Assembly: GCF_000284335.1 (NCBI RefSeq) | Contig: NC_017096.1 | Span: 992,001-1,056,000, forward strand | DNA length: 64,000 nucleotides | Source: Caldisericum exile AZM16c01 | GTDB taxonomy: Bacteria; Caldisericota; Caldisericia; Caldisericales; Caldisericaceae | Direction of reading: 5' to 3' | Part shown: positions 1 through 64,000 of the stretch, piece by piece | Layout of the letters: each line of letters opens with the position of its first letter | Numbering within the stretch: position 1 is the first letter of the stretch | Notes under the pieces: model-generated | Databases searched by the model: none | What the model was told of the DNA's origin: nothing | What the model saw: the letters and a program-made list of their open reading frames with translations, nothing else | Position numbers and translations under genes: made by a program

Positions 1-142
1 TTGTGTATTTTTCTAAAGAGTTTTCAAGAGCAAGGATCGATAAAGCAGAGTGTTCAAATGTATAGGCATCCCTTGTATTGCCTGATATTTCAAGCAACGT
101 TTTTATTTCAAGGAGTTCTTTTGCAACCTTAAAGTTATTCAT
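1..142 (-). CDS. polX: DNA polymerase/3'-5' exonuclease PolX, N-terminus (partial)
   Basis: Only the first 47 codons lie in the window; the gene continues beyond base 1. The start ATG (142-140) overlaps the pheT stop by 8 bases, so the two are probably translationally coupled. The helical peptide (MNNFKVAKELLEIKTLLEIS, then a Tyr/Phe-rich helix ending ALENSLEKYT) resembles the N-terminal helix-hairpin-helix of bacterial family X polymerases, which act in base-excision and gap repair. A pheST-polX neighbourhood is common in other bacteria, which supports the call. With so little sequence the assignment is tentative; another protein starting with a similar helical pair is possible. Confidence 0.5.
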   Translation of the reverse strand, partial: MNNFKVAKELLEIKTLLEISGNTRDAYTFEHSALSILALENSLEKYT

Positions 143-2528
143 TCTTTCTTAAAGTACCACCCGTTTTGTTTATAATATTTTCCTCTATCTTTTTTATAAA
201 CTCGTCAACTTCCGCACCTTGAAGAGTTCGATCATACGAGATAAACTCCAATGAGTAAGCAAGGTTTTTCTTTCCCTCAGGAAGTGGTTTTCCTTCATAA
301 ATATCAAACAATATAATTGACTTTAACTCTTTAATATTGGAGTCTCTTATTGCCTTTCTAACTAAGATCTCTTCAACTGACTTATCAACAATTATTGCAA
401 TGTCTCTTTTTACGGGAGGATAAAGCGAAAATTGACTGAATTTATTCTCGAGGTTTGCTTCCTTGAAAAGTTCGTTAACCTTTAACTCTGCGTAATATGC
501 ATCGTCTAATAAATCTGGGTTAATTTTTCCAAGATAGCCAAAAAAGTTGCCATTTACGATAACCTTACTTGTTTGGTATGGATGCATATGTGGTTGTTCG
601 TATTTTACAAATTGGGCACTAATACCAAATTCTTCAAATATACTTTCAATAAGCCCTTTCAAATAATAGTAATCATACGGAAGATTCCTTCCATACGGGT
701 TTTTCCCGATTCTATTACCTTTCAAGAAAATTGACATCCTATACTCTTCGCTAAGTTCATTTCCCATTTTGAAAAATACTTTCCCAATTTCGAAGAGCGA
801 AAGGTTTTCAACATTTATATTCAAATTTCTTTGTGCTACTTCAAAACTTCCAACAAACAGAGTTGGCCTTAAAAGAGACATATCTTCTGTAAGTGGATTT
901 AAAAGTTTTATGACACTATCTTCATATAAATTAAATCTTGTAAGTATTTCTTTGTTTGTAAGGGTAGAAGTAACTATTTCATTTAGTCCAAGATGTAGAA
1001 GAATATCTCTCAGTTTAGCGTTAAATTTTAGGATTGGCTCAAATGTTCCACTTCGAAGTGGTGCTATAATTGGTTTTTCGGAAAATTCATTATATCCACG
1101 CATACGGACAATTTCTTCAATAAGGTCTTCCTCAATGGAAATATCCTGCCTAAAGGAAGGTGGTGTTACCGAAAAAACACCTTCTTTCTCAATATAATTA
1201 AAACCTTCTATATCAAAATACTTTTTAATTTCTTCTTCATGCATCTCTTCACCCAGAAGACTTGACGCCTTACTTACACGCAATTTAACACTTTCCTTAG
1301 GTTTCCTAAAATCTGTAACTCTGTCCTTAAAAGCAAGTCCACCTGCTTCCTCAAGAATCAATTTTGTCGCAATAAGAGAAGCAGTTGGTGTAAATTGGGG
1401 GTCAACACCTTTCTCAAAAAGCGAAGAAGCATCAGTAATTAACCCGAGACTTCTTGAACTTTTTGATATAGTCGAAGGCGTAAAGTATGCGCTTTCAAGG
1501 AAAATATTCTTAGTATTTTCTGTTACTGCTGTGTCAAAGCCACCCATTACACCCGCTATAGCAATAGGACCTGTTTCATCAGTTATAAGTAGGTTTTTTG
1601 AGGTTAGTGTTCTTTCAATCTCATCAAGAGTTTTGATTTTTTCCTCGGCAGTTGCAAGACGCACAATAATTTTCCCTTTTAGTTTATCAAAGTCAAAGGC
1701 ATGCAGTGGCTGTCCATACATTCGTGCAACATAGTTTGTAATATCAACGATGTTATTTATAGGACGAATTCTCAAACTAAATAATTTCTTTCTCAACTTA
1801 TAACTTGACTTTTTTATTGTGACATCTTTAATGAGCCTTCCCGAATAAAAACTGCAGTGCTCTTTATGTAGAATTTCTACTGGGAATGGGGTTTCTGGGA
1901 GATTCGCATCATCAAATAAATCAAACTTAAACTTATCAAAATTTGCTCTCCTTCCTTCGTCTCTTGCAAGAAGAATTTCAATCCATCGAGCAACGCCTAA
2001 AACATAAAAGGCATCGGCTCTATCTGGAAGAAGCGAAAGTTCAAGAAAGGTATCCTCAACAGGAAACAGTTTCTCAAAACCAACTCCAATTGGTGTGTCT
2101 GGTGGCAAAATGAAAATTCCATCTTTTTCATCATTACTCAGTGTGTCCGGATCAAGGCCAAGTTCCACGTAGGAGAGCAACATCCCTTGAGAGCAATATC
2201 CTTCAAATTCCTTTTCCTTTATTATTCTTCCGTCACTTATTTTTGAATTTACTTTTGCATATGGGACAATATCATTCTGTTTTACGTTTGTTGCAGCCGT
2301 TATAACTTCAACAATTCCATCTCCTGCATCTACCTTTACTTTAAAAAGTTTTGTTCCTTCAATAGGATAAACCTCCAACACTTTCCCAGATACAACATTT
2401 TCAAATCGCTTCTCTACGTTTTCTACCTTTTCTACTTCAATTCCAACATAAGTGAGTTTTTCGGAAAGTTCTTTCGGTGTATATGGAAAGTCTATAAGTT
2501 CCTTTAATAAGTTGTACGAGACGATCAT
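135..2528 (-). CDS. pheT: Phenylalanine-tRNA ligase beta subunit
   Basis: Beta chain of the cytoplasmic (alpha-beta)2 enzyme that charges tRNA-Phe. At 797 aa it is full length for the bacterial family. The order is as expected: N-terminal OB-fold tRNA-binding domain (about residues 40-150), B3/B4 editing region, the B5 domain, the catalytic-like core and a C-terminal FDX-ACB anticodon-binding domain (starting near SLYPPVKRDIAIIVD). A good ribosome-binding site (AAGGAGG) lies just before the ATG at 2528. It starts 9 bases after the pheS stop, so pheS, pheT and the polX-like gene form one transcription unit. Confidence 0.97.
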   Translation of the reverse strand: MIVSYNLLKELIDFPYTPKELSEKLTYVGIEVEKVENVEKRFENVVSGKVLEVYPIEGTKLFKVKVDAGDGIVEVITAATNVKQNDIVPYAKVNSKISDGRIIKEKEFEGYCSQGMLLSYVELGLDPDTLSNDEKDGIFILPPDTPIGVGFEKLFPVEDTFLELSLLPDRADAFYVLGVARWIEILLARDEGRRANFDKFKFDLFDDANLPETPFPVEILHKEHCSFYSGRLIKDVTIKKSSYKLRKKLFSLRIRPINNIVDITNYVARMYGQPLHAFDFDKLKGKIIVRLATAEEKIKTLDEIERTLTSKNLLITDETGPIAIAGVMGGFDTAVTENTKNIFLESAYFTPSTISKSSRSLGLITDASSLFEKGVDPQFTPTASLIATKLILEEAGGLAFKDRVTDFRKPKESVKLRVSKASSLLGEEMHEEEIKKYFDIEGFNYIEKEGVFSVTPPSFRQDISIEEDLIEEIVRMRGYNEFSEKPIIAPLRSGTFEPILKFNAKLRDILLHLGLNEIVTSTLTNKEILTRFNLYEDSVIKLLNPLTEDMSLLRPTLFVGSFEVAQRNLNINVENLSLFEIGKVFFKMGNELSEEYRMSIFLKGNRIGKNPYGRNLPYDYYYLKGLIESIFEEFGISAQFVKYEQPHMHPYQTSKVIVNGNFFGYLGKINPDLLDDAYYAELKVNELFKEANLENKFSQFSLYPPVKRDIAIIVDKSVEEILVRKAIRDSNIKELKSIILFDIYEGKPLPEGKKNLAYSLEFISYDRTLQGAEVDEFIKKIEENIINKTGGTLRKNE

Positions 2529-2537
2529 GTTTCCTCC

Positions 2538-3554
2538 TTAAAATTGTTTCAAAAATCTCATGTCGTTTTGCAAGAAATACCTAATATCAGGAATACCATA
2601 TTTTACCATAGCAATTCTTTCGATTCCCCAGCCAAATGCAAACCCTTGATACTCCTCTGGATCTATGTTAACATTTCTAAGCACATTCGGATGAACCATT
2701 CCTGAACCACCCATTTCAAGGTAACCAGTGTATTTACACACTGGGCACCCCTTTCCACCACAGATTACACAAGTAATTGAAGTCTCAGCACCCGGCTCGA
2801 CAAATGGAAAATAGGAAGGCGTGAATCTTACCTTTGTCAACTCACCAAACATCTTTTTTGAAAATTCAGATAAGGTTGCCTTTAAGTTTGCAAAAGAGAT
2901 ATTCTTATCAACGACAAGACCTTCAATTTGGTGAAACTGTGGTGAGTGCGAACTATCAAGTGCATCTCTACGGTAGCATCTTCCTATCGCAATCATTCTT
3001 ATAGGTGGTTTTTGACTTTCCATTGTTCTAATTTGCATTGGAGACGTTTGAGTTCTTAAAAGCATTTTTTCTGCAAGGTAAAATGTATCTTGCATATCCC
3101 TTGCTGGATGGTGCTCAGGTATGTTAAGTGCTTCAAAGTTGTAATAATCTGTCTCGATATCAGGTCCTGAGAAGACATCAAAACCCATTGAAATAAAAAT
3201 AGATTTCACTTCCTCAATTACTTTATTTAAAATGTGCTCATGTCCTCTTTCAACAATAAGTCCTGGTGCAGTAATATCGATTGCTTCACTCTTTAATTTT
3301 TCCTCTTTTAAAATATCCAAAAGTTTGCGTTCTTTCTCTTTGATTGTATTTTCAATATACTCTTTTAATTTGTTTACGTTTTCACCAAATTCTTTCCTAT
3401 CTTTATCGGCAATACTTTTAATTTGTTTGAATAACTCCTGTATTTTTCCTTTTTTACCAAGAAAAAATACTTCAATTTGCTTTAGTTCTTCAAGATTATT
3501 GACTTTATCAACTTTGTCCTGAAATTCCTTCTTAATATCATCAAACATTCCCAT
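2538..3554 (-). CDS. pheS: Phenylalanine-tRNA ligase alpha subunit
   Basis: Catalytic alpha subunit of the phenylalanyl-tRNA synthetase; 338 aa from the ATG at 3554, which has AGGAGG six bases upstream. A longer reading to 3632 would add a hydrophobic leader encoded by the upstream terminator region and is not credible. Visible are the N-terminal coiled coil (about residues 1-85), class II motif 2 around RCYRRDALDSSHSPQFHQIE, a Cys-rich loop (CVICGGKGCPVC) and the C-terminal motif 3 (GFAFGWGIERIAM). No T-box leader was found; the space upstream is mostly the terminator of the preceding operon. Confidence 0.97.
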   Translation of the reverse strand: MGMFDDIKKEFQDKVDKVNNLEELKQIEVFFLGKKGKIQELFKQIKSIADKDRKEFGENVNKLKEYIENTIKEKERKLLDILKEEKLKSEAIDITAPGLIVERGHEHILNKVIEEVKSIFISMGFDVFSGPDIETDYYNFEALNIPEHHPARDMQDTFYLAEKMLLRTQTSPMQIRTMESQKPPIRMIAIGRCYRRDALDSSHSPQFHQIEGLVVDKNISFANLKATLSEFSKKMFGELTKVRFTPSYFPFVEPGAETSITCVICGGKGCPVCKYTGYLEMGGSGMVHPNVLRNVNIDPEEYQGFAFGWGIERIAMVKYGIPDIRYFLQNDMRFLKQF

Positions 3555-3613
3555 AAGTTGCCTCCTATCCTTAAATTTTATCAACAAAAAAATAAAAGTC
3601 AATAAAAATAAAA

Positions 3614-3638
3614 AAGGCCTTGAGTTAATCAAGGCCTT
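3614..3638 (-). terminator. Rho-independent terminator of the suc-kor-transporter operon
   Basis: A perfect 10-bp stem (AAGGCCTTGA / TCAAGGCCTT) with a 5-base loop sits 17 bases after the transporter stop. Read on the minus strand it is followed by a T-rich tract (TTTTATTTTTATT). This ends the operon that starts near 10478 and insulates pheS. Confidence 0.9.
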
Positions 3639-3654
3639 AAAGATAAATTTTTAA

Positions 3655-5181
3655 TCAATAAGGCATGCTTGCAATGTTAAGAAGGGGAATGCCCACAAAG
3701 TACATATAAAACACAAGAATTACAAGGCCAATTAAACCAATCGTAAACCCTGCTTTTAACATATCTTTAACCTTTACATAACCGCCTGTCATTACAACAA
3801 CATTCGGCGGGGTTGATGCAGGTAAAGAAAACGCCAAAGAAATTGCAAAAGTTGTTGGAAGCATTACAAGATATGGGTGAATCTTTGCTGCAACCGCGAC
3901 TGCTCCTGCAATTGGCATAAATATGGAGGTTGCTGAAGTATGGGATGTAAATTGTGCAATGAGGAATCCTGTGCCACCAACAAGAAAAATAACCCACAAA
4001 AGATTAACACCTTGTAAGAAAGTGAGTTTTGTTCCAACATAATCTGCAAGTTTTGTTGTTACCATCGCATCTGCAATTGCAAGACCACCACCGAAAATGA
4101 GGATAATATCCCATGGAAGTTTCTTCACGGATTCAGCGCTTAATACAGTCTCGCCTTTGTTAAAATCAACAGGAATTACATAGAACAGTAAGGCTGCTAA
4201 AATCGCAACGGTTGAATCGTGCACAAATTTTGAAACACCAATAACGGTAGACCATCCTTTTAGTGTAAAAGTTCCAAAATTAATATCTGCTCTGAATATC
4301 CATAAAAACACCGTTATAAAAAATACCGTTGCAACAATTTTTTCTTTCCTACCCATCCTTCCAAGTTTTCGTAGCTCGTTTGCAAAAATTTCTTTGCTTT
4401 CCTTAAGCCCTGAAAAACCTGCTTTAAAGAAAACAGAAGTAAGCATAAACCATGTAAAAGGCAAAAATATTACTATAAATATAACACCGAACTTCGTAAA
4501 GTCAAGGAAACTAAGAGTCGGTGCATTCGGAAACATTTGCTTCGCCATGCTCATGAAAATGATATTTGGAGGTGTGCCAATTGGAGTGCCCATTCCACCA
4601 ATGCTTGCCGCAAATGCAACACCAAGCATCAATGCTGTTGCAAATTTAAATTCGCCTGGAGTTGTATCAACTTCAAGACCTTCTTTTCTAATCAAGCCCT
4701 TATAAAATTCTATTATTGACAATGCTATAGGCAAAGCCATCACCGTTGCAGTAGTATTTGAAATCCACATAGATATAAAGCCTACAGCAATCATGAAAGC
4801 AAGAATAATTTTCTTCGGGGAAGTCCCTATTTTATCGATAAGGAACAGTGAAAATCTCGTGTGTAAACCAGACTCTTCCAGTGCCTCAGAAATAAAAAAG
4901 CCTCCTACAAAGAGCATAATCTCTTGAGACATGTAACTTTTTGCAATGTCTTTTGCAGAAATTACCTGAAAAAGTGGAAGAATTAAAAGAGGCAAAAGAG
5001 AAGTTATTGGCAATGGCACCGCTTCAGTTGCCCACCAAATAGCCATCCACAAGAGAAGTCCGATTGTTATCTTTGCCCCTACTTCCATCCCCTGAGGTGT
5101 TTTAATTAGTAAAACGATAAGAAAGATTAAGATGCCTGCAAAAAAACCAACCTTTTGCGATAACTTAGAATGTTTTTCCAT
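3655..5181 (-). CDS. DASS-family (SLC13) sodium:dicarboxylate/anion symporter
   Basis: Integral membrane carrier of the divalent anion:Na+ symporter family, 508 aa, typical size, with about 11-12 hydrophobic segments. The signature loops are visible: SNTTATVMALPIA in the first repeat, GMGTPIGTPPNIIFMSM after it, SHTSATSIFMPI and PASTPPNVVVM in the second repeat, which are the Ser-Asn-Thr-type sodium and carboxylate sites. The start overlaps the korC 3' end by 17 bases, so it is coupled to the 2-oxoacid oxidoreductase and succinyl-CoA ligase genes. This suggests uptake or export of succinate or a related C4 acid. The exact substrate cannot be read from the sequence. Confidence 0.9.
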   Translation of the reverse strand: MEKHSKLSQKVGFFAGILIFLIVLLIKTPQGMEVGAKITIGLLLWMAIWWATEAVPLPITSLLPLLILPLFQVISAKDIAKSYMSQEIMLFVGGFFISEALEESGLHTRFSLFLIDKIGTSPKKIILAFMIAVGFISMWISNTTATVMALPIALSIIEFYKGLIRKEGLEVDTTPGEFKFATALMLGVAFAASIGGMGTPIGTPPNIIFMSMAKQMFPNAPTLSFLDFTKFGVIFIVIFLPFTWFMLTSVFFKAGFSGLKESKEIFANELRKLGRMGRKEKIVATVFFITVFLWIFRADINFGTFTLKGWSTVIGVSKFVHDSTVAILAALLFYVIPVDFNKGETVLSAESVKKLPWDIILIFGGGLAIADAMVTTKLADYVGTKLTFLQGVNLLWVIFLVGGTGFLIAQFTSHTSATSIFMPIAGAVAVAAKIHPYLVMLPTTFAISLAFSLPASTPPNVVVMTGGYVKVKDMLKAGFTIGLIGLVILVFYMYFVGIPLLNIASMPY

Positions 5182-5716
5182 TAATAGCCTCCTTTGTTCC
5201 TAATTCATATCCTTTTTCTAACGCCTTAATATTAGGTTCGCTTCTATTTTTAAATCTTTCTACAACAGCCCTCTTTAACGCTTCAAGTGTTACGATTCCT
5301 GTTAACCCCGACAAAATACCCAGTGCAACTATATTTGCAGAAATTTGTCTACCAGTTATATCAACAGAAGTTTTTGTTATGGAAAATGGGAAATTTTTTA
5401 ACTTATCATCTAAATGGTACACATAAAATTCATCTAAAATGACAATTGAATCTCTCTTCAAAAACTTTGTGAACTCATCATATGCATCCTGTGTTAGTGC
5501 AATCAAAACATCAGGAATCCTTACTTCCGGAAAATTTATTTCCTCGTCTGAAATAATTACATCAGCTTTCGACATTTCACCACGGGCCGCAGCACCATAA
5601 ACCTGTGATTGAAGAACATTCTTCCCGTCGTAAATGCCAGATGCTTCTGCAAGAATAATACTTGCTGAAATTATTCCTTGTCCCCCAGAACCTGCAATTC
5701 TAATCTCTTTCCTCAT
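5165..5716 (-). CDS. korC: 2-oxoacid:ferredoxin oxidoreductase, gamma subunit
   Basis: Gamma subunit of a four-subunit 2-oxoacid:ferredoxin oxidoreductase, 183 aa. It carries the family N-terminal glycine-rich motif GSGGQGIISASIILAEA (residues about 9-25) and a YGAAARGEMSKADVIIS stretch. In the enzyme it helps hold CoA and forms the interface with the catalytic subunits. Its start overlaps korB and its end overlaps the transporter gene. Sitting next to sucCD favours 2-oxoglutarate as substrate over pyruvate. Confidence 0.92.
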   Translation of the reverse strand: MRKEIRIAGSGGQGIISASIILAEASGIYDGKNVLQSQVYGAAARGEMSKADVIISDEEINFPEVRIPDVLIALTQDAYDEFTKFLKRDSIVILDEFYVYHLDDKLKNFPFSITKTSVDITGRQISANIVALGILSGLTGIVTLEALKRAVVERFKNRSEPNIKALEKGYELGTKEAINGKTF

Positions 5717-6518
5717 TTCTCACCTTCTTAACCATTTCGTAGTACTTTTCAGTAAATTCTTCTTTTTCTACATTAATAAATTCTCCAACAACAATTCCGT
5801 CTTTAACGGAAAGAGCATTTGTCTTACTATATGGAATTGATTTATCTTTTAACCATTTAATATATATTGCAGGATCCTCGAGTTTGTTTCGTCTGCCAAA
5901 CTCGGTAACACATGAGGACACAGCTTCAATTAATGAAAATCCTTTGTGCATAATGCCATTCAAAATATATTTCTCTAAAACAAAAGGGCTTGCAATTGTT
6001 TCGCGTGCAACATACGTTGCACCAGATGCAACTGCAAGATATGATATATCCATCGGCTCCTCAATTTCCCCAAATGGAGTAGTTGTTGTATAGGCTTTAT
6101 CCGGTGTGGTAGGAGATACTTGCCCTCCTGTCATACCGTAGGTGAAGTTATTAAAAACAATAACAGTCATATCAATGTTTCTTTTTGCTGTATGAATAAA
6201 ATGATTACCTCCAATTGCTGCAAGATCCCCATCGCCTGTTGCAACAATCACATGAAGATCAGGATTTGCAAGTTTAATGCCTGTTGCAAATGCAAGAGGG
6301 CGACCGTGTAAGGTATGAAGAGTATTAAAATTTACATAGCCAGAAGAACGCCCAGCACATCCAATCCCTGACACAAAGACAATTTTGTCTTTGTCAATTT
6401 TTGAGCGCTCTATTGCACGTAAAATGGCGCCAAGCACAATACCGTTACCACAACCTGCACACCAAATATGAGGTAGTTTATTTTCACGCAAATTTTCTAA
6501 AGAGATTTCTGTATACAT
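5700..6518 (-). CDS. korB: 2-oxoacid:ferredoxin oxidoreductase, beta (TPP-binding) subunit
   Basis: Thiamine-pyrophosphate-binding subunit, 272 aa. The TPP/Mg motif GDGDLAAIGGNHFIHTAKRN (about residues 95-115) and the downstream NNFTYGMTGGQ are present, as is the N-terminal WCAGCGNG that ligates or flanks an Fe-S site in this family. With KorA it oxidatively decarboxylates the 2-oxoacid, moving two electrons to ferredoxin and forming the acyl-CoA. It overlaps both neighbours and is in operon order D-A-B-C. Confidence 0.94.
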   Translation of the reverse strand: MYTEISLENLRENKLPHIWCAGCGNGIVLGAILRAIERSKIDKDKIVFVSGIGCAGRSSGYVNFNTLHTLHGRPLAFATGIKLANPDLHVIVATGDGDLAAIGGNHFIHTAKRNIDMTVIVFNNFTYGMTGGQVSPTTPDKAYTTTTPFGEIEEPMDISYLAVASGATYVARETIASPFVLEKYILNGIMHKGFSLIEAVSSCVTEFGRRNKLEDPAIYIKWLKDKSIPYSKTNALSVKDGIVVGEFINVEKEEFTEKYYEMVKKVRNEERD

Positions 6519-7606
6519 GATTCCATCTCCTCTGGCGTAATTAATTCGCCATTTTCTTTTCCAAAGAAAACAACATCTCTCTTTAAAATCCTTTCAACCT
6601 CTAAGACATATTGACCAAGATTCATTTCAAACACAAAAACTTTTTTTCCATCTGCAATTTCCCTAAGAGGCAATTCTAACGAAGGCCAAATAGTTATTGG
6701 CCTAAATAGACCAACCTTAATACCCTTTCTTCTAAGTTCAATGACTGCATCCTTTGCGCCTCGTGCAGTTGCCCCATAAGAAATAATGAGATACTCCGCA
6801 TCCTCTGTATAAAATGCTTCAAATTTACCAATATCATCCATATTTTTGTAGATCTTTCGATGCAAGCGCTCAATTAATGTTTCAGCCTTTTCAGGATCTG
6901 AAGTTGGAAAACCAGTTTCATCATGCGTTAAACCCGTTATATGAAAGCGGTATCCCTCTCCAAAGTTTGCAATTGGGGGAACATCATATCTTGAATCGAA
7001 TGGCAAATATTCTTCTTTTGATACATTAGGTTTCAGCCTTTCGATTACAGGTAAATCTTCTACTAATCTTACCTTTTCTCTCATATGACCTATTACTTCA
7101 TCAGAAAGAAGAATAACAGGGGTTCTATACTTTTCTGAATAATTAAATGCCTCAACAGTCAATTTATATGATTCGTAAACTGAACTTGGGTAGAATACTA
7201 TAACAGGATGGGATCCATGAGTTCCCCATCTTGTTTGCATCACATCGCCTTGCGAAGGATACGTTGGAATACCAGTTGATGGGCCAACTCGCTCAATATC
7301 TGCAACAACAATAGGAATTTCTGAATAACTTGCAAAACCAAGTCCTTCCTGCATAAGGGAAAAACCAGGGCCTGAAGTTGCAGTCATTGCCTTCTTGCCT
7401 GCTAAAGATGCTCCAATTATTGCACTTATACTTCCAAGTTCGTCCTCCATTTGGATGAAAACGCCACCATTTAGAGGCAAAAGATACGACATTTTTTCTG
7501 CAAGATCGGTTGATGGAGTTATTGGGTATCCTGCAAAAAATCTACAACCCGCATAAATTGCACCGTATGCAATTGCTTCATTACCAGAAATTACCACTTC
7601 TTTCAT
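6497..7606 (-). CDS. korA: 2-oxoacid:ferredoxin oxidoreductase, alpha subunit
   Basis: Alpha subunit, 369 aa, starting with the pyrimidine-binding domain (GCRFFAGYPITPSTDLAEKM) and continuing with the MEDELGSISAIIGASLAGKKAMTAT-type cofactor-domain region and a transketolase C-like domain near the end. The start has a GGAAGTGAAAGT leader giving a usable ribosome-binding site and overlaps the korD stop. Length and domain order match the KorA/VorB group. The suc gene context suggests 2-oxoglutarate; branched-chain 2-oxoacids remain possible. Confidence 0.94.
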   Translation of the reverse strand: MKEVVISGNEAIAYGAIYAGCRFFAGYPITPSTDLAEKMSYLLPLNGGVFIQMEDELGSISAIIGASLAGKKAMTATSGPGFSLMQEGLGFASYSEIPIVVADIERVGPSTGIPTYPSQGDVMQTRWGTHGSHPVIVFYPSSVYESYKLTVEAFNYSEKYRTPVILLSDEVIGHMREKVRLVEDLPVIERLKPNVSKEEYLPFDSRYDVPPIANFGEGYRFHITGLTHDETGFPTSDPEKAETLIERLHRKIYKNMDDIGKFEAFYTEDAEYLIISYGATARGAKDAVIELRRKGIKVGLFRPITIWPSLELPLREIADGKKVFVFEMNLGQYVLEVERILKRDVVFFGKENGELITPEEMESCIQKSL

Positions 7607-7806
7607 ACTTTCACTTCCTTCTTTATTACAATCGCAAAATCAGGACAGAATACTTCGCACATTCCACAACCCATGCACTTTTCCTCATTTTCAACTTCTA
7701 CTTTAAAATCCTCTCCAATTCGAAGAATCTTTGCAGGACAAACAGAAACACAAATTCCACAACCTTTGCAAAAATTCTTATTAATGATTACTTTATTTTT
7801 CGCCAT
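7603..7806 (-). CDS. korD: 2-oxoacid:ferredoxin oxidoreductase, delta (2[4Fe-4S]) subunit
   Basis: A 67-aa ferredoxin-like subunit with two complete cluster motifs, [12 protein letters not shown] and [12 protein letters not shown], each of the CxxCxxCxxxCP type. It passes electrons from the TPP subunit to soluble ferredoxin. Its ATG lies within the end of sucD (14-base overlap), so translation of the Kor complex is coupled to succinyl-CoA ligase. Confidence 0.95.
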
Positions 7807-8674
7807 TTTTGAGTATCTCCCTTAGAATCTCTGCAACTTCAACAGGTGTTTTACCAACCCTTATACCTTTACTCTCAAGATACGCAACCTTTTCTTCTGC
7901 CGTTCTTGTGTTGGGGGTAACAATCGCCCCTGCGTGTCCCATACGTTTACCTTTTGGTGATGCTCTTCCTGCGATGAACGAAACAACAGGCTTATTAAAG
8001 TGCTTTTCAATATAATCTGCTGCATCTTCTTCGTCAGTTCCACCAATTTCTCCGACAAGCACAATCGCCTCAGTTTCAGGATCACTCTCAAACTCTTTTA
8101 AAACATCAATGAATTTCATTCCAATAATTGGATCACCACCAATACCAACAGCAGTAGTTTCCCCTAAACCAATATCAGATATGTGCTTAACAATTTCATA
8201 TGTAAGTGTTCCTGACCTTGAAACAACACCAACTTTACCTTTTTTAAAAATATTTCCAGGCATTATGCCAAGTTTTGCTTTACCTACAGAAATAACGCCA
8301 GGGCAATTTGGACCTATGAGTCTTAAACCTAACTTCTTTACATAATCAACTACTCTAACCATGCTTTGGACAGGAATTCCCTCTGTAATCGTTACTATAA
8401 GTTTAATTCCAGCATTTGCTGCTTCATATATTGCATCTTCCGCAAATTTAGCGGGCACAAAAATTACAGTTGCATTTGCATTTGTTTGTCTCACGGCTTC
8501 TTCAACTGTATCAAAAACGGGAATTCCATAGACATCCGATCCACCTTTAAACGGAGTTACCCCTCCGACCACATTTGTACCGTAATCAAGCATCGCCTTT
8601 GCGTGAAATGAACCATCTCTTCCTGTAATTCCCTGAACGATTACCCTTGTATTTTCATCAACAAGAATGCTCAT
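7793..8674 (-). CDS. sucD: Succinate-CoA ligase, alpha subunit
   Basis: ADP- or GDP-forming succinyl-CoA synthetase alpha chain, 293 aa. It has the N-terminal CoA-binding Rossmann domain ([18 protein letters not shown]), [20 protein letters not shown], and the phosphohistidine loop GHAGAIV near residue 245. With SucC it turns succinyl-CoA made by the Kor complex into succinate plus nucleoside triphosphate. It lies 3 bases after sucC and overlaps korD. Confidence 0.96.
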
Positions 8675-8677
8675 ATC

Positions 8678-9814
8678 TCACCTCGCATTTGCAACTTCAA
8701 CAACTTTTTTAACACCTTCAACCATTGAATCGGTATAAATAAGAGGTGTATCTTTAAGTATCTCTTTTGCTTTGTCCTCGTTTGTGCCAGTAAGCCTTAC
8801 AACTATCGGAACATCAACCTTTGTCATATCAAGTGCTTTTAGAAGACCGTTTGCCACATCATCACAGCGAGTGATTCCACCAAAAATGTTTATAAGAATC
8901 GCCTTAACGTTTTTATCTCGTGTAATCATTTCAATTGCATTTGCAACTTTATCGGGAGAAGATGAACCTCCAATATCAAGGAAGTTTGCAGGCTCTCCAC
9001 CAAAGAGCTTTATAAGGTCCATCGTAGCCATTGCAAGACCTGCTCCGTTTACAAGACAACCAATATTTCCATTCAACTTTATGTAAGTGAAACCTTTTGA
9101 CTTTGCTTCAAGTTCAAGCTTCTCTTCTTCTGTAGGCTCTCTAAGGTCCTCAAGTTCGGGATGTCTAAACATCGCATTGTCATCAATAACAATTTTTGCA
9201 TCAAGTGCTAAAACAACGCTGTTATCTACCACTGCAAGAGGATTAATCTCGGCAAGATTCGCATCAAGTGAAATATAAACCTTATATAATCTCTCAATGA
9301 TGTCTGCTATCTTGGGTGCAATATTCATATCCCTTGTAAGCAACAAAGAGGCCTTCTTTGCTTCATAAGAAAAAAGACCCATAATAGGATCAATATAAAT
9401 TTTGTAGATTTTTTCAGGAGTATTTTTTGCAACCTCTTCAATATCAACACCGCCTGCTTCTGATACAATTAAAACATTCTTTTTGCTTCCTCTATCCACG
9501 GTAAACCCAACGTAAAATTCCTTAACTATATTAACTGCTTTTGCGACAAGTAATTTCCTAACCTTTAAACCTTTTATTTCCATTGAAAGAATTTCGCCTG
9601 CAAGTTTTAAAACATCTTCTTCAGTTTTTGCAACTTTTACACCACCTGCTTTTCCACGACCTCCAACTAAAACCTGGGCCTTCAAAACAACAGGTAGCCC
9701 AATTTTTTTTGCAATTCCTAATGCTTCTTCCGGATTGCTTGCAACATCCCCAACAACTACTTGGATGCCGAATCTTTCGAAAAATTCTCTTGATTGATAC
9801 TCCTGAAGATTCAT
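8678..9814 (-). CDS. sucC: Succinate-CoA ligase, beta subunit
   Basis: Beta chain, 378 aa, with an ATP-grasp N-terminal half (VVLKAQVLVGGRGKAGGVKV, nucleotide site) and the C-terminal ligase domain (NIFGGITRCDDVANGLL). It is the first enzyme gene after the regulator, whose start codon-proximal stop lies one base away; AAAGGAG precedes the ATG. Supplies substrate-level phosphorylation in the 2-oxoglutarate-to-succinate segment. Confidence 0.96.
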   Translation of the reverse strand: MNLQEYQSREFFERFGIQVVVGDVASNPEEALGIAKKIGLPVVLKAQVLVGGRGKAGGVKVAKTEEDVLKLAGEILSMEIKGLKVRKLLVAKAVNIVKEFYVGFTVDRGSKKNVLIVSEAGGVDIEEVAKNTPEKIYKIYIDPIMGLFSYEAKKASLLLTRDMNIAPKIADIIERLYKVYISLDANLAEINPLAVVDNSVVLALDAKIVIDDNAMFRHPELEDLREPTEEEKLELEAKSKGFTYIKLNGNIGCLVNGAGLAMATMDLIKLFGGEPANFLDIGGSSSPDKVANAIEMITRDKNVKAILINIFGGITRCDDVANGLLKALDMTKVDVPIVVRLTGTNEDKAKEILKDTPLIYTDSMVEGVKKVVEVANAR

Positions 9815-9815
9815 C

Positions 9816-10463
9816 CTAAACTCCTTTCTCTAATTTTCTAAGATACGCGTAGACCGTGTAGATTGAAATACTAAGTTTCTTTGCAACAAAATTTACAGAA
9901 TTTTTCAATTTAAAGAAACCACGTCTATATAGTTCAGAAACAACAGAAAAATTATCAATACTACTTGTAGAACTTTTTGATGAAAGCACCGAGTAAACCT
10001 CATTGAAAGTTTTTTCAAGTGCTTCATCATAATTGAGTGTGGTAATTTTATTCAAAATTTCTTTTTGTGAGTCTTCAAAAGTAAGAAAGTAAGAAGTAAA
10101 TTTATTCATTACTTCAATACCTGAAAGGTCCATATTTAAACATAATAGACCAATTAAATCGCCCTTTTTGTTTCTTATGCCGATAGTGATTGATCTCAAT
10201 TTCTTCCTTCTATAGGAAAGACTTTCATAGGGACCAAAATATTCAAGCCCATTTTTCAATTTCTCTATTACATATTTTCCTGCTTCAGTAAGGGAATCTC
10301 CTACTTTTCGCCCTGTTATTTCGCCATTTTCTATTGCGATGATTTTTGACTGTCCATCGAGAAGCGAATGCAAAACGATTTCAACAGTTTCTCCAAAGTA
10401 ATCCTTTAATGCTTTAACTACAACCTTATAACTTTCTAAAATATCTCTGTCCATTTTTTCCAA
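9816..10463 (-). CDS. YheO/DauR-like transcriptional regulator (PAS-like + HTH)
   Basis: About 215 aa. The N-terminal two thirds match the YheO-like PAS domain (LKDYFGETVEIVLHSLLDG, ITIGIRNKKGDLIGLLCLN), and the end is a helix-turn-helix (KKLSISIYTVYAYLRKLEK) of the kind found in DauR-type regulators. Such proteins sense a small ligand and bind DNA near their own operon. It heads the suc-kor-transporter operon and is followed by three TTATACAA repeats in its promoter. The start is uncertain: TTG at 10463 or ATG at 10454, neither with a strong ribosome-binding site. Confidence 0.8.
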   Translation of the reverse strand: MEKMDRDILESYKVVVKALKDYFGETVEIVLHSLLDGQSKIIAIENGEITGRKVGDSLTEAGKYVIEKLKNGLEYFGPYESLSYRRKKLRSITIGIRNKKGDLIGLLCLNMDLSGIEVMNKFTSYFLTFEDSQKEILNKITTLNYDEALEKTFNEVYSVLSSKSSTSSIDNFSVVSELYRRGFFKLKNSVNFVAKKLSISIYTVYAYLRKLEKGV

Positions 10464-10477
10464 TATTTTGTTGATAA

Positions 10478-10528
10478 ATTATACAAAACTTTTTAGTTTA
10501 TACAAGATTTTTTACAAAAATTATACAA
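10478..10528 (-). promoter_or_regulatory. Promoter with three TTATACAA repeats upstream of the regulator/suc/kor operon
   Basis: On the minus strand a -35 TTGTAT (10505-10500) and a -10 TATAAT (10483-10478) are separated by 16 bases. Three copies of TTATACAA (plus-strand reading) lie at 10479-10486, 10498-10505 and 10521-10528. Two of them coincide with the -10 and -35 boxes, so they may be just promoter sequence or real operators for the regulator next door. Confidence 0.6.
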
Positions 10529-10534
10529 ATATTT

Positions 10535-11668
10535 TTACCCTATAACTGCTTTTTCAATAATCAACTTTCCTTCTTTAAAGCGTGATAAAGTTAGATTATT
10601 TGCCTCTTCAAGAAAGAACATCCCATGGGTTATGTAGTGTGCAAGAAGTTTCCCAACAATTGGCCCAAGCATAAACCCATGTCCTGAATAACCTGTGCCA
10701 ATGTAGAGATTTGGTATAGGAGTTCCACCAATGATAGGATGTTTGTCAGGAGTCACGACATAAAACCCAGCCCATTGCCTCATGAGCCTTACTGAAGCAA
10801 GTTTCGGAAACACTCTTATTAGTTCATTTGAAAATTTTTCGACGAATTCGTAACTTGTATCAAGATTTTCCTGAGGTGGTTCATTTGTATCAGTCCCACC
10901 TATGATTCGCCCCCTGTAAGTTTGTGTAAAATAAAGCGATCCGTCAACAACCATTGGAGAAAGAAAAATTTTTAGAGGCTCTGAAACCACAATTTGGTGC
11001 TTATAATTCTCAAGAGGAATATCTATTCCAAGTTTATTTGCTAACCTTTTCGTGTCAGATCCAGTTGCAAGCAAAACAGAAGAAACAGAGTATTTATCTT
11101 TATTTGTAATAACCTCGGTAATTCTTCCGCTCTTTAGTTCAAAATCCAAGACCTCTTCATAATCAAAAATTTTGATCCCACTATTTATAAGAAAAACCCT
11201 TAATGAATCAAGCACATCCTGTGGGTATGCAGAGCCATCGGTAGGACACCACGATGCACCAATAATTCCTTCAAGGTTTAAATCTGGTACAATCTCTTTA
11301 ATTTCTTCTCTTGATATAATTCTACTTGGGACACCAAAAAGGTTTTGAAGTCTTACGTGGTTTTTATATTCATTGAGTGCCTCTTCACTTCGTAAAAGCC
11401 AAAGATATCCTCCTTGCCTAAAATGAATTGGCAATGGCAAACTTTCTTCCCAGTACTGCCAGATTTTTACAGATTCACGCATCAAAACGATATGTTCTCT
11501 TGTTGTAAATTGTTGTCTAATACCCGTGCCGCACCGACCTGTGGAGCCCGATCCAACATAACTTTTTTCAATAATCGCAACACTCTTTACACCATTTCTT
11601 ACAAGGTAGTATGCAGTTGAAAGCCCTGTTATGCCACCACCGATAATTAAAATATCATAGTTTTTCAT
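10535..11668 (-). CDS. FAD-dependent amino-acid dehydrogenase, DAO family (proline dehydrogenase beta-like)
   Basis: 377-aa flavoprotein of the D-amino-acid/sarcosine oxidase family. The N-terminal dinucleotide fold IIGGGITGLSTAYYLVRNG and the C-terminal GTGYSGHGFMLGP flavin motif are clear. Together with the next three genes it forms a cluster like the alpha/beta/gamma/delta dye-linked L-proline dehydrogenase of hyperthermophilic archaea and the HcnABC or hydroxyproline dehydrogenase types. It would be the catalytic amine-oxidising subunit. The substrate (proline, sarcosine, hydroxyproline, glycine) cannot be fixed from sequence. Its start overlaps the BFD-like gene. Confidence 0.85.
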   Translation of the reverse strand: MKNYDILIIGGGITGLSTAYYLVRNGVKSVAIIEKSYVGSGSTGRCGTGIRQQFTTREHIVLMRESVKIWQYWEESLPLPIHFRQGGYLWLLRSEEALNEYKNHVRLQNLFGVPSRIISREEIKEIVPDLNLEGIIGASWCPTDGSAYPQDVLDSLRVFLINSGIKIFDYEEVLDFELKSGRITEVITNKDKYSVSSVLLATGSDTKRLANKLGIDIPLENYKHQIVVSEPLKIFLSPMVVDGSLYFTQTYRGRIIGGTDTNEPPQENLDTSYEFVEKFSNELIRVFPKLASVRLMRQWAGFYVVTPDKHPIIGGTPIPNLYIGTGYSGHGFMLGPIVGKLLAHYITHGMFFLEEANNLTLSRFKEGKLIIEKAVIG

Positions 11669-11930
11669 CTTTCCTCTCCTTTACAAAGATTCCGAAAGGT
11701 ATTGGCGTTTCTGGTGGACGAACTGTTATATTATTAGGAAACTCTTTGTTTAATTCAAATAATATCCTCTGAAGAAGCGGTATGCACGTCTTCCCTTGAC
11801 AAGGACCAGTTCCCACTTTTAGGTGCCTTCTTAAGGATTCTATATCTCTGTAACCTTCCTTATATGCTTCAATAATATCCTCGTATGTAACATCTTCACA
11901 CCTACAGATAATTATGTTTTTCTTATCCAT
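11655..11930 (-). CDS. BFD-like [2Fe-2S] small subunit
   Basis: 91 aa from ATG 11930, which has GAGG six bases upstream; a TTG start at 11942 is less likely. It has the bacterioferritin-associated-ferredoxin pattern CRCEDVTYEDI followed by TGPCQGKTC, four cysteines that bind a [2Fe-2S] cluster. In the homologous dehydrogenases this small protein carries electrons between the two flavoproteins. It overlaps both neighbours, so it is coupled in the operon. Confidence 0.85.
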   Translation of the reverse strand: MDKKNIIICRCEDVTYEDIIEAYKEGYRDIESLRRHLKVGTGPCQGKTCIPLLQRILFELNKEFPNNITVRPPETPIPFGIFVKERKDEKL

Positions 11931-12414
11931 GGATAACCTCAATGTTTCTTACTTCATAAATAAGATCGTCTTCTTCAAACGAAACTGTTATTATCGATGA
12001 CTGTGTATCTTTTTCCACCTTTAAAACTTTTTTTACAATACCAATTCCAACTCTTATGCCTTCTCTATTTAACAGGTAAACTGAATCACCTGCCTTTGGA
12101 AGAGGAAGCATTTCATATGGTAATGTAATCTCATACTCTGAACTGGTTTTATGAACAAGAAAAAGCGCAAGACCAGGACACACCATAACACATTTGCCAC
12201 ATCCTATACAAAGGTTATAATCTATTTTTGGAGGATCTTTGATATTCTCCATTGAAATTGCACCCGTTGGGCACGAGGAAACACAGGGATTACACGGAAT
12301 TTCCTGTACGCATTCGCTTATAGCAACAGGATGTTTTGAAATTTGCTCAGGCTTTGGAAAATCTTTAATTATATCCTCTTTTGTAATAAAGCCTGTTCTA
12401 AGGTAATCACTCAT
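11923..12414 (-). CDS. 4Fe-4S ferredoxin-type electron-transfer subunit
   Basis: 163 aa. Two cluster-binding stretches are visible, CVQEIPCNPCVSSCPTGA and CIGCGKCVMVCPG, then a beta-rich C-terminal domain without known motifs. It probably hands electrons from the amine dehydrogenase to a soluble carrier. Its start overlaps the end of the large FAD/NAD subunit gene by 8 bases, and its end overlaps the BFD-like gene. Confidence 0.85.
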   Translation of the reverse strand: MSDYLRTGFITKEDIIKDFPKPEQISKHPVAISECVQEIPCNPCVSSCPTGAISMENIKDPPKIDYNLCIGCGKCVMVCPGLALFLVHKTSSEYEITLPYEMLPLPKAGDSVYLLNREGIRVGIGIVKKVLKVEKDTQSSIITVSFEEDDLIYEVRNIEVIHG

Positions 12415-13807
12415 ACATTACCTCCTTAAGCCCCTGAACTATCTTCAATGAAAACGGACTACTTCTAAGGCGCTCAAGGTCATTTTGCGTTTCTTTTAAT
12501 GAGCCTTCCACATCAAACCCTAATTTCTTAAGAATTGAAAAAGACGCAATTTTTCCTTCAATCATTGCAGTTGATGCTTCTTCGATACCTGTTACATCTC
12601 CTGCAACATAAATATTCCTTTTTGTAGTTTCAAGTTCGGCATTTCTTAATGGCACATATCCGCCCAGAGATGGTATATATTTTAATTCGCAACCTGCCTG
12701 CGCCAATAGTTGATAAGACGGCTGAAGACCAACTGCAAGAAGGACTGCATCAACATCCATTTCAAACTCTTCGCCTGTTTCTTCAAAGTTCTCGTTAAGT
12801 TTTACAAGCAGAACTTTCTCAACTCTTCCGTTTCCCATCGCCTTTTTAATAGTTGTTTGTGTGTATATCGGCACTCCAAATCTTCTTAACTTCGCTGCAT
12901 GCACAAAATAACCTCCAATTTTAGGTGCCGCCTCAATTACCGCTTTTACTTTCATTCCCGCTTGCAACAGTTGATAAGACACAATCAAGCCAACGTTTCC
13001 TGCACCAACAACAAGAATATTTTCGCCAACCTTAATTCCGTACACATTCATAAGTGTTTGTGCTGCACCTGCTCCCATTACATTGGGAAGGTCATTCCCT
13101 TCAAACGGAATCATTTTTTCAGAAGCACCTATTGCAAATATTGTAAATTTCGGATAGATTTTTAAAAGTTGATTGTCTTTAAAGGCAAGGGCAAGGTTTT
13201 CGTTCGGATAATATGCAAATACTGTCGAATTGGTAATATAATTCACATTGAGGCTAATTAACTCGCTAATAAGTTCCTCTGCAATCTTTATGCCCCTGGT
13301 ACCTGCACCTTCCTTTTTTGAACCAAAAAATTTATGCGTTTGCTTTATAAGTTGACCACCGAGATTTGGGTTTTGGTCAAGAAGAAGCACATCAACTCCA
13401 TTTTTTTTAAGTGTGATCGAAGCCTCAAGTCCTGCAGGTCCAGAACCAACTACAAGGACTGTTGGATAAAGAGTCTGTGCGCTTCTAAATCTGTCTATAT
13501 TTTTTGGTAATTCCCCAAAGCCTTTTTGTCTTTTTACGACCATCCCCTCTTGTGCTGTAAGAATGCAAGTTCTCACATTTGGAATACCATTCACTTCCAT
13601 AAGACACGAGGAACATTTACCTATAGCGCAAAATATACCACGAGGACGGTGTAATTTAGGGCTTTCTGAGAATACATCAATGCCATTTCTATAAAGAGCC
13701 ATTGCAACAGGTTCGCCTTGATAGGCTTCGACAGATCTTCCTTCGAAGGAAAATTTAACACTTCCCATTCTCTTAAACTGAAGAATGGGATGACTTTCGA
13801 TTTCCAT
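12407..13807 (-). CDS. FAD/NAD(P)-dependent oxidoreductase with N-terminal 2Fe-2S domain (proline dehydrogenase alpha-like)
   Basis: 466 aa from ATG 13807 (GTG 13810 is also in frame; GGTGG precedes). The N-terminal 90 residues are a 2Fe-2S domain (FCAIGKCSSCLM ... RTC). Then come two dinucleotide folds: VVGSGPAGLEASI for FAD and VVGAGNVGLIVSYQL for NAD(P). In the archaeal proline dehydrogenase complexes the equivalent subunit is an NADH-oxidising partner of the DAO subunit. First gene of the operon, with its own strong promoter 30-60 bases upstream that survived the nearby insertion. Confidence 0.87.
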   Translation of the reverse strand: MEIESHPILQFKRMGSVKFSFEGRSVEAYQGEPVAMALYRNGIDVFSESPKLHRPRGIFCAIGKCSSCLMEVNGIPNVRTCILTAQEGMVVKRQKGFGELPKNIDRFRSAQTLYPTVLVVGSGPAGLEASITLKKNGVDVLLLDQNPNLGGQLIKQTHKFFGSKKEGAGTRGIKIAEELISELISLNVNYITNSTVFAYYPNENLALAFKDNQLLKIYPKFTIFAIGASEKMIPFEGNDLPNVMGAGAAQTLMNVYGIKVGENILVVGAGNVGLIVSYQLLQAGMKVKAVIEAAPKIGGYFVHAAKLRRFGVPIYTQTTIKKAMGNGRVEKVLLVKLNENFEETGEEFEMDVDAVLLAVGLQPSYQLLAQAGCELKYIPSLGGYVPLRNAELETTKRNIYVAGDVTGIEEASTAMIEGKIASFSILKKLGFDVEGSLKETQNDLERLRSSPFSLKIVQGLKEVMYE

Positions 13808-13819
13808 CACCCACCACCT

Positions 13820-13867
13820 TTCAATTCATGCCAAACAAATTATAAAAGATTATTCAATAAATGCCAA
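13820..13867 (-). promoter_or_regulatory. Promoter and direct repeats upstream of the dehydrogenase operon
   Basis: On the minus strand TTGGCA (13867-13862), 17 bases, then TATAAT (13844-13839). A 15-base direct repeat with 13 matches (plus-strand TTCAATNNATGCCAA) lies at 13820-13834 and 13853-13867, 33 bases apart, bracketing the promoter. The repeats look like a pair of regulator sites. The promoter ends 6 bases before the IS insertion and is intact. Confidence 0.7.
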
Positions 13868-13872
13868 GCAAT
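13854..13872 (-). pseudogene. Stranded 3' end of the metallopeptidase gene
   Basis: Joining this fragment to base 20412 (dropping one GCAAT copy) continues the metallopeptidase frame as Arg-Leu-Leu-Gly-Ile-Tyr-stop, with the stop at 13856-13854. It is the last few codons of the gene now at 20390-20773, cut off by the 6.5-kb insertion. Confidence 0.85.
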
Positions 13873-15367
13873 CGAATTGCCTCATCAAAAATCTATATGA
13901 AATTGAATCGTTGCCTCATATAAAAATCTATTCAAAAATGGAAATGGAGGTAAAATAATGAAAAAAGTAGAAGAAGTTCTAAAGAAACTGAAAGAAGGAG
14001 GCTTTATGAGTCTATCCTTGAAAGAGAGAAAGGCTGTGATAAGAGAAGAGGCAGCGATATACAAGAAGTTAACGAAGAAAGAGAAAAGCAGGATGCTTGA
14101 TGAATTTGTGAAACTCACAGGATACTCAAGATGTTATGCATCATATGTATTGAGAACATATGGAAGTAAAGTTGTTGTTGATTTAGAAAATGGAAAAAGA
14201 ACTGTATTCATAGGCGATGATCTGTATAGTGGTAAAGGACTTAAGATAAGGAAGAGAAAAAGGGAAAGGGTATACGGTGAAGAAGTCTTCAATGCCCTTG
14301 TATATCTATGGAAGATGTCGGATTACCTATGTGGGAAAAGACTGAATGTGTATATGAAAGAAATAATACCTATCTTAGAGAACTTTAATGAGTTCCCTTA
14401 CTCTAAAGAGATAAAAGAAAAGTTGCTTTCAATAAGTCCTGCTACAATAGATAGGTTGCTTAAGAAAGAAAAGGATAAGTTTAAGTTAAAGATGAAAGGA
14501 AAAACACTAACTAAACCTGGGACTCTATTAAAGCATAGCATTCCGATAAGGACATTCTCTGAATGGAATGAGAAAGAGCCAGGCTTTGTTGAAGTAGACC
14601 TTGTTGGTCATGATGGAGGTAATCTAAGAGGAGAATTTCTCTATTCCCTTGATGTGACTGACATACATACTGGATGGACAGAAACAAAGGCAATAAAAAA
14701 CAAAGCACAGATATGGACATTCAATGCATTAAAGGAGATTGGGAAGAGATTCCCTTTTTCAATAAAAGGTATTGATTCAGATAATGGAAGTGAATTCATC
14801 AATGCACATCTATTGAATTATTGTGAAAAAGAGCATATCACATTTACAAGGGCAAGACCTTATAGAAAGAATGATAATTGCTTTGTGGAACAGAAGAACT
14901 ATTCTGTGGTAAGAAGGGCTGTAGGTTACATAAGGTATGATACGGATGAGGAACTGAAGATAATGAATGAACTCTACAATACATTGAGGCTCTATACGAA
15001 CTTTTTCTTACCTTCAATGAAACTAAAAGAGAAAACAAGAATTGGGAGTAAGGTATTAAAGAAGTACGACAAACCCAAGACACCCTATCAAAGGATTCTT
15101 GAATGTGAGTTAGTATCTGAAGAAATAAAGAAGAATCTCAGGAGAATGTATGAAACACTAAATCCTCTTTTACTTAAAAGAGACTTAGATAAAATCTCAA
15201 AAGAACTTTCAAAAGCATATGATAAAAAGATAAGGAAAATGGAAAGGAAAGAGAAAGAAGAGAGAAAATCATATACTGATTTTCCTTTGACTCAGAATAA
15301 TTTCATATATAATTTAGATGAGGCAACCAGATAATATTTCATATAGAAAATTATGTGAGGCAACACG
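13873..15367 (+). mobile_element. Insertion sequence, copy 1 (intact)
   Basis: 1495 bp with imperfect terminal inverted repeats: the left end CGAATTGCCTCA matches the complement of the right end as CGTGTTGCCTCA, and both continue to a shared TCTATATGAAAT. Each end has a second inner TTGCCTCA copy (left spacing 34, right spacing 37 bases), probably paired transposase sites. It encodes one transposase in a single frame. The 5-base target repeat is inferred from the pair of copies, not from this copy alone. Confidence 0.9.
13958..15334 (+). CDS. DDE transposase (rve-type integrase core)
   Basis: 458 aa. The N-terminal part (residues 1-130) is Lys-rich and helical, likely DNA-binding (LTGYSRCYASYVLRTYG resembles a helix-turn-helix). 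The retroviral-integrase-like core shows Asp214 (VEVDLVGHDGG), Asp275 (SDNGSEF) and Glu311 (FVEQKN), with the classic 35-residue gap between the last two. GGAGGT precedes the ATG. It resembles transposases filed among the unclassified or ISDol1-like elements, but I cannot fix the family. Its near copy at 19043 is broken, so this copy is the possible source of activity for both. Confidence 0.9.
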   Translation: MKKVEEVLKKLKEGGFMSLSLKERKAVIREEAAIYKKLTKKEKSRMLDEFVKLTGYSRCYASYVLRTYGSKVVVDLENGKRTVFIGDDLYSGKGLKIRKRKRERVYGEEVFNALVYLWKMSDYLCGKRLNVYMKEIIPILENFNEFPYSKEIKEKLLSISPATIDRLLKKEKDKFKLKMKGKTLTKPGTLLKHSIPIRTFSEWNEKEPGFVEVDLVGHDGGNLRGEFLYSLDVTDIHTGWTETKAIKNKAQIWTFNALKEIGKRFPFSIKGIDSDNGSEFINAHLLNYCEKEHITFTRARPYRKNDNCFVEQKNYSVVRRAVGYIRYDTDEELKIMNELYNTLRLYTNFFLPSMKLKEKTRIGSKVLKKYDKPKTPYQRILECELVSEEIKKNLRRMYETLNPLLLKRDLDKISKELSKAYDKKIRKMERKEKEERKSYTDFPLTQNNFIYNLDEATR

Positions 15368-15911
15368 GTTTTGAGGCATTTTTTTCACATTTTAGCCTGA
15401 TTTAAATGTGTGGTGCAAGTTTGGTTTGTTTTATGTATTTTGAGCATAGTTATCCTGTCTTTAATGTTTTGGAGAGGAAAACTCTTTTTAATATGTGCTT
15501 AAATTTATTCCTCTGTAACCTGTGTCCTTCTTAAGCGGGTTCTATATAAAGCCTATGTCTTAGCAACAAAAATACAAGGAGAATTTGGAGATTTACTTCA
15601 TTTAGGCAAGAGTATTTAGACTTTATTTATATACATTCCTTTCGCATGCTTTTAACAATAGTTTAATCAATTGTTTTTAGTCATGACGGTTGTGCAAATT
15701 TTAAAGTGAATTTCTAAAAATTTTTTCTGATTTAAGTTTTAGGTTTTCCCATTCTTAAAAGAATGTTTAAACTTATAAGTGAGTTTTTAATTAGATAGTT
15801 TCTGCATTCTCAAATATGTGTTATACAATCTGAGGGAGACATTTACCTCCCTTATTATTCCTCATAAATTTAGCAACAAATTCACGAAGAGTAGTTGCAA
15901 ACTTTGCTTTC
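15368..15911. other. Non-coding inner flank of the inserted segment
   Basis: 544 bases between the IS end and the lipoprotein stop. It starts with the GTTTT target copy. I see no convincing gene; a short open stretch on the plus strand (about 15505-15619, ending KIQGEFGDLLHLGKSI) looks protein-like but lacks a start and may be a decayed remnant. A 6-bp hairpin (AGGGAG/CTCCCT, around 15834-15852) lies after the lipoprotein gene but has no T-tract on the minus strand. Confidence 0.5.
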
Positions 15912-15922
15912 TTAACCTCCAT
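15821..15922 (-). CDS. Possible 33-aa small protein after the lipoprotein gene
   Basis: A short frame starting at an ATG that overlaps the lipoprotein stop by 11 bases and encoding a basic peptide (MEVKKAKFATTLREFVAKFM ... CLPQIV). There is no clear ribosome-binding site. It might be a real coupled small gene, a remnant of a longer gene, or chance. Low certainty. Confidence 0.25.
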   Translation of the reverse strand: MEVKKAKFATTLREFVAKFMRNNKGGKCLPQIV

Positions 15923-17198
15923 TTTTATGTGGAAATCGAACAAAATTTTCAAAGATGAAAAAGCCTTTAATATAGGACTCTCCGTTAACATTATAAAGTT
16001 TGCTAATATTTTTTATTAGTTTATCGGTTTCTACTTTTGATAACTCCTTTCCATTCCTGTCTCTTACAACGATGAATTTGGGCTCAAGAGAACTCCACTC
16101 CAGTATCGAAGCAATCTCATTTGTTTTAGTGTTAAACGCTATCCAGAGGTGTCTGTAATTTTCTGATAGAGTTTCGTCTTTAGTTTTCTCTCCGTAATCT
16201 ACAGTGCCATTAAGAATAAGAAAGTCCTTATACTCACCCGGAATTGCTGGGTATCCACCACAATAAATCGGGGCATTATAAAAAGATAAAGATTTAAATA
16301 TTTCTTGCTGATCGAAAAGTTTACAAGTATAATCATCTGGATTTATAACGCCGATATAACAACCACACAAAGGAACATAGAATTTACCTTCAATAATTGA
16401 TACCTCTGATTGGTTCATATATGGAATGCATCCTTTAAGGCCAGTTACTTCATTCCACTCATATGTGCCTTTCTCTAAATTAATCGTACAGATAAGAAAA
16501 TGTCCCATTCCTACACTATCATAATAGAGAAGAAGTTGTTTGACCTCATTCTTATCCTTCTCATAAAGACAGGCCTCTCCTATATCGACACCTCCATGAA
16601 ATACATCGTTATAGAGGGAGATTTTAATTTCTTTTTCTATAAGTTTTTTTCCATTGTTATCAAACACTCGATAAGTAAAATCGCTATATTTCTCCTTTAG
16701 ATAGTTGATACCTCCAACATTTTTCATTTGCACCTGAAGATTCTGTGAATAATTAAAGAGGTCATAATCTTTAATTACCTTGCCAGAAGCGAATTTAGCA
16801 GAATCTATTGGATCATCAAACATTGTGATTTTGAAATTGAAGGAGTTTTTTACATTATGATATTGACTTGAAAGATAAATGTAGCTTTCCCCATCCCAGG
16901 ATAAAGGAGGACCAAAATAGTGAACCGGCATGCTCCAATCCCAAACTCCAGGTTTATCAGTACGGTTTGGTTGAGCTTTAACTATATACAGAACCTTGTT
17001 TGTCTGTAAAATCTTTCCATTTGCGATATCCCAGTAATTTAGATATGCCTCAACATAACCTGCTTTTTGATTAACTGAGAATGTTAAAAATGGGATGGAA
17101 CTCTCGGAGGGTGCCTCTATCTTATTATTGCACCCAGAAGTAGATACAAACAAAACGAGCAAAATTAAAAACAGAATAATTGTCTTTCTTGTCATCAT
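15912..17198 (-). CDS. Predicted surface lipoprotein of unknown function
   Basis: 428 aa from ATG 17198, which overlaps the amidase stop as ATGA; the TTG start at 17216 would spoil the signal peptide. The N-terminus (MMTRKTIILFLILLVLFVS) followed by TSGC is a lipoprotein signal with Cys near residue 20. The rest is rich in short beta-like stretches (WDGESYIYLSSQYH, GKFYVPLCGCYIGVINPDD, SENYRHLWIAF), which could form a beta-propeller-like fold; I recognise no family. Co-transcribed with the amidase, so it probably acts with it at the cell surface. Confidence 0.65.
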   Translation of the reverse strand: MMTRKTIILFLILLVLFVSTSGCNNKIEAPSESSIPFLTFSVNQKAGYVEAYLNYWDIANGKILQTNKVLYIVKAQPNRTDKPGVWDWSMPVHYFGPPLSWDGESYIYLSSQYHNVKNSFNFKITMFDDPIDSAKFASGKVIKDYDLFNYSQNLQVQMKNVGGINYLKEKYSDFTYRVFDNNGKKLIEKEIKISLYNDVFHGGVDIGEACLYEKDKNEVKQLLLYYDSVGMGHFLICTINLEKGTYEWNEVTGLKGCIPYMNQSEVSIIEGKFYVPLCGCYIGVINPDDYTCKLFDQQEIFKSLSFYNAPIYCGGYPAIPGEYKDFLILNGTVDYGEKTKDETLSENYRHLWIAFNTKTNEIASILEWSSLEPKFIVVRDRNGKELSKVETDKLIKNISKLYNVNGESYIKGFFIFENFVRFPHKNGG

Positions 17199-18475
17199 GG
17201 TGTAAATCTCCAGCAACTAACTTTATAAAGATATTTGCTTGATGAATCGTAGTAGTGGTTTTTCACGTCATTTGTGTGCGCTGCAAAATAGTTATAATAG
17301 ATTCCATAATAACCATAGGAGTAATCATCCATGGCAACGTGATACCTTTCAATTTGGCCATATTGATTATAACGCCAAAATACAGCTACATCTCCAATAT
17401 CTAAGCTATTATATGAGCATGAAGACCAATCACCTCTACTTACCATATAGTCTGTAAGGTCGGGAACAAAAGTCCAACACCACTTACCACCAAATCCTGT
17501 TTTTCTAATTGAAGGGTTCCAATAATTATCTATAGCCATTCCACCGTAATACATTGCCTGGGAAACAAAGTCAGCGCAATTATTACAAGCTAACTGTTCA
17601 TAGTAGCCATTAGAATACTTCGTCAAAGGGTATTGTGAATTGTTCCAATAACTCATATCTGTATATTGAGAAACTACTGGTGTATTGTTTATCCAGCAAG
17701 TAATAGTTTTACTCTGAAGAGCTTCACTCGTATACAGGTCAGCATAATTTTTAGCATTAGTTCTGTTGTAAAGATTCTGATAAACACTATTGGGAGAAAT
17801 TGGATTTGCAGAAACATTTGACGAATATAATTTCTCAATTAAACCCTTAATTTCAGTGTAACCTCTCTTCTCCTCTACGTCGTATGTGAATGTAGAAGAA
17901 ACAAATGAATTGTTTGTATCTTCCCATCTTGCCTCCCCTTTAACAGAAACATCATAGAAAATCTTTACACTGTTTTTATCGATTGTTCCTTCAGACGTAA
18001 TACCACATACAACCTTAAAAGTCCCATTTTCTTCATGCAATTTACTAACCATGTCTTTTAATGCATCGTATTTTTCTTTAATTGCTAATTCCACAGTTTT
18101 AATTTGAGCGGGAGTAAGTTTTGTTTTATTTTCATTCAGATACCTTTGCATACCTTTTAAGAAAGGAGATTGTGATGCTTCTTCTAATGTTGCTTTTGGA
18201 ATCATTGTTGCTTTTACATAAAAAACTGCTTCAGCCTTTCCATCTCCAATTTTTACAGGTTGAATATCATTCGCCTGAGAAACATTGACGGTTATGTTTT
18301 TAAAACTAGTTGAACGAACCCCATAGTACCACTCCTTTAGAACATTTGAAAGTTCTGTGACAATCAAATCCTGTTTCACTCCTTCCTGCCCACTTGTATG
18401 CACAATCTTTAAAGTTGAAAAAATGCAAACTAAAACAATAAAAACAGTCAAAAACATTCTAAACTTCGTATTCAT
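17195..18475 (-). CDS. Secreted protein with C-terminal Amidase_6 domain
   Basis: 426 aa with an N-terminal signal segment (MFLTVFIVLVCIFSTLKIV), a variable middle domain, and a C-terminal domain from about residue 240 (YNRTNAKNYADLYTSE) that matches the putative amidase domain Amidase_6. The candidate catalytic Cys is in NNCADFVSQAMYYGG and the His in RYHVAMDD; GDVAVFW lies between them as in NlpC/CHAP-like folds. The likely role is cleaving or modifying peptidoglycan or a surface peptide. AAAGGAGG precedes the ATG. The family is best known from Gram-positive bacteria, fitting acquisition with the mobile unit. Confidence 0.8.
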   Translation of the reverse strand: MNTKFRMFLTVFIVLVCIFSTLKIVHTSGQEGVKQDLIVTELSNVLKEWYYGVRSTSFKNITVNVSQANDIQPVKIGDGKAEAVFYVKATMIPKATLEEASQSPFLKGMQRYLNENKTKLTPAQIKTVELAIKEKYDALKDMVSKLHEENGTFKVVCGITSEGTIDKNSVKIFYDVSVKGEARWEDTNNSFVSSTFTYDVEEKRGYTEIKGLIEKLYSSNVSANPISPNSVYQNLYNRTNAKNYADLYTSEALQSKTITCWINNTPVVSQYTDMSYWNNSQYPLTKYSNGYYEQLACNNCADFVSQAMYYGGMAIDNYWNPSIRKTGFGGKWCWTFVPDLTDYMVSRGDWSSCSYNSLDIGDVAVFWRYNQYGQIERYHVAMDDYSYGYYGIYYNYFAAHTNDVKNHYYDSSSKYLYKVSCWRFTP

Positions 18476-18570
18476 TTTAACCTCCTTTGTTAAATTTTAC
18501 TTATCTATTACAAACTTCAAAACTTTTTTGCTAAAAGTGTGTTTAAATTCTTTTCTTCTTTTTTCCTCTT

Positions 18571-18700
18571 TTCACCTCCATTTCTTCGGAGCCTTGCCCT
18601 CATTTAAGTGCATCACCTTCCCTTCCGAGGGAGATTCCGCTCCTAACAAATACTCAAGAAAATATTGAAACTATTTCTCTTGAGTTCTCTCTCCCTCAAA
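18571..18700 (-). promoter_or_regulatory. Structured leader upstream of the amidase gene
   Basis: Minus-strand pairings: GAGGGAGA (18697-18690) with TCTCCCTC (18634-18627), enclosing a perfect ACTCAAG/CTTGAGT hairpin (18685-18679 with 18658-18652). GGAGC (18643-18639) inside that loop can pair with GCTCC (18592-18588) outside it, a pseudoknot-like contact. A competing TCCCT/AGGGA hairpin uses the same 3' strand. It could be a riboswitch-like or attenuator RNA; I could not match it to a known class. Confidence 0.4.
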
Positions 18701-18731
18701 TCTATAATTTTTCTTCCACTATATTTTATCG

Positions 18732-18758
18732 TCTCTCTCTCTCTCTCTCTCTCTCTCT
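18732..18758. repeat. (TC)13 dinucleotide tract upstream of the amidase gene
   Basis: 27 bases of uninterrupted TC repeat (GA on the coding strand of the amidase). It sits just upstream of the leader and of AT-rich candidate -10 sequences (TAAAAT, TATAGA), so slippage could change promoter spacing. The rest of 18476-18957 holds the leader and AT-rich DNA without a gene. Confidence 0.9.
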
Positions 18759-18957
18759 TGTCAATACCTTTTAAGAGGATTTCAGAAAATCTGCATAAAT
18801 TTTGTAAAATTTTTCCTCTCATATAATAGATACAAAAACCTTGAAAAAAGTTCCGTGAATTTGAAGAAAAACGGAAAGAATTTTTAACAACCTAAATTGA
18901 ACTATTTTTTATCACTCTAAAAAATTTTAGTACTTTTTTGAAAAATTTGAAAGTTTT

Positions 18958-20406
18958 CGAATTGCCTCATCAAAAATCTATATGAAATTGAATCGTTGCC
19001 TCATATAAAAATCTATTCAAAAATGGAAATGGAGGTAAAATAATGAAAAAAGTAGAAGAAGTTCTAAAGAAACTGAAAGAAGGAGGCTTTATGATTCTAT
19101 CCCTGAAAGAGAGAAAGGCTGTGATAAAAGAGGAGGCAGCGATATACCAAAAGGTAACGAAGAAAGAGAAAAGCAGGATGCTTGATGAATTTGTGAAACT
19201 CACAGGATACTCAAGATGTTATGCATCATATGTATTGAGAACATATGGAAGTAAAGTTGTTGTTGATTTAGAAAATGGAAAAAGAACTGTATTCATAGGC
19301 GATGATCTGTATAGTGGTAAAGGACTTAAGATAAGGAAGAGAAAAAGGGAAAGGGTATACGGTGAAGAAGTCTTCGATGCCCTTGTATATCTATGGAAGA
19401 TGTCGGATTACCTATGTGGGAAAAGACTGAATGTGTATATGAAAGAAATAATACCTATCTTAGAGAACTTTAATGAGTTCCCTTACTCTAAAGAGATAAA
19501 AGAAAAGTTGCTTTCAATAAGTCCTGCTACAAGAGATTGTTGCTTAAGAAAGAAAAGGATAAGTTTAAGTTAAAGATGAAAGGAAAAACACTAACTAAAC
19601 CTGGGACTCTATTAAAGCATAGCATTCCGATAAGGACATTCTCTGAATGGAATGAGAAAGAGCCAGGCTTTGTTGAAGTAGACCTTGCATGGCACAATGG
19701 AGGTAATCTAAGAGGAGAATTTCTCTATTCCCTTGATGTGACTGACATACATACTGGATGGACAGAAACAAAGGCAATAACCTGTTGAAAAAGAGCACAG
19801 GTTACAAAAGATTAAAAAAACAAAGCACAGATATGGACATTCAATGCATTAAAGGAAATTGGGAAGAGATTCCCTTTTTCAATAAAAGGTATTGATTCAG
19901 ATAATGGAAGTGAATTCATCAATGCACATCTATTGAATTATTGTGAAAAAGAGCATATCACATTTACAAGGGCAAGACCTTATAGAAAGAATGATAATTG
20001 CTTTGTGGAACAGAAGAACTATTCTGTGGTAAGAAGGGCTGTAGGATACATAAGGTATGATACGGATGAGGAACTGAAGATAATGAATGAACTCTACAAT
20101 ACATTGAGGCTCTATACGAACTTTTTCTTACCTTCAATGAAACTAAAAGAGAAAACAAGAATTGGGAGTAAGGTATTAAAGAAGTACGACAAACCCAAGA
20201 CACCCTATCAAAGGATTCTTTAATGTGAGTTAGTATCTGAAGAAATAAAGAAGAATCTCAGGAGAATGTATGAAACACTAAATCCTCTTTTACTTAAAAG
20301 AGACTTAGATATACTGATTTTTCCTTTGACTCAGAATAATTTCATATATAATTTAGATGAGGCAACCAGATAATATTTCATATAGAAAATTACGTGAGGC
20401 AACACG
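18958..20406 (+). mobile_element. Insertion sequence, copy 2 (decayed)
   Basis: 1449 bp, almost identical to copy 1 over most of its length, with the same ends (doubled TTGCCTCA motif at each end, left at 18962 and 18996, right at 20358 and 20395). It differs by a 1-base deletion, a 36-base insertion with an inverted repeat, a nonsense change and an 82-base deletion. Both ends are intact, so it could still be moved by the copy 1 transposase. Confidence 0.9.
19043..20373 (+). pseudogene. Broken copy of the DDE transposase
   Basis: Frameshifted after about residue 165 (one base missing near 19535), interrupted by a 36-base insertion near 19779-19815, stopped by TAA at 20221-20223 where copy 1 has GAA, and missing 82 bases near 20310. 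The three remaining open pieces (19043-19573, 19537-19788, 19933-20223) match copy 1 closely, and the catalytic Asp and Glu codons are still readable. Cannot make a working transposase. Confidence 0.93.
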
Positions 20407-20773
20407 GCAATCTTAGGTCATCCTCTCCCATCCCAAAATAATGACCAATTTCATGAAGCACAACTTTTCTTATCTTTTCCTCAACTGGAATACGCTCCAA
20501 ATTTGCAAAATAAATAATAGGTTGCATAAATATGTAAATTCTGTCTGGCAAGACCCAGTTATAATTTGCTCCTCTTTTATTTAAAGGAACGCCAACATAA
20601 AGTCCAAGAAGAGTCTGATTTTTAAGTCCATTACTTTCAAGAAAATCTTCTGTCGGATAATCTAAAATGATAAACTCCAAATTTTGTATCTTATCTTTGA
20701 GGTCTTTTGGTAGGTTTGATATCGTTTTATCAATTACATCTCTAAAAAATTCTAAAATTTCGTCCACTTTCAC
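20390..20773 (-). CDS. Minimal zinc metallopeptidase, C-terminus rewritten by IS insertion
   Basis: 127 aa with HEIGHYFGMGEDD (HExxHxxGxxxxD, about residues 107-119), the signature of the small metallopeptidase family formerly called DUF1025. The last residues Pro-Cys-Cys-Leu-Thr and the stop come from the IS end; the original ending Leu-Gly-Ile-Tyr lies at 13854-13867. Catalytic residues are all upstream of the change, so the protein may still work. The start is GTG 20773 or GTG 20767; there is no ribosome-binding site and a TATAAT directly precedes, suggesting a leaderless mRNA. Confidence 0.8.
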   Translation of the reverse strand: MKVDEILEFFRDVIDKTISNLPKDLKDKIQNLEFIILDYPTEDFLESNGLKNQTLLGLYVGVPLNKRGANYNWVLPDRIYIFMQPIIYFANLERIPVEEKIRKVVLHEIGHYFGMGEDDLRLPCCLT

Positions 20774-20781
20774 ATTATAAT
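20774..20781. promoter_or_regulatory. Overlapping divergent -10 boxes
   Basis: The 8-base palindrome ATTATAAT gives TATAAT on both strands (20779-20774 minus, 20776-20781 plus). Coding starts follow within 0-6 bases on each side, so only one polymerase could occupy the site at a time. The -35 boxes are weak. Confidence 0.5.
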
Positions 20782-20786
20782 AGATT

Positions 20787-21326
20787 GTGCTTGAAATAAA
20801 AAAGATTTACCATTACACCTTGAATTTGGACAAAGTAAAAACATTTGAAACAAATACGAAGTTTGAACATGCTGTTTACGCAAGTCTTTCCGAAGTAAAA
20901 AATGAGATACTAAACAAACTTTCTTTTTATTTTGGAGAGGAGAAACTCAATGCCTTAAAATTTAGATTTGCAGTCCAACACAAAATGGTTGTTACATTTA
21001 TAGAGAGCGAATTTGCCTCATTTTGTTTCTTCTCAGATAGTCCTTTCAAATTCTCCCTTTTTAAATTAAACAAACAAGAATTATATTTCTACGATTGCTT
21101 CACATTTGAAAAATTTAGAGGACTTTCTTCTATCTATGCTGAGGTAAAATATGTTCTCGATAAATATCGCAATCTTGGATACAAAGTTGCTCATGTAGAA
21201 ATCGAGGAAAACAATACACCTTCTCAAAATGCATTCAAAAAATTGGGATTTAGAAAAGTTCGCATCTATTATGTAATCTCAATTTTTGGTTTAAGAATTA
21301 TTTTCGTAAAGAGAGTATCTTCTTAA
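20787..21326 (+). CDS. GNAT-family N-acetyltransferase-like protein
   Basis: 179 aa from GTG 20787; no ATG is available near the 5' end and an in-frame TAG at 20781 limits any extension. The C-terminal third (YFYDCFTFEKFRGLSSIYAE, then ENNTPSQNAFKKLGFRKVR) fits the acetyl-CoA-binding strand-helix and the closing strand of GNAT enzymes. The acceptor substrate is unknown. It converges with the small membrane protein gene and overlaps it by 29 bases. Confidence 0.65.
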   Translation: MLEIKKIYHYTLNLDKVKTFETNTKFEHAVYASLSEVKNEILNKLSFYFGEEKLNALKFRFAVQHKMVVTFIESEFASFCFFSDSPFKFSLFKLNKQELYFYDCFTFEKFRGLSSIYAEVKYVLDKYRNLGYKVAHVEIEENNTPSQNAFKKLGFRKVRIYYVISIFGLRIIFVKRVSS

Positions 21327-21558
21327 GTGGAGAAAACCTTGTAACACCAGTAAAGAAAAGGATGAAACCAACAAAAAAGCAAATTATTTGAATTGCATTG
21401 TGAAATCTAAAAACAAAATTGTAAAAAGAAGAGCGAGGATACCCCCCGCTTTCATATCTTCCCACAAAATCGGTTATTCTGTATCCTAACACAAATATGA
21501 GAATACCAACACCTATTCTAATAACACTTTCAGTTATGCTTATATTTTCGTCTCTCAT
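21298..21558 (-). CDS. Small two-helix membrane protein, unknown function
   Basis: 86 aa with two hydrophobic segments (about residues 12-27 and 56-74) and a basic tail. No family recognised. It overlaps the ClpP-like membrane protease gene by 4 bases and is probably co-translated with it, so it may be an accessory of that protein. Confidence 0.55.
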   Translation of the reverse strand: MRDENISITESVIRIGVGILIFVLGYRITDFVGRYESGGYPRSSFYNFVFRFHNAIQIICFFVGFILFFTGVTRFSPLKKILSLRK

Positions 21559-22418
21559 TTTTGAGGCTTTTGAGGGGCGCTCCTTTCTGGTGCTTTATAG
21601 GGAAGAGGTACATATTGCACTGATGGTCTCATTGAGGGGTTTTGAGGATAAAGATCCATAAGTTCGTAAATCTCACGAGGCATTTCTGAAGATACATTTA
21701 ACCCAATTTCCTTTGCTTCTTCGAAAGTAATTGGATAATCATGAGTCCAGCGCCCTTCTGTTAGCATGGTTGAAATTCTCTCTGCATCACTTTCTGACCT
21801 TCCATTTGAAAGTAGTAATTTTTTAACAAATTCCTTAACTTGGGCCATCGCCTTTTTTGAGATATCTGCAAGTATAAGCGTTTCGTCATCAATTTTATCT
21901 TTATTCTTTTCCTCAACAACTTTTATTATAGAAGCTGCAGGATAATTACCAATTTGTGGGTCAACTGGTCCAAGCACAGCGTTCTCATCCATTACAATCT
22001 CATCAGATGCAAGAGCAAGCATTGTTCCACCACTCATTGCGTAGTGAGGAATAAAAACAGTTACCTTCCCTTTATGCCTTACAAGTGCCTGCGCAATCTG
22101 TTCCGTTGCAAGAACAAGACCGCCAGGGGTGTGAAGAATGATATCAATTGGCATTTCTGGTGGTGTAAGCCTTATTGCCCTTAAAATCGCTTCGGAATCT
22201 TCAATGCTAATATATCTACTTATGGGAATCCCAAGCAAACTCATAGTTTCTTGCCTGTGAATAAGAAGAATAACTCTTGATTTTCTTTTTTGCTCAAATT
22301 TCCTTATAAGATCAAGTCTCTGAAGTTCAAGGTTCTTCTGTTGGAATATAGGAGATAGAATTGACAAGATTATAAAAATCCAGAAAAGCCAATTCAGAAT
22401 TGCACTTACAGTATCCAT
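21555..22418 (-). CDS. Membrane-anchored ClpP/SppA-fold serine protease (SDH_sah family)
   Basis: 287 aa: one N-terminal transmembrane helix (residues 6-25), then a crotonase/ClpP-like domain. DIILHTPGGLVLATEQIA provides the oxyanion loop and HYAMSGGTMLALASDEIVMD the nucleophile Ser with the following helix, as in SppA-like proteases. The C-terminal tail is Pro-rich. Family members are poorly characterised membrane proteases. AAGGAGG precedes the ATG, and a promoter (TTGATT, 16 bases, TAAAAT) lies at 22479-22452 on the minus strand. Confidence 0.8.
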   Translation of the reverse strand: MDTVSAILNWLFWIFIILSILSPIFQQKNLELQRLDLIRKFEQKRKSRVILLIHRQETMSLLGIPISRYISIEDSEAILRAIRLTPPEMPIDIILHTPGGLVLATEQIAQALVRHKGKVTVFIPHYAMSGGTMLALASDEIVMDENAVLGPVDPQIGNYPAASIIKVVEEKNKDKIDDETLILADISKKAMAQVKEFVKKLLLSNGRSESDAERISTMLTEGRWTHDYPITFEEAKEIGLNVSSEMPREIYELMDLYPQNPSMRPSVQYVPLPYKAPERSAPQKPQK

Positions 22419-22451
22419 TTTTTCCTCCTTAAAAATTTTTATTCCTAATTA

Positions 22452-22479
22452 ATTTTAGTATATATCACATTAAAATCAA
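22452..22479 (-). promoter_or_regulatory. Promoter of the ClpP-like protease gene
   Basis: Minus strand TTGATT (22479-22474), 16-base spacer, TAAAAT (22457-22452), 33 bases before the ATG with AAGGAGG in between. Divergent from the dinB promoter. Confidence 0.5.
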
Positions 22480-22498
22480 TTACTCTTAAAAGCTAAAC

Positions 22499-22526
22499 TT
22501 GACATACGAAATTTTTTTCGTATAAT
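22499..22526 (+). promoter_or_regulatory. dinB promoter with palindromic operator in the spacer
   Basis: Consensus TTGACA (22499-22504) and TATAAT (22521-22526) with a 16-base spacer. A perfect inverted repeat ATACGAAA-TTTT-TTTCGTAT (22504-22523) fills the spacer and touches both boxes, exactly where a repressor such as LexA would block transcription. The ATG follows 7 bases after the -10. Confidence 0.8.
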
Positions 22527-22533
22527 TTAGTGT

Positions 22534-23742
22534 ATGGAAAAAATTATTGCGCACATCGACATGGATGCGTTTTTTGCATCCATAGAACAGGTAAGAAGAC
22601 CATGGCTTAAAGGAAAGCCCATAGGTGTAACAAATCACCCAGATGGAAGGTCTGTCATTGCAACGGCCTCATACGAAGCAAGAGCCTACGGAATTAAATC
22701 AGGAATGCCTGTTAAAGAAGCACTCAAATTGTTCCCTGACCTTATTTTAGTGAAAGGCGATGCGAACCTATATGAAAAAATTTCCGATGGCATTTACGAA
22801 ATACTTATAAAATATGCACCGAATGTCGAAAGGTTCTCAATTGACGAAGCATTCTTAGATCTTACATATAAGGCAAAGGATTATGAAGAAGCAAGAACTA
22901 TTGGAATTAATATTAAAAAAGAAATTTTTGAAAGATTTTCGCTTCCTTCAACCATAGGGATAAGTTATAATAAACTCGTTGCAAAGATTGCGTCAAAAGA
23001 GGCAAAGCCAAACGGATTGCTCGTTGTTAGAAAAGAGGAGGCGGACCATTTTCTTAAAAAACTTCCAGTATCAAAAATCCCAGGAGTGGGAAAGAAAATA
23101 GAGGAAGCCTTAAAGAAAAAATTCAATGTAGAAACGATTGAACAACTTCAAAAAATCGAGTTAAATGAGCTTATTAAGGTCTTCCACACTTATGGCGTTT
23201 TTATCTATAACGCAGCACACGGTATTGACAATTCAGAGGTTATAGCCGAATTTGAAAAAGAAGAAGAAAAATCAGTTGGAAATTCTACGACTCTTGATTT
23301 TGATACAGATGATATAGAAATTATAAAAGGCGTTTTAAGACGATTATCTTCAAACGTGTGTTACAGATTAAGGCTGAAAAATTTGCTTACAGAAAGAATT
23401 ACTCTTACAATAAGATATGAGGACTTTTCAACATTCTCACACAGTAAAAATATTCCAAAAACAAACCTCGATTCACAAATTTATTCGGAAGTGCTTAATT
23501 TATTTTTTGAAATTTACAACGGGCAAAAAGTGCGCCTTCTCGGTGTTACAGCAAGACACTTAAGCCACATACCTTATACACTCTTTGAGCACCATGAAGA
23601 CAAAAATGAAAAATTAGCAAGCGCTATTGATAAGGCAAGAATAAAAATGGGAGATGAGAGTGTAAGTTATGCAAACAGTGTCAATTTGAGGTTTAGACTT
23701 GCGAATAAAAAAATAAGCGGAGGTAATTCCTCCGCTTTATAA
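22534..23742 (+). CDS. dinB: DNA polymerase IV (Y family)
   Basis: 402-aa translesion polymerase. Catalytic acidic residues are visible in HIDMDAFFASIEQ (palm, first Asp) and RFSIDEAFLDLT (Ser-Ile-Asp-Glu motif); the thumb (VSKIPGVGKKIEEAL) and little-finger domains follow. The protein's last codons overlap a terminator hairpin. No ribosome-binding site exists, and the -10 box is only 7 bases upstream, so the message is probably leaderless. The palindrome in the promoter suggests damage-inducible control. Confidence 0.95.
   Translation: MEKIIAHIDMDAFFASIEQVRRPWLKGKPIGVTNHPDGRSVIATASYEARAYGIKSGMPVKEALKLFPDLILVKGDANLYEKISDGIYEILIKYAPNVERFSIDEAFLDLTYKAKDYEEARTIGINIKKEIFERFSLPSTIGISYNKLVAKIASKEAKPNGLLVVRKEEADHFLKKLPVSKIPGVGKKIEEALKKKFNVETIEQLQKIELNELIKVFHTYGVFIYNAAHGIDNSEVIAEFEKEEEKSVGNSTTLDFDTDDIEIIKGVLRRLSSNVCYRLRLKNLLTERITLTIRYEDFSTFSHSKNIPKTNLDSQIYSEVLNLFFEIYNGQKVRLLGVTARHLSHIPYTLFEHHEDKNEKLASAIDKARIKMGDESVSYANSVNLRFRLANKKISGGNSSAL
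23715..23737 (-). terminator. Terminator shared by mmd operon and dinB end
   Basis: Stem AAGCGGAGG / CCTCCGCTT (9 bp, 5-base loop). On the minus strand it is followed by TTATTTTTTTATT, a good U-tract, so it ends the decarboxylase operon. On the plus strand only a weak T-run follows, at the dinB stop codon. Confidence 0.85.
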
Positions 23743-23759
23743 CTTAACAATACAAATAC

Positions 23760-24878
23760 TTAGTGCGTGAGAAGTGTTATAAGAATTCCTGCAACAACTG
23801 CAGTACCAATTACCCCTGATACATTGGGGCCCATTGCATGCATGAGTAAGAAGTTTCCAGGATTTTCTTCTTGTCCAACTTTTTGAGAAACCCTTGCAGC
23901 CATAGGCACCGCGGAAACACCAGCAGAGCCAATAAGAGGATTAACTTTGCCACCTGTAAAGATGTAGAACAATTTTCCTATAAGGAGCCCTCCAATAGTT
24001 CCCCCACCAAATGCCACTACGCCAAGAACAATTATCTCGATGGTTTTTAACGTGAGGAATGTATCTCCTTTCATCGTAGATCCAACTGTTGTTGCAAGAA
24101 AAATAGTTGCAATATTAATTAACTCATTTGCGGTAGTGTGCGTAAGTCTTTCAACAACACCAGATTCTCTAAAAAGATTCCCAAGCATTAATGCACCAAT
24201 AAGGGGAACTATTGGTGGGAACAAAAGACCTACAAGGATTGTTACAACTACAGGGAATATAATTTTTTCCAATCTTGAAACAGGACGAAGTTGCTCCATA
24301 ACAACACTTCTCTCCTTTTTAGTAGTAAGAAGCCTCATTATCGGTGGCTGAATAATCGGAACCAAAGACATATATGTGTATGCAGCAACAGCAATTGGAC
24401 CTAACAAGTGTGGTGCAAGTTTCACTGTTGTGTAAATTGCAGTTGGTCCATCCGCTCCACCAATAATCCCAATTGAAGCAGCCTCTTTTATGTTAAACCC
24501 AAAAAGAAGTGCAAAAAGTAATGCAAAGAATACACCAAGTTGTGCACCTGCTCCCATAAGTACAGTCCATGGATTTGCAATGAGTGGACCAAAATCAGTC
24601 ATTGCGCCAATACCCATAAAAATAATTATTGGAAGAAGCTCGGTTTCTACGAGTGATTTATAGAGAATATAGAAGAAACCATTTGGGGGATCAGTAATGC
24701 CTGAGAGGGGAAGATTTGCAAGAAGCACACCAAAGCCAATTGGAAGAAGCAAAAGTGGTTCAGCATCTTTAAAGATTGCAAGATAAATTAGCACAAGCGC
24801 AATAATAATCATTATTACTTCTTTTATGGTAAGCGCATTAAAACCGGAAAGAGACAATATGTTTAAAATTCCACCCAT
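23760..24878 (-). CDS. mmdB: Na+-translocating decarboxylase, beta subunit
   Basis: 372-aa membrane subunit of the oxaloacetate/methylmalonyl-CoA/glutaconyl-CoA decarboxylase family. GIIGGADGPTAIYTT holds the conserved Asp of the ion channel; about nine hydrophobic helices and the GSAGVSAVPMAARVSQKVG region match the family. It removes CO2 from carboxybiotin while exporting Na+. Last gene of the operon. Confidence 0.94.
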   Translation of the reverse strand: MGGILNILSLSGFNALTIKEVIMIIIALVLIYLAIFKDAEPLLLLPIGFGVLLANLPLSGITDPPNGFFYILYKSLVETELLPIIIFMGIGAMTDFGPLIANPWTVLMGAGAQLGVFFALLFALLFGFNIKEAASIGIIGGADGPTAIYTTVKLAPHLLGPIAVAAYTYMSLVPIIQPPIMRLLTTKKERSVVMEQLRPVSRLEKIIFPVVVTILVGLLFPPIVPLIGALMLGNLFRESGVVERLTHTTANELINIATIFLATTVGSTMKGDTFLTLKTIEIIVLGVVAFGGGTIGGLLIGKLFYIFTGGKVNPLIGSAGVSAVPMAARVSQKVGQEENPGNFLLMHAMGPNVSGVIGTAVVAGILITLLTH

Positions 24879-24880
24879 AT

Positions 24881-25300
24881 CTACCTCACTAACTTTAACA
24901 ACTTCTTATTTGTCTCAACTTTATCTCCGGGATTAACATAAACATCGGCCACTTTTGCATCAAAACCCGCAAAAATTTCATTTTCCATCTTCATTGCTTC
25001 AATTGTAAGTAGCACACTCCCTTTTTTAATAACATCTCCAGGCTTTACCATTACTTTTAAGATTTTTCCAGGAAGGGGTGCTAACACATATTCAACGTTA
25101 TTTTCAATTATTTCCTCTTTTGATTCTTCTTTTATAACTTCTGATTCTTTTGGCGCTGTTTCTTTGATATTTTCTTTTGGTTGAACCTTCTCAGTCGCTT
25201 TAACTTCTCTATAAACTCTGTGCGTTGCCTCTTTGATTACTTCTTCTATTTCTACTTCGTAAACTTCTGAATCTATTCTTATTTTATAAATTTTACCCAT
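24881..25300 (-). CDS. mmdC: Biotin carboxyl carrier subunit of the Na+ pump
   Basis: 139 aa. The C-terminal biotinyl domain has the EAMKMEN motif, with the biotinylated Lys at about residue 104; a Glu/Lys-rich linker (residues 30-70) gives the arm mobility. It shuttles carboxylate from the carboxyltransferase to the membrane subunit. It overlaps mmdD and is 2 bases from mmdB. The nearby birA would biotinylate it. Confidence 0.94.
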   Translation of the reverse strand: MGKIYKIRIDSEVYEVEIEEVIKEATHRVYREVKATEKVQPKENIKETAPKESEVIKEESKEEIIENNVEYVLAPLPGKILKVMVKPGDVIKKGSVLLTIEAMKMENEIFAGFDAKVADVYVNPGDKVETNKKLLKLVR

Positions 25301-25619
25301 TTTTCCACCTCTTCTCCTTTATTGATTTAATATAAGTAGGTGTTACTCGTGAAACTTTCACTTCTGACGCTACTCCCTTCTCACTAAAGTATTTAGCAAG
25401 AGCAACACTTAAAGCAACCATCTTTTTAGAAGTTAATTCTCCGTATGCTTCATTTGAAATACTTTTTAGTTCTTCTTCAAAGGTTTCAACACTTTCTTTT
25501 GGGCTTAATTTCAAAAACTTAAAAAGGAATATTACCAAACCCAATAAGAAAAGAATAAAAATGGTTAAACCCATTCCATATAATCCAAGCAGGAGTCCTT
25601 CAGTTATTTGAGAATTCAT
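25293..25619 (-). CDS. mmdD: OadG/MmdD-like small membrane subunit
   Basis: 108 aa with a single N-terminal transmembrane helix (about residues 10-34) and a soluble tail. This is the architecture and operon position of the gamma/delta subunits that hold the carboxyltransferase and biotin carrier on the membrane. Sequence of this subunit is poorly conserved, so the call rests mainly on context. Confidence 0.78.
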   Translation of the reverse strand: MNSQITEGLLLGLYGMGLTIFILFLLGLVIFLFKFLKLSPKESVETFEEELKSISNEAYGELTSKKMVALSVALAKYFSEKGVASEVKVSRVTPTYIKSIKEKRWKNG

Positions 25620-25627
25620 AAGCCCTC

Positions 25628-27172
25628 CTATAAAGGAATATTTCCGTGCTTCTTTAGAATTGGCTCTTCGTGTTTGCTCCTTAGGAAATCAAGCATATAA
25701 GCAATGGCTTTTCTTGTATCTTTTGGATTAATTACATCATCCACATAACCACGTTCCGCTGCAAGATAGGGATTTGAAAATTGCTCTCTGTATTCTTCGA
25801 TTTTTTTCTTTCTCATTTCTTCAGGGTTCTCTGCAGCATTAATTTCCTTCGCAAATATTATATTTGCTGCACCATCTGCACCCATTACTGCAATTTCTGC
25901 TTGAGGGAAAGCAAATACAACATCTGCACCAAGATGTCTTGAGCACATTGCAATATATGCGCCACCGTAGGCTTTTCTCATAATAATTGTTATCTTAGGA
26001 ACTGTTGCTTCTGAATATGCATAGAGAATTTTGGCACCATGTCTTATAACCCCCCCGTGCTCCTGCGCAGTGCCTGGCATATACCCTGGAGTATCAACAA
26101 AAGTAATAAGAGGGATATTGAAAGCGTCGCAAAATCTTATAAATCGAGCAATTTTATCTGATGAGTTTATATCAAGAACACCTGCAAGATATACTGGTTG
26201 ATTTGCAACAATTCCTACGGTTCGGCCATTGATTCTTGCAAAACCAACAACTGCGTTTCGTGCAAAATCTTCATGAACTTCAAAAAATGAATTTTCGTCA
26301 ACAACTTCTTTTACAACATCTTTCACATCGAAAGGCACATTTGGTTCGTCAGGCACAATTTCAAGAATTGATGGAGTTTCACGATTTGGAGAGTCTGATG
26401 TTTCTACAATTGGGGGATCTTGAAGATAATTATCAGGTAGATACGAAAGAAGTGTTTTAACGGTATTTATTGCATCTTCATCGTCTTTCGCGAGGAAATG
26501 GGCAACACCACTTTTTTCATTGTGAACGATTCCACCGCCTAATTGCTCATGAGTAACTTTTTCCCCAGTCACTGCCTCCACTACATTAGGACCTGTTATA
26601 TACATTGTTGCCTTCTCTGTCATAATGATAAAATCCATAAGTGCCGGAGAATAAACTGCACCACCTGCAGTAGGGCCTAACTGTACAGAAATCTGAGGAA
26701 TTACGCCTGATGCTCTAACATTTCTCAAAAAGATATCCCCATAACCTCTAAGGGAATCAACGCCTTCTTGGATCCTTGCTCCGCCCGAGTCGTTCATTGC
26801 AATAAAAGGAATGCCAAGTTTTAAAGCAAGTTCCTGCATTTTAACGATTTTAAGTGCATGCATCTCCCCAAGAGAACCGCCAAGAGAAGTAAAGTCCTGA
26901 GAATAAAGTGCAACTCTCCTTCCGTTTACTAAACCAATACCTGTAATAACTCCATCAGCGGGAATAAATTTTTTGTCTAATCCAAAATAGGTTGAGCGTG
27001 TTTTTACAAATGGATCAAACTCTTCAAAGGTTCCTGGATCAACAAGCAAATCAATTCGTTCACGTGCAGTGAGTTTACCTTTTTCATGTTGCTTTTCCAC
27101 GGCTTGAGGATCTAGATTTTTAATTTTACTTTTCTTCTCCTCAAGTTGTTTTAATTTGTCCTCAATAGACAT
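25628..27172 (-). CDS. mmdA: Methylmalonyl-CoA decarboxylase alpha (carboxyltransferase) subunit
   Basis: 514 aa from ATG 27172 (GGGAGGT four bases upstream); a reading to 27238 adds an unlikely hydrophobic leader. It has both crotonase-fold halves of the acyl-CoA carboxyltransferase family, with oxyanion glycines in SGGARIQEGVDSL and GPTAGGAVYSPALMDF in the first and MRKAYGGAYIAMCSRHLG in the second. Subunit order alpha-delta-gamma-beta matches methylmalonyl-CoA decarboxylase; propionyl-CoA carboxylase-type use in reverse or glutaconyl-CoA are alternatives. Confidence 0.92.
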   Translation of the reverse strand: MSIEDKLKQLEEKKSKIKNLDPQAVEKQHEKGKLTARERIDLLVDPGTFEEFDPFVKTRSTYFGLDKKFIPADGVITGIGLVNGRRVALYSQDFTSLGGSLGEMHALKIVKMQELALKLGIPFIAMNDSGGARIQEGVDSLRGYGDIFLRNVRASGVIPQISVQLGPTAGGAVYSPALMDFIIMTEKATMYITGPNVVEAVTGEKVTHEQLGGGIVHNEKSGVAHFLAKDDEDAINTVKTLLSYLPDNYLQDPPIVETSDSPNRETPSILEIVPDEPNVPFDVKDVVKEVVDENSFFEVHEDFARNAVVGFARINGRTVGIVANQPVYLAGVLDINSSDKIARFIRFCDAFNIPLITFVDTPGYMPGTAQEHGGVIRHGAKILYAYSEATVPKITIIMRKAYGGAYIAMCSRHLGADVVFAFPQAEIAVMGADGAANIIFAKEINAAENPEEMRKKKIEEYREQFSNPYLAAERGYVDDVINPKDTRKAIAYMLDFLRSKHEEPILKKHGNIPL

Positions 27173-27209
27173 ATCTACCTCCCATAGATTTTTGAAAAAA
27201 TACATAAAA

Positions 27210-27238
27210 ATTATAACACATTTCAAACCATAAATCAA
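27210..27238 (-). promoter_or_regulatory. Promoter of the mmd operon
   Basis: Minus strand TTGATT (27238-27233), 17-base spacer, TATAAT (27215-27210), followed by a leader of about 30 bases carrying GGGAGGT before the mmdA ATG. Confidence 0.75.
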
Positions 27239-27274
27239 TAAGAAATGTTAAATTTCTAACAAATTTTTGAAAGA

Positions 27275-27964
27275 TTATTTATAGAAGTTAAGGATCGTCC
27301 CGCTAAATATTTTCTCAATTTTATCCTTTGTTCTTAAAATTAGTTCACCATACTCTCCTACACCTTCAACAATCCCTCTGATAACTCCATTTGACTCTAC
27401 TTCAATTTCATTCCTTAAAAAGACGAGATTTTCGTTGTATTCTTTTACGAAATTTTTAAAGCCGTTTTTAAAAAATTCGCCAATTACTCTTTCCTCTTCC
27501 TCTAAAATTTCGTAAAACAAATCAGTTTCGTTAACTTTTGCATAGTCAGATAAACGTGTAGAAGTTTTGATAAATTCATTATCAATTTCATTTGAGATAT
27601 TTATACCAACTCCTGAATAAACAAAATCACTTTTTTCTACAAGTATCCCTGCAAGTTTTTTTCTCCCAATAACAATATCATTTGGCCATTTCACTTTGAC
27701 ATCATTAACATATTTTTTAAGAACTCTAATGATAGGTATTGAAAGAAAAGTAGAAAACCCAAGAATATTATCTAAATGCAGTACCTCCGTAAAATACAGA
27801 CCGCCTAATGAAGAACTCCAAACTCTTCCATACTGACCACGTCCTGATCTTTGAATATACGACCTTACCACAAATGGAGGATTTATTAGATATTTGACAG
27901 TTCTGGCAAAATCCATCGTTGAATCACACTCAAAAATTGTTGCGATGGTTTTAAAATATTCCAT
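27275..27964 (-). CDS. birA: Biotin-[acetyl-CoA-carboxylase] ligase
   Basis: 229 aa, the catalytic-only form without the N-terminal DNA-binding domain. The biotin-binding signature is present as RSYIQRSGRGQYGRVWSS (about residues 35-52), then VKWPNDIVIGRKKLAGILVE and GVGINIS. It attaches biotin to the carrier protein encoded just downstream on the same strand side of the mmd operon. A TATAAT ends 5 bases before the ATG, pointing to leaderless initiation. Confidence 0.92.
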   Translation of the reverse strand: MEYFKTIATIFECDSTMDFARTVKYLINPPFVVRSYIQRSGRGQYGRVWSSSLGGLYFTEVLHLDNILGFSTFLSIPIIRVLKKYVNDVKVKWPNDIVIGRKKLAGILVEKSDFVYSGVGINISNEIDNEFIKTSTRLSDYAKVNETDLFYEILEEEERVIGEFFKNGFKNFVKEYNENLVFLRNEIEVESNGVIRGIVEGVGEYGELILRTKDKIEKIFSGTILNFYK

Positions 27965-28009
27965 ATAAAATTATATTTGAATATTGAAAATTTTTGCTAT
28001 CATTAGTAT

Positions 28010-28519
28010 ATGGGAAATTTAAAACTGAAAGTTGCGGTAATCATTGCAAGTGACACAAGAAGTAAGGGTATAAACAAAGACGAAACAATTCCGCTTCTAA
28101 AACAGTTCATAGAAGAATCAGGCTGGGAAATGGTCGACGCATCGATTGTCCCTGACGAAAGAGATTTATTACGAGAAAAGATGATTTACTATGCAGATAC
28201 CATGAAGGTTGATCTCATTCTTACAAGCGGAGGAACGGGTCCAGCAAAAAGAGATGTAACACCTGAAGCAACTAAAGATGTAATAGAAAAAGAATTGCCT
28301 GGATTCTCTGAAGCAATGAGAATGGGAACTTTTAAGACAGTAAAAACTGCAATTCTTTCAAGGGGAATATCAGGTATTAGAAATGATACATTAATTATAA
28401 ATCTTCCAGGTAATCCAAGAGGTGCAATAGAGTCGCTTTTTGTAATAAAAGAAGCAATACCTCATTGTATTGAGATAATGCAGGGAAAAGGAGGGTCGAA
28501 TGGACACGATACTAAATGA
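28010..28519 (+). CDS. mogA: MogA/MoaB-family molybdopterin adenylyltransferase
   Basis: 169 aa. The family motif SGGTGPAKRDVTPEAT and the later NLPGNPRGAIESL are present. The protein adenylylates molybdopterin before metal insertion, so the organism probably has molybdenum or tungsten enzymes, though no other cofactor gene is in the window. An extended -10 (TGCTATCAT) ends 6 bases before the ATG, so the transcript may be leaderless. The 3' end overlaps the Roadblock gene by 20 bases. Confidence 0.9.
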   Translation: MGNLKLKVAVIIASDTRSKGINKDETIPLLKQFIEESGWEMVDASIVPDERDLLREKMIYYADTMKVDLILTSGGTGPAKRDVTPEATKDVIEKELPGFSEAMRMGTFKTVKTAILSRGISGIRNDTLIINLPGNPRGAIESLFVIKEAIPHCIEIMQGKGGSNGHDTK

Positions 28520-28850
28520 ACTTTCAAAAGTTGAAGGCGTAAGAGGGGTTGCAATTGTAAGCACAGATGGTTTAATAGTGGAAGCAAATCTCCCACAGGA
28601 TCTTGATCCAGATGCAGTTGCAGGCATGTGTGCGACAAGTTTCCGGAATAGCGTAACCACAGCAAAGGTGCTTGGTTCAGGAAAAGTAAAACATGTACTC
28701 ATAGAAACCGAGATGGATTTTATTATCTTTTCTTCGATTGGAAATGGATTTCTTGCAGTGGTATCAAGCAGAAAAGTTAACCTCGGATTTCTACGTATAA
28801 AAATAGATAAGGCTGTAAAAGAAATAAAAGAAAAAATGCTTGAAGAATAG
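28500..28850 (+). CDS. Roadblock/LC7-domain protein
   Basis: 116 aa, a single Roadblock/LC7 (MglB-like) domain: GVAIVSTDGLIVEANLP, then FIIFSSIGNGFLAVVSS and a C-terminal helix. Such proteins regulate small Ras-like GTPases (as MglB does MglA) or serve as dimerisation modules. No GTPase gene is nearby. AAAGGAGG lies inside the end of mogA just before the ATG, so the two are coupled. Confidence 0.82.
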   Translation: MDTILNELSKVEGVRGVAIVSTDGLIVEANLPQDLDPDAVAGMCATSFRNSVTTAKVLGSGKVKHVLIETEMDFIIFSSIGNGFLAVVSSRKVNLGFLRIKIDKAVKEIKEKMLEE

Positions 28851-28866
28851 TTCTTCATAATTTCTT

Positions 28867-28889
28867 CACAATTTATGTTTAGAATTGTG
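28867..28889 (+). promoter_or_regulatory. Inverted repeat upstream of htrA
   Basis: CACAATT (28867-28873) and AATTGTG (28883-28889), a perfect 7-bp inverted repeat 17 bases before the htrA ATG. It could be a regulator site or a hairpin in the leader; no clear -35/-10 pair is visible. Confidence 0.4.
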
Positions 28890-28906
28890 TTGTTGGAGGT
28901 GAAATT

Positions 28907-30031
28907 ATGGAAGAGTTTGAACATCAAGAGAGAAAAAGTTGGATAGTTTATCTTATTGTGGGTATTATCATTGGAAGTATCATTGGTGGTATTTTTGGTA
29001 CATTTATTGTTTTCAAAAACCCTACGCTTTTCCCATGGGTTTTAAACCAAACCTCACAAGCATCAACAGGATCAAATCAAACAACTGTCCAGGTTCCTAC
29101 AAATTTAATAGACATACAAAATCAAGTCGAGGAGGTTGCAAATAAAATTTCTCCTGCGGTTGTAAGAATTGTATCAACAACACAAGTTGTCTCACCCTTC
29201 TTTTTGCAAGTAATTCCGCAACAAGGACTCGGGTCAGGAGTTATAATAAGAGAAGATGGATTGATTCTTACAAATAATCATGTCATCGCAGATGCAACGA
29301 AAATAGAAGTAACACTTAGCAATGGAAAAACTTACAAAGGACAAGTTTTAGGGTCAGATCCGACATCAGACCTTGCTCTTGTAAAAATTAACGCAACAAA
29401 CCTTCCTACCGCAACATTAGGAGACTCTTCAAAATTAAAAGTTGGAGAGTTCGTCGTTGCAATTGGAAACCCATATGGTCTTGACCATACTGTTACATTT
29501 GGGGTTATTTCTGCCGTTGAAAGAAATATCGACACAGGCGATAGCACAATGTATGGTGTAATACAAACAGATACAGCAATCAACCCGGGAAATAGTGGTG
29601 GTCCACTTGTAAACCTCAAAGGTGAAGTCATAGGAATTAATACCATGATTTATCAAAACGCACAAGGGCTTGGGTTTGCTGTTTCCTCAAATACTGCAAA
29701 GAAAGTTATAGATAGTATCTTAAAGACAGGCACAGTAAAGTGGCCATACCTTGGTGTACAGGTTACAACAATGACGCAGGAACTTGCAAACTCCTATAAT
29801 ATCCATTATACCGAAGGGGCGTTTGTAGCTGATGTTGTAGTCGGTGGACCTGCTTACATGGGTGGCATTAGAAAATACGATATCATTACGGCAGTAAATG
29901 GAAAGACAATTAAAACTGCTGATGACCTTATCTCAACAATAAGAAACTACTCACCAAACGACAGAATAACAGTAACTGTTTCAAGAAACGGAAAACTTAT
30001 GGATTTTCAGGTAGTGCTTGGCACAAGATAG
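28907..30031 (+). CDS. htrA: HtrA/DegP-like periplasmic serine protease
   Basis: 374 aa: cytoplasmic stub, one transmembrane anchor (residues 13-36), a trypsin-like domain with the catalytic triad His (LTNNHVIADAT), Asp (PTSDLALVKI) and Ser (INPGNSGGPLVN), and one C-terminal PDZ domain (YTEGAFVADVVVGGPAYMGG). It degrades misfolded envelope proteins under stress. A TTGGAGGTG ribosome-binding site precedes the ATG. It converges with priA, the stops being adjacent, with no terminator between. Confidence 0.95.
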   Translation: MEEFEHQERKSWIVYLIVGIIIGSIIGGIFGTFIVFKNPTLFPWVLNQTSQASTGSNQTTVQVPTNLIDIQNQVEEVANKISPAVVRIVSTTQVVSPFFLQVIPQQGLGSGVIIREDGLILTNNHVIADATKIEVTLSNGKTYKGQVLGSDPTSDLALVKINATNLPTATLGDSSKLKVGEFVVAIGNPYGLDHTVTFGVISAVERNIDTGDSTMYGVIQTDTAINPGNSGGPLVNLKGEVIGINTMIYQNAQGLGFAVSSNTAKKVIDSILKTGTVKWPYLGVQVTTMTQELANSYNIHYTEGAFVADVVVGGPAYMGGIRKYDIITAVNGKTIKTADDLISTIRNYSPNDRITVTVSRNGKLMDFQVVLGTR

Positions 30032-32299
30032 TTAATCTTCAGGATTTCTATTTACGATTATTGGGGCAGGAAAAACTCTTGCTCCAATAATTTTTTTGCA
30101 GAAAGAGTCTGTAAAAATACTGTAAAGTTCCTTAGGTATAATTTGCGTTCTTATACTTAATTCATATACATTTTCATTTTGGTATAGCTTCCTCACAGGG
30201 CCATAAATTTTTGTATCCTGCACATGTATTTTAAATATAGGGTAAATATCATTACTATTTAATCGAAACTCATAAAGAAAAGCAAAGGGAGGATAATTTA
30301 ACTCCTTTCTAAAAGATAATTCAAGTTTAATAAACTCCAACTCATCATCTTTTTTGAAATTTTCAATTATGTAGTTTTCCATTTCGTATGTTTGAATAAA
30401 AATATCATTTGGATAAGTTTCAAAAGCACCTTCTCTTAAATATTTTAAAGCTTCAAAAGACGTATTAATTTCGCTTCCGTTAAGAAATGTATCTGCACTT
30501 ACAAATGCTAAAAAACTTATATTTTCAAAATTTAAATGCGAGAACATTGCTTCAGTGCCAAGAAAAATTGTCTTTTCAAATTTTTTTGAATCATAAATTA
30601 CTTCGCTTCCGCCTTCGATAACAACGAGATTCGTATCCTTAAATGCATTTCTAAGAGAATTAGAAAGTTTTTGAATACCATAACCTAAATAAAGTAAGGA
30701 CAAACTTCCGCAGCGAGGACACTTTTCAATTGGTTCTTCAGTGTGCCCGCAAACAGGACAGAAAAGTAAATTCATTTCTTTATCAAAATATAGAGGACTT
30801 TCGCAAACAGGACACCTGTGAACGTATCCGCATTCCCCGCAAACAATAAAAGTAGAATAAGGTTTTCTATTTAGAATAAGTGCAACATTTCCATTTGATG
30901 ATATTGCTTTTTTAATTTTGCTTTCAAGATAACGAGAAAGTGGCGACAAGTTTTCCGATTTTAACTCTCTTCTCATATCTATGATTCGTTTATTCTGTTT
31001 TTTTAGATTTTTAATCTCGACAAGTTCAAATCCTTTTTCTTTTTGAAAATAGTAAATTATATCATCTATTGAATAAGTTGAAAAAATAATAGAAGCATTT
31101 TCAAGCTCACTCTTTTTATAGGCAACGATCCTTGTATCAAACTGAAGGTACTCATGAGGGATATGATATTTTGACGAAGCATCTTCAACAACAATGAACC
31201 GTAAATTGGGCATATCTGTAAATAAAGAAAATGGCGTTGAAATAATGATGCGTTTACCTAATCTTAACTGCCTTTTAATCTCACTTTTCTCTTTGCCTGT
31301 ATACCCAAATACTAATCCGGGAAAATTGCCTTCGTAAAGTTCACTTAGCCTTTTAATTAGAGCGATTTCATTTACAACAACTAATACACTCTCACTTTCA
31401 TGAATTTCACTTTTTACCAAATTAGAAATATAGGAAACTCTTTCCTTTAAATTTCCACCATCAATTATCAATCTTTTAGGATTTTCTCTAATTATCAAGG
31501 GAAATATTTTTTCATCATTTTCATCATTTTCATCAATTTCTTCAATAACTCCTTCTTTTAGAAGTGATTCCAAAATTGCTAAACCATTTCTTATTTTATA
31601 TATAGCCTCGCCATATTGGATAGCTCCATTTTTCTTAATTCGGAGGAGTACATTTTTAACAGATTTAAAAACACCTTTTTTGTGAACTAACTCTTCAAAA
31701 AGTTCTTCATTTTTAATCACAAGCAGTTTATTTAATGGGTATGGAAGCTTGTATTCAATTTTTATAAGGTTTTTCTTATCCATCTCCCTTAAAAATTGTT
31801 TTAAGTAACTCACTTTGACTTTAGATTTTTCATTTAGTCGACTTAACGGAATGGGAGATGCCTCAAGGAGCAAATCGCAAATATTTTTCTTATCTTGAGA
31901 TTTTAGGGAATCTCTAAATTCGGAAAACAATTTTAAGTCATTTACACTTATAATTGGAACTAATTCTCCCTCAACATAGGTTCCGTAAATCTTATTTATA
32001 AGTGAATGTATCGGTATGAGAAAATTCTCAGAAACAAAAAGCAAAAGTTTTGCAATTTCCTTAGAGAAAAGATTCTTTTCTACAACAGAAATTACGTTTT
32101 TTATTTGATCCTGAGATAATTGATAAGGAAGAGTATCGACAATTTTAAGGACATAAGCAAGTTTTGGCTTATTCTTTTTACCAAAGGGTACAAGGACTCT
32201 TGAACCAACCTCAACATCTAAAAAATCGGGGGCCTCATAGAATAAAAGATCAAAAGGAAGATATGCATCCTCTATTGCGACCCCCACAAATTTACTCAT
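30032..32299 (-). CDS. priA: PriA-like replication restart protein lacking ATPase motifs
   Basis: 755 aa. The N-terminal 3' DNA-binding domain and the two zinc-binding Cys clusters (CGECGYVHRCPVC and CPVC ... CPRCGS, about residues 480-525) identify PriA. However, the Walker A loop (normally GxxGSGKT) reads LIIDGGNLKERVS near residues 277-290, and the DEEH motif reads VEDASSKYH near 371. So it probably cannot hydrolyse ATP and acts only as a structure-specific loader, as reported for Deinococcus-type PriA. It overlaps the metK stop by one base (TAATG). Confidence 0.88.
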   Translation of the reverse strand: MSKFVGVAIEDAYLPFDLLFYEAPDFLDVEVGSRVLVPFGKKNKPKLAYVLKIVDTLPYQLSQDQIKNVISVVEKNLFSKEIAKLLLFVSENFLIPIHSLINKIYGTYVEGELVPIISVNDLKLFSEFRDSLKSQDKKNICDLLLEASPIPLSRLNEKSKVKVSYLKQFLREMDKKNLIKIEYKLPYPLNKLLVIKNEELFEELVHKKGVFKSVKNVLLRIKKNGAIQYGEAIYKIRNGLAILESLLKEGVIEEIDENDENDEKIFPLIIRENPKRLIIDGGNLKERVSYISNLVKSEIHESESVLVVVNEIALIKRLSELYEGNFPGLVFGYTGKEKSEIKRQLRLGKRIIISTPFSLFTDMPNLRFIVVEDASSKYHIPHEYLQFDTRIVAYKKSELENASIIFSTYSIDDIIYYFQKEKGFELVEIKNLKKQNKRIIDMRRELKSENLSPLSRYLESKIKKAISSNGNVALILNRKPYSTFIVCGECGYVHRCPVCESPLYFDKEMNLLFCPVCGHTEEPIEKCPRCGSLSLLYLGYGIQKLSNSLRNAFKDTNLVVIEGGSEVIYDSKKFEKTIFLGTEAMFSHLNFENISFLAFVSADTFLNGSEINTSFEALKYLREGAFETYPNDIFIQTYEMENYIIENFKKDDELEFIKLELSFRKELNYPPFAFLYEFRLNSNDIYPIFKIHVQDTKIYGPVRKLYQNENVYELSIRTQIIPKELYSIFTDSFCKKIIGARVFPAPIIVNRNPED

Positions 32300-33486
32300 T
32301 ATATTCTTAATTCTGCTTTTATTGCATCTACTAAATCAGTTTTCTCCCAAGTAAATTCAGGTTCTTCACGACCAAAGTGTCCATATGCTGCTGTTTTTTG
32401 GTATATAGGACGCCTTAAATCAAGATGCTTTATTATCCCAAGAGGAGAAAGATCAACAAGTTTAAGGAGCACCTTCTCAATCTCAGAATCAGGTACTATA
32501 CCTGTGCCAAAGGTATCAACCATAAAGGATACTGGTTGTGTTTCACCAATAACATATGCAACTTGTATAAGGCATTCTTTTGCAATACCAGCCTTTACTA
32601 CATTCTTTGCAAGATAACGCATCATGTAAGTTGCGGATCTGTCAACTTTTGTGGGATCTTTTCCAGAGAAGGCACCACCACCATGTGGCGCAAGACCACC
32701 GTAGGTATCAACTTCAAGTTTTCTTCCCGTCATGCCAGTATCAGATTGAGGACCACCTACAACAAATTTTCCTGTCGGATTAATATGGTATCTTGTGTTC
32801 GGTGTGAGAAGATGGGAAGGAATCACTTGTTTTGCAATATGCTCTATGATGAGTTGTCTTGCTTCATTGCTCATTTCATCTGTTCTTGGATCAAGGAGTT
32901 CCTCTGTATGTTGTGTTGAGATAACAACATCAGTCACTTCAATTGCTTTTCCTTCTTCATATTTGAGGGTAACTTGTGCTTTCCCATCCGGGCCAAGGAA
33001 TGGTGCAAGATTTTTCGGTTCACCTGATTTTCTAACTGAGGCAAGTTTTTGCGTTAAGCCATGTGCAAGCATTATTGGAAGAGGCATAAGTTGAGGTGTT
33101 TCATCAATTGCATAACCGTACATGATTCCCTGGTCACCTGCACCACCTTTATCTACTCCTCTTGCAATGTCGGGGGACTGTCTTCCAACTGCATTAAGGA
33201 CTGCACAAGTTCTATAATCAAAGCCATATTTTGGCGAAGTATAACCAACTTCTTTTACAGTTTGTCTGGTAATCTCCGAAATATCAACCCATGCACTTGT
33301 TGTAATTTCTCCACCAACTATTATAAGGCCATGTGTTACGTAAGTTTCGCAAGCAACACGACCATTCGGATCTTGTTTTATAATTTCATCTAAAATTTTA
33401 TCTGAGATCTGATCTGCAAGTTTATCTGGGTGACCTTCTGCAACTGATTCTGTTGTTACAAATCGCTTTTTCTCATTTCTTACCAT
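32299..33486 (-). CDS. metK: S-adenosylmethionine synthetase
   Basis: 395-aa bacterial-type enzyme making AdoMet from methionine and ATP. Signatures include [17 protein letters not shown] at the N-terminus, [12 protein letters not shown], and the P-loop-like [17 protein letters not shown]. It follows coaBC by 13 bases, leaving no room for a SAM riboswitch; control must come from the operon promoter. Confidence 0.97.
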
Positions 33487-33499
33487 TTTAACCTCCTAA

Positions 33500-34663
33500 T
33501 TAAAATTTAAATATTTTTGACAAAACAAACTCTGCTATACTTTCCTTGTCACCTTCAAATTCACTAATATTTCCGAATCGATCCATCAGAATAACTTTAC
33601 CTAAATCGCTTCCAATATTTTCTATCGAATTTCCTAAAACATAATCAAGATTTTTTTCTTCTAATTTCTTTTTTGCGTTCTCAATAATATTATTTGTTTG
33701 AAGCGCAAAGCCAACAAATATCTTGTTATCTTTATATTTCGATGCTTCTTTCAAAACATCAACAGTTGAAACAAGTTTTATGGTTAGTTCAGGAAGTTTC
33801 GGTAATTTGTTATGTAGCATTTCTTCTGGTCTATAATCTGAAGGTGCTGCCGCCATAATGAGTAAATCACATTTCTTTACTTCATCTGTAACTACTTCAA
33901 AGAGTTCCTCAGTTTTATCAACCCGCAAAATCTTCATGCCCATTGGTAATTTTTCTGTGGTATGTGCTGCAATTAATGTTACGTCCGCTCCAAACCTTCT
34001 TGCAACTTTTGCAAACGCTATACCCATCTTGCCAGAAGAACCATTTGTAATAAATCTAACTGGATCTATGTATTCTCTTGTTGCACCACATGTTACAAGC
34101 ACTTTTAATCCTTTCAATTTCTTCGGAGTTAACTCAACAAGAATTTCTTCAAAAATGTCTTCTGGATCTTTAAGACGACCCTTACCTTTTGCAAGATCCG
34201 CCAAAAACCCTTCGTCTGGCTCTATAATTTTATAGCCAAAGCCTTTTAAAATTTCAATGTTTCTCTGGGTTGCAGGATGAAGAAGCATGTTCTCATTCAT
34301 CGAAGGAGCAACAATCACAGGTTTCTTCGAAGCAAGAAGTGTAGTCAAAAGCAAACTATCAGAAATTCCTGAAGCAACTTTTGCAATAAAGTCAGCGGTA
34401 GCAGGAACAACTGCAATTAGGTCTGACCACCTTGAAAGTGCAAGGTGTATAGAAGACCCGTTAATAATAGAAAATTGGTCGTTATCTGTATATACCTCTT
34501 CTGCGCCAAGTGAAAGAAAAGAAAAAGGTGTAACAAATCTCTCTCCGCCCCTTGTAATAACTACTTTAACGTTTATGCCTTTCTTTACAAGGAGCCTTAG
34601 AATTTCAAGTGATTTGTACGCTGCAACTCCACCAGTTACAGCAAGAAGTACTTTATTCCCTAT
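33500..34663 (-). CDS. coaBC: Bifunctional CoaBC (PPCS/PPC-DC) with apparent AUA start
   Basis: 387 aa: flavoprotein decarboxylase domain (GVAAYKSLEIL near residue 13, SMNENMLLHPATQRN) and a CTP-dependent synthetase domain (TCGATREYIDPVRFITNGSS). It makes 4'-phosphopantetheine on the way to CoA. In its frame there is a stop upstream and no ATG, GTG or TTG until 34354, well inside the first domain. The only start giving the normal N-terminus is ATA at 34663-34661, seven bases after AGGAG. A sequence error is the alternative. It overlaps rpoZ by 11 bases. Confidence 0.88.
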   Translation of the reverse strand: MGNKVLLAVTGGVAAYKSLEILRLLVKKGINVKVVITRGGERFVTPFSFLSLGAEEVYTDNDQFSIINGSSIHLALSRWSDLIAVVPATADFIAKVASGISDSLLLTTLLASKKPVIVAPSMNENMLLHPATQRNIEILKGFGYKIIEPDEGFLADLAKGKGRLKDPEDIFEEILVELTPKKLKGLKVLVTCGATREYIDPVRFITNGSSGKMGIAFAKVARRFGADVTLIAAHTTEKLPMGMKILRVDKTEELFEVVTDEVKKCDLLIMAAAPSDYRPEEMLHNKLPKLPELTIKLVSTVDVLKEASKYKDNKIFVGFALQTNNIIENAKKKLEEKNLDYVLGNSIENIGSDLGKVILMDRFGNISEFEGDKESIAEFVLSKIFKF

Positions 34664-34850
34664 TTCCTTTCTCCTTATTCAAAAGATATTCCTGCACCCT
34701 ATATATGAACTCAGAAGCATAGAACGGGTTATAAACAGTTGGGTTTAACTTGTACAATTTTTGTCCTTCCTCAATAAGAACCTGTATCAATCTGTACTTA
34801 TTATCAATAACTTCTTTTAAAAGTTTTATGTACATTTCAGAATCTTGCAT
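34653..34850 (-). CDS. rpoZ: RNA polymerase omega subunit-like protein
   Basis: 65 aa, small and helical, with DNKYRLIQVLIEEGQKL resembling the conserved N-terminal helix of omega, followed by an Asn-Pro turn (NPTVYNPFYASEFIYRV). Its place directly before coaBC and priA copies the common rpoZ-coaBC-priA order. AGAGGTG precedes the ATG. The similarity is weak on sequence alone. Confidence 0.6.
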   Translation of the reverse strand: MQDSEMYIKLLKEVIDNKYRLIQVLIEEGQKLYKLNPTVYNPFYASEFIYRVQEYLLNKEKGNRE

Positions 34851-34873
34851 AATTCACCTCTTTAAACTAAACA

Positions 34874-34930
34874 TTTACGCAAAATATTTATGGCGTAAAA
34901 ATATTTTACCAAAAATTAAAATATAGTCAA
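34874..34930 (-). promoter_or_regulatory. Promoter of the rpoZ-coaBC-metK-priA operon
   Basis: Minus strand TTGACT (34930-34925), 16 bases, TAAAAT (34908-34903). A perfect TTTACGC/GCGTAAA inverted repeat (34899-34893 and 34880-34874) lies at the expected transcription start, possibly an operator or a leader hairpin. Confidence 0.65.
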
Positions 34931-34973
34931 TTTCTGAAAATTTTCTTTTCTTTGAAAATTTCCTTATAATTTG

Positions 34974-35696
34974 ATGCAATGGAGAAACAAACGTTTTTTT
35001 TCGATTATCATTCCTGCCCATAATGAGGAAGCTTATATATTTGAAACATTGAGTAACTTGGAGAATCTTGATTACCCGCAAAAAGAATATGAAGTAATCG
35101 TCGTTGAAAATGGCTCAAAAGATAAAACAAATGAACTAATCGAAGAGTTTGTGAAAAATACAAAGATAAAATTGCTCACACTAAAGCTTGAAACAAGTGG
35201 TGTATCAATTGCAAAAAACATTGGTGCAAGCCTTACAGATGAGCATTCAGAATGGTTAATTTTTCTCGATGCTGACACACATCTACATAAGGATTTTCTC
35301 AAAGAATTGGACGATTTTGTAAAAAAGAGGAAGGATGCTGTAATAATTGTAACTTCGCTAAAACCGCTTGATAATTCATTCAAAGCAAGAGCGTGGTTTA
35401 ATTTTTATAACTTTGGAAGATGGGTAAGCCAAAGTTCTATGTCCATACAAATAGTAAAAAAAGATGTGTTCGGAAAAATAAAATTTGATGAATCTCTAAC
35501 ATTTAACGAAGATTTGACCCTTATTAAGAATGCAAAAAGGTTTGGCAAGTTTTATTATCTTTGGACTGACAAAGTTTATACATCAACTCGTAGATTTGAC
35601 AAAGTTGGATATTTACGCCAATTTATAATCTGGGTTTGGTGGAATGTCATTCCAGAAAACAAAAGGAGAAAAATTCAATATCCTGTAATAAGATAA
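34974..35696 (+). CDS. Glycosyltransferase family 2
   Basis: About 240 aa, a GT-A fold enzyme: FSIIIPAHNEEAYIFETL at the N-terminus, EVIVVENGSKDKTNELI, and the metal-binding LDADTHLH. Transfers a sugar from a nucleotide donor to an unknown acceptor, likely for cell-surface glycans or lipids; only a weak C-terminal hydrophobic segment, so probably cytoplasmic or membrane-associated. The start is ATG 34974 or TTG 34971, directly after a TATAAT (34965-34970), with no ribosome-binding site. Confidence 0.85.
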   Translation: MQWRNKRFFSIIIPAHNEEAYIFETLSNLENLDYPQKEYEVIVVENGSKDKTNELIEEFVKNTKIKLLTLKLETSGVSIAKNIGASLTDEHSEWLIFLDADTHLHKDFLKELDDFVKKRKDAVIIVTSLKPLDNSFKARAWFNFYNFGRWVSQSSMSIQIVKKDVFGKIKFDESLTFNEDLTLIKNAKRFGKFYYLWTDKVYTSTRRFDKVGYLRQFIIWVWWNVIPENKRRKIQYPVIR

Positions 35697-36872
35697 CTAC
35701 GGCAAATAGTTTCTCGGATTAACAGGCATAGATTTTCCAGTTTCTGGATCGATCTTATAGATTGAGAAATGAAGATGTGGACCTGTTGACCACCCGGTAT
35801 TATCAGAATACGCAATAACTTGTCCTTGTTTAACTTCCTGGCCTTCTTTTACGGCAAAACTCTTGAGATGAGCATAAAGGGTTGAAAAGTTTTGACCATG
35901 CGAAACAATTACAACATTCCCGTATCCCTCAAGCCATTTTGTTGCAATGATTGTGCCAGAAGCAGATGCCTTTACGGGTGTCCCTGTTGGCACTGCAATA
36001 TCAATACCATCATGCATTCTCATAATATGTAAAATAGGATGAAATCTCATGCCAAATTCTGATGTTACGGGGCCAATAACCGGCCAGATGAAAGTTCCTG
36101 CGTAAATTCCTTTCTTGCGCTGCTCTTCTATCAATTTTTGAATTAACTCTTCTTCTTTTTTAATCTCTTCTTCAAGCTCGCTTTGTTTGTATAAAAGATA
36201 TGTCTTCTTCTGCTTGAGAGTCTCAAGAAGTCTATTTTTCATATCAATTTCTTGAAGAAGAATATTTTCTTGTTCCTGTTTTTCTTTCAAAACTGCTTCG
36301 TACTCCTTTTCTGATTTAGATAAATCACTTTTGAACTTTTGCAGTTGAAGTTTGTCCTGTTCTGCTTGTTCCATCAGTTTCTTTGTGTAGTCTGAAATAT
36401 AACCTATATAAGTAATTCTCTTGTAAACAGATTCAGGGTCATTTCCTTCATAGAGAAGTTCTATTGGAGAAATTGCAGTGAGTTTATATGAGAGATTTAC
36501 TGCCTCTTCAAGGTCTTTTTGTCTTTTTGCAATCTCCTCTTCCTTATTTTTTATTTCAATCTCTTTAACTTTAATCTGAGCATTGAGCTCATCTATCTTT
36601 TGCTGAGTTTTCTTAATTTCCTCTTTAAGATAAGAGACTTCATCTGAAAGACTGTCTATCAGCGAATTGATTTCCTTTGTTGAATTGTCAATACTTACAA
36701 TATTCTTTTTAATCTGTTCAAGTTGAGCCTTATACTGAGCAAGCTTCCTTTGCTCTTCTTCAAGCCCTGATTTAACAACATTGGTATTAAACATTAACGT
36801 TAAGATAAAAATTATTGCTAATAATTTAATGCTAATCTTTTTAAAATTAAGTCCTTGTATTTCACTTAACAT
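35697..36872 (-). CDS. EnvC-like murein hydrolase activator / M23 peptidase
   Basis: 391 aa: N-terminal membrane anchor or signal (KLLAIIFILTLMFN), a long coiled coil (about residues 35-255), and a LytM/M23 domain (FGMRFHPILHIMRMHDGIDI and GPHLHFSIYK). The zinc ligands His, Asp and the HLH pair appear to be kept, so it could be an active endopeptidase rather than a pure activator. It is translated from within the ftsX end, the usual FtsEX-EnvC arrangement, and likely acts in septal peptidoglycan splitting. Confidence 0.88.
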   Translation of the reverse strand: MLSEIQGLNFKKISIKLLAIIFILTLMFNTNVVKSGLEEEQRKLAQYKAQLEQIKKNIVSIDNSTKEINSLIDSLSDEVSYLKEEIKKTQQKIDELNAQIKVKEIEIKNKEEEIAKRQKDLEEAVNLSYKLTAISPIELLYEGNDPESVYKRITYIGYISDYTKKLMEQAEQDKLQLQKFKSDLSKSEKEYEAVLKEKQEQENILLQEIDMKNRLLETLKQKKTYLLYKQSELEEEIKKEEELIQKLIEEQRKKGIYAGTFIWPVIGPVTSEFGMRFHPILHIMRMHDGIDIAVPTGTPVKASASGTIIATKWLEGYGNVVIVSHGQNFSTLYAHLKSFAVKEGQEVKQGQVIAYSDNTGWSTGPHLHFSIYKIDPETGKSMPVNPRNYLP

Positions 36873-37740
36873 TTCTAAACCTCAAAACAGATATAAGGCT
36901 TCCTATAAGAGAAGAAACAACTGAAAAGATAAGTAGCGCGAAAAGAGTCACATTAAAATTCACATTGCTCGAAACAGTTGCATAAGGAATTATCCCTTGA
37001 ACAATTCCTGTACTTAATTCGTTGACTTTTCCAATAAGATAATAAGATATAACCCAGGCAACCAAATTTAGGAAAACAACAATTAATGTGAAAGGAATAA
37101 ATGTAAAAACTGCATCAGCGCCTATAAGTCTAAGGACTCTTATGTCGTTTCTTCTGTAATCAAGTAAAAGTGTAGTGGTATTTTGAACTGTAAAAATAAA
37201 TTCGGCAAAAACTGCAAGCATTACAGACAAAAAAATGACATAAATTACATTAATAAGGTTGTTAATTTTATTTGCAGTATCTTCAGAAAAAACTACAACA
37301 TCAACAGTTTGAAGATCCTTTATAATATCTGTTATTCTTTTACCGAGACTAATATCATTCAATTCCACTGTTGCAGAGTAAGGAAGTGGGTTCCTTCCTA
37401 AACTTGTTAAAATGCCTTGATATTGAGGGAATATTTTGATAAATTCGTCTTTTGCTTGTTCAGGAGTAGTTAGTGTTACAGATTTTACACCATCTATAGA
37501 CCTAATAGTTGAAACAGATGATTCAACATCACTTGAGTTTAGGTTCTGTTTAAAAAAAACAACAATTCTTACCTTTTCTTTTAAAGTAAGGGAACTCTGA
37601 AAAAGTTTTGTCCCAATTATATAGGTTGAGCCCAATGCAAGCATCCCGACCAAAAGCGATAGGACAGTAATAAAAGCAATTTTCTTGGTTTCTTTTAAAA
37701 CTAATAGTGTATGTCTCAATACATAGAATAGCCTATACAT
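36862..37740 (-). CDS. ftsX: Cell division protein FtsX
   Basis: 292 aa, four transmembrane helices: one near the N-terminus (residues 24-44), a large extracytoplasmic domain (about 50-165), then three more. Type VII ABC transporter permease fold that passes ATP-driven motion from FtsE to the EnvC-like hydrolase outside. Overlaps ftsE by 8 bases and the hydrolase gene by 11. Confidence 0.93.
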   Translation of the reverse strand: MYRLFYVLRHTLLVLKETKKIAFITVLSLLVGMLALGSTYIIGTKLFQSSLTLKEKVRIVVFFKQNLNSSDVESSVSTIRSIDGVKSVTLTTPEQAKDEFIKIFPQYQGILTSLGRNPLPYSATVELNDISLGKRITDIIKDLQTVDVVVFSEDTANKINNLINVIYVIFLSVMLAVFAEFIFTVQNTTTLLLDYRRNDIRVLRLIGADAVFTFIPFTLIVVFLNLVAWVISYYLIGKVNELSTGIVQGIIPYATVSSNVNFNVTLFALLIFSVVSSLIGSLISVLRFRNVK

Positions 37741-38389
37741 ATTCTTTTCCCACTATCCTTCCTTTTCTAATTTTAATAATCCCTTTTGGTTTATTACCAA
37801 ATTCAATTAGATGGTGTGTTGACATTATAACGGTTGTGCCCCTCTCATTCAAGACCTCAACAAAATTTAGAACTGCTCTTGCAGTATCCACGTCAAGATT
37901 TCCCGTAGGTTCATCAAGCAACAGTACAATCGGTTCATAAATTAACGCTCTCGCTATGGAAACCCTTTGTTTTTCTCCATAGGACAATTCTTTTACGAGT
38001 TTATACATTTTTTCCCTAAGTCTGACTTCGCTTAAAACAGCCTCAACTTTATTATGAATTTCTCTAAAACTTGCTCCACGAAATTGCATTGGCAGAGAGA
38101 CATTATCAAACACAGTTCTGTCATCAATTAAAGTCAAATCTTGAAAAGCAAAACCTATTTTCCTACGAAGGCTTGTTCTGTTGTATCTTTGAATATCTAC
38201 CCCTTCAAAAAGGACGGTACCTTCGGTTGGCTCTTCATCACCTCTTATTATTTTCAAAAGGGTAGTTTTACCAGCACCAGACTCTCCCATAAGAATTACA
38301 AAATCACCTTTGTTAAATTTTAAATTTACTTTATCGAGTGCGATTGTTCCATTTGGGTAAACTTTAGAAACATTTTTTAATTCTATCAT
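37733..38389 (-). CDS. ftsE: Cell division ATP-binding protein FtsE
   Basis: 218 aa ABC ATPase with Walker A GESGAGKTTLL, signature LSYGEKQRVSIARAL, and Walker B LLLDEPTGNLD, followed by a STHH switch His. Drives FtsX. Its start overlaps the YitT gene stop by 4 bases. Confidence 0.95.
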   Translation of the reverse strand: MIELKNVSKVYPNGTIALDKVNLKFNKGDFVILMGESGAGKTTLLKIIRGDEEPTEGTVLFEGVDIQRYNRTSLRRKIGFAFQDLTLIDDRTVFDNVSLPMQFRGASFREIHNKVEAVLSEVRLREKMYKLVKELSYGEKQRVSIARALIYEPIVLLLDEPTGNLDVDTARAVLNFVEVLNERGTTVIMSTHHLIEFGNKPKGIIKIRKGRIVGKEYV

Positions 38390-39276
38390 AACCTCTCCTT
38401 TGGTGATTTAAAACCTTGTCCAATAATTTCTGAAGAATCTCCAACTATTGTAAAAGATTCAGGGTCAGTTTCAATTACAATTCGCTTCACTTTCATAACC
38501 TCGGTATGGATTACAGCAATCATAAGAAGATCCCATGGCTCTTGGGTATAGCCTCCCCTCACTTCGAGTTCTGTAACACCCCTTCCAATTTCCTCGAATA
38601 TTCTGTTTTTAATATCTTCACCCTTTTTTGTAATTATAAAAAGAACTTTATAGGAGATAAAACCTTCCTGCGCAAGGTCAATTGCATAGTTGGAAACAAG
38701 TTCTGCAATGATAGAATAAAGTGGTACATTGATATCTTTGAATACGAACCCAGACGCTATGATTATTGCAACGTCAACAACCATAAGAGCCTGACCAAAT
38801 GGAAGGCCAGTAAAATCATAAATAATTTGTGCAAGTAAGTCTGTGCCACCAGTAGAAGCGTAAAATCGAAACACAATTCCAATACCAGCACCCATAATAA
38901 AGCCACCGTAAAGTGCTGCAAGCATTGGGTCTGTCGTAAAAGAAGGTAAAAACGGAGCAAGAATATCAATTAAGATAGATGAAAGAACTGTTCCGAGAAT
39001 TGTTCCAAAGAAGAACTTTAAACCAATCCTTTTAAGACCTAAAATAAGCAAAGGAATGTTCATTAAAACTACAGTTATACCAACCTTTAAAAATGGTATA
39101 TAGTGATTTAGGATTATTGCGATACCTATAAATCCACCTGGAGCAATGTGATTAGGTTGAATAAAAACATTAATTGCTATTGCATAAATAAAAGAGCCAA
39201 TAAAAATCCCTGAAATTTCTTTTAGGGTTTGAAGAATTTTATTTCTTGGATTTAAGGTAAGCCCAGATGAACTCAT
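38386..39276 (-). CDS. YitT-family membrane protein (DUF161/DUF2179)
   Basis: 296 aa from ATG 39276 (GGAG six bases upstream). N-terminal half has five or six hydrophobic helices with GASIGIVFRFYASTGGTDLLAQI-like loops; the C-terminal 80 residues are the soluble DUF2179 domain (FIITKKGEDIKNRIFEEIGR). The role is not well known; transport is suspected for relatives. It overlaps prfB by 38 bases, so both are in the secA-ftsE operon. Confidence 0.82.
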   Translation of the reverse strand: MSSSGLTLNPRNKILQTLKEISGIFIGSFIYAIAINVFIQPNHIAPGGFIGIAIILNHYIPFLKVGITVVLMNIPLLILGLKRIGLKFFFGTILGTVLSSILIDILAPFLPSFTTDPMLAALYGGFIMGAGIGIVFRFYASTGGTDLLAQIIYDFTGLPFGQALMVVDVAIIIASGFVFKDINVPLYSIIAELVSNYAIDLAQEGFISYKVLFIITKKGEDIKNRIFEEIGRGVTELEVRGGYTQEPWDLLMIAVIHTEVMKVKRIVIETDPESFTIVGDSSEIIGQGFKSPKERL

Positions 39277-40330
39277 CAAGTTCTCCTTCTAAAACCTCAT
39301 CAACATTTCCTATCTCAACTCCTGTTCGATGATCTTTCACAAGTTTATAGGGCTGTAGCACATATGAGCGAATCTCATTTCCCCATTCAATTGAACGAAA
39401 AGCACCTTTTAAACCTTTTAAAGTTTCTTCTTGTTTTTTCTTTTCAAGAAGCATTAGTCTAGATTTTAGGATTTTCATTGCCATTGCCTTATTCTGAGTT
39501 TGTGAACGCTCGTCCTGACAGGTTGCAGTAATGCCAGTTGGTATATGAGTAATTCTTACTGCTGTTTCAACTTTTTGGACGTTTTGTCCTCCATGTCCAC
39601 TTGCCCTAAAAATTTCAATCTTTAAATCCTTCTCATCAATTTCTATATCTTCAACTTCCCCAAGATCTGGCACAACCTCAACAAGTGCAAAGGAGGTATG
39701 TCTTCTTCTGTTTGCATCGAAAGGAGAGATTCTCACAAGTCTGTGAACTCCAGATTCGCCTTTAAGAAGTCCGTATGCAAATTCTCCTTTAACGTAAACA
39801 GTTGCACTCTTTATGCCTGCCTCTTCTCCAACAGTTTGATCAATGATTTTTGCCTCAAATCCCTTTTTCTCAAAAAACCTCAAATACATTTTTAAGAGCA
39901 TCTCAGTCCAATCCTGTGCATCAACACCGCCTGCACCTGACGAGAACGAAACAAACGCATTAAGATCATCATATGGTTCACTTAAAAATCTCTCTATTTC
40001 AAACTCTTTTACAAGTTTATTTGCATCGAAAAGAACTTCCTGGGCTTCTTTATCGAGATGTTCTTCGGCTTCTTCGTACAGTTCCAGAAGCGTATTTAGG
40101 TCGTTTTTAACGGTTTCAAGTTGTTTGAATTTTGCAATTTCTTTTTTAGTCATTGACAAAAGCTTTAAAGTCTCTTTTGAATCAGGACTCTTCCAAAAAT
40201 CAGGATTTAGAGTCTTACTTTCCAATGCTTTTACAGCATCTTCATGTTCTTTGAGCCATACAGGGTCAAGAAGAGCTTCGATTTTTTCGATTGTCTCTAA
40301 AATCTGTCTCTTTGTTTCGTCTGTAATCAT
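39239..40330 (-). CDS. prfB: Peptide chain release factor 2
   Basis: 363 aa. Stop-codon reading tripeptide Ser-Pro-Phe ([13 protein letters not shown]) and the GGQ motif ([13 protein letters not shown]) that triggers peptide release are both clear. The gene is one uninterrupted frame; the programmed +1 frameshift seen in many bacteria is absent here. It overlaps secA's end by 4 bases. Confidence 0.97.
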
Positions 40331-42756
40331 CTTTTCTTCTTTTTATTAACTTTGTCGATTTTGCTTTTCTCCTCTTCTTTTGGGGCAAGCTCTACTCGAT
40401 AAAGCATGAATACCGTATCGTATTTTATCCTATCAAGCATAGCATCAAAAAGCGATCTACTTTCAATTTGATATTCAAGAAGAGGATCCTTTTGGCCATA
40501 TGCTCTAAGACCAATTCCTTCTTTTAATTCATCCATTGCATAGAGGTGGTCTTTCCAATTAGAGTCTATATTTCTAAGAAGAAGATATTTTTCAACGCTC
40601 CTCATAACATCAGGAGTAAAGCACGCTTCCTTTTCTTCGTATAACTTAACTGCGAGATCCTCAATTTGTTCTATCAGCTCATCCTTTTTGACATTCGTAA
40701 GTTCTCCAAGTTTAATATTTCTACCCATAAGATTTGAAAGCGCCTTTTCAAGTTCAGTTTTTCTTTCTTCGTCGAGATCTTCTTCAACAAAGTGTGCACT
40801 AACTGTTGAGGCAATTACTTCTTTTATCATGTCAACAATCTCATCTCTTATGGAAGGTTCTTTTAGAATTTTTTCTCTTTCCTTGTAGATTACCTCTCTC
40901 TGCTTTTCAAGAACATTGTCATAGTCAAGAAGATTCTTTCTAATACTAAAGTTATATGCCTCTACCTTCTTCTGCGCATTTTCTATTATTCTTGAAAGTA
41001 GTGGATGCTCAATAGGTTCATCTTCGTCAACTTTTAGCGTTGTTAAAATGGATTTTACCTGATCTCCACCAAAAAGTCTCATTAATTCATCTTCAAGTGA
41101 TAGATAGAACTGTGATTCGCCAGGATCACCCTGTCTTCCTGAACGCCCTCTTAATTGATTATCAATTCTTCTTGCTTCGTGTCGCTCGGTTCCTAATACA
41201 AACAATCCACCTAATTCGGCAACACCTTCGCCAAGTTTTATATCAACGCCACGCCCTGCCATGTTTGTTGCAATTGTTACAGCCTTATACTGACCAGCAT
41301 CCTTTATAATTTCTGCTTCCTTTTCGTGATATTTTGCATTAAGGACATTATGAGGTATCCCAAGTCGCTTAAGCATCTTAGAAAGTCGCTCAGATTTCTC
41401 TATTGACCTTGTTCCAACAAGGACAGGTTGGCCTTTCTTGTAAAGTTCTTCAATTTTTCTTACAATCGCTCTAAATTTAGCATCTTCAGTTTTATATACA
41501 ACATCGGGATGGTCAACTCTTATAACTGGTTTGTTTGTTGGAATTACATAAACGTCAAGATTGTAAATTTCCTTAAATTCTCGTGCCTCAGTTAATGCAG
41601 TTCCAGTCATGCCCGCAAGTTTTTTATACATTCTGAAATAATTCTGAAATGTGATAGTTGCAAGTGTCTGATTTTCGCTTTGTACCCTTAATCCTTCTTT
41701 TGCTTCTATAGCCTGGTGAAGTCCGTCACTATAACGCCTTCCAAACATGAGTCTTCCAGTAAACTCATCAACAATTATCACTTCACCATCTTTTACTATG
41801 TAATCAACGTCCCTGTGGAAAAATTCTTTTGCTCTCAATGCTTGATTAATATGCTTTACAAGATCAACAAAACGTTCGTCATATAAGTTATCGATATGAA
41901 GTAATTTTTCTATTTTCTTGACACCATCTTGCGTGAGGGATGTTGTCTTCAACTTTTCGTCTGTTTCGTAATCAACATCCCTTATAAGATTATCTGCAAC
42001 CTTTTTAGCAACATAGTACATTTCTGTTGATTCTTCTGCAGGGCCAGAGATAATCAAAGGCGTTCTCGCTTCATCTATAAGAATACTATCAACTTCATCA
42101 ACAATAGCATAGTAAAGTTCTCTTTGAACCATGTCTTCAGGCGAAACAACAAGGTGATCCCTCAGATAGTCAAAGCCAAATTCATTGTTTGTTCCATATG
42201 TCACATCTGCAAGGTATGCAACTTTCCTTGTGCATGGAACAAGTTTTACAGTAAACTTTTCTTTATCATCCCAATCTACAAGAAAAGCTTCTTCATGCTG
42301 GATAACGCCAACCGTAAGACCCAAAAACTTGTAAATAGGACCCATCCAGAGAGCATCTCTTTTTGCAAGGTAATCATTGACTGTTACGAGATGCCCTCCA
42401 TGGCCTTCAAGAGCATTGAGATACAAAGGTAGTGTTGCAACAAGCGTTTTACCCTCACCTGTTTTCATCTCGGCAATACCGCCGTAAAATAATACAAGAC
42501 CTCCGAGAATTTGGACGTCGAAGTGGCGCATATTAAGCGTACGCTTTGCAACTTCTCTTACGACAGCGAAGGCATCAATAAGAATATCTGATGTTGTTTC
42601 TCCTCTTGCAAGCCTCTCTTTAAATTCTTCGGTTTTTTTCGCTAAATCTTCGTTACTTAAAGGAGAGATAACTTCTTCAACCTCATTTATTTTACTAACA
42701 ATATCCCAGTACTTTTTGAGATTTCTTTTTACTGGATCTAAAAAATCTAACAGCAT
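40327..42756 (-). CDS. secA: Preprotein translocase ATPase SecA
   Basis: 809 aa motor of the Sec translocon. Walker A is [11 protein letters not shown], Walker B is in [20 protein letters not shown], and helicase motifs include [13 protein letters not shown] and [13 protein letters not shown]. The C-terminal end is a Lys-rich tail without the zinc-binding Cys cluster found in E. coli SecA. It is preceded by hpf with a gap of 8 bases. Confidence 0.97.
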
Positions 42757-42764
42757 ATCGTCTA

Positions 42765-43286
42765 TTATTGCGGCTTAATTAAACCGTAGTTACCGTCCTT
42801 TCTTCTATATAAAACGTTAATTTCGTTTGTTTCTTCATCTCTAAAAATGAAAAAGTCATGCCCTAACAGTTCTATTTGAAGCATAGCTTCTTCCAGACTC
42901 ATTGGTTTTACTGGGAAAGTCTTTATCTTTGTTATTCTTGGGAATTCACTTTCCTCTTCTTCTATATTTCCAAAAATCTCTTCTTTAGAAATACGTTTTT
43001 CACCCTTCAACCTATCTCTTAATTTTTTAACCTGCGTCTCAAGCTTTTCAACAACGTTATCAAGTGCTTCATCTATCAAAGAGCCTTTACCAACACCTCT
43101 TATTATTTTCTGAGAAGCAAAAATTGTCACTTCCATTTCAAAAATGCCCCGAACTTTACTAATTACTACATTTGCCTGCTGAATGTTATCAAAATACTTT
43201 TCTAACTTTCCAATTTTTTTCTTAATTTCTTCTTCTGTAAAGTCTGGCAACTTCTCAATACCTTTCGCTGTGATTGTTATCTCCAT
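42765..43286 (-). CDS. hpf: Ribosome hibernation promoting factor, long form
   Basis: 173 aa. N-terminal S30AE domain (residues 1-95, [20 protein letters not shown] start) plus the C-terminal extension ([20 protein letters not shown]) that pairs 70S ribosomes into 100S dimers. AAGGAGG lies 8 bases before the ATG. First gene of the long secA-ftsEX operon. Confidence 0.93.
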
Positions 43287-43307
43287 AGTATTTTACCTCC
43301 TTAACTT

Positions 43308-43336
43308 AGTATATTAGATATTAAAGAATTTTTCAA
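43308..43336 (-). promoter_or_regulatory. Promoter of the hpf-secA-prfB-ftsEX operon
   Basis: Minus strand TTGAAA (43336-43331), 17 bases, TATACT (43313-43308), about 20 bases before the hpf start with AAGGAGG between. It sits just after the alr stop. Confidence 0.75.
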
Positions 43337-43340
43337 ATTC

Positions 43341-44462
43341 TCATTTATAGATACGTTTAATCCGCTTGTTGAGACGTGTCAAAATTTCATAAGGGATTGT
43401 ATTTGAGAGCGTTGCAAATTCTTCCATTGTAATCTTATTTTCCCCCTGACTTCCTACAATAACAACTTCATTGCCAGGATGTATATAAGGAAATCCCGTA
43501 ACATCAATCATCATCATATCCATGGTAATGACTCCAACAATTGGCGCTTTAAGTCCCTTAACAAGCACATAACCCTTATTTGAGAGATTTCTTGGAATAA
43601 AATCCGCATACCCGATTGGAACAGTTGCAATGAGAGACTCTTTTTCTGTTTGATATGTTCCACCGTAACTAATCCTTTCTCCTTTCTTGTAATACGAAAC
43701 TTTGACAATCCTTGTTTTTATAGATACTGCTTCTTTGAAATCACTTTCTAATTGGATTTTTTGATGATTGGGAGTAATACCATAAAGAAGAATTCCTGGC
43801 CTTACTGCTGTATAGTATGCCTTTTCAAAATTCAAAACTGCAGCACTGTTTGCAGCATGCACTACTTTTGGACATGCATTTCTTTCCTTTAAATATTCAA
43901 GCACCCTATTAAATTGGCTTATTTGAAACCTAGTATAATCAGGATCGGAATCTGCAGAAGCAAAGTGTGTATACACACCTTCAACAATCACACTTTTAAA
44001 CTTGCTTAACTCCTCAAATACAAATGGAACCTCCTCTAAAGAAATTCCAAGTCTATGCATGCCAGTGTCAATTTTTACATGTATTTTCAGAGGTGTTTCA
44101 TTCCTGTACTCTTTAAGACGTTTTATGAAGTCCTTATCAAAAAGCGTTATTCGAATTTCATTTAGAGATGCAAGATGGAGATTTCTTGTGTCCACATATC
44201 CAAGAACAAGTATTGGTTTTTTAATTTGAGACTCTCGCAGTGTTAATGCCTCCTCCATTGAAGCAACAGCGAATCCGTCTGCACCTACTTCTTCTAAAGT
44301 GGCTGCAATTTTTGATGCTCCTAATCCATATGCATCTGCCTTCACAACACAAATCACATCTCGAAAGAAGACCTTTTCTTTTATTTTCAAAAAGTTATTC
44401 CTTATAGATTGCAAATCTACTTCAACCCATGTAGGCCTATTCATTTCAATTTCGTTATCCAT
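43341..44462 (-). CDS. alr: Alanine racemase
   Basis: 373-aa PLP enzyme that makes D-alanine for peptidoglycan. The PLP lysine is in VVKADAYGLGA (about residue 41) and the catalytic Tyr of the C-terminal domain in ERISYGGTYQTE. AAGGAG precedes the ATG. Divergent from surE across a short region with a palindrome. Confidence 0.96.
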   Translation of the reverse strand: MDNEIEMNRPTWVEVDLQSIRNNFLKIKEKVFFRDVICVVKADAYGLGASKIAATLEEVGADGFAVASMEEALTLRESQIKKPILVLGYVDTRNLHLASLNEIRITLFDKDFIKRLKEYRNETPLKIHVKIDTGMHRLGISLEEVPFVFEELSKFKSVIVEGVYTHFASADSDPDYTRFQISQFNRVLEYLKERNACPKVVHAANSAAVLNFEKAYYTAVRPGILLYGITPNHQKIQLESDFKEAVSIKTRIVKVSYYKKGERISYGGTYQTEKESLIATVPIGYADFIPRNLSNKGYVLVKGLKAPIVGVITMDMMMIDVTGFPYIHPGNEVVIVGSQGENKITMEEFATLSNTIPYEILTRLNKRIKRIYK

Positions 44463-44480
44463 GCCAAGCTCCTTGCAAAA

Positions 44481-44510
44481 TCACAATAAAAGTATATCAT
44501 TATATTGTGA
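44481..44510. promoter_or_regulatory. Palindrome in the alr-surE divergent region
   Basis: TCACAATA (44481-44488) and TATTGTGA (44503-44510), a perfect 8-bp inverted repeat with 14 bases between, containing TATCAT and TATATT candidate -10 boxes. It could bind a regulator controlling both genes. Confidence 0.45.
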
Positions 44511-44517
44511 AAAAAAG

Positions 44518-45270
44518 ATGAACATTCTGATTACTAATGACGACGGGATTGAATCGGAAGGGTTGAAAGTACTTGCAAGAAACCTAATTAAGTTGGGCAA
44601 TATTTATGTTGTTGCACCACAAAAACCGCAGAGCGCAGGAAGTCATGCAACAACCCTGCACAAACCTTTACGTGCTGAAAAATATCCACTTCACATTGGA
44701 GAAAAATTATCACTTCGGGTTTCAGGAACTCCAGCCGATTGTGTCCTCCTTGCTATTGATGTATTTATAAATGAGCCCATAGACATAGTTGTTTCAGGTA
44801 TAAACAAGGGTCCAAACCTCGGTGACGATATTATATACTCAGGAACAGTTGCGGGAGCAAGAGAGGGAGCAATAAATAAAATTCTTTCTTTTGCGATTTC
44901 TGTAAATGATTTCGAAAATCCAAATTTCGAATTGGCAGCAAATGTTTCAACAAAAATTATTGATAAACTTTCAAAAATAGTAGGTTCTAAAACTACCTAC
45001 TTCAATATTAATTTCCCAAACACAAACAGAATTACTGGTATAAAATTTGCAAAATTATCAAGAAGAAGGTATAAAAATAGAGTTTTTATTGGAAAGGATC
45101 CTTTTCAAAAGGAATTCTATTGGATTGGCGGTGTTCTTGAAGACCCATACGAAGAAGGAACAGATTCAAAATACGTAAAAGAGGGGTATGCTACAATTAC
45201 CCCTCTCCTTATCGATCAAACCGACTATACTATGTTAGAAGCACTTTCAAAAGTCAACTTAGAGATTTAA
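44518..45270 (+). CDS. surE: 5'/3'-nucleotidase SurE
   Basis: 250 aa from ATG 44518; an open frame extends upstream to 44299 but it is antisense to alr and not credible. The hallmark metal-binding N-terminus ILITNDDGIESEGLKVLA and SGINKGPNLGDDIIYSGTVAGAREG are present. SurE hydrolyses nucleoside monophosphates and helps survive stationary phase. The stop overlaps the converging pepQ stop by 4 bases. Confidence 0.95.
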   Translation: MNILITNDDGIESEGLKVLARNLIKLGNIYVVAPQKPQSAGSHATTLHKPLRAEKYPLHIGEKLSLRVSGTPADCVLLAIDVFINEPIDIVVSGINKGPNLGDDIIYSGTVAGAREGAINKILSFAISVNDFENPNFELAANVSTKIIDKLSKIVGSKTTYFNINFPNTNRITGIKFAKLSRRRYKNRVFIGKDPFQKEFYWIGGVLEDPYEEGTDSKYVKEGYATITPLLIDQTDYTMLEALSKVNLEI

Positions 45271-46319
45271 ACAACAATTATTTCGTGAGGAAGATCTATA
45301 AGATTCTCAATCGAGTCTTCTTTAACTATTACAGTATCCTCAAGCCTTAAGCCATATTTATTTGGAAAGTATAATCCGGGTTCGATTGTTATTACCATAT
45401 TTCTTAAAAGTGTATATTTTGACCTTGCGTTTACATAAGGAAGCTCGTGAATTTCAAGTCCGACACCGTGTCCAAGACCATGAGTAAAGTACGACCCAAA
45501 GCCTTTCTCTGAAAGAAAGTCACGAACTGTTTTGTCAACATTTGATGCTAAAATACCTTCCTTTGCAACTTCCCTTCCAATTCTTTGAGCCTCCATTAAG
45601 ACTTTGTATACATCACGAACCTCTTGTGATACCTCACCAATAGAGACAACACGCGTTGTATCGGAAGCAAAACCTTCGAAGAACACCCCGAAATCGAAAA
45701 CAATAGGTTCGTGAGCATTAATATGTTTTTTGGATGCAACCCCGTGAGGTAAAGCACCTCTTTCTCCTGATGCAACTATTGTGTCAAAAGATGGTTTTTC
45801 GCCACCAAACTTTTTGAAACGGTATTCAAGTTCTGCAGATATTTCAAGTTCGGAAATTCCCTCTTTAAGGAATTTAAGAGTCTCAAGAAATGCTTTGGTA
45901 GAAATATCACATGCAGTCCTAATTTTTTCAAGCTCCCAATCCTCTTTAATCATTCTAATTTCTTCTATTAAATCAAATGTTCCAACAAGGACAAGAAAAC
46001 CGAGTTGAGAAAGTAACTTATAAGTAGAAAATTTCAAGCTTCCCTCTTCAATTGCAAGAAAATGCACTTTATTCTTTGTTAAAATCGAAGAAATTGCTTC
46101 TTTCAAATCAGACCACTCTACTACTTCAACACTTTCTTTGACCTCAAGATGGGCTTGCTCTGTAAAACGAGAATCCACCAGTAAATAAATTTTTGGAGGA
46201 ATTATAATTGCAAATCCCTCTTCCCCTGTAAAATGAGTAATATATCTTACATTCTGAATTTTACTAACAAATAATGCATCAACATTTGTATTTTCAATTT
46301 TTTCAAATAGTTTTTGCAT
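45267..46319 (-). CDS. pepQ: Xaa-Pro aminopeptidase / dipeptidase (M24)
   Basis: 350 aa of the M24B pita-bread fold. N-terminal creatinase-like domain and C-terminal catalytic domain with metal ligands in VFDFGVFFEGFASDTTRVV (two Asp), THGLGHGVGLEIHE (His), and ITIEPGLYF and GLRLEDTVIV (two Glu). Cleaves peptides next to proline. It follows the small PilP-position gene by 9 bases and is likely carried on the pilus operon transcript. Confidence 0.92.
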   Translation of the reverse strand: MQKLFEKIENTNVDALFVSKIQNVRYITHFTGEEGFAIIIPPKIYLLVDSRFTEQAHLEVKESVEVVEWSDLKEAISSILTKNKVHFLAIEEGSLKFSTYKLLSQLGFLVLVGTFDLIEEIRMIKEDWELEKIRTACDISTKAFLETLKFLKEGISELEISAELEYRFKKFGGEKPSFDTIVASGERGALPHGVASKKHINAHEPIVFDFGVFFEGFASDTTRVVSIGEVSQEVRDVYKVLMEAQRIGREVAKEGILASNVDKTVRDFLSEKGFGSYFTHGLGHGVGLEIHELPYVNARSKYTLLRNMVITIEPGLYFPNKYGLRLEDTVIVKEDSIENLIDLPHEIIVV

Positions 46320-46328
46320 AATACTCTC

Positions 46329-46598
46329 CTATTCAAACGGATTCTGTTTCCCAAGTTGAGTATTCGAAGGAACAAGCGATGGAACTTGCAGGGTTCTATT
46401 TTCTATTTGCTTGTCTATAAATTCAATATTACCTCTTTTTACTTGAGGTAAGGCTATATTTTTAACTTCCGAAACCTTAAACAAACGTGGAAGAAGCAAA
46501 TTCCATCCAGCAAAAACAACAAGAATGATTATTATTATGATTATCGTTTCCTTAGAGATTTTAAAAGGTTTTTTTGTTTTAGTCTCTTTTGTTGTCAT
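46329..46598 (-). CDS. Small membrane protein in the pilus operon (PilP position)
   Basis: 89 aa from ATG 46598; AAGGAAG lies upstream. One transmembrane segment of mostly Ile (residues about 18-37), then a short Pro/Gln-rich periplasmic tail. The position after PilO is that of the lipoprotein PilP, but length and sequence do not match known PilP, so the call is by context only. Confidence 0.5.
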   Translation of the reverse strand: MTTKETKTKKPFKISKETIIIIIIILVVFAGWNLLLPRLFKVSEVKNIALPQVKRGNIEFIDKQIENRTLQVPSLVPSNTQLGKQNPFE

Positions 46599-46603
46599 AT
46601 CTA

Positions 46604-47179
46604 TCACTTCCTTTGCGAGAGGTTTATAACCCCTTTAATGTTTGAAATATACTTTACTGCACCTGTTTGGTCAACAAGTTTCGAAATAGTAAGTTGCGTG
46701 ATCGTTATAATTTGGGGGTAGTTATCCTTCAGAAGATTATTAAACGCTACGATATTGTCGTATTTTGGAGCTTCATATGAAAGAGTAAATGTAGGCATTG
46801 CATTTTGTGTATTTGCATTTTTTTCAAAGTTCAAACTTGTAATCTTACCACCGCTTTTGTTTGCAATCGCAACAAACTCCTCTGCAAACAGAAATTCATC
46901 ACTTTGTGGTGGAAGAATCTGTTTTAAGACAACAAGTCTGTCATTGTAAAGATTTATTTCCCTTTCAATAAGGCTCAATCTTTCCTGTGCAAGTAGGAGC
47001 AAGTTAAGTCGTTCCTCAGCCTTTGCAATCTGGTCATTTATAGCATTAATTTCATTCACCTTGGGTATTACAATATACATATAGAAAAGCACCGCAATTA
47101 CAACAAAAAGTATCACTGCAGCAACTAATTTAGCGCTTACATTAATACTCATAGGTTTATTTAACGCATCTTCTTTCAT
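46604..47179 (-). CDS. pilO: Type IV pilus assembly protein PilO
   Basis: 191 aa from ATG 47179, which overlaps the pilN stop as ATGA. One transmembrane helix (about residues 15-37), a coiled coil (INAINDQIAKAEERLNLLLL), then a ferredoxin-like periplasmic fold. With PilN it forms the inner-membrane alignment complex of the pilus. Confidence 0.85.
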   Translation of the reverse strand: MKEDALNKPMSINVSAKLVAAVILFVVIAVLFYMYIVIPKVNEINAINDQIAKAEERLNLLLLAQERLSLIEREINLYNDRLVVLKQILPPQSDEFLFAEEFVAIANKSGGKITSLNFEKNANTQNAMPTFTLSYEAPKYDNIVAFNNLLKDNYPQIITITQLTISKLVDQTGAVKYISNIKGVINLSQRK

Positions 47180-47757
47180 TTTCCCATCCCCTTCCATTGG
47201 AATGAAATTGTAAAGGTTGTATAGTTAGGTGAGTTTGGAACTTTCACATAAGGCACAGTGTATTGATCAACAGTTAGATTACTAATATTTGGATTTTGTG
47301 ACAGCCCATTTGCAGTCCAGGCAAGATGTTGCAAGTCAGTCGTATGCCCTGTAATTTGGACAATCTTTTTATCCATATCAACACTTAAATTTTCTATAAC
47401 GGTTTCCTTCGGAATAGAGGTTGCAATATCAAGAAGAAGATTATTAAAATCGATTTGTGAATTCACAAGTTTCTCAATAGTTGTCTCATAATAAAAAACA
47501 TCATCGCCGAGTTTGTTTCTCAAATTCAAAGTATCTTCAACCTTCTTAAGAGAAGCAATGCGAGTATTGAGATCACTAAGATATTGATTCTTTGTGTAGA
47601 GTTGATAATAGAGTCCCGCATAGATAATTGCAAGAATTACAAGAAGAGCAATACCTATGTTGATAATGGTTTTTGTTTCTCTGTCGATAGTTCGCTTAAT
47701 CTTCTTTCTGTGTGGAAGAAGATTTATGTCAATCTCGTAAAAGTCCTTAACCTCCAT
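47176..47757 (-). CDS. pilN: Type IV pilus assembly protein PilN
   Basis: 193 aa. The conserved N-terminal INLLPHRKKIKR-type peptide (residues 10-20) that binds PilM is present, then a transmembrane helix (about 30-50) and a coiled-coil and ferredoxin-like domain. Followed directly by pilO and preceded by pilM with 8 bases between. Confidence 0.9.
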   Translation of the reverse strand: MEVKDFYEIDINLLPHRKKIKRTIDRETKTIINIGIALLVILAIIYAGLYYQLYTKNQYLSDLNTRIASLKKVEDTLNLRNKLGDDVFYYETTIEKLVNSQIDFNNLLLDIATSIPKETVIENLSVDMDKKIVQITGHTTDLQHLAWTANGLSQNPNISNLTVDQYTVPYVKVPNSPNYTTFTISFQWKGMGK

Positions 47758-47765
47758 AACTCACC

Positions 47766-48875
47766 TCACTTTTTCTTTGCTTTTTCTTTTTTTCTTACAA
47801 CCTGATGCTCTTTCAACGCAAGTCCGGTTGCAACTGCAAACATAGGAGCCATTTCATAAAGGTATTCCTTGGTAAAGAGATTTGGATCATACTTTGCAAT
47901 ATCCGAAAAAAGCCTGTTAACGACAGATGGAAATCCTGTTGTTTCCTCTAAATATTGGTCTATATTTTTTGTATTAGCAGTTCCACCCTCCAAAATTATC
48001 GTGACTTCAGAAACCTTACCTTCATTATACTTTGCAAAGTAGTAGCTAATGGATCTTCTTATTTCGAGCGATAACTCATTTAGATCTTCTTCAACCGCTT
48101 TAAAGACCTGTGCATCTTTTTGTGATAGGTCTAATTCCTCTCGTTTCTTATTTTCTGCATCTTTAGAATCAATGCCAAAGTAATATGCAATCTTATCCGT
48201 TAACCTCTTTCCACCCCATGGAATAATCCTTGAAAATCGCACAAGCCCCTTATCAACCATGTTTATTGAGGTAAAGTTATGCCCAATATTAATTGCAGCA
48301 ATAACCCTTTCGGAATTCTTCGCAAACTCACCAAGAAATCTTAAAAGTCTTAAAACAGAAAATGCTTCAACTTCGATCGATACAAGGTCAAGGTTGAGAC
48401 TCTTAAAAAGTTGAACAGTTGTCTCTACGACTTCAATTGGTGCTGCAGCAAAAAGAATGTAAAGTTTCTCAGTGTTTCCTTCTTTAACCTTACTTAAAAC
48501 CTGATAATCAAAAGCCATTTTATCGATTGGTGCCGGAAGAATTTTTTCGACCTCCCATTTTATTGCCTCATGTAATTCCTGCGGAGGGAGATCGTCCATT
48601 ATGAGCTCTTTAACTGTTACAAGTTTTCCTGAAACATTTGTTGCAACCCTATTACCAATAAAGGAATAGATAGACAAAAGTTGCTTTATCACCTCCCTAA
48701 CTTCTTCTGGTTTCTCAATTCTTCCTTCAACAATTGCACCTTCTGGCGTATCAAGGACACCAAAATTTACTAATTTAAGATCGTTTCCCTTCTTCTCAAA
48801 TTGTGCTATTTTGATATAACCTGATCCTAAGTCTATCCCAATAATTGGCGTTTTACTCTTTGAAAAAAGACCCAT
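47766..48875 (-). CDS. pilM: Type IV pilus assembly protein PilM
   Basis: 369 aa from ATG 48875 (AAGGAGG six bases upstream). Actin-like ATPase of the FtsA/PilM group: IIGIDLGSGYIKIAQFEKKG at the N-terminus (phosphate 1), AINIGHNFTSINMVDKG (phosphate 2), ILEGGTANTKNIDQYL (adenosine site). It sits on the cytoplasmic side and anchors PilN. Confidence 0.92.
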   Translation of the reverse strand: MGLFSKSKTPIIGIDLGSGYIKIAQFEKKGNDLKLVNFGVLDTPEGAIVEGRIEKPEEVREVIKQLLSIYSFIGNRVATNVSGKLVTVKELIMDDLPPQELHEAIKWEVEKILPAPIDKMAFDYQVLSKVKEGNTEKLYILFAAAPIEVVETTVQLFKSLNLDLVSIEVEAFSVLRLLRFLGEFAKNSERVIAAINIGHNFTSINMVDKGLVRFSRIIPWGGKRLTDKIAYYFGIDSKDAENKKREELDLSQKDAQVFKAVEEDLNELSLEIRRSISYYFAKYNEGKVSEVTIILEGGTANTKNIDQYLEETTGFPSVVNRLFSDIAKYDPNLFTKEYLYEMAPMFAVATGLALKEHQVVRKKEKAKKK

Positions 48876-48896
48876 ATTCACCTCCTTAAATTAATT

Positions 48897-49685
48897 CTAA
48901 AACAAATTTAAATAAAAAGCAAAAATATAATTTCCAAAAAATATTGCAAGGACTGATGCAATAGACATATATGGAACAAATGGTATTTCAGTCTTTCCAC
49001 CTTTTTTGCTTATGAGCATTATAAGAATTCCTGCAATTGCACCAATCACAAAAGAAAGGATAAAAGCAACAATGCCAAACTTAAATCCAAGGAATGCACC
49101 TATCATAGTGCCTGTCGTTAAATCTCCTTCGCCCATACCTCCTTCCTTATAGAACAATTTTGATAGTGTGATTATAAGAAAGAAAATTATTGCATAAAAA
49201 ATGATTCCCAAAATCGTGTCTTTAAGGTTTCCAAAAACACCAAATATCAAACCAATAATAGCAGCAGGTATAACTACTATGTCAAAAACAACACCCTCAA
49301 ATAAATCTATAAAGGAAACAACTATAAGTACTGAAATAAAAATTAAATACTTTAAGGAAAGTAGAGTAAGTCCAAACTTTAAATATGTTAAAGAAAATAG
49401 TATCGCAGTAAGAGATTCAACAATTGGATAAATAGGGGGAATCTTTGCTCCGCAGTACCTGCATTTTCCTCTTAGAGCAACATAACTAAATATAGGAATT
49501 AAATCTAATGTCGATAGTCTGTGCCCACATATTGGACAGTGCGACTGAGGAAAGACAAGTGATTCATGACGGGGAAGTCTATAAATCACAACATTTAAGA
49601 ATGATCCTATAATAGCACCTAAAACAAAAAATAAAACTGCAAAAAATACTTTTAAATGATCAAACAAAAGTATAATATTTTCCAT
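48897..49685 (-). CDS. pilD: Prepilin peptidase
   Basis: 262 aa from ATG 49685. Aspartic membrane peptidase that trims and methylates type IV prepilins: the cytoplasmic zinc loop with two CxxC pairs (CPICGHR and CRYCGAK), the first catalytic Asp in FIDLFEG, and GGMGEGDLTTG with the second catalytic Asp. About seven or eight transmembrane helices. TATAAT ends 6 bases before the ATG, so the mRNA may be leaderless. Upstream of pilM by 21 bases, so it probably leads the pilus operon. Confidence 0.93.
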   Translation of the reverse strand: MENIILLFDHLKVFFAVLFFVLGAIIGSFLNVVIYRLPRHESLVFPQSHCPICGHRLSTLDLIPIFSYVALRGKCRYCGAKIPPIYPIVESLTAILFSLTYLKFGLTLLSLKYLIFISVLIVVSFIDLFEGVVFDIVVIPAAIIGLIFGVFGNLKDTILGIIFYAIIFFLIITLSKLFYKEGGMGEGDLTTGTMIGAFLGFKFGIVAFILSFVIGAIAGILIMLISKKGGKTEIPFVPYMSIASVLAIFFGNYIFAFYLNLF

Positions 49686-49719
49686 AATCAAATTATACAA
49701 AAAAACAAATTTTAAAAAA

Positions 49720-49728
49720 TGCTATAAT
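49720..49728 (+). promoter_or_regulatory. Extended -10 promoter of the DUF1614 gene
   Basis: TGCTATAAT (49720-49728), an extended -10, 29 bases before the ATG with GAGAGGTG in between. Divergent from the pilD promoter 25 bases away. Confidence 0.5.
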
Positions 49729-49757
49729 ATAGTGAATTTTTAATTGAGAGGTGAAAA

Positions 49758-50468
49758 ATGAACAACAAAAATTATATTTATTTTCCATTTGAATTTACTA
49801 TGCTAATTGTCTTGTTCGTATTATTCTTACTTATTTATCCAGTTTTCTTTTTCTTATTTGCAGGCGGAATCGTTGAAGCATTCTCAAGGTTAGGATTTAG
49901 TCCCATAACAGGGACACTTGTTTTTCTTTTGTCTCTTTTTGGAAGTGCAATTAATATTCCAATAACAAAAATAACTACTCAAAACCCAATCGTTCAGGAA
50001 AGAGTTGTTTACTTTTATGGTATCCCATACAAAATTCCTTTTGTAACAGAACAAACAACAGTTGTAGCAATAAATTTTGGCGGTGCAATTATTCCTATAT
50101 TTATCTCAATATACGAATTTCTTAGAATTCTTTCAGCGGGCCGTCTTGACATTGCTCTTCTTACAATTATTGGCATTGTAATCATCTCGATAGTAGTGCA
50201 TTCATTTGCAAAGCCGGTGAAAGGTGTTGGAATTGCAGTGCCATTTTTTATACCACCAATAATAACTGCAATCGTTGCATTAATTCTTTCAAGACAATAT
50301 GCGCCTATTATTGCCTATGTTAGCGGCACATTGGGAACACTCATTGGAGCAGACATTCTTAATTTAAATAATGTATCCGAGTTAGGCGCACCTGTTGTAA
50401 GTATTGGTGGAGCAGGTACATTTGACGGAATATTTTTAACAGGAATTCTTTCAACTCTTCTTGTATAG
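49758..50468 (+). CDS. DUF1614 family membrane protein
   Basis: 236 aa, polytopic with about seven hydrophobic segments. It matches the DUF1614 pattern: early FFLFAGGIVEAF region, GSAINIP, VAINFGGAIIP, and a C-terminal GADILNLNNVSELGAPVVSI with IGGAGTFDGIFLTG. Function unknown for the family. It is 9 bases upstream of ccdA and likely co-transcribed with it. Confidence 0.72.
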   Translation: MNNKNYIYFPFEFTMLIVLFVLFLLIYPVFFFLFAGGIVEAFSRLGFSPITGTLVFLLSLFGSAINIPITKITTQNPIVQERVVYFYGIPYKIPFVTEQTTVVAINFGGAIIPIFISIYEFLRILSAGRLDIALLTIIGIVIISIVVHSFAKPVKGVGIAVPFFIPPIITAIVALILSRQYAPIIAYVSGTLGTLIGADILNLNNVSELGAPVVSIGGAGTFDGIFLTGILSTLLV

Positions 50469-50477
50469 GGGGTTTCT

Positions 50478-51392
50478 ATGGGTATATCACTTGCTGAAAT
50501 CATTCAAGCAACAATTGCAGGATTTGTTTCATTTATTTCACCATGCGTACTACCTTTAATTCCTGCATACATTTCATATATAACAGGAGAAACCCTTTCG
50601 GAACTTAAAAGTGGAGAGACGAGCACCAAAAAACTTTTAATAAACTCGGTTGCGTTTGTTTTAGGTTTTTCTGTTGTATTTATTCTATTAGGGGCAACTG
50701 CAACATTCGTGGGAAAATTTCTTTCAAGAAACAAAAAATTATTCGAATTTATTGCAGGAATAATCGTAATCATTTTTGGACTTCATACGGCACAGATTGT
50801 AAGGTTTAATTTTCTCGGTTACGAAAAGAAGATGAACGTAAGAACTTCAACTCCATCATTACTTAAGGCATTTCTTATGGGATTTGCTTTTAGTTTTGGG
50901 TGGACTCCATGCGTTGGACCAATTCTTGGCACAATTCTCATTATGGCAGGAACGCATTCTCAGGTATTACAAGGAATAATTCTTTTAACGTTCTATTCTT
51001 TGGGTTTGGGAATTCCTTTTGTTATTACTGCACTTGCAATTAACAAATTTTTTGATGCATTTAAGGCTATCAAGAGGTATTTTGGACAGGTTGAGATGTT
51101 TGCAGGATTGCTCATTATAGGAATTGGTCTTGCACTTGTTTTTGGACTGGGGCTACATTCAGATTACATAGTTGCAACGATTATCGTTTCGATTGGTTTT
51201 GCAATTTTGTCAATTAGTAAAGTAAGTTTAAGAGATGCAATCGGAATATTAACTATATTAGGTGCAACATACCTTGCTCTACAAGTAAAATTTATAGACA
51301 CAGGGAAAATCAATTTAAATTTGGTTCCGTTTGTTCTTCTCTTATTTGCTGGTATAATTTCAATGTATAAGGTAGGTAGGCAAAATGAGTGA
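50478..51392 (+). CDS. ccdA: CcdA/DsbD-type thiol transporter
   Basis: 304 aa, six or more transmembrane helices. The two conserved cysteines that carry electrons across the membrane are in FISPCVLPLIP (TM1) and GWTPCVGPILG (TM4). It passes reducing power from cytoplasmic thioredoxin to periplasmic thiol proteins. No partner thioredoxin-like protein is in the window. Start overlaps nothing; end overlaps rbfA by 8 bases. Confidence 0.9.
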   Translation: MGISLAEIIQATIAGFVSFISPCVLPLIPAYISYITGETLSELKSGETSTKKLLINSVAFVLGFSVVFILLGATATFVGKFLSRNKKLFEFIAGIIVIIFGLHTAQIVRFNFLGYEKKMNVRTSTPSLLKAFLMGFAFSFGWTPCVGPILGTILIMAGTHSQVLQGIILLTFYSLGLGIPFVITALAINKFFDAFKAIKRYFGQVEMFAGLLIIGIGLALVFGLGLHSDYIVATIIVSIGFAILSISKVSLRDAIGILTILGATYLALQVKFIDTGKINLNLVPFVLLLFAGIISMYKVGRQNE

Positions 51393-51762
51393 ATTAAGAA
51401 AGCATAAAATTGAGTCAGCAATTTTGAGGGAGATTTCAACCTACATGCACTCCCTTGATGATCCGTTACTCAAAAGTGTTACTATTACGCATGTAGAAAT
51501 GTCAGAGGATTTAAGATATGCAAAAGTTTTTTACACCATTATCGGGCACGAAAATGAAGAGGAAGAAATTAAACAAAGACTAATAAAAGCAACAAGAAGA
51601 ATTCAAAGAGATGTTGCACAAAGGCTTAAGAATATGAAGTTCGTGCCACTTTTAAACTTTCATTTTGACTTATCAATACAAAAGGGAAATAGAGTTCTTG
51701 AAATCTTAGATAAAGTAGAAAAAGAACTAAAAGAAAAAGGGGAAGAGAGTGGAGAGTCTTAA
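51385..51762 (+). CDS. rbfA: Ribosome-binding factor A
   Basis: 125 aa, a KH-like fold that helps mature the 30S subunit: VTITHVEMSEDLRYAKVFYT and a C-terminal Phe-rich strand (PLLNFHFDLSIQKGNRV). Overlaps ccdA upstream and the nrnA gene downstream by 14 bases, so all are co-translated. Confidence 0.93.
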   Translation: MSELRKHKIESAILREISTYMHSLDDPLLKSVTITHVEMSEDLRYAKVFYTIIGHENEEEEIKQRLIKATRRIQRDVAQRLKNMKFVPLLNFHFDLSIQKGNRVLEILDKVEKELKEKGEESGES

Positions 51763-52714
51763 AGAAATAAAAAATATCATTTCAAATAGTAATTCGATTT
51801 TTCTTACAACTCACATAAATGCAGATGGAGATGGCATGGGCTCAATGCTTGGACTTGGAATGTCGTTAGAACATTTAGGCAAAAAAGTATTTTATTTTGT
51901 CCCAGGAGAGGCACCAATTCATTTTGCATTTCTGAAAAATTTTAAAAGCATTAACAAGAACCTCGATGAAGGAAAATTTGCAGAAATTTTTATTTTAATC
52001 GATGCTCCTAATATTGACAGAGTTGAAGGATTTACATTTGACTTAAGCGCTTTTAAGAAAATAATAAGAATCGACCATCACTTAAGCAATGAAAATTTCT
52101 CTCATGTTAAGTATGTAAAAGTTGGATACCCATCTACCTCTTGCCTTGTTTTTGAATTGATTAAAGAACTTGATCTTCCGATAGATAAGGATATAGCAGA
52201 CGCTCTTTACACAGGACTCCTCACCGACACTGGTTCTTTCCGTTTTAATAACACTTCCGAAGTTGCTTTTGATATTGCAAGAAAACTTGTTTTAAGTGGT
52301 GCAAGACCATATTACATTTCAAGGATGGTTTATGAGATGGAAACCTTAACTCACTTGAAACTTCTTGGCCTTGCATTACTCCGTCTTGAAATTGTGGACA
52401 AAATTGGCTTTTCATATATTACTCAGGAGGATTTTAAGAGTTACAATGCTAACGAAAATGACACAGAAGGGATAGTTGACTATCTCAGAAAGGAAAAGGA
52501 TATTGAAGTTGTTCTTTTTGTAAGAGAACTTCAAGATGGCGGATATAAGGGAAGTTTGCGAAGCAAAAATCATATTGATGTAAGAAAAATTGCAGAAATA
52601 TTTGGTGGTGGAGGACACAAGGAAGCGGCAGGATTTAAAACAACTTTAAGCAAAGAAGAAATTTTAAACATTGTCCGCAAAGCAATAAAAGATGAAGAAA
52701 AAAATTGCTCTTGA
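51749..52714 (+). CDS. nrnA: Oligoribonuclease/pAp phosphatase NrnA (DHH family)
   Basis: 321 aa from GTG. DHH domain motifs: FLTTHINADGDGMGSMLG, FILIDAPNIDRVE, RIDHHLSNENF (DHH), and TGLLTDTGSFRF; DHHA1 domain at the end with FGGGGHKEAAGF. It removes 2- to 5-mer RNAs and dephosphorylates pAp. The rbfA-nrnA order is a common translation-linked arrangement. Confidence 0.93.
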   Translation: MESLKEIKNIISNSNSIFLTTHINADGDGMGSMLGLGMSLEHLGKKVFYFVPGEAPIHFAFLKNFKSINKNLDEGKFAEIFILIDAPNIDRVEGFTFDLSAFKKIIRIDHHLSNENFSHVKYVKVGYPSTSCLVFELIKELDLPIDKDIADALYTGLLTDTGSFRFNNTSEVAFDIARKLVLSGARPYYISRMVYEMETLTHLKLLGLALLRLEIVDKIGFSYITQEDFKSYNANENDTEGIVDYLRKEKDIEVVLFVRELQDGGYKGSLRSKNHIDVRKIAEIFGGGGHKEAAGFKTTLSKEEILNIVRKAIKDEEKNCS

Positions 52715-53591
52715 CATAATTGTATTCTCACTTATAGTCCTCTTTATATATTTTGCCGTCTTTAAAAACAATATTAACATAAAAACTGATAATCTTATTG
52801 CGGTTGTTTATCTTGAAGGTATTATTGGCGAAGTTGGTAAAAACTCCTTTAATTCAAACGACGTGAAAAAGATATTTAACGAACTTGAACAAGCTAAACC
52901 AAAAGGAATAGTTTTGAGAATTTCAAGTCCCGGTGGAACTGTTTATGAGACTGACAAAATTTACAATTTGATAAAGCAGTTCAAAATCAAAAATAATATT
53001 AAAGTTTATGTTTCTATGGGAGAAGTATGTGCATCTGGTGGATACTACATAGCAATGGCATCGGATAGTATTTTTGCTGAACCTCTAACGGAAACTGGAA
53101 GCATTGGAGTAATAATGAGTCTTGTAAATTATGAAGAACTCCTAAACAAAGTCGGAATCAATATTATTACTATTAAAAGTGGAAAATACAAGGACATTGG
53201 TTCACCCTACAGAAAATTAACACCTGAAGAGAAAACTATGTTTGAGGAAATAATTTTTGAAATGTACGAAAAATTTATAGGCGTGGTAAAAGAAAATAGG
53301 ATTAATTTGAGTGAAAGCACTATTAGAAATTTAGCACAAGGACAAATTTATCTCGGGAGTAAAGCATATAAACTTGGCCTCGTTGATAAAATTGGCCTCG
53401 TTGATAAAATTGGAACATTAGATGATGCAATTAGCGAACTCAAAAAAGATCTGAACTTAAAGACTATAAACATAAAAGAATACAAAATTCAAAAATCGTT
53501 TCTGGAAGGTATACTTTCAACCACATCTAACATTATACAACAAATTAAAAATCCTTCTCAAATAATTTTTGAATATAAATTAAGCGAATGA
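52692..53591 (+). CDS. sppA: Signal peptide peptidase SppA
   Basis: 299 aa, short single-domain form with an N-terminal transmembrane helix (residues 7-25). The nucleophile Ser is in VCASGGYYIAMASD and the general-base Lys in KSGKYKDIGSPYR, a Ser/Lys dyad. It clears signal-peptide remnants in the membrane. The C-terminal region has a duplicated hexapeptide (Gly-Leu-Val-Asp-Lys-Ile twice) from an 18-base tandem repeat. Overlaps nrnA by 23 bases. Confidence 0.92.
   Translation: MKKKIALDIIVFSLIVLFIYFAVFKNNINIKTDNLIAVVYLEGIIGEVGKNSFNSNDVKKIFNELEQAKPKGIVLRISSPGGTVYETDKIYNLIKQFKIKNNIKVYVSMGEVCASGGYYIAMASDSIFAEPLTETGSIGVIMSLVNYEELLNKVGINIITIKSGKYKDIGSPYRKLTPEEKTMFEEIIFEMYEKFIGVVKENRINLSESTIRNLAQGQIYLGSKAYKLGLVDKIGLVDKIGTLDDAISELKKDLNLKTINIKEYKIQKSFLEGILSTTSNIIQQIKNPSQIIFEYKLSE
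53374..53409. repeat. sppA: 18-base perfect tandem duplication inside sppA
   Basis: Two adjacent copies of TTGGCCTCGTTGATAAAA (53374-53391, 53392-53409) followed by a partial third (TTGG). It is in frame and adds six residues. Confidence 0.95.
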
Positions 53592-53600
53592 GGAGACTTT

Positions 53601-54173
53601 ATGCTTATTGAAAAAATAATTAAGGTCATAAAATCACCTCACAGGGCATTTGAAGAAGAAACACAAACCTCTGCTTTTATCCTGTTTCTACTTCTCAGTG
53701 GTGCAATTATATATTTGTATTCAGTTGCATTTGTAAAATTCGGACTAAAAAGAGCTACCAATTTCCTTCCTGAACTAACAAATGAATTGATACAAGCTTT
53801 GCAAAGCACTGTAACATCTTATAAATTTCTCTACATTACGCTTATTTTCCCCTTCATCGCTACAATTGTTTCCTCATCAATTTATGAACTACTTGCACAA
53901 ATTATGTTCAAAAAAAGCAACGGCATAAAACTTATGAAAAATCTTGCATTTGCATCTACACCAATGTTAATTTCAAGACTCTTATATGTTATATTTTCAT
54001 TTTTTAATGTAGGTTATTCCCAGGGAATTAACATTCTTTTTATAATTTGGGAAGTAATACTTTCTATTTTAGCGATAAGTAAAGCATATGAAATAGAAAC
54101 ATCGAAAGCGAACCTTCTTTTCTTTGCTCCTTTTATTATAATACTCCTTATACTAATTCCTGCTATAATATAG
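53601..54173 (+). CDS. Yip1-domain membrane protein
   Basis: 190 aa with about five hydrophobic segments. The start (IKVIKSPHRAFEEE, a P-x-x-x-F motif near the N-terminus) and the membrane layout fit bacterial Yip1-type proteins of unknown function. It lies 9 bases after sppA and 3 before pcrA. Confidence 0.65.
   Translation: MLIEKIIKVIKSPHRAFEEETQTSAFILFLLLSGAIIYLYSVAFVKFGLKRATNFLPELTNELIQALQSTVTSYKFLYITLIFPFIATIVSSSIYELLAQIMFKKSNGIKLMKNLAFASTPMLISRLLYVIFSFFNVGYSQGINILFIIWEVILSILAISKAYEIETSKANLLFFAPFIIILLILIPAII
54164..54169 (+). promoter_or_regulatory. pcrA: Internal extended -10 promoter for pcrA
   Basis: TGCTATAAT (54161-54169), an extended -10, ends 7 bases before the pcrA ATG, inside the end of the Yip1 gene. 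It would give a leaderless pcrA message in addition to operon read-through. Confidence 0.5.
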
Positions 54174-54176
54174 CCT

Positions 54177-56261
54177 ATGAAAGAAAATTATCTTAATGAC
54201 TTAAACTCTGCCCAAATTGAGGCGGTAACATATATTGAAGGACCACTTTTGGTATATGCAGGGGCAGGCTCTGGCAAAACAAAGGTAATCACATACAAGA
54301 TTGCATATCTCATTGACGCAATCTCCATAAGACCTTCACAAATTCTTGCGGTAACATTCACAAACAAAGCAGCACAGGAGATGAAAGAAAGAACTGAACA
54401 CATAATAGGTGAAGAAATAAAAGATCTTTTTATAGGGACGTTTCACTCCATATGTGCAAAAATTTTAAGAAGAGAAATTAAATTTCTGGGATACAAAGAA
54501 AATTTTACCATTCTCGATGAAGATGATTCAACAAATGTAATAAAAGATATCATGAAGGATCTAAACTTGGATCCAAAATATATCAACCCAAACGAGATAA
54601 AGGATTACATTTCAAAAGCAAAAATGAACCTAATTGATGCAAGCAAGTTTACTTACAGTGACTATTTTGAACAAGTTGTTTCAAAAATCTACAAAAGATA
54701 CGAAAAGATTCTAAGAGAAAATAACGCACTTGATTTTGATGATCTTATAATGCTTACAATTAAACTCTTTCAGGAAAACGAGTATGTTTTGCACTACTAT
54801 CAAACAAAATTCAGACACGTACTTGTAGACGAATATCAGGATGTAAATAGAATGCAATATGAACTCATAAAAATACTCACTGAAAAGACAAGGAGATTTA
54901 CCCTTGTTGGTGATGATGACCAGAGTATATACTCATTTAGAGGTGCGAGTTCAGAATTTATTGACAGAATTTATGAAGATTTTCCAGACTTAAAAGTTGT
55001 AAAACTTGAAAGAAATTATAGGTCCCCACAAGAAATACTTGACATTGCAAACAAGCTCATTAAGCATAATAAAAGAAGAACTGAGAAAGAACTTTTCTCA
55101 GACATCCATATTGAAAATGCAATCAGTTTTTACGAAGCACTTGATGAATTAGATGAAGCAAGATTTGTGGTAAACAAAATTGAAAGTTTAAAAGAAGAGA
55201 AAGGCTATAAAAACAAAGACTTTGCAATACTCTATAGAACAAATTTCCAGTCAAGAGCCTTTGAAGAATACCTCATTCAGGAAGGAATTCCATATCAAGT
55301 AATTGGAGGCCAAAAGTTCTATGGAAGAGCAGAAATTAAGGATATCATTGCATATCTCACACTTATAAATAACCCGAATGATAATATAAGTTTTAAAAGA
55401 ATAGTTAATATCCCTCCAAGAAAAATTGGAGAAAAGACAATAGAAGAGTTAGAAAAAGTTGCAGAAGAAAAAGGAAAGTCACTTTTTGAAAGCATTCAAG
55501 AATTCCTTTTAATAAAAGAATCAAAACCTTTAAAGGAATTTTATGAACTAATAAAAGAGTTGCAAGAACTTTCGCAAACTCAACCACTCCCACGTTTCGT
55601 AGAAGAAGTGGTCTCGAAAGTAAAATATATCAAGTATCTTCAGGAGAAGTTTAAAGAAGATAGCGAAGAAAGAATAGGCAACGTTAAAGAATTTGAAAAC
55701 ATGGTTATTAATTTTACAAGAGAAACAGAAGATGCAAATCTTTCATCACTTCTTACACAAATTTCCCTAATAACGAGTATAGATGAAGCGAAAAATGAGG
55801 ACAGAGTATCATTAATGACACTCCACGCAGCAAAAGGTCTTGAATTTCCTGTGGTATTCCTTGTTGGACTTGAAGAAGGTCTACTCCCTCACTTTAGATC
55901 TCTCGAAACAACAAAAGATATCGAAGAAGAGAGAAGATTATGTTACGTTGGCATAACAAGAGCAAAGGAAAAACTATTCCTAACATATGCGCTAAGAAGA
56001 TCAAAGTTTGGAAGCCTTAATCCAACAAAGACTTCAAGATTTCTACAAGAAATAGAAGTTTTCGAATACAATAAAGAGAAAGAAGAACAACATGTATTTG
56101 CAATAAAGAAGGGTGATACGGTGCTACATAAAGTTTGGGGTTTGGGAAAAGTTTTGGATGTTGTTTACGATGGTGACATTCCATTTGCAACTATTGATTT
56201 TTTGAAAATTGGAGTTAAGAATCTCGATCTTCGTTATGCGCCGCTTGAAAAAGTAAGATGA
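54177..56261 (+). CDS. pcrA: PcrA/UvrD-type superfamily 1 DNA helicase
   Basis: 694 aa. Q-motif LNSAQIEAV, Walker A GAGSGKTKV, Walker B VDEYQDVNRMQYE, GDDDQSIYSFRGA, LERNYRSPQEILD, LMTLHAAKGLEFPVVFLVG and VGITRAKEKLFLTYA. The C-terminal tudor-like domain that binds RNA polymerase (KKGDTVLHKVWGLGKVLDV) is present, so the PcrA form rather than Rep. Works in repair and in clearing the transcription machinery. Confidence 0.96.
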   Translation: MKENYLNDLNSAQIEAVTYIEGPLLVYAGAGSGKTKVITYKIAYLIDAISIRPSQILAVTFTNKAAQEMKERTEHIIGEEIKDLFIGTFHSICAKILRREIKFLGYKENFTILDEDDSTNVIKDIMKDLNLDPKYINPNEIKDYISKAKMNLIDASKFTYSDYFEQVVSKIYKRYEKILRENNALDFDDLIMLTIKLFQENEYVLHYYQTKFRHVLVDEYQDVNRMQYELIKILTEKTRRFTLVGDDDQSIYSFRGASSEFIDRIYEDFPDLKVVKLERNYRSPQEILDIANKLIKHNKRRTEKELFSDIHIENAISFYEALDELDEARFVVNKIESLKEEKGYKNKDFAILYRTNFQSRAFEEYLIQEGIPYQVIGGQKFYGRAEIKDIIAYLTLINNPNDNISFKRIVNIPPRKIGEKTIEELEKVAEEKGKSLFESIQEFLLIKESKPLKEFYELIKELQELSQTQPLPRFVEEVVSKVKYIKYLQEKFKEDSEERIGNVKEFENMVINFTRETEDANLSSLLTQISLITSIDEAKNEDRVSLMTLHAAKGLEFPVVFLVGLEEGLLPHFRSLETTKDIEEERRLCYVGITRAKEKLFLTYALRRSKFGSLNPTKTSRFLQEIEVFEYNKEKEEQHVFAIKKGDTVLHKVWGLGKVLDVVYDGDIPFATIDFLKIGVKNLDLRYAPLEKVR

Positions 56262-56647
56262 GCTTCAATTGTTTTGTTTGTGGAAGAGAAAACCCAAAAG
56301 GATTAAAATTGAACATACAGTTAAAAGATGGCTTTACCTATGCTGAGTTTTCGTTGGATAAAGATTATGAAGGATATCCTGGTATTATACATGGCGGTAT
56401 TATTGCAGCAATTCTTGACGACATAATGGCAAATGTAAAATTTCTTGAAGGTTATATTCTTTACACCGTTGAGCTTGATATAAGATATTTGAAACACTGC
56501 CTTGTCGACCAAAGACTCTTTGCATATGGATACCAAAAGGATATAAAACACAATATCTTTTATGCATACGGTGAAATAAAGGATGAAAGTGGTGAAATAA
56601 AAGCAACAGGATTTGGCAAGTATTTCATTAAGGGGGTGTATAAATAA
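56258..56647 (+). CDS. Hotdog-fold acyl-CoA thioesterase (PaaI-like)
   Basis: 129 aa. CFVCGRENPKGLKLN at the N-terminus and YPGIIHGGIIAAILDDIMAN, the HGG-type helix of the hotdog fold with the catalytic Asp. Probably hydrolyses some acyl-CoA; substrate unknown. Overlaps the pcrA stop as ATGA and the next small gene by one base. Confidence 0.82.
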   Translation: MSFNCFVCGRENPKGLKLNIQLKDGFTYAEFSLDKDYEGYPGIIHGGIIAAILDDIMANVKFLEGYILYTVELDIRYLKHCLVDQRLFAYGYQKDIKHNIFYAYGEIKDESGEIKATGFGKYFIKGVYK

Positions 56648-56814
56648 TGGCGACAGCTCTTATAGTCATAATTATTTTATGGATTGTTTCAGGCATCCTT
56701 ACTAATATACTTTTAAAAAAAGAAAAATTACCACCACTTTATAGAGTTTTACTTTTCCTTGAAGGATTAATTGGTCTTTTGTTTTATTTAATGTTCAAAG
56801 GGGCAGGTGATTAA
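56647..56814 (+). CDS. Small two-helix membrane protein
   Basis: 55 aa, starting at an ATG whose A is the last base of the thioesterase stop. Two hydrophobic helices (residues 3-22 and 32-50) separated by a basic turn (KKEKLPPLYR). GGGGTG upstream is a fair ribosome-binding site. No family recognised; placed between the thioesterase and PBP1A genes, possibly an envelope accessory. Confidence 0.6.
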   Translation: MATALIVIIILWIVSGILTNILLKKEKLPPLYRVLLFLEGLIGLLFYLMFKGAGD

Positions 56815-56816
56815 AA

Positions 56817-59240
56817 ATGGAAGAGATGAACAAAAATAAGAAAAAGAAAAGATCTATACTTAAGGCAATTATAGTTACACTTATTGTTTTTGTGTTAATT
56901 ATCGGCTTAATCGGTGGGACAGTCTTTGCAATTTATATAAATAAAGCAAAACAAGGACTTCCGAATATTGATATATATACATTTTCTCCTGATCAAGCCT
57001 CTCAAATTTTCGACTACAAAGGCAATCTTATTACTAATGTTTATGCAACAGAAAATAGAATTTACGTAAAACTGAGCGAAATTTCACCTATTGCAATAAA
57101 GGCTGTGCTTGCACAGGAAGATAAACGTTTCTATGAGCACGGAGCACTTGATTACAAAGGTATTCTAAGAGCAATTTACGTTGCAATAATAAGCAGGGGT
57201 AGAACAATTGAAGGTGCAAGTACTATCACACAACAACTTGCAAGAACGATGTTTTTAACACAGGAAAGAACTATAGATAGAAAAATAAAGGAAGCATTAC
57301 TTGCAACAGAACTTGAAAAAAGATTTACAAAGGATCAAATTTTGGAAATGTACTTAAACCAAGTGTATTTTGGTTCTGGAGCATACGGTATAGAGCAGGC
57401 GTCTTTGACTTACTTTGGAAAACACGCAAAAGACCTTGACCTTGCCGAAGGTGCAATGCTTGCTGGAATAATCCAGGCACCTTCGGAATACAATCCTTAC
57501 GCAAATTTTGATTATGCAAAGACTGCACAAAAAGAAGTCCTTGATAAGATGCTTTCATACAAGATGATAAGTCAAGATGAATATAACAAGGCAATTAATG
57601 AGGAAATAAAATTAACTAATAAACCAGTTGAAAAGGACAATATGGGGTATGTGATTGACTACGTCAAAGACTTTGTTGCATCGAAATTTGGGTCCACGAT
57701 GTTGTATGCAGGTGGCTTAAAAATATACACGACGGTAATTCCAGAACTACAAAAGGCAGCAACACAAGCAATAGACGAAGTATTAAATAAAGCGGAGAAT
57801 GATAATATATTCCCGAAGGGTAAAAAAGATTCAAAGGGTGTAATTCAACCACAGGCAGCACTTACTGCAATCAATGCTAATACTGGTGCAATCCTTGCGA
57901 TGGTTGGGGGAAGAGATTACGACAACACAAAGTATAATAGAACCGTTGCACTAAAACAACCTGGGTCTTCCTTTAAGATCTTCGACTATACTTCTGCAAT
58001 CTTATATGGTTCTATTACACCATCTTCGATAATCCTCTCTGAAAACTACACTATTGACAACTGGACCCCACATGAGTGGGAAGGAAAATACTTTGGGTAC
58101 CTGAGTGTAAGAGAAGCCCTTAATCAATCTTCAAATGTTTGCGCAGTAAAAACAGCTTTGAGTGTCGGACTTGAACGTGTGATATTTACTGCAAGAAAAT
58201 TTGGTATCACAACTCCATTAAATCCTTACCCATCTATTGCAATAGGAAGTTTTGAAATAAAACAACTTGAAATGGCAAATGCCTATGCAACATTAGGAAA
58301 TGGAGGTATATACCACGAGCCTTACATCGTAACAAAGATACTTTCATCAGACGGAAGAGTTCTTTACGAACATCAGGATCAATCATATAGGGCAATCCCA
58401 GAAGATGTAGCTTATATAATGAATAATTTATTTAGTTATGTCATGGCACATAAATCCAACGCAAAAATAAGCGGACTTCCGTCAGCAGGTAAGACAGGAA
58501 GTACTGATAACTGGCGAGACGCATGGTTCGACGGTTACACACCAAATATTTCTGTAAGTGTGTGGGTTGGTCCTGACTCAGATGAAATTACATTTCCCGA
58601 TGTAATGAATGCAGGCGCAAGATTTCCTGCAATGATCTGGAGAAAATTTATGCTCGTTGCAATGAACTATTTTCCAAAGAACGATTTTGCTAAGCCTCAA
58701 AATATTACATTTAAAAATGCATATGATGACACAGGATACTTAACAGATAAGCCATCCGACGGTAAGACAATAATAAAGTATGCATATCACAACGGGTTTT
58801 TACCAGGAACAGATATAAGAGATCTTGGGTTTGTAGTTGTAAGAGTGGTAAAAGATTCTGGTCTTCTTGCACCTCCCACATGCCCTTTGGATCTAACTGA
58901 AGAAAGGGTATTTATTAAAGGCACAGAACCGACACAGTATGACCCAAGATATGAAACTGTAACTCAAACTTTGTCTATTTCAACCGATAAAGATACCTAT
59001 AAGGTTGGAGAACCTATTAATATTTCAGTCGATGCATCTCAATTTGATTTAAGTAACAAAACCTTAAATCTTATAATCGATAACTTACCAGTTGCAAATC
59101 TTACAAACGAGCAAAACGGGTTTTATAATTATTCTATACTTGCATTACGAACTGGCGATATGAAAATTGAAGCCTACTTAAAGGACTCAAACGGAAATGT
59201 TGTTGCATATGGAGAAAAAATAATTACAATAAATCCATAG
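56817..59240 (+). CDS. Penicillin-binding protein 1A (bifunctional)
   Basis: 807 aa. Lys-rich cytoplasmic tail, one transmembrane anchor (about residues 15-38), glycosyltransferase domain with catalytic Glu in [17 protein letters not shown] and the [12 protein letters not shown] motif, then a transpeptidase domain with Ser-x-x-Lys (GSSFKIF), SSN (NQSSNVCAV) and KTG ([10 protein letters not shown]). The C-terminal 80 residues add an Ig-like domain. It polymerises and crosslinks peptidoglycan. Confidence 0.95.
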
Positions 59241-59250
59241 GAGGTATAGA

Positions 59251-60525
59251 ATGCTTGATCCAAATCTTATAAGAGAAAAACCAGAGATTGTAAAAGAAGG
59301 AATAAAAAATAAGGGTGGAGATCCAACCTTAGTCGATAAGTTTCTTGAAGTTGATAAAAAAAGAAGGGAACTTGTAAAAGATATTGATAATTTGAGACAT
59401 ACAAGAAAGGAACTCTCTGAAAGTATTGGAAGAAAATTAAAGCAAGGAGAACAAGTTGACGGTGTTCGTGCAGAAGTCCGAAAATTAGGCGAAGAGATAA
59501 ATCAAAAAGAAAAAGAGCTTGAAAATGTCGAAAAAATTTACAAAGAAATACTTTTAAGCATACCAAACCTTCCACATCCATCAGTTCCTGTTGGTAAAGA
59601 TGAAACAGAGAATGTTGTTTTAAGAAAAGAAGGTAAAATTAGAGAATTTAATTTCCCACCTAAACCACATTGGGAAATCGCAGAGGCATTAGGTTTGATT
59701 GATTTTAAAAGAGCAGTAAAAATTTCTGGCTCAAGATTTTACGTTTTAACGGGACTTGGCGCAAAGTTAGAAAGAGCGTTAATATCGTTTATGATTGACT
59801 ATCATATTGAACATCATGGATATAAAGAAATATTTCCACCATTTCTTATTAACAGAGACTCTATGATAGGAACAGGGCAACTTCCAAAATTTGCAGAGGA
59901 TATGTACAAAATCGAAGGAGAAGAATTGTATCTTGATCCAACCGCAGAGGTTCCCGTTACAAATTTACACAGAGATGAAATTTTAAATGAAAGCGATCTT
60001 CCAATAAAGTATGTTGCATATACGGCATGTTTTAGAAAAGAGGCAGGTGCAGCAGGTAAAGATACTAGAGGAATAATAAGAGTGCACCAATTCAATAAGG
60101 TTGAAATGGTTAGATTCACAAAACCTGAAGAATCTTACAAGAATTTATACGAACTTCTCGACAATGCAGAAGACATTTTAAGAGCATTAGAACTTCCTTA
60201 CCAAATCAAGATGATGTGTACAGGCGACCTTGGATTTACTGCGGCAATGAAATTCGACCCAGAAGTTTATATGCCTGCGCAAGAAAAATATGTCGAAATT
60301 TCCTCGGTAAGCAATTTTGAAGATTTCCAGGCAAGAAGAGCAAATATAAAATACAGAACTAATGATGGCGAATTGAAGTTTGTACACACACTGAATGGTT
60401 CTGGACTTGCAGTTGGGCGAACAATGGCTGCAATCCTTGAGAATTATCAGAACGAAGACGGAAGTGTATCTATCCCCAAGGTATTGCAAAAATACATGGG
60501 AATTGATAAAATAACAAGGAAATAA
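59251..60525 (+). CDS. serS: Serine-tRNA ligase
   Basis: 424 aa class II synthetase. N-terminal long coiled-coil arm (about residues 30-100) that recognises the tRNA-Ser variable arm, then the catalytic core with [20 protein letters not shown] (motif 2) and [20 protein letters not shown] (motif 3). GGAGGT precedes the ATG. The matching tRNA-Ser gene starts 5 bases after the stop. Confidence 0.97.
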
Positions 60526-60529
60526 AAGT

Positions 60530-60616
60530 GGAGGGGTGGCCGAGTGGTCGATGGCACCGCACTTGAAATGCGGCAGGCGATGAGCCTCGTAGGTTCGAAT
60601 CCTATCCCCTCCGCCA
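60530..60616 (+). tRNA. tRNA-Ser (anticodon UGA)
   Basis: 87 nt. Acceptor stem GGAGGGG pairs with CCCCTCC; the D-arm, anticodon stem CGCA/TGCG with loop CTTGAAA giving anticodon TGA, the long serine-type variable arm, and the T-loop TTCGAAT are all present. The CCA end (60614-60616) is encoded. It follows serS closely enough to be cotranscribed. Confidence 0.97.
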
Positions 60617-60628
60617 TCTTGATGAATC

Positions 60629-61819
60629 ATGTTTATTGATACGCTTAAACAAATAAAAAGTGAGTCGAAGATAAATGGTTTTATTACTCCAGTCTATAAC
60701 GGCCTTAACATATCAAATATCGGAAGCCTAATACTTGAAAACTTTGAAATTCAAAATAATTTTGAGAAGCTTACAATAACTCAAATTCTAAAAGTTCCAA
60801 AAAAGAAAAAGGTGATATTTTTCTTAATTGATGCATTTGGATTTAATCTTCTTAGTTTTGCAAGAGAGAAGGTTTTGTTAGAATCTTTTGAAGAAATAAT
60901 CAAGAATGGCATATTTACAGTATTGACATCAACTTTCCCATCGACAACTGCAACTGCATTACCTTCCATATACACAATAAGTGAGCCAGGGACACATGGG
61001 GTTTTAGGATATAGATTCTATACAAGAGAATTCGGAAATCTCATTAATCCACTTTTTCAAAAACTTTCTGTGAATAAAAACTGCCCTATAAAATACGACG
61101 AGGATTGGCTTATCCCTATTAAAACGATCTTTGAAATCTTAAATGAAAACAACATTCCGAATTATTCTATTGTAAGATCTGATTATCTAACAAGCACATT
61201 CGACAAGGCAGTATATAGAGGGACAAAAGAACTTGGGTATTTAACACTTTCAGACCTCTACAATAAAATTGTAGAATTGCTTAAACTTGATACCATCTTC
61301 ATAAATGCTTACTGGTGGAGCATTGATGCGCTCTCACATCACTATGGACCATATTCTCAGGTGGTAATTTCCGAAATAAAATTCCTCGATTATTTCTTAA
61401 GACTGCTTCTTGAAAAAATTGATAATGATACACTCCTCATAATTTCCGCAGATCATGGGCAGATAGATACTTCGAATGGCAAAGTGATAAAACTGAAAGA
61501 AGAGAAAGATTCCGAAAATATTCTTTTGCCAGTTTCCGATGTAAGAGCGCCTTACATTTATACAAATGGAAAATTGCAAAAGGCCTTTTTCGAAAAATTT
61601 GATAATATTACCGCTTTAACGAAAGAAGATGCACTTAACCTTGGACTTTTTGGTAACACCATAAGCTTCGAAGAACGCATTGGAGACTATATAATCCTCT
61701 TCAAAGATAATTCGTACGTAGATTTTATTTCAGAGGAAAGTGAATTGAATCTTTTAGGAAAGCATGGAAATCTAACAGAAGATGAAATGGTTGTCCCACT
61801 TATTCTTTATTATAAATAG
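60629..61819 (+). CDS. Type I phosphodiesterase/nucleotide pyrophosphatase family protein
   Basis: 396 aa of the alkaline-phosphatase superfamily. Metal ligands and nucleophile are visible: FFLIDAFGFN, the Thr nucleophile region TSTFPSTTATALPSIYT, WSIDALSHHYGPYS and IISADHGQID. No signal peptide, so it may be cytoplasmic. Substrate unknown (nucleotide, sugar-phosphate or phospholipid). Converges with the EamA gene and overlaps it by 20 bases. Confidence 0.85.
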   Translation: MFIDTLKQIKSESKINGFITPVYNGLNISNIGSLILENFEIQNNFEKLTITQILKVPKKKKVIFFLIDAFGFNLLSFAREKVLLESFEEIIKNGIFTVLTSTFPSTTATALPSIYTISEPGTHGVLGYRFYTREFGNLINPLFQKLSVNKNCPIKYDEDWLIPIKTIFEILNENNIPNYSIVRSDYLTSTFDKAVYRGTKELGYLTLSDLYNKIVELLKLDTIFINAYWWSIDALSHHYGPYSQVVISEIKFLDYFLRLLLEKIDNDTLLIISADHGQIDTSNGKVIKLKEEKDSENILLPVSDVRAPYIYTNGKLQKAFFEKFDNITALTKEDALNLGLFGNTISFEERIGDYIILFKDNSYVDFISEESELNLLGKHGNLTEDEMVVPLILYYK

Positions 61820-62663
61820 CAATTATAACCATTGAAGTTAAAATTAAAGTTGCACCAACAATTCCACCAAAGTTTAGTCTTTCTCCCAGAATAAAGAATG
61901 AAAATAAATACGCAAATACTGGCTCAAGGATAAAAATTAAAGACGCTTCTGTTGAGTCAATATATTTTAATGCAAAAGATTCCGTTTGAATTGCAAAAAA
62001 ACTTGCGACAACACCCAAAAACAAGGTTGAAAACATCACAAAACGATTCAAATTAAAATGTTGATTTAAAAAAGCAAACGGAAAAGATAGCGCAAATGAA
62101 ACAATCATTTGAATTGAAGTTACAAGTAAGCTGGGTAAATCCTTGACAAGTTTTTCGGTAAGAACGATTTGAAAAGCAAAAGAGATCGCACACAACAAGG
62201 TAAGGATATCACCAAAATTAACAGAATTTAGACTTCTTAAATCGATTTGTGATAAAAACAAAAGCCCTACAAAAGATAAAACTAAAGCAACAATTTCGAA
62301 GTTTCTCGGTTTTTCTTTTAGATATATTGTGGAAAAAATGGGAGTAAACACTATATAAAGACCTGTTATAAAAGCACTTTTGGTTGGCGTTGTGTATTTT
62401 AAACCTATAGTTTGAAAAGCATAGGCAACAAAAAGAGAAATGCCTAATATGATAAGAAGTAACAATAATTTGGGATTCTTTAAGAATTTTCTATGCCTTA
62501 ATACAACAAATAATGCAACTACACTTGCAAAACCAAAACGAAGGAAAAGCAATTGAAACTCATTTATAAATCGAAGTGTAGACTTAACAAGCGTAAAAGT
62601 TGAGCCCCAAATAAGCGTAGCAAATATAAGCAAAAGTATTGAGAATATCTTTCTTCTTTTCAT
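61800..62663 (-). CDS. EamA-family (DMT) transporter
   Basis: 287 aa with ten hydrophobic helices in two EamA repeats (first starting ILLLIFATLIWGSTFTLVKS, second from about residue 150; ending FILGERLNFGGIVGATLIL). Likely exports or imports an amino acid or metabolite. TATAAT ends 8 bases before the ATG, so the 5' leader would be very short. Confidence 0.88.
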   Translation of the reverse strand: MKRRKIFSILLLIFATLIWGSTFTLVKSTLRFINEFQLLFLRFGFASVVALFVVLRHRKFLKNPKLLLLLIILGISLFVAYAFQTIGLKYTTPTKSAFITGLYIVFTPIFSTIYLKEKPRNFEIVALVLSFVGLLFLSQIDLRSLNSVNFGDILTLLCAISFAFQIVLTEKLVKDLPSLLVTSIQMIVSFALSFPFAFLNQHFNLNRFVMFSTLFLGVVASFFAIQTESFALKYIDSTEASLIFILEPVFAYLFSFFILGERLNFGGIVGATLILTSMVIIAIYNKE

Positions 62664-62679
62664 AATGGAAAATTATAAT

Positions 62680-63399
62680 TCAGGAAAGCAATTTTTTCAA
62701 GGTAAGAGCATTCTTCACTGCATAGCAATAAAAGTCATTATTAAAATAAAGAAATGTATTTAAACCCTTTTGGTTCAAAGATTTTATATAGTTTGCCCAG
62801 TCTTTGAGTTCGCTATTTGAATATGAAGATGCATAGAGTTCCTTCGGCCCGTGAAGTCTTATATAGGTAAAGTGAGCGGTTTCAATTTTAAGAAAGGGGT
62901 AGTTATCACCGTGTGTTGCAACAAATGCTATATTGTTTTCCCTTAATATTTTGTATATTTGTTTGTCAAGCCAAGTTTTGTGTCGAAATTCAATTGCAAA
63001 TTTTATGTCTTTCGGAAGTGTTTCAATAAATGACACCAAAAGTTCATCGTTTCTTTTAAGAGAGGGTGGAAGTTGGACTAAAACAACTCCCAAATTTTTT
63101 TCAAGCTCAAAGACGCTTTCAAAGAACATATCGAGTAAATCTTTCACTTCCTTAAGCCTTCTTATATGCGTAATCGCTCTATTAAGTTTAACGCTTACAA
63201 GAAAATCGTCTCTGAGTTTTCTTTTAAGACTTCTCATCGTGGATTTTCGAGGCATGTGATAAAAAGTTGAGTTAAGTTCAACGGTATCGAAAAAGCGTTC
63301 ATAGTATTCAAGGAAATCTTTTGAACTTATCCCTTCAGGATAAAATTCTCCTATCCAACCGGGGTAATAGTATCCTGAAGTTCCAATATAATTTCCCAT
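62680..63399 (-). CDS. DUF72 family protein
   Basis: 239 aa from ATG 63399 (a TTG at 63435 would add 12 unlikely residues). The DUF72 TIM-barrel pattern is plain: IGTSGYYYPGWIGEFYPEG, DTVELNSTFYHMP, EFRHKTWLD, and a late YLYFNND. Function unknown; sometimes linked to DNA repair. It follows EamA upstream on the same strand by 16 bases. Confidence 0.88.
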   Translation of the reverse strand: MGNYIGTSGYYYPGWIGEFYPEGISSKDFLEYYERFFDTVELNSTFYHMPRKSTMRSLKRKLRDDFLVSVKLNRAITHIRRLKEVKDLLDMFFESVFELEKNLGVVLVQLPPSLKRNDELLVSFIETLPKDIKFAIEFRHKTWLDKQIYKILRENNIAFVATHGDNYPFLKIETAHFTYIRLHGPKELYASSYSNSELKDWANYIKSLNQKGLNTFLYFNNDFYCYAVKNALTLKKLLS

Positions 63400-63537
63400 A
63401 AAGTCTTTCAACAATATTTTATAGAATATTTGCAAACAAAAAAAATTGTATAGAATAAAGTAACTAAAAAAGGAGGTGAGAAAGAAGAAAAAATCCTTCG
63501 AAAATAAAAAAACAAAAATTCACAAAGGAGGTACCAC

Positions 63538-64000
63538 ATGGTTGCAGGAATTATTCAAACAATTTTGTTAGTTTTAGTAATTGTTTTTATCGTTTACATG
63601 ACTGCAAAATTGAGAGTAAACGCATTCTTGGTACTTTTGCTTGCAGCACTTCTCTATGGAATCTTTTCATTTGCATTTACTGGAACTCCACCACTTCTTG
63701 ATGTAAAGAAAGACAATCAAACAATTACAGGGCTTATAAATTTAATTACTGGAGGATTTGGTAGCACTCTTACAAGTATCGGTATCGTAATTGTACTTGG
63801 AACAATTCTTGGATATTTCTTAGAAAAAACTGGAGCTGCAATTGTTATGGCAGAAACAATTCTTAAAATTGTGGGAAGCTATAACGCTCCACTTGCCATG
63901 GCTATCGCAGGTTACATCGTTTCAATTCCAGTATTTTGCGATTCAGGATTTGTAATCTTGCAAGCACTCAATAGAAGCCTTGCAGAGGCATCAGGAATTT
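63538..64000 (+). CDS. GntP-family gluconate/organic-acid permease (partial)
   Basis: First 154 codons; the gene continues past 64000. AAAGGAGG lies 6 bases before the ATG. Polytopic with GFGSTLTSIGIVIVLGTILG and SIPVFCDSGFVIL, the hallmark loops of the gluconate:H+ symporter family. Upstream 63436-63537 has a Lys-rich leader with a second AAGGAGG, possibly a small coupled frame. The substrate is unknown; gluconate or a related hydroxy acid is likely. Confidence 0.88.
   Translation, partial: MVAGIIQTILLVLVIVFIVYMTAKLRVNAFLVLLLAALLYGIFSFAFTGTPPLLDVKKDNQTITGLINLITGGFGSTLTSIGIVIVLGTILGYFLEKTGAAIVMAETILKIVGSYNAPLAMAIAGYIVSIPVFCDSGFVILQALNRSLAEASGI

Follow-up and report, generated by a model that had tools for sequence, protein, structure and literature searches.

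The closest described systems are the mobile units formed by IS26, for which translocatable units, pseudo-compound transposons and targeted conservative cointegrates have been described (PMC7885326, PMC11102541). The end-to-end exchange of IS26 yields a product that equals the product of homologous recombination (PMC7885326). In P. fluorescens SBW25, duplications are driven by IS repeats and involve an IS481 at a REP cluster (PMC11708052). Circles, dimers and cointegrates are described for IS30 (PMC9333248).

The locus analyzed here resembles IS26 units in that a circle with one IS and cargo may be involved, the cargo lies between two direct ISs in the product, and an exchange between ISs without a new duplication is possible. 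However, IS26 belongs to the IS6 family and has 8-bp repeats, whereas the present IS is ISNCY/IS481-like with 5-bp repeats, and one of the two partners is dead. Furthermore, the circle or tandem would have formed here from repeats of the host, named R, and not from two ISs. As in the SBW25 case, an IS481-type element is located inside a dispersed repeat, at a head-to-tail duplication junction. In SBW25, the new IS lies without a target repeat between 60-kb tandem copies, whereas the unit described here moved to a distant site and has ordered target repeats. A possible circular intermediate and a cointegrate-like structure are features in common with IS30, but there is no IS-IS junction at the present locus.

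The window, which is the whole stretch of 64,000 nucleotides that was analyzed, corresponds to positions 992001-1056000 of the single-contig genome of Caldisericum exile AZM16c01 (1,558,103 bases). It contains an IS-bounded unit, recognized by two direct IS copies around cargo, an outer target repeat, and an empty site in relatives (Table 1).

Table 1. Features of the IS-bounded unit and of the gene at its right border; positions are those of the window.
Feature	Position	Strand	Remarks
Left outer GCAAT target repeat of the whole unit	13868..13872	n/a	Abuts left end of IS copy 1
IS copy 1, intact, 1495 bp	13873..15367	+	Ends CGAATTGCCTCA / TGAGGCAACACG
Intact 458-aa transposase of copy 1, rve core	13958..15334	+	IS481 model below cut-off; nearest annotated plasmid relatives ISNCY / ISLbi1-like
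GTTTT target repeat of the mobilized IS, right of copy 1	15368..15372		Abuts IS end
Repeat R, right part, R2/R1 chimera	15368..15606	+	Marker comparison with parent R1 and R2
434-aa putative lipoprotein, no family	15912..17216	-	Protein 100% identical to parent copy
426-aa putative secreted protein, no family	17195..18475	-	Protein 100% identical to parent copy
Repeat R, left part, R2 type, with GTTTT at its end	18891..18957	+	
GTTTT target repeat of the mobilized IS, left of copy 2	18953..18957		Abuts IS end
IS copy 2, decayed, 1449 bp	18958..20406	+	100% identical to IS at genome 131448-132896
Right outer GCAAT target repeat	20407..20411		Abuts end of IS copy 2
Zincin_1 metallopeptidase gene, last codons replaced by insertion	20390..20773	-	

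The flanks are arranged as GCAAT-IS-GTTTT around copy 1 and GTTTT-IS-GCAAT around copy 2, with both ISs on the plus strand. A previous reading of the sequence alone (hereafter the sequence-only reading) had reported these swapped 5-mers and their exact abutment at every IS end, and its coordinates were reproduced exactly. It had also held that a simple insertion gives matching flanks, which agrees with the other copies. Elsewhere in the genome there are two further full-length copies, one bordered by matched GTGCT/GTGCT (961075-962569) and the other by matched GTTTT/GTTTT (131448-132896). A related IS in Treponema parvum, with ends CGCATTGCCTCA similar to those of the present IS, has matched 5-bp target repeats in all seven near-identical copies that were compared (loci L163-L168 and L170). 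Since the repeats of these control copies are matched, the swap in the window is a departure from the norm and not noise. The copy at 961 kb is a third near-intact IS, the transposase of which has an in-frame TAG (TGG to TAG).

When the flanks of the unit are joined with one GCAAT, collinearity with congener G002 extends over 2.25 kb, and with congeners G001 and G004 over ~1.45 kb, with no gap at the junction. The search for an empty site that the sequence-only reading had proposed was thus successful in three congeners, and that reading withstood its own refuting condition of an empty site lacking a single GCAAT. The gap-free empty site indicates that a single net insertion, at a site with one GCAAT, brought in the whole 6.5-kb unit. 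The same joining restores the C-terminus of the Zincin_1 protein to GMGEDDLRLLGIY, with GMGEDNLRRLGVY and GLGEEDLRRLGVY in the relatives; the native protein end is DDLRLLGIY, and the end with the insertion is DDLRLPCCLT*. No genome was found in the intermediate state, with only a resident IS at this site.

IS copy 1 has the ends CGAATTGCCTCA and TGAGGCAACACG, and a second TTGCCTCA motif is positioned internal to each end. The transposase is ~42% identical, over 88% of its length, to an annotated ISLbi1 family transposase, as is characteristic of the ISNCY / ISLbi1-like group. Its score of 50.6 bits against the NCBIfam IS481 model is below the cut-off of 224 for membership of the IS481 family. 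The IS shares with the IS1202 family the length of ~1.5 kb, a transposase of ~450 aa, the 5-bp target repeats, and the second motif inside each end (PMC10132070). However, the outer ends of IS1202 are TGT/ACA, whereas those of the present IS are CG../..CG. The element is best classed as ISNCY, ISLbi1-like. No solved structural relative of the transposase was found.

At 131-136 kb, on the other strand of the same chromosome, one block corresponds to the inner segment (3590 bp) together with the complete copy 2. In this parent locus the IS (131448-132896) interrupts R2, one of two ~300-bp direct repeats, and is bordered by matched GTTTT. The other repeat, R1, is at the opposite side of the gene pair and does not contain an IS. 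R1 spans positions 136258-136556 and R2 positions 131208-132963, on the minus strand (L021, genome 126000-142000). Aside from the R region, the parent and window blocks differ by two SNPs and a 10-bp change in a TC repeat. This TC microsatellite, at positions 18731-18758 of the window, is five units shorter than in the parent copy. As judged by comparison of the two loci, the cargo is a two-gene piece of the organism's own chromosome, copied 870 kb away between two IS copies, and the parent stayed in place. The sequence-only reading had pointed to a small IS-carrying replicon. This origin was rejected, because the parent is on the same chromosome, neither plasmids nor viral contigs gave a match to the 426-aa protein, and the two inner ORFs have no match to any replication family. 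No defense role was found for the inner genes.

The history of the unit is recorded in the repeat R to the right of copy 1. The DNA at this position begins as R2, because it is preceded by the right end of the IS and GTTTT, and it must finish as R1, because it continues into the gene pair. The markers at 15442, 15447, 15460, and 15464 are those of R2, whereas the markers at 15472, 15563, and 15564 are those of R1. There is one R2-to-R1 switch, mapped to the 7 bp between 15465 and 15471. The order of the markers, R2 and then R1, indicates that the unit went through an R1 x R2 head-to-tail junction. Equal inner flanks, with GTTTT on both sides, together with the chimeric R characterize a head-to-tail intermediate, which is either a circle or a tandem duplication. 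The sequence-only reading had interpreted the inner segment as a former circle. The head-to-tail join across an IS in a GTTTT site is borne out by the chimeric repeat, but the circle is not its unique source, since an identical sequence results if a tandem duplication is mobilized as a composite bounded by ISs. Unequal crossing-over leaves the same junction, and the sequence alone proves no free circle. Taken together, the steps represented by the parent locus and the R1 x R2 junction are held with high confidence.

The whole R1-genes-R2 block of the parent locus is absent from congener G002. When the block is removed and one TGAAA is kept, the flanks align to G002. The block has TGAAA on both outer sides, and R starts with CCTAAAT and finishes with ATTTAGG. 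A ~1.15-kb element at genome ~50.1-51.2 kb (L082:2086-3237) has R-like ends CCTAAATTGAGCGAT / ATCGCTCAGATTAGG and contains remnants of a reading frame. From its sequence, R looks like the joined ends of such a longer ~1.15-kb element, and the element at 50 kb is probably the parent type of the repeat. As a lead only, R (MITE-like) repeats may have bordered an earlier mobile unit that carried the gene pair. The assignment of R to a typed MITE was rejected, as its 1.15-kb relatives gave no transposase family and two other R-like copies have unmatched target repeats. The region at genome 46-80 kb (L082 and L083, with C39-like and Amidase_6 genes) contains many short upstream repeats in common with the DNA flanking the genes of the inner segment. 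Genes of small secreted proteins occur there with IS remnants.

The base-by-base alignment of the two ISs, which the sequence-only reading had recommended, was carried out. Relative to copy 1, copy 2 differs at ~25 single positions, carries a 36-bp insertion, and lacks ~80 bp close to its 3' end; its decay consists of a frameshift, the insertion, and the deletion. All 1449 bp of copy 2 are identical to the parent IS. The first 137 bp of copy 1 equal copy 2, whereas the remaining body is close to the copy at 961 kb. There are 6/137 differences between copy 1 and the 961-kb copy in the 5' part and 2/1358 in the rest (Fisher P = 1.3e-5). It could be that the 961-kb copy is the mosaic, instead of copy 1. 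The grouping depends on few sites: among the polarized sites, two or three in the 5' part place copy 1 with copy 2, and two others place it with the 961-kb copy. Other copies vary at site 47, and site 739 is part of a cluster of changes. At position 1482, which is 14 bp from the right end (position -14), copy 1 has a T, as does the 961-kb copy, whereas the parent IS has a C. A new mutation at this site is unlikely, because only two SNPs have occurred in 5 kb since the two blocks split. The wholly parental copy 2 and the T at -14 of copy 1 imply that if a resident IS was used, the switch between partners was in the last 13-14 bp. One crossover elsewhere within the IS is ruled out by the same two observations.

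In the proposed mechanism, an ISNCY/IS481-like IS inserted into R2 with a GTTTT repeat at 131-136 kb, where the gene pair lies between R1 and R2, as is preserved in the parent locus. Recombination of R1 with R2, in the stretch that equals 15465-15471, then produced a head-to-tail unit of ~5 kb containing the IS and the gene pair, as the chimeric repeat attests. This unit may have been a circle released by excision, or it may have arisen as a tandem duplication on a sister copy; the parent was unmoved. Its subsequent entry into the GCAAT site, where the zincin gene ends, would most likely have been an exchange with an intact resident IS at the right IS termini, whereby the right flanks and their target repeats were swapped. 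The exchange may have started from a cut by the transposase at the IS end and been completed by homologous recombination or by copying from the circle or tandem template. We consider this route through a resident IS to be the best explanation, at little better than even confidence. A random crossover would not typically place the switch in the last 13-14 bp, whereas a reaction directed to the IS end, or a break there, would do so. However, two points count against the exchange: for plain RecA recombination, a tract of 13-14 bp is very short, and the closest longer block of identity (~75 bp) lies beyond the -14 marker, on the wrong side. The 5' part of copy 1 that equals copy 2, next to a body like the 961-kb copy, fits a later gene conversion of copy 1.

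No resident IS is required if the circle (as a cointegrate) or the tandem (as a composite transposon) transposed directly into an IS-free GCAAT site, with the transposase supplied in trans. The GCAAT is then the plain target repeat of the unit. Such an event would give two decayed ISs, of which copy 1 was later gene-converted over ~1345 bp or more by an intact copy resembling the 961-kb one. This accounts for the first 137 bp of copy 1 that equal copy 2, and for the body and the T at -14 that equal the 961-kb copy. However, the additional conversion must have occurred in the short time in which two SNPs accumulated in 5 kb, copy 1 does not have the TAG of the 961-kb copy, the 5' grouping depends on the two or three sites mentioned above, and the other examined copies of the family are simple insertions. 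We regard this history as possible, but rather unlikely. A simple replicative cointegrate of a single IS was rejected as a full account, because a fresh cointegrate would give equal copies, and the intact copy 1 and decayed copy 2 are not identical. Both routes of the sequence-only reading, replicative transposition and recombination with a resident IS, thus need an amendment: the replicative route gives equal ISs and so needs the later gene conversion, and the resident-IS route needs an exchange at the very end of the IS. A targeted conservative reaction of the kind described for IS26 (PMC7885326) would also leave both ISs unaltered, place the switch at one end of the IS, and swap the repeats exactly. 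In this reaction, two IS copies on separate molecules are linked by the transposase at their right ends, and no target repeats are newly formed. By analogy with IS26, transposases of the ISNCY/ISLbi1-like group might join ends in this manner even with one dead partner, and circles born from repeats might dock at resident ISs without general recombination, which is a doubtful generalization. The reaction itself is improbable at this locus, since it is known for IS26 and the present IS is of another family, one partner is dead with a mismatch at -14, and homologous recombination would give the identical product.

The direction of the transfer might also have been the reverse, with a circle leaving the window unit and integrating at 131 kb via R homology. 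The exchange of R1/R2 markers is symmetric, and the whole R1-genes-R2 block at 131 kb is the one missing from G002. However, a matched simple GTTTT insertion within a full R repeat is found at 131 kb only, the window has a single R, permuted at the IS, and the reverse direction offers no explanation for the initial joining of the genes to an IS within a GTTTT site of R. We consider it very improbable. A chance match of the four 5-mers or a misassembly of the repeat is less credible still: the repeat exceeds the length of short reads, but specific differences distinguish the two loci, the empty sites in relatives agree with both outer junctions, and the markers of the chimera are ordered.

The locus clearly documents gene mobilization of an ordinary kind, apart from the unusual exchange point at the IS end. 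No paper on IS movement in the genus Caldisericum was found. The record of an IS-borne gene duplication is unusually complete, as the parent locus, the recombination point to 7 bp, the empty site, and the product are all readable. Host repeats and the IS act together to spread the cargo. The locus raises the testable question of exchange at IS termini outside the IS26 family.

Follow-up and report, generated by a model that had tools for sequence, protein, structure and literature searches.

An AUA start codon for coaBC in Caldisericum exile, shared with relatives in the family Caldisericaceae

In Caldisericum exile AZM16c01, the gene coaBC, which encodes phosphopantothenoylcysteine decarboxylase / phosphopantothenate–cysteine ligase, opens at an AUA codon placed seven nucleotides behind a strong Shine–Dalgarno (SD) sequence. 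In the genomes of the family that carry ATA or ATC at this site, AUA or AUC is almost certainly the true start. As to its meaning, we consider it likely that the start is genuine, long conserved, attenuated and probably sensitive to IF3, so that CoaBC is held low within its operon. The window analysed here is the whole stretch of 64,000 nucleotides (contig NC_017096.1, positions 992,001 to 1,056,000), to which all unqualified coordinates refer; its genome is a single contig of 1,558,103 bases.

The coaBC start site and its product

The elements that define the start all lie on the minus strand:

34679–34681, minus strand: in-frame TGA closing the coaBC frame on its upstream side
34671–34675, minus strand: SD sequence AGGAG, inside TAAGGAG (34671–34677), −9.3 kcal/mol
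34661–34663, minus strand: AUA start codon of coaBC, the sole start-like codon at SD distance
34653–34663, minus strand: 11-nt overlap between the end of the upstream gene (stop TAA, 34655–34653) and the start of coaBC
33500–34663, minus strand: coaBC, 387 codons plus stop when counted from the AUA
34352–34354, minus strand: TTG at codon 104, the first canonical in-frame start of coaBC

From the closing stop onwards the frame reads TGA ATA AGG AGA AAG GAA ATA GGG AAT AAA GTA CTT CTT, and the start is the second ATA after the TGA, the spacer that separates it from AGGAG being 34670–34664. The 16S of this genome has GGATCACCTCCTTTCT as its 3′ end, and the anti-SD is present there. A preliminary description of this DNA had proposed a frame shut upstream by TGA, devoid of ATG, GTG and TTG in its first 103 codons, entered at an ATA seven bases past AGGAG with a product of the expected length, and overlapping the upstream gene by 11 bases; all of this was borne out, the codon count to the letter. 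Its further suggestions, that the codon might limit CoA synthesis or rely on coupling to rpoZ, would agree with what the genome comparison gives.

Read from the ATA, the product scores 390.1 bits against TIGR00521 (coaBC_dfp; cut-off 219.7) and covers profile positions 4–391 of 392, a near-full match. It also matches the Pfam families PF02441 (Flavoprotein) and PF04127 (DFP), and it aligns to the solved CoaBC 6tgv_A (E 3.9e-59) such that residue 3 – counted from the codon after the ATA – falls on residue 7 of that structure.

When starts are limited to ATG, GTG and TTG, the TTG at codon 104 yields a 284-codon open reading frame, and it might be supposed that this internal start is the one in use and that the CoaC part is never translated. 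A start there would remove most of the CoaC domain. Codons 2–103, however, are under purifying selection: between genomes G000 and G002, dN is 0.104 and dS 1.166 in this segment, and the corresponding values from codon 104 to the end are 0.169 and 2.256. Because dN is far below dS in codons that precede the first canonical start, the CoaC part must be translated. CoaC residues are, moreover, conserved across all ten aligned sequences, and the other ATA/ATC genomes have their next canonical codon at scattered positions (codons 50, 123, 6, 6, 24, 24 and 23), which makes use of an internal start highly improbable. Gene finders that admit ATG, GTG and TTG only would nonetheless lose 103 codons from this core enzyme.

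Start codons among the relatives

Within the family, 18 genomes were considered, of which 15 have a coaBC match and 14 a readable coaBC 5′ end. The starts of these 14 are distributed as follows:

ATA, seven genomes: G000, G002, G007, G008, G009, G011, G013
ATC, one genome: G006
ATG, five genomes: G001, G004, G014, G015, G017
GTG, one genome: G012

The starts of G014 and G009 come from gene fragments, and G009 is 7% contaminated and sits on a long branch. AGGAG with a spacer of exactly 7 nt is found at all eight ATA/ATC sites, and the relatives with such a start reach down to about 50% protein identity. The presence of the same codon in relatives, named in the preliminary description as a check, was thus found at the equivalent site in 8 of the 14 readable family genomes, with the same SD and spacer, and the proposed natural AUA start gains support from it.

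An error of sequencing or assembly that masks a normal start has practically nothing in its favour: we found no point that supports it, and the seven ATA and one ATC come from separate genomes. Record WFZA01000058.1 – probably the same record as G013 – also displays an ATA/ATC-type start. An error or indel at the coaBC start is ruled out by the ATA and ATC of the relatives at the same site. In G007, an in-frame TAG lies two codons upstream of the ATA, so that neither a start farther upstream nor a simple indel can serve as the explanation.

Outside the family but within its class, coaBC begins with TTG in all five genomes of a sister family. As a wider control, 84,980 species genomes were scanned, and the best 80 of at least 579 confirmed coaBC loci were read. 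One of these 80 belongs to the family (L031, Caldisericales); among the 79 unrelated loci that are left from the best 80, 74 have ATG and three have GTG near the N-terminus, and two have neither ATG nor GTG close to it. A separate observation concerns an Aquificaceae MAG (L061, JALWVU010000052.1, about 2440–2520), whose coaBC has no ATG, GTG or TTG close to the N-terminus and shows, seven bases past GGAGG, a CTG that shares bases with the upstream stop (CTGA) and may be a CUG start.

A CoaBC tree from which the start columns were omitted requires three changes of the ATA/ATC state (3–4 across bootstraps) and five for all start groups together; rows in the ATA/ATC state lie as much as 2.4 substitutions per site from one another. 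Rooted with the sister family, the tree is in our view most simply read as a single gain of ATA/ATC before the family split, followed by losses, which this history places in the G001/G004 line and in that of G012, G014, G015 and G017, the branch uniting these four being weakly supported. Since five family genomes have ATG and one has GTG, AUA is not indispensable.

The overlap with the upstream gene bears on the choice of codon, as the third base of the coaBC ATA is also the first base of a Lys, Arg or Gln codon in that gene. A single substitution would turn ATA into ATG, and G does stand at this base in the ATG and GTG genomes of the family. In none of the eight ATA/ATC genomes is the start's third base G, compared with 24 of 48 other nearby tail codons that begin with G, a contrast whose data points are not guaranteed to be independent. 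The A at the third position of ATA is also constrained by the Lys and Arg codons of the upstream gene.

Operon context and decoding of the AUA

Around coaBC, the window holds the following neighbours:

34903–34930, minus strand: promoter-like site TTGACT-16-TAAAAT upstream of the rpoZ-like gene, a consensus match only
34653–34850, minus strand: upstream gene, a probable divergent rpoZ (RNA polymerase omega), 65 aa
32299–33486, minus strand: metK, next in the probable operon (TIGR01034, 538 bits)
30032–32299, minus strand: priA-like gene, fourth in the probable operon (NF004066, 231 bits against a cut-off of 813; PF17764)

The preliminary description called the upstream gene rpoZ. Position and weak similarity agree with this name and make a divergent rpoZ probable; a domain match does not, as the 65-aa protein of the window has no Pfam or NCBIfam match and none to PF01192 at a maximum E-value of 10. 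Two homologues from the sister family give E-values of 1e-5 (25.9 bits, cut-off 26) and 0.089 against PF01192. The family's version has diverged too far for the Pfam and NCBIfam models. All readable relatives have an rpoZ-like gene ahead of coaBC, and in each of the 14 readable family genomes the two overlap by 8–23 nt. The order rpoZ-like, coaBC, metK, priA-like is found in the window and in those family relatives whose fetched stretch extends far enough; the four genes probably form one operon. A scan for sigma-70-like sites found fewer of them in the real sequence than in shuffles. The PriA-like protein, for its part, lies far under the NCBIfam cut-offs and has 30–36% identity to several relatives, as would befit a fast-evolving PriA.

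The constant overlap invites a different reading, in which a programmed +1 frameshift in the upstream gene yields CoaBC as a fusion, with no initiation at AUA. Each readable family genome does have the two frames overlapping, with a constant relation of the coaBC frame to the upstream stop. A conserved SD at a constant 7 nt from ATA/ATC is, however, a mark of initiation; in G007 the shift would be confined to approximately 11 nt, bounded by the in-frame TAG on one side and the stop TAA of the upstream gene on the other; and other relatives carry ordinary ATG, GTG or TTG starts at or near the site. No shared slippery motif was seen by eye in the listed overlaps of the family genomes. We therefore regard a frameshifted fusion as very improbable.

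As to the decoding of AUA, none of the 46 tRNA genes that passed the cut-off has the anticodon UAU, and a special AUA-reading initiator or isoleucine tRNA was rejected on this ground. Three of the 46 have the anticodon CAU, and one of these three bears three G–C pairs in its anticodon stem, the mark of an initiator tRNA. The gene for IF3, infC, is known to start with AUU, AUC or AUA. It is present in 16 of the 18 family genomes, and its start, after GGAGG, is ATT at 15 of the 16 readable loci and ATA at the remaining one; as the family's infC begins with ATT or ATA, these cells already use the device of a non-canonical start. The ATA belongs to G007 (L125, GGAGG TGA CGC ATA AAA), a genome in which infC and coaBC alike start with AUA.

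Use of AUA starts is not a general habit of the lineage. Among 227 conserved genes surveyed on contigs of six genomes, six showed no canonical start around their conserved N-terminus; four of these six are coaBC, the only family flagged repeatedly, and a general use of AUA was rejected accordingly. A gene passes this survey if a canonical codon lies no more than 10 codons beyond the aligned N-terminus; short shifts would escape it, and the coaBC of G006 (ATC, with TTG at codon 6) therefore went unflagged. The two remaining flags fell on a contig-end open reading frame in G002 and a single gene in G006. Of separate interest is a 253-codon gene of G006 (L174, contig C2, 12292–13053), a homologue of window 61800–62672, which has no ATG, GTG or TTG before codon 37 although its similarity begins at codon 3; it is a candidate for a non-canonical start or for a decayed 5′ end.

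The mechanism that we consider most likely runs as follows. 30S subunits would dock on the AGGAG of coaBC, and some 30S subunits or ribosomes may arrive from the overlapping rpoZ-like gene by putative coupling. The ordinary initiator tRNA, with its CAU anticodon, would then read the AUA at 34663–34661 poorly, and IF3 would discard part of the resulting initiation complexes, as it does with infC. Strong SD and poor codon together would act as a conserved attenuator, keeping CoaBC low relative to RpoZ and MetK. The reduced rate, the IF3 sensitivity, the coupling and the physiological purpose of the AUA start are what we infer from comparison of genomes.

Attenuation, toleration and known systems

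The SD duplex energies, calculated with the 16S tail, differ by start codon in such a way that the groups do not overlap: −8.7 to −12.0 kcal/mol at the eight ATA/ATC sites, −6.0 to −6.3 at the five TTG sites, −5.6 at the GTG site and 0 to −1.7 at the five ATG sites. The inverse relation between SD and start rests on two supported independent contrasts (three in all) on the tree, which point in the same direction with a p of 0.5 and are too few to give a statistical test power. A trade of SD strength against start codon at coaBC is thus suggestive and no more. Simple rescue of weak codons is an alternative source of strong SDs at such codons.

What these data leave to be weighed is whether the start is selected for weakness or whether a real AUA is merely tolerated, a good SD and ribosomes from rpoZ giving enough CoaBC for the codon not to matter. 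Toleration would sit well with the variation of the start within the family (ATA, ATC, ATG and GTG), with the overlap of the ATA and upstream-gene codons, and with an SD strength inside the normal range of these genomes: on contigs of eight genomes, 30–50% of the sampled genes reach −8.7 kcal/mol or better, values that lean strong since start choice in this sampling rewards SD strength. Against it stand the persistence of ATA/ATC over long branches, with ATG a single substitution away and allowed in sister tails, and the near absence of an SD from the ATG versions, an SD so weak being found, in the same strong-leaning sampling, in 5% of the sampled ATG genes of G015 (n = 19) and 24% of those of G004 (n = 21). 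Mere toleration is, on this balance, unlikely but by no means negligible, and an attenuated AUA start remains the reading we favour.

A wider proposal, which we offer tentatively and would ourselves call doubtful, is that the initiation rate of coaBC in the Caldisericaceae is a conserved trait, held low by a trade between SD and codon; that CoA in the AUA species is sensitive to IF3; and that infC and coaBC form a small IF3 regulon. If true, the CoA supply of these species would respond through IF3 to the condition of the translation apparatus. Start codon and SD pairs at this one gene form a natural series, which offers a test bed for a selected low initiation rate. To our knowledge, few chromosomal genes have a conserved AUH start, and coaBC is a further one, from core metabolism and from a deep-branching phylum. 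Searches of the open-licence literature brought up no report of coaBC starting with AUA.

Parallels exist at several levels. The pairing of weaker start codons with stronger SDs has been described across prokaryotes for AUG, GUG and UUG (PMC5622118), and in both that work and coaBC the weaker start goes with the stronger SD; that study deals with those three codons and does not contain the word AUA, whereas the series at coaBC begins at AUG without an SD and ends at AUA with a full one.

Among individual genes, infC is close to coaBC in its strong SD, its ATH start, its lack of a canonical N-terminal start and its conservation over the family. It differs in that CoaBC is a metabolic enzyme that cannot discriminate its own codon, so that no autoregulatory loop is implied. 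That IF3 represses non-canonical starts and that infC is autoregulated is set out in a study on Streptomyces (PMC5472188), in which sigR has a GTC start repressed by IF3, the non-canonical start being kept in 32 of 34 species. Like coaBC, sigR combines a non-canonical start with a strong conserved ribosome-binding site, and there the start sets the ratio of operon products; unlike coaBC, its codon is GTC rather than AUA, and its control by IF3 was measured (PMC5472188).

In Staphylococcus aureus, infC, ccpN and citZ start with AUA and cvfC1 with AUU, all with extended SDs, and in poor medium the expression obtained from such non-canonical starts was about 10% of that from AUG (PMC13009471). 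The S. aureus and Bacillus genes ccpN, cvfC1 and citZ resemble coaBC in their non-canonical start and extended SD, with conservation described for ccpN and cvfC1; they are other genes in another phylum, backed by ribosome profiling and reporters where coaBC has comparative genomics, and coaBC differs from them in that it comes second in a pair of overlapping genes (PMC13009471).

By sequence, coaBC has what marks the starts of infC and ccpN – no canonical start at the N-terminus, a strong SD and a conserved codon. Alongside infC, ccpN and sigR, known genes with starts of this kind, coaBC takes its place as a new member.
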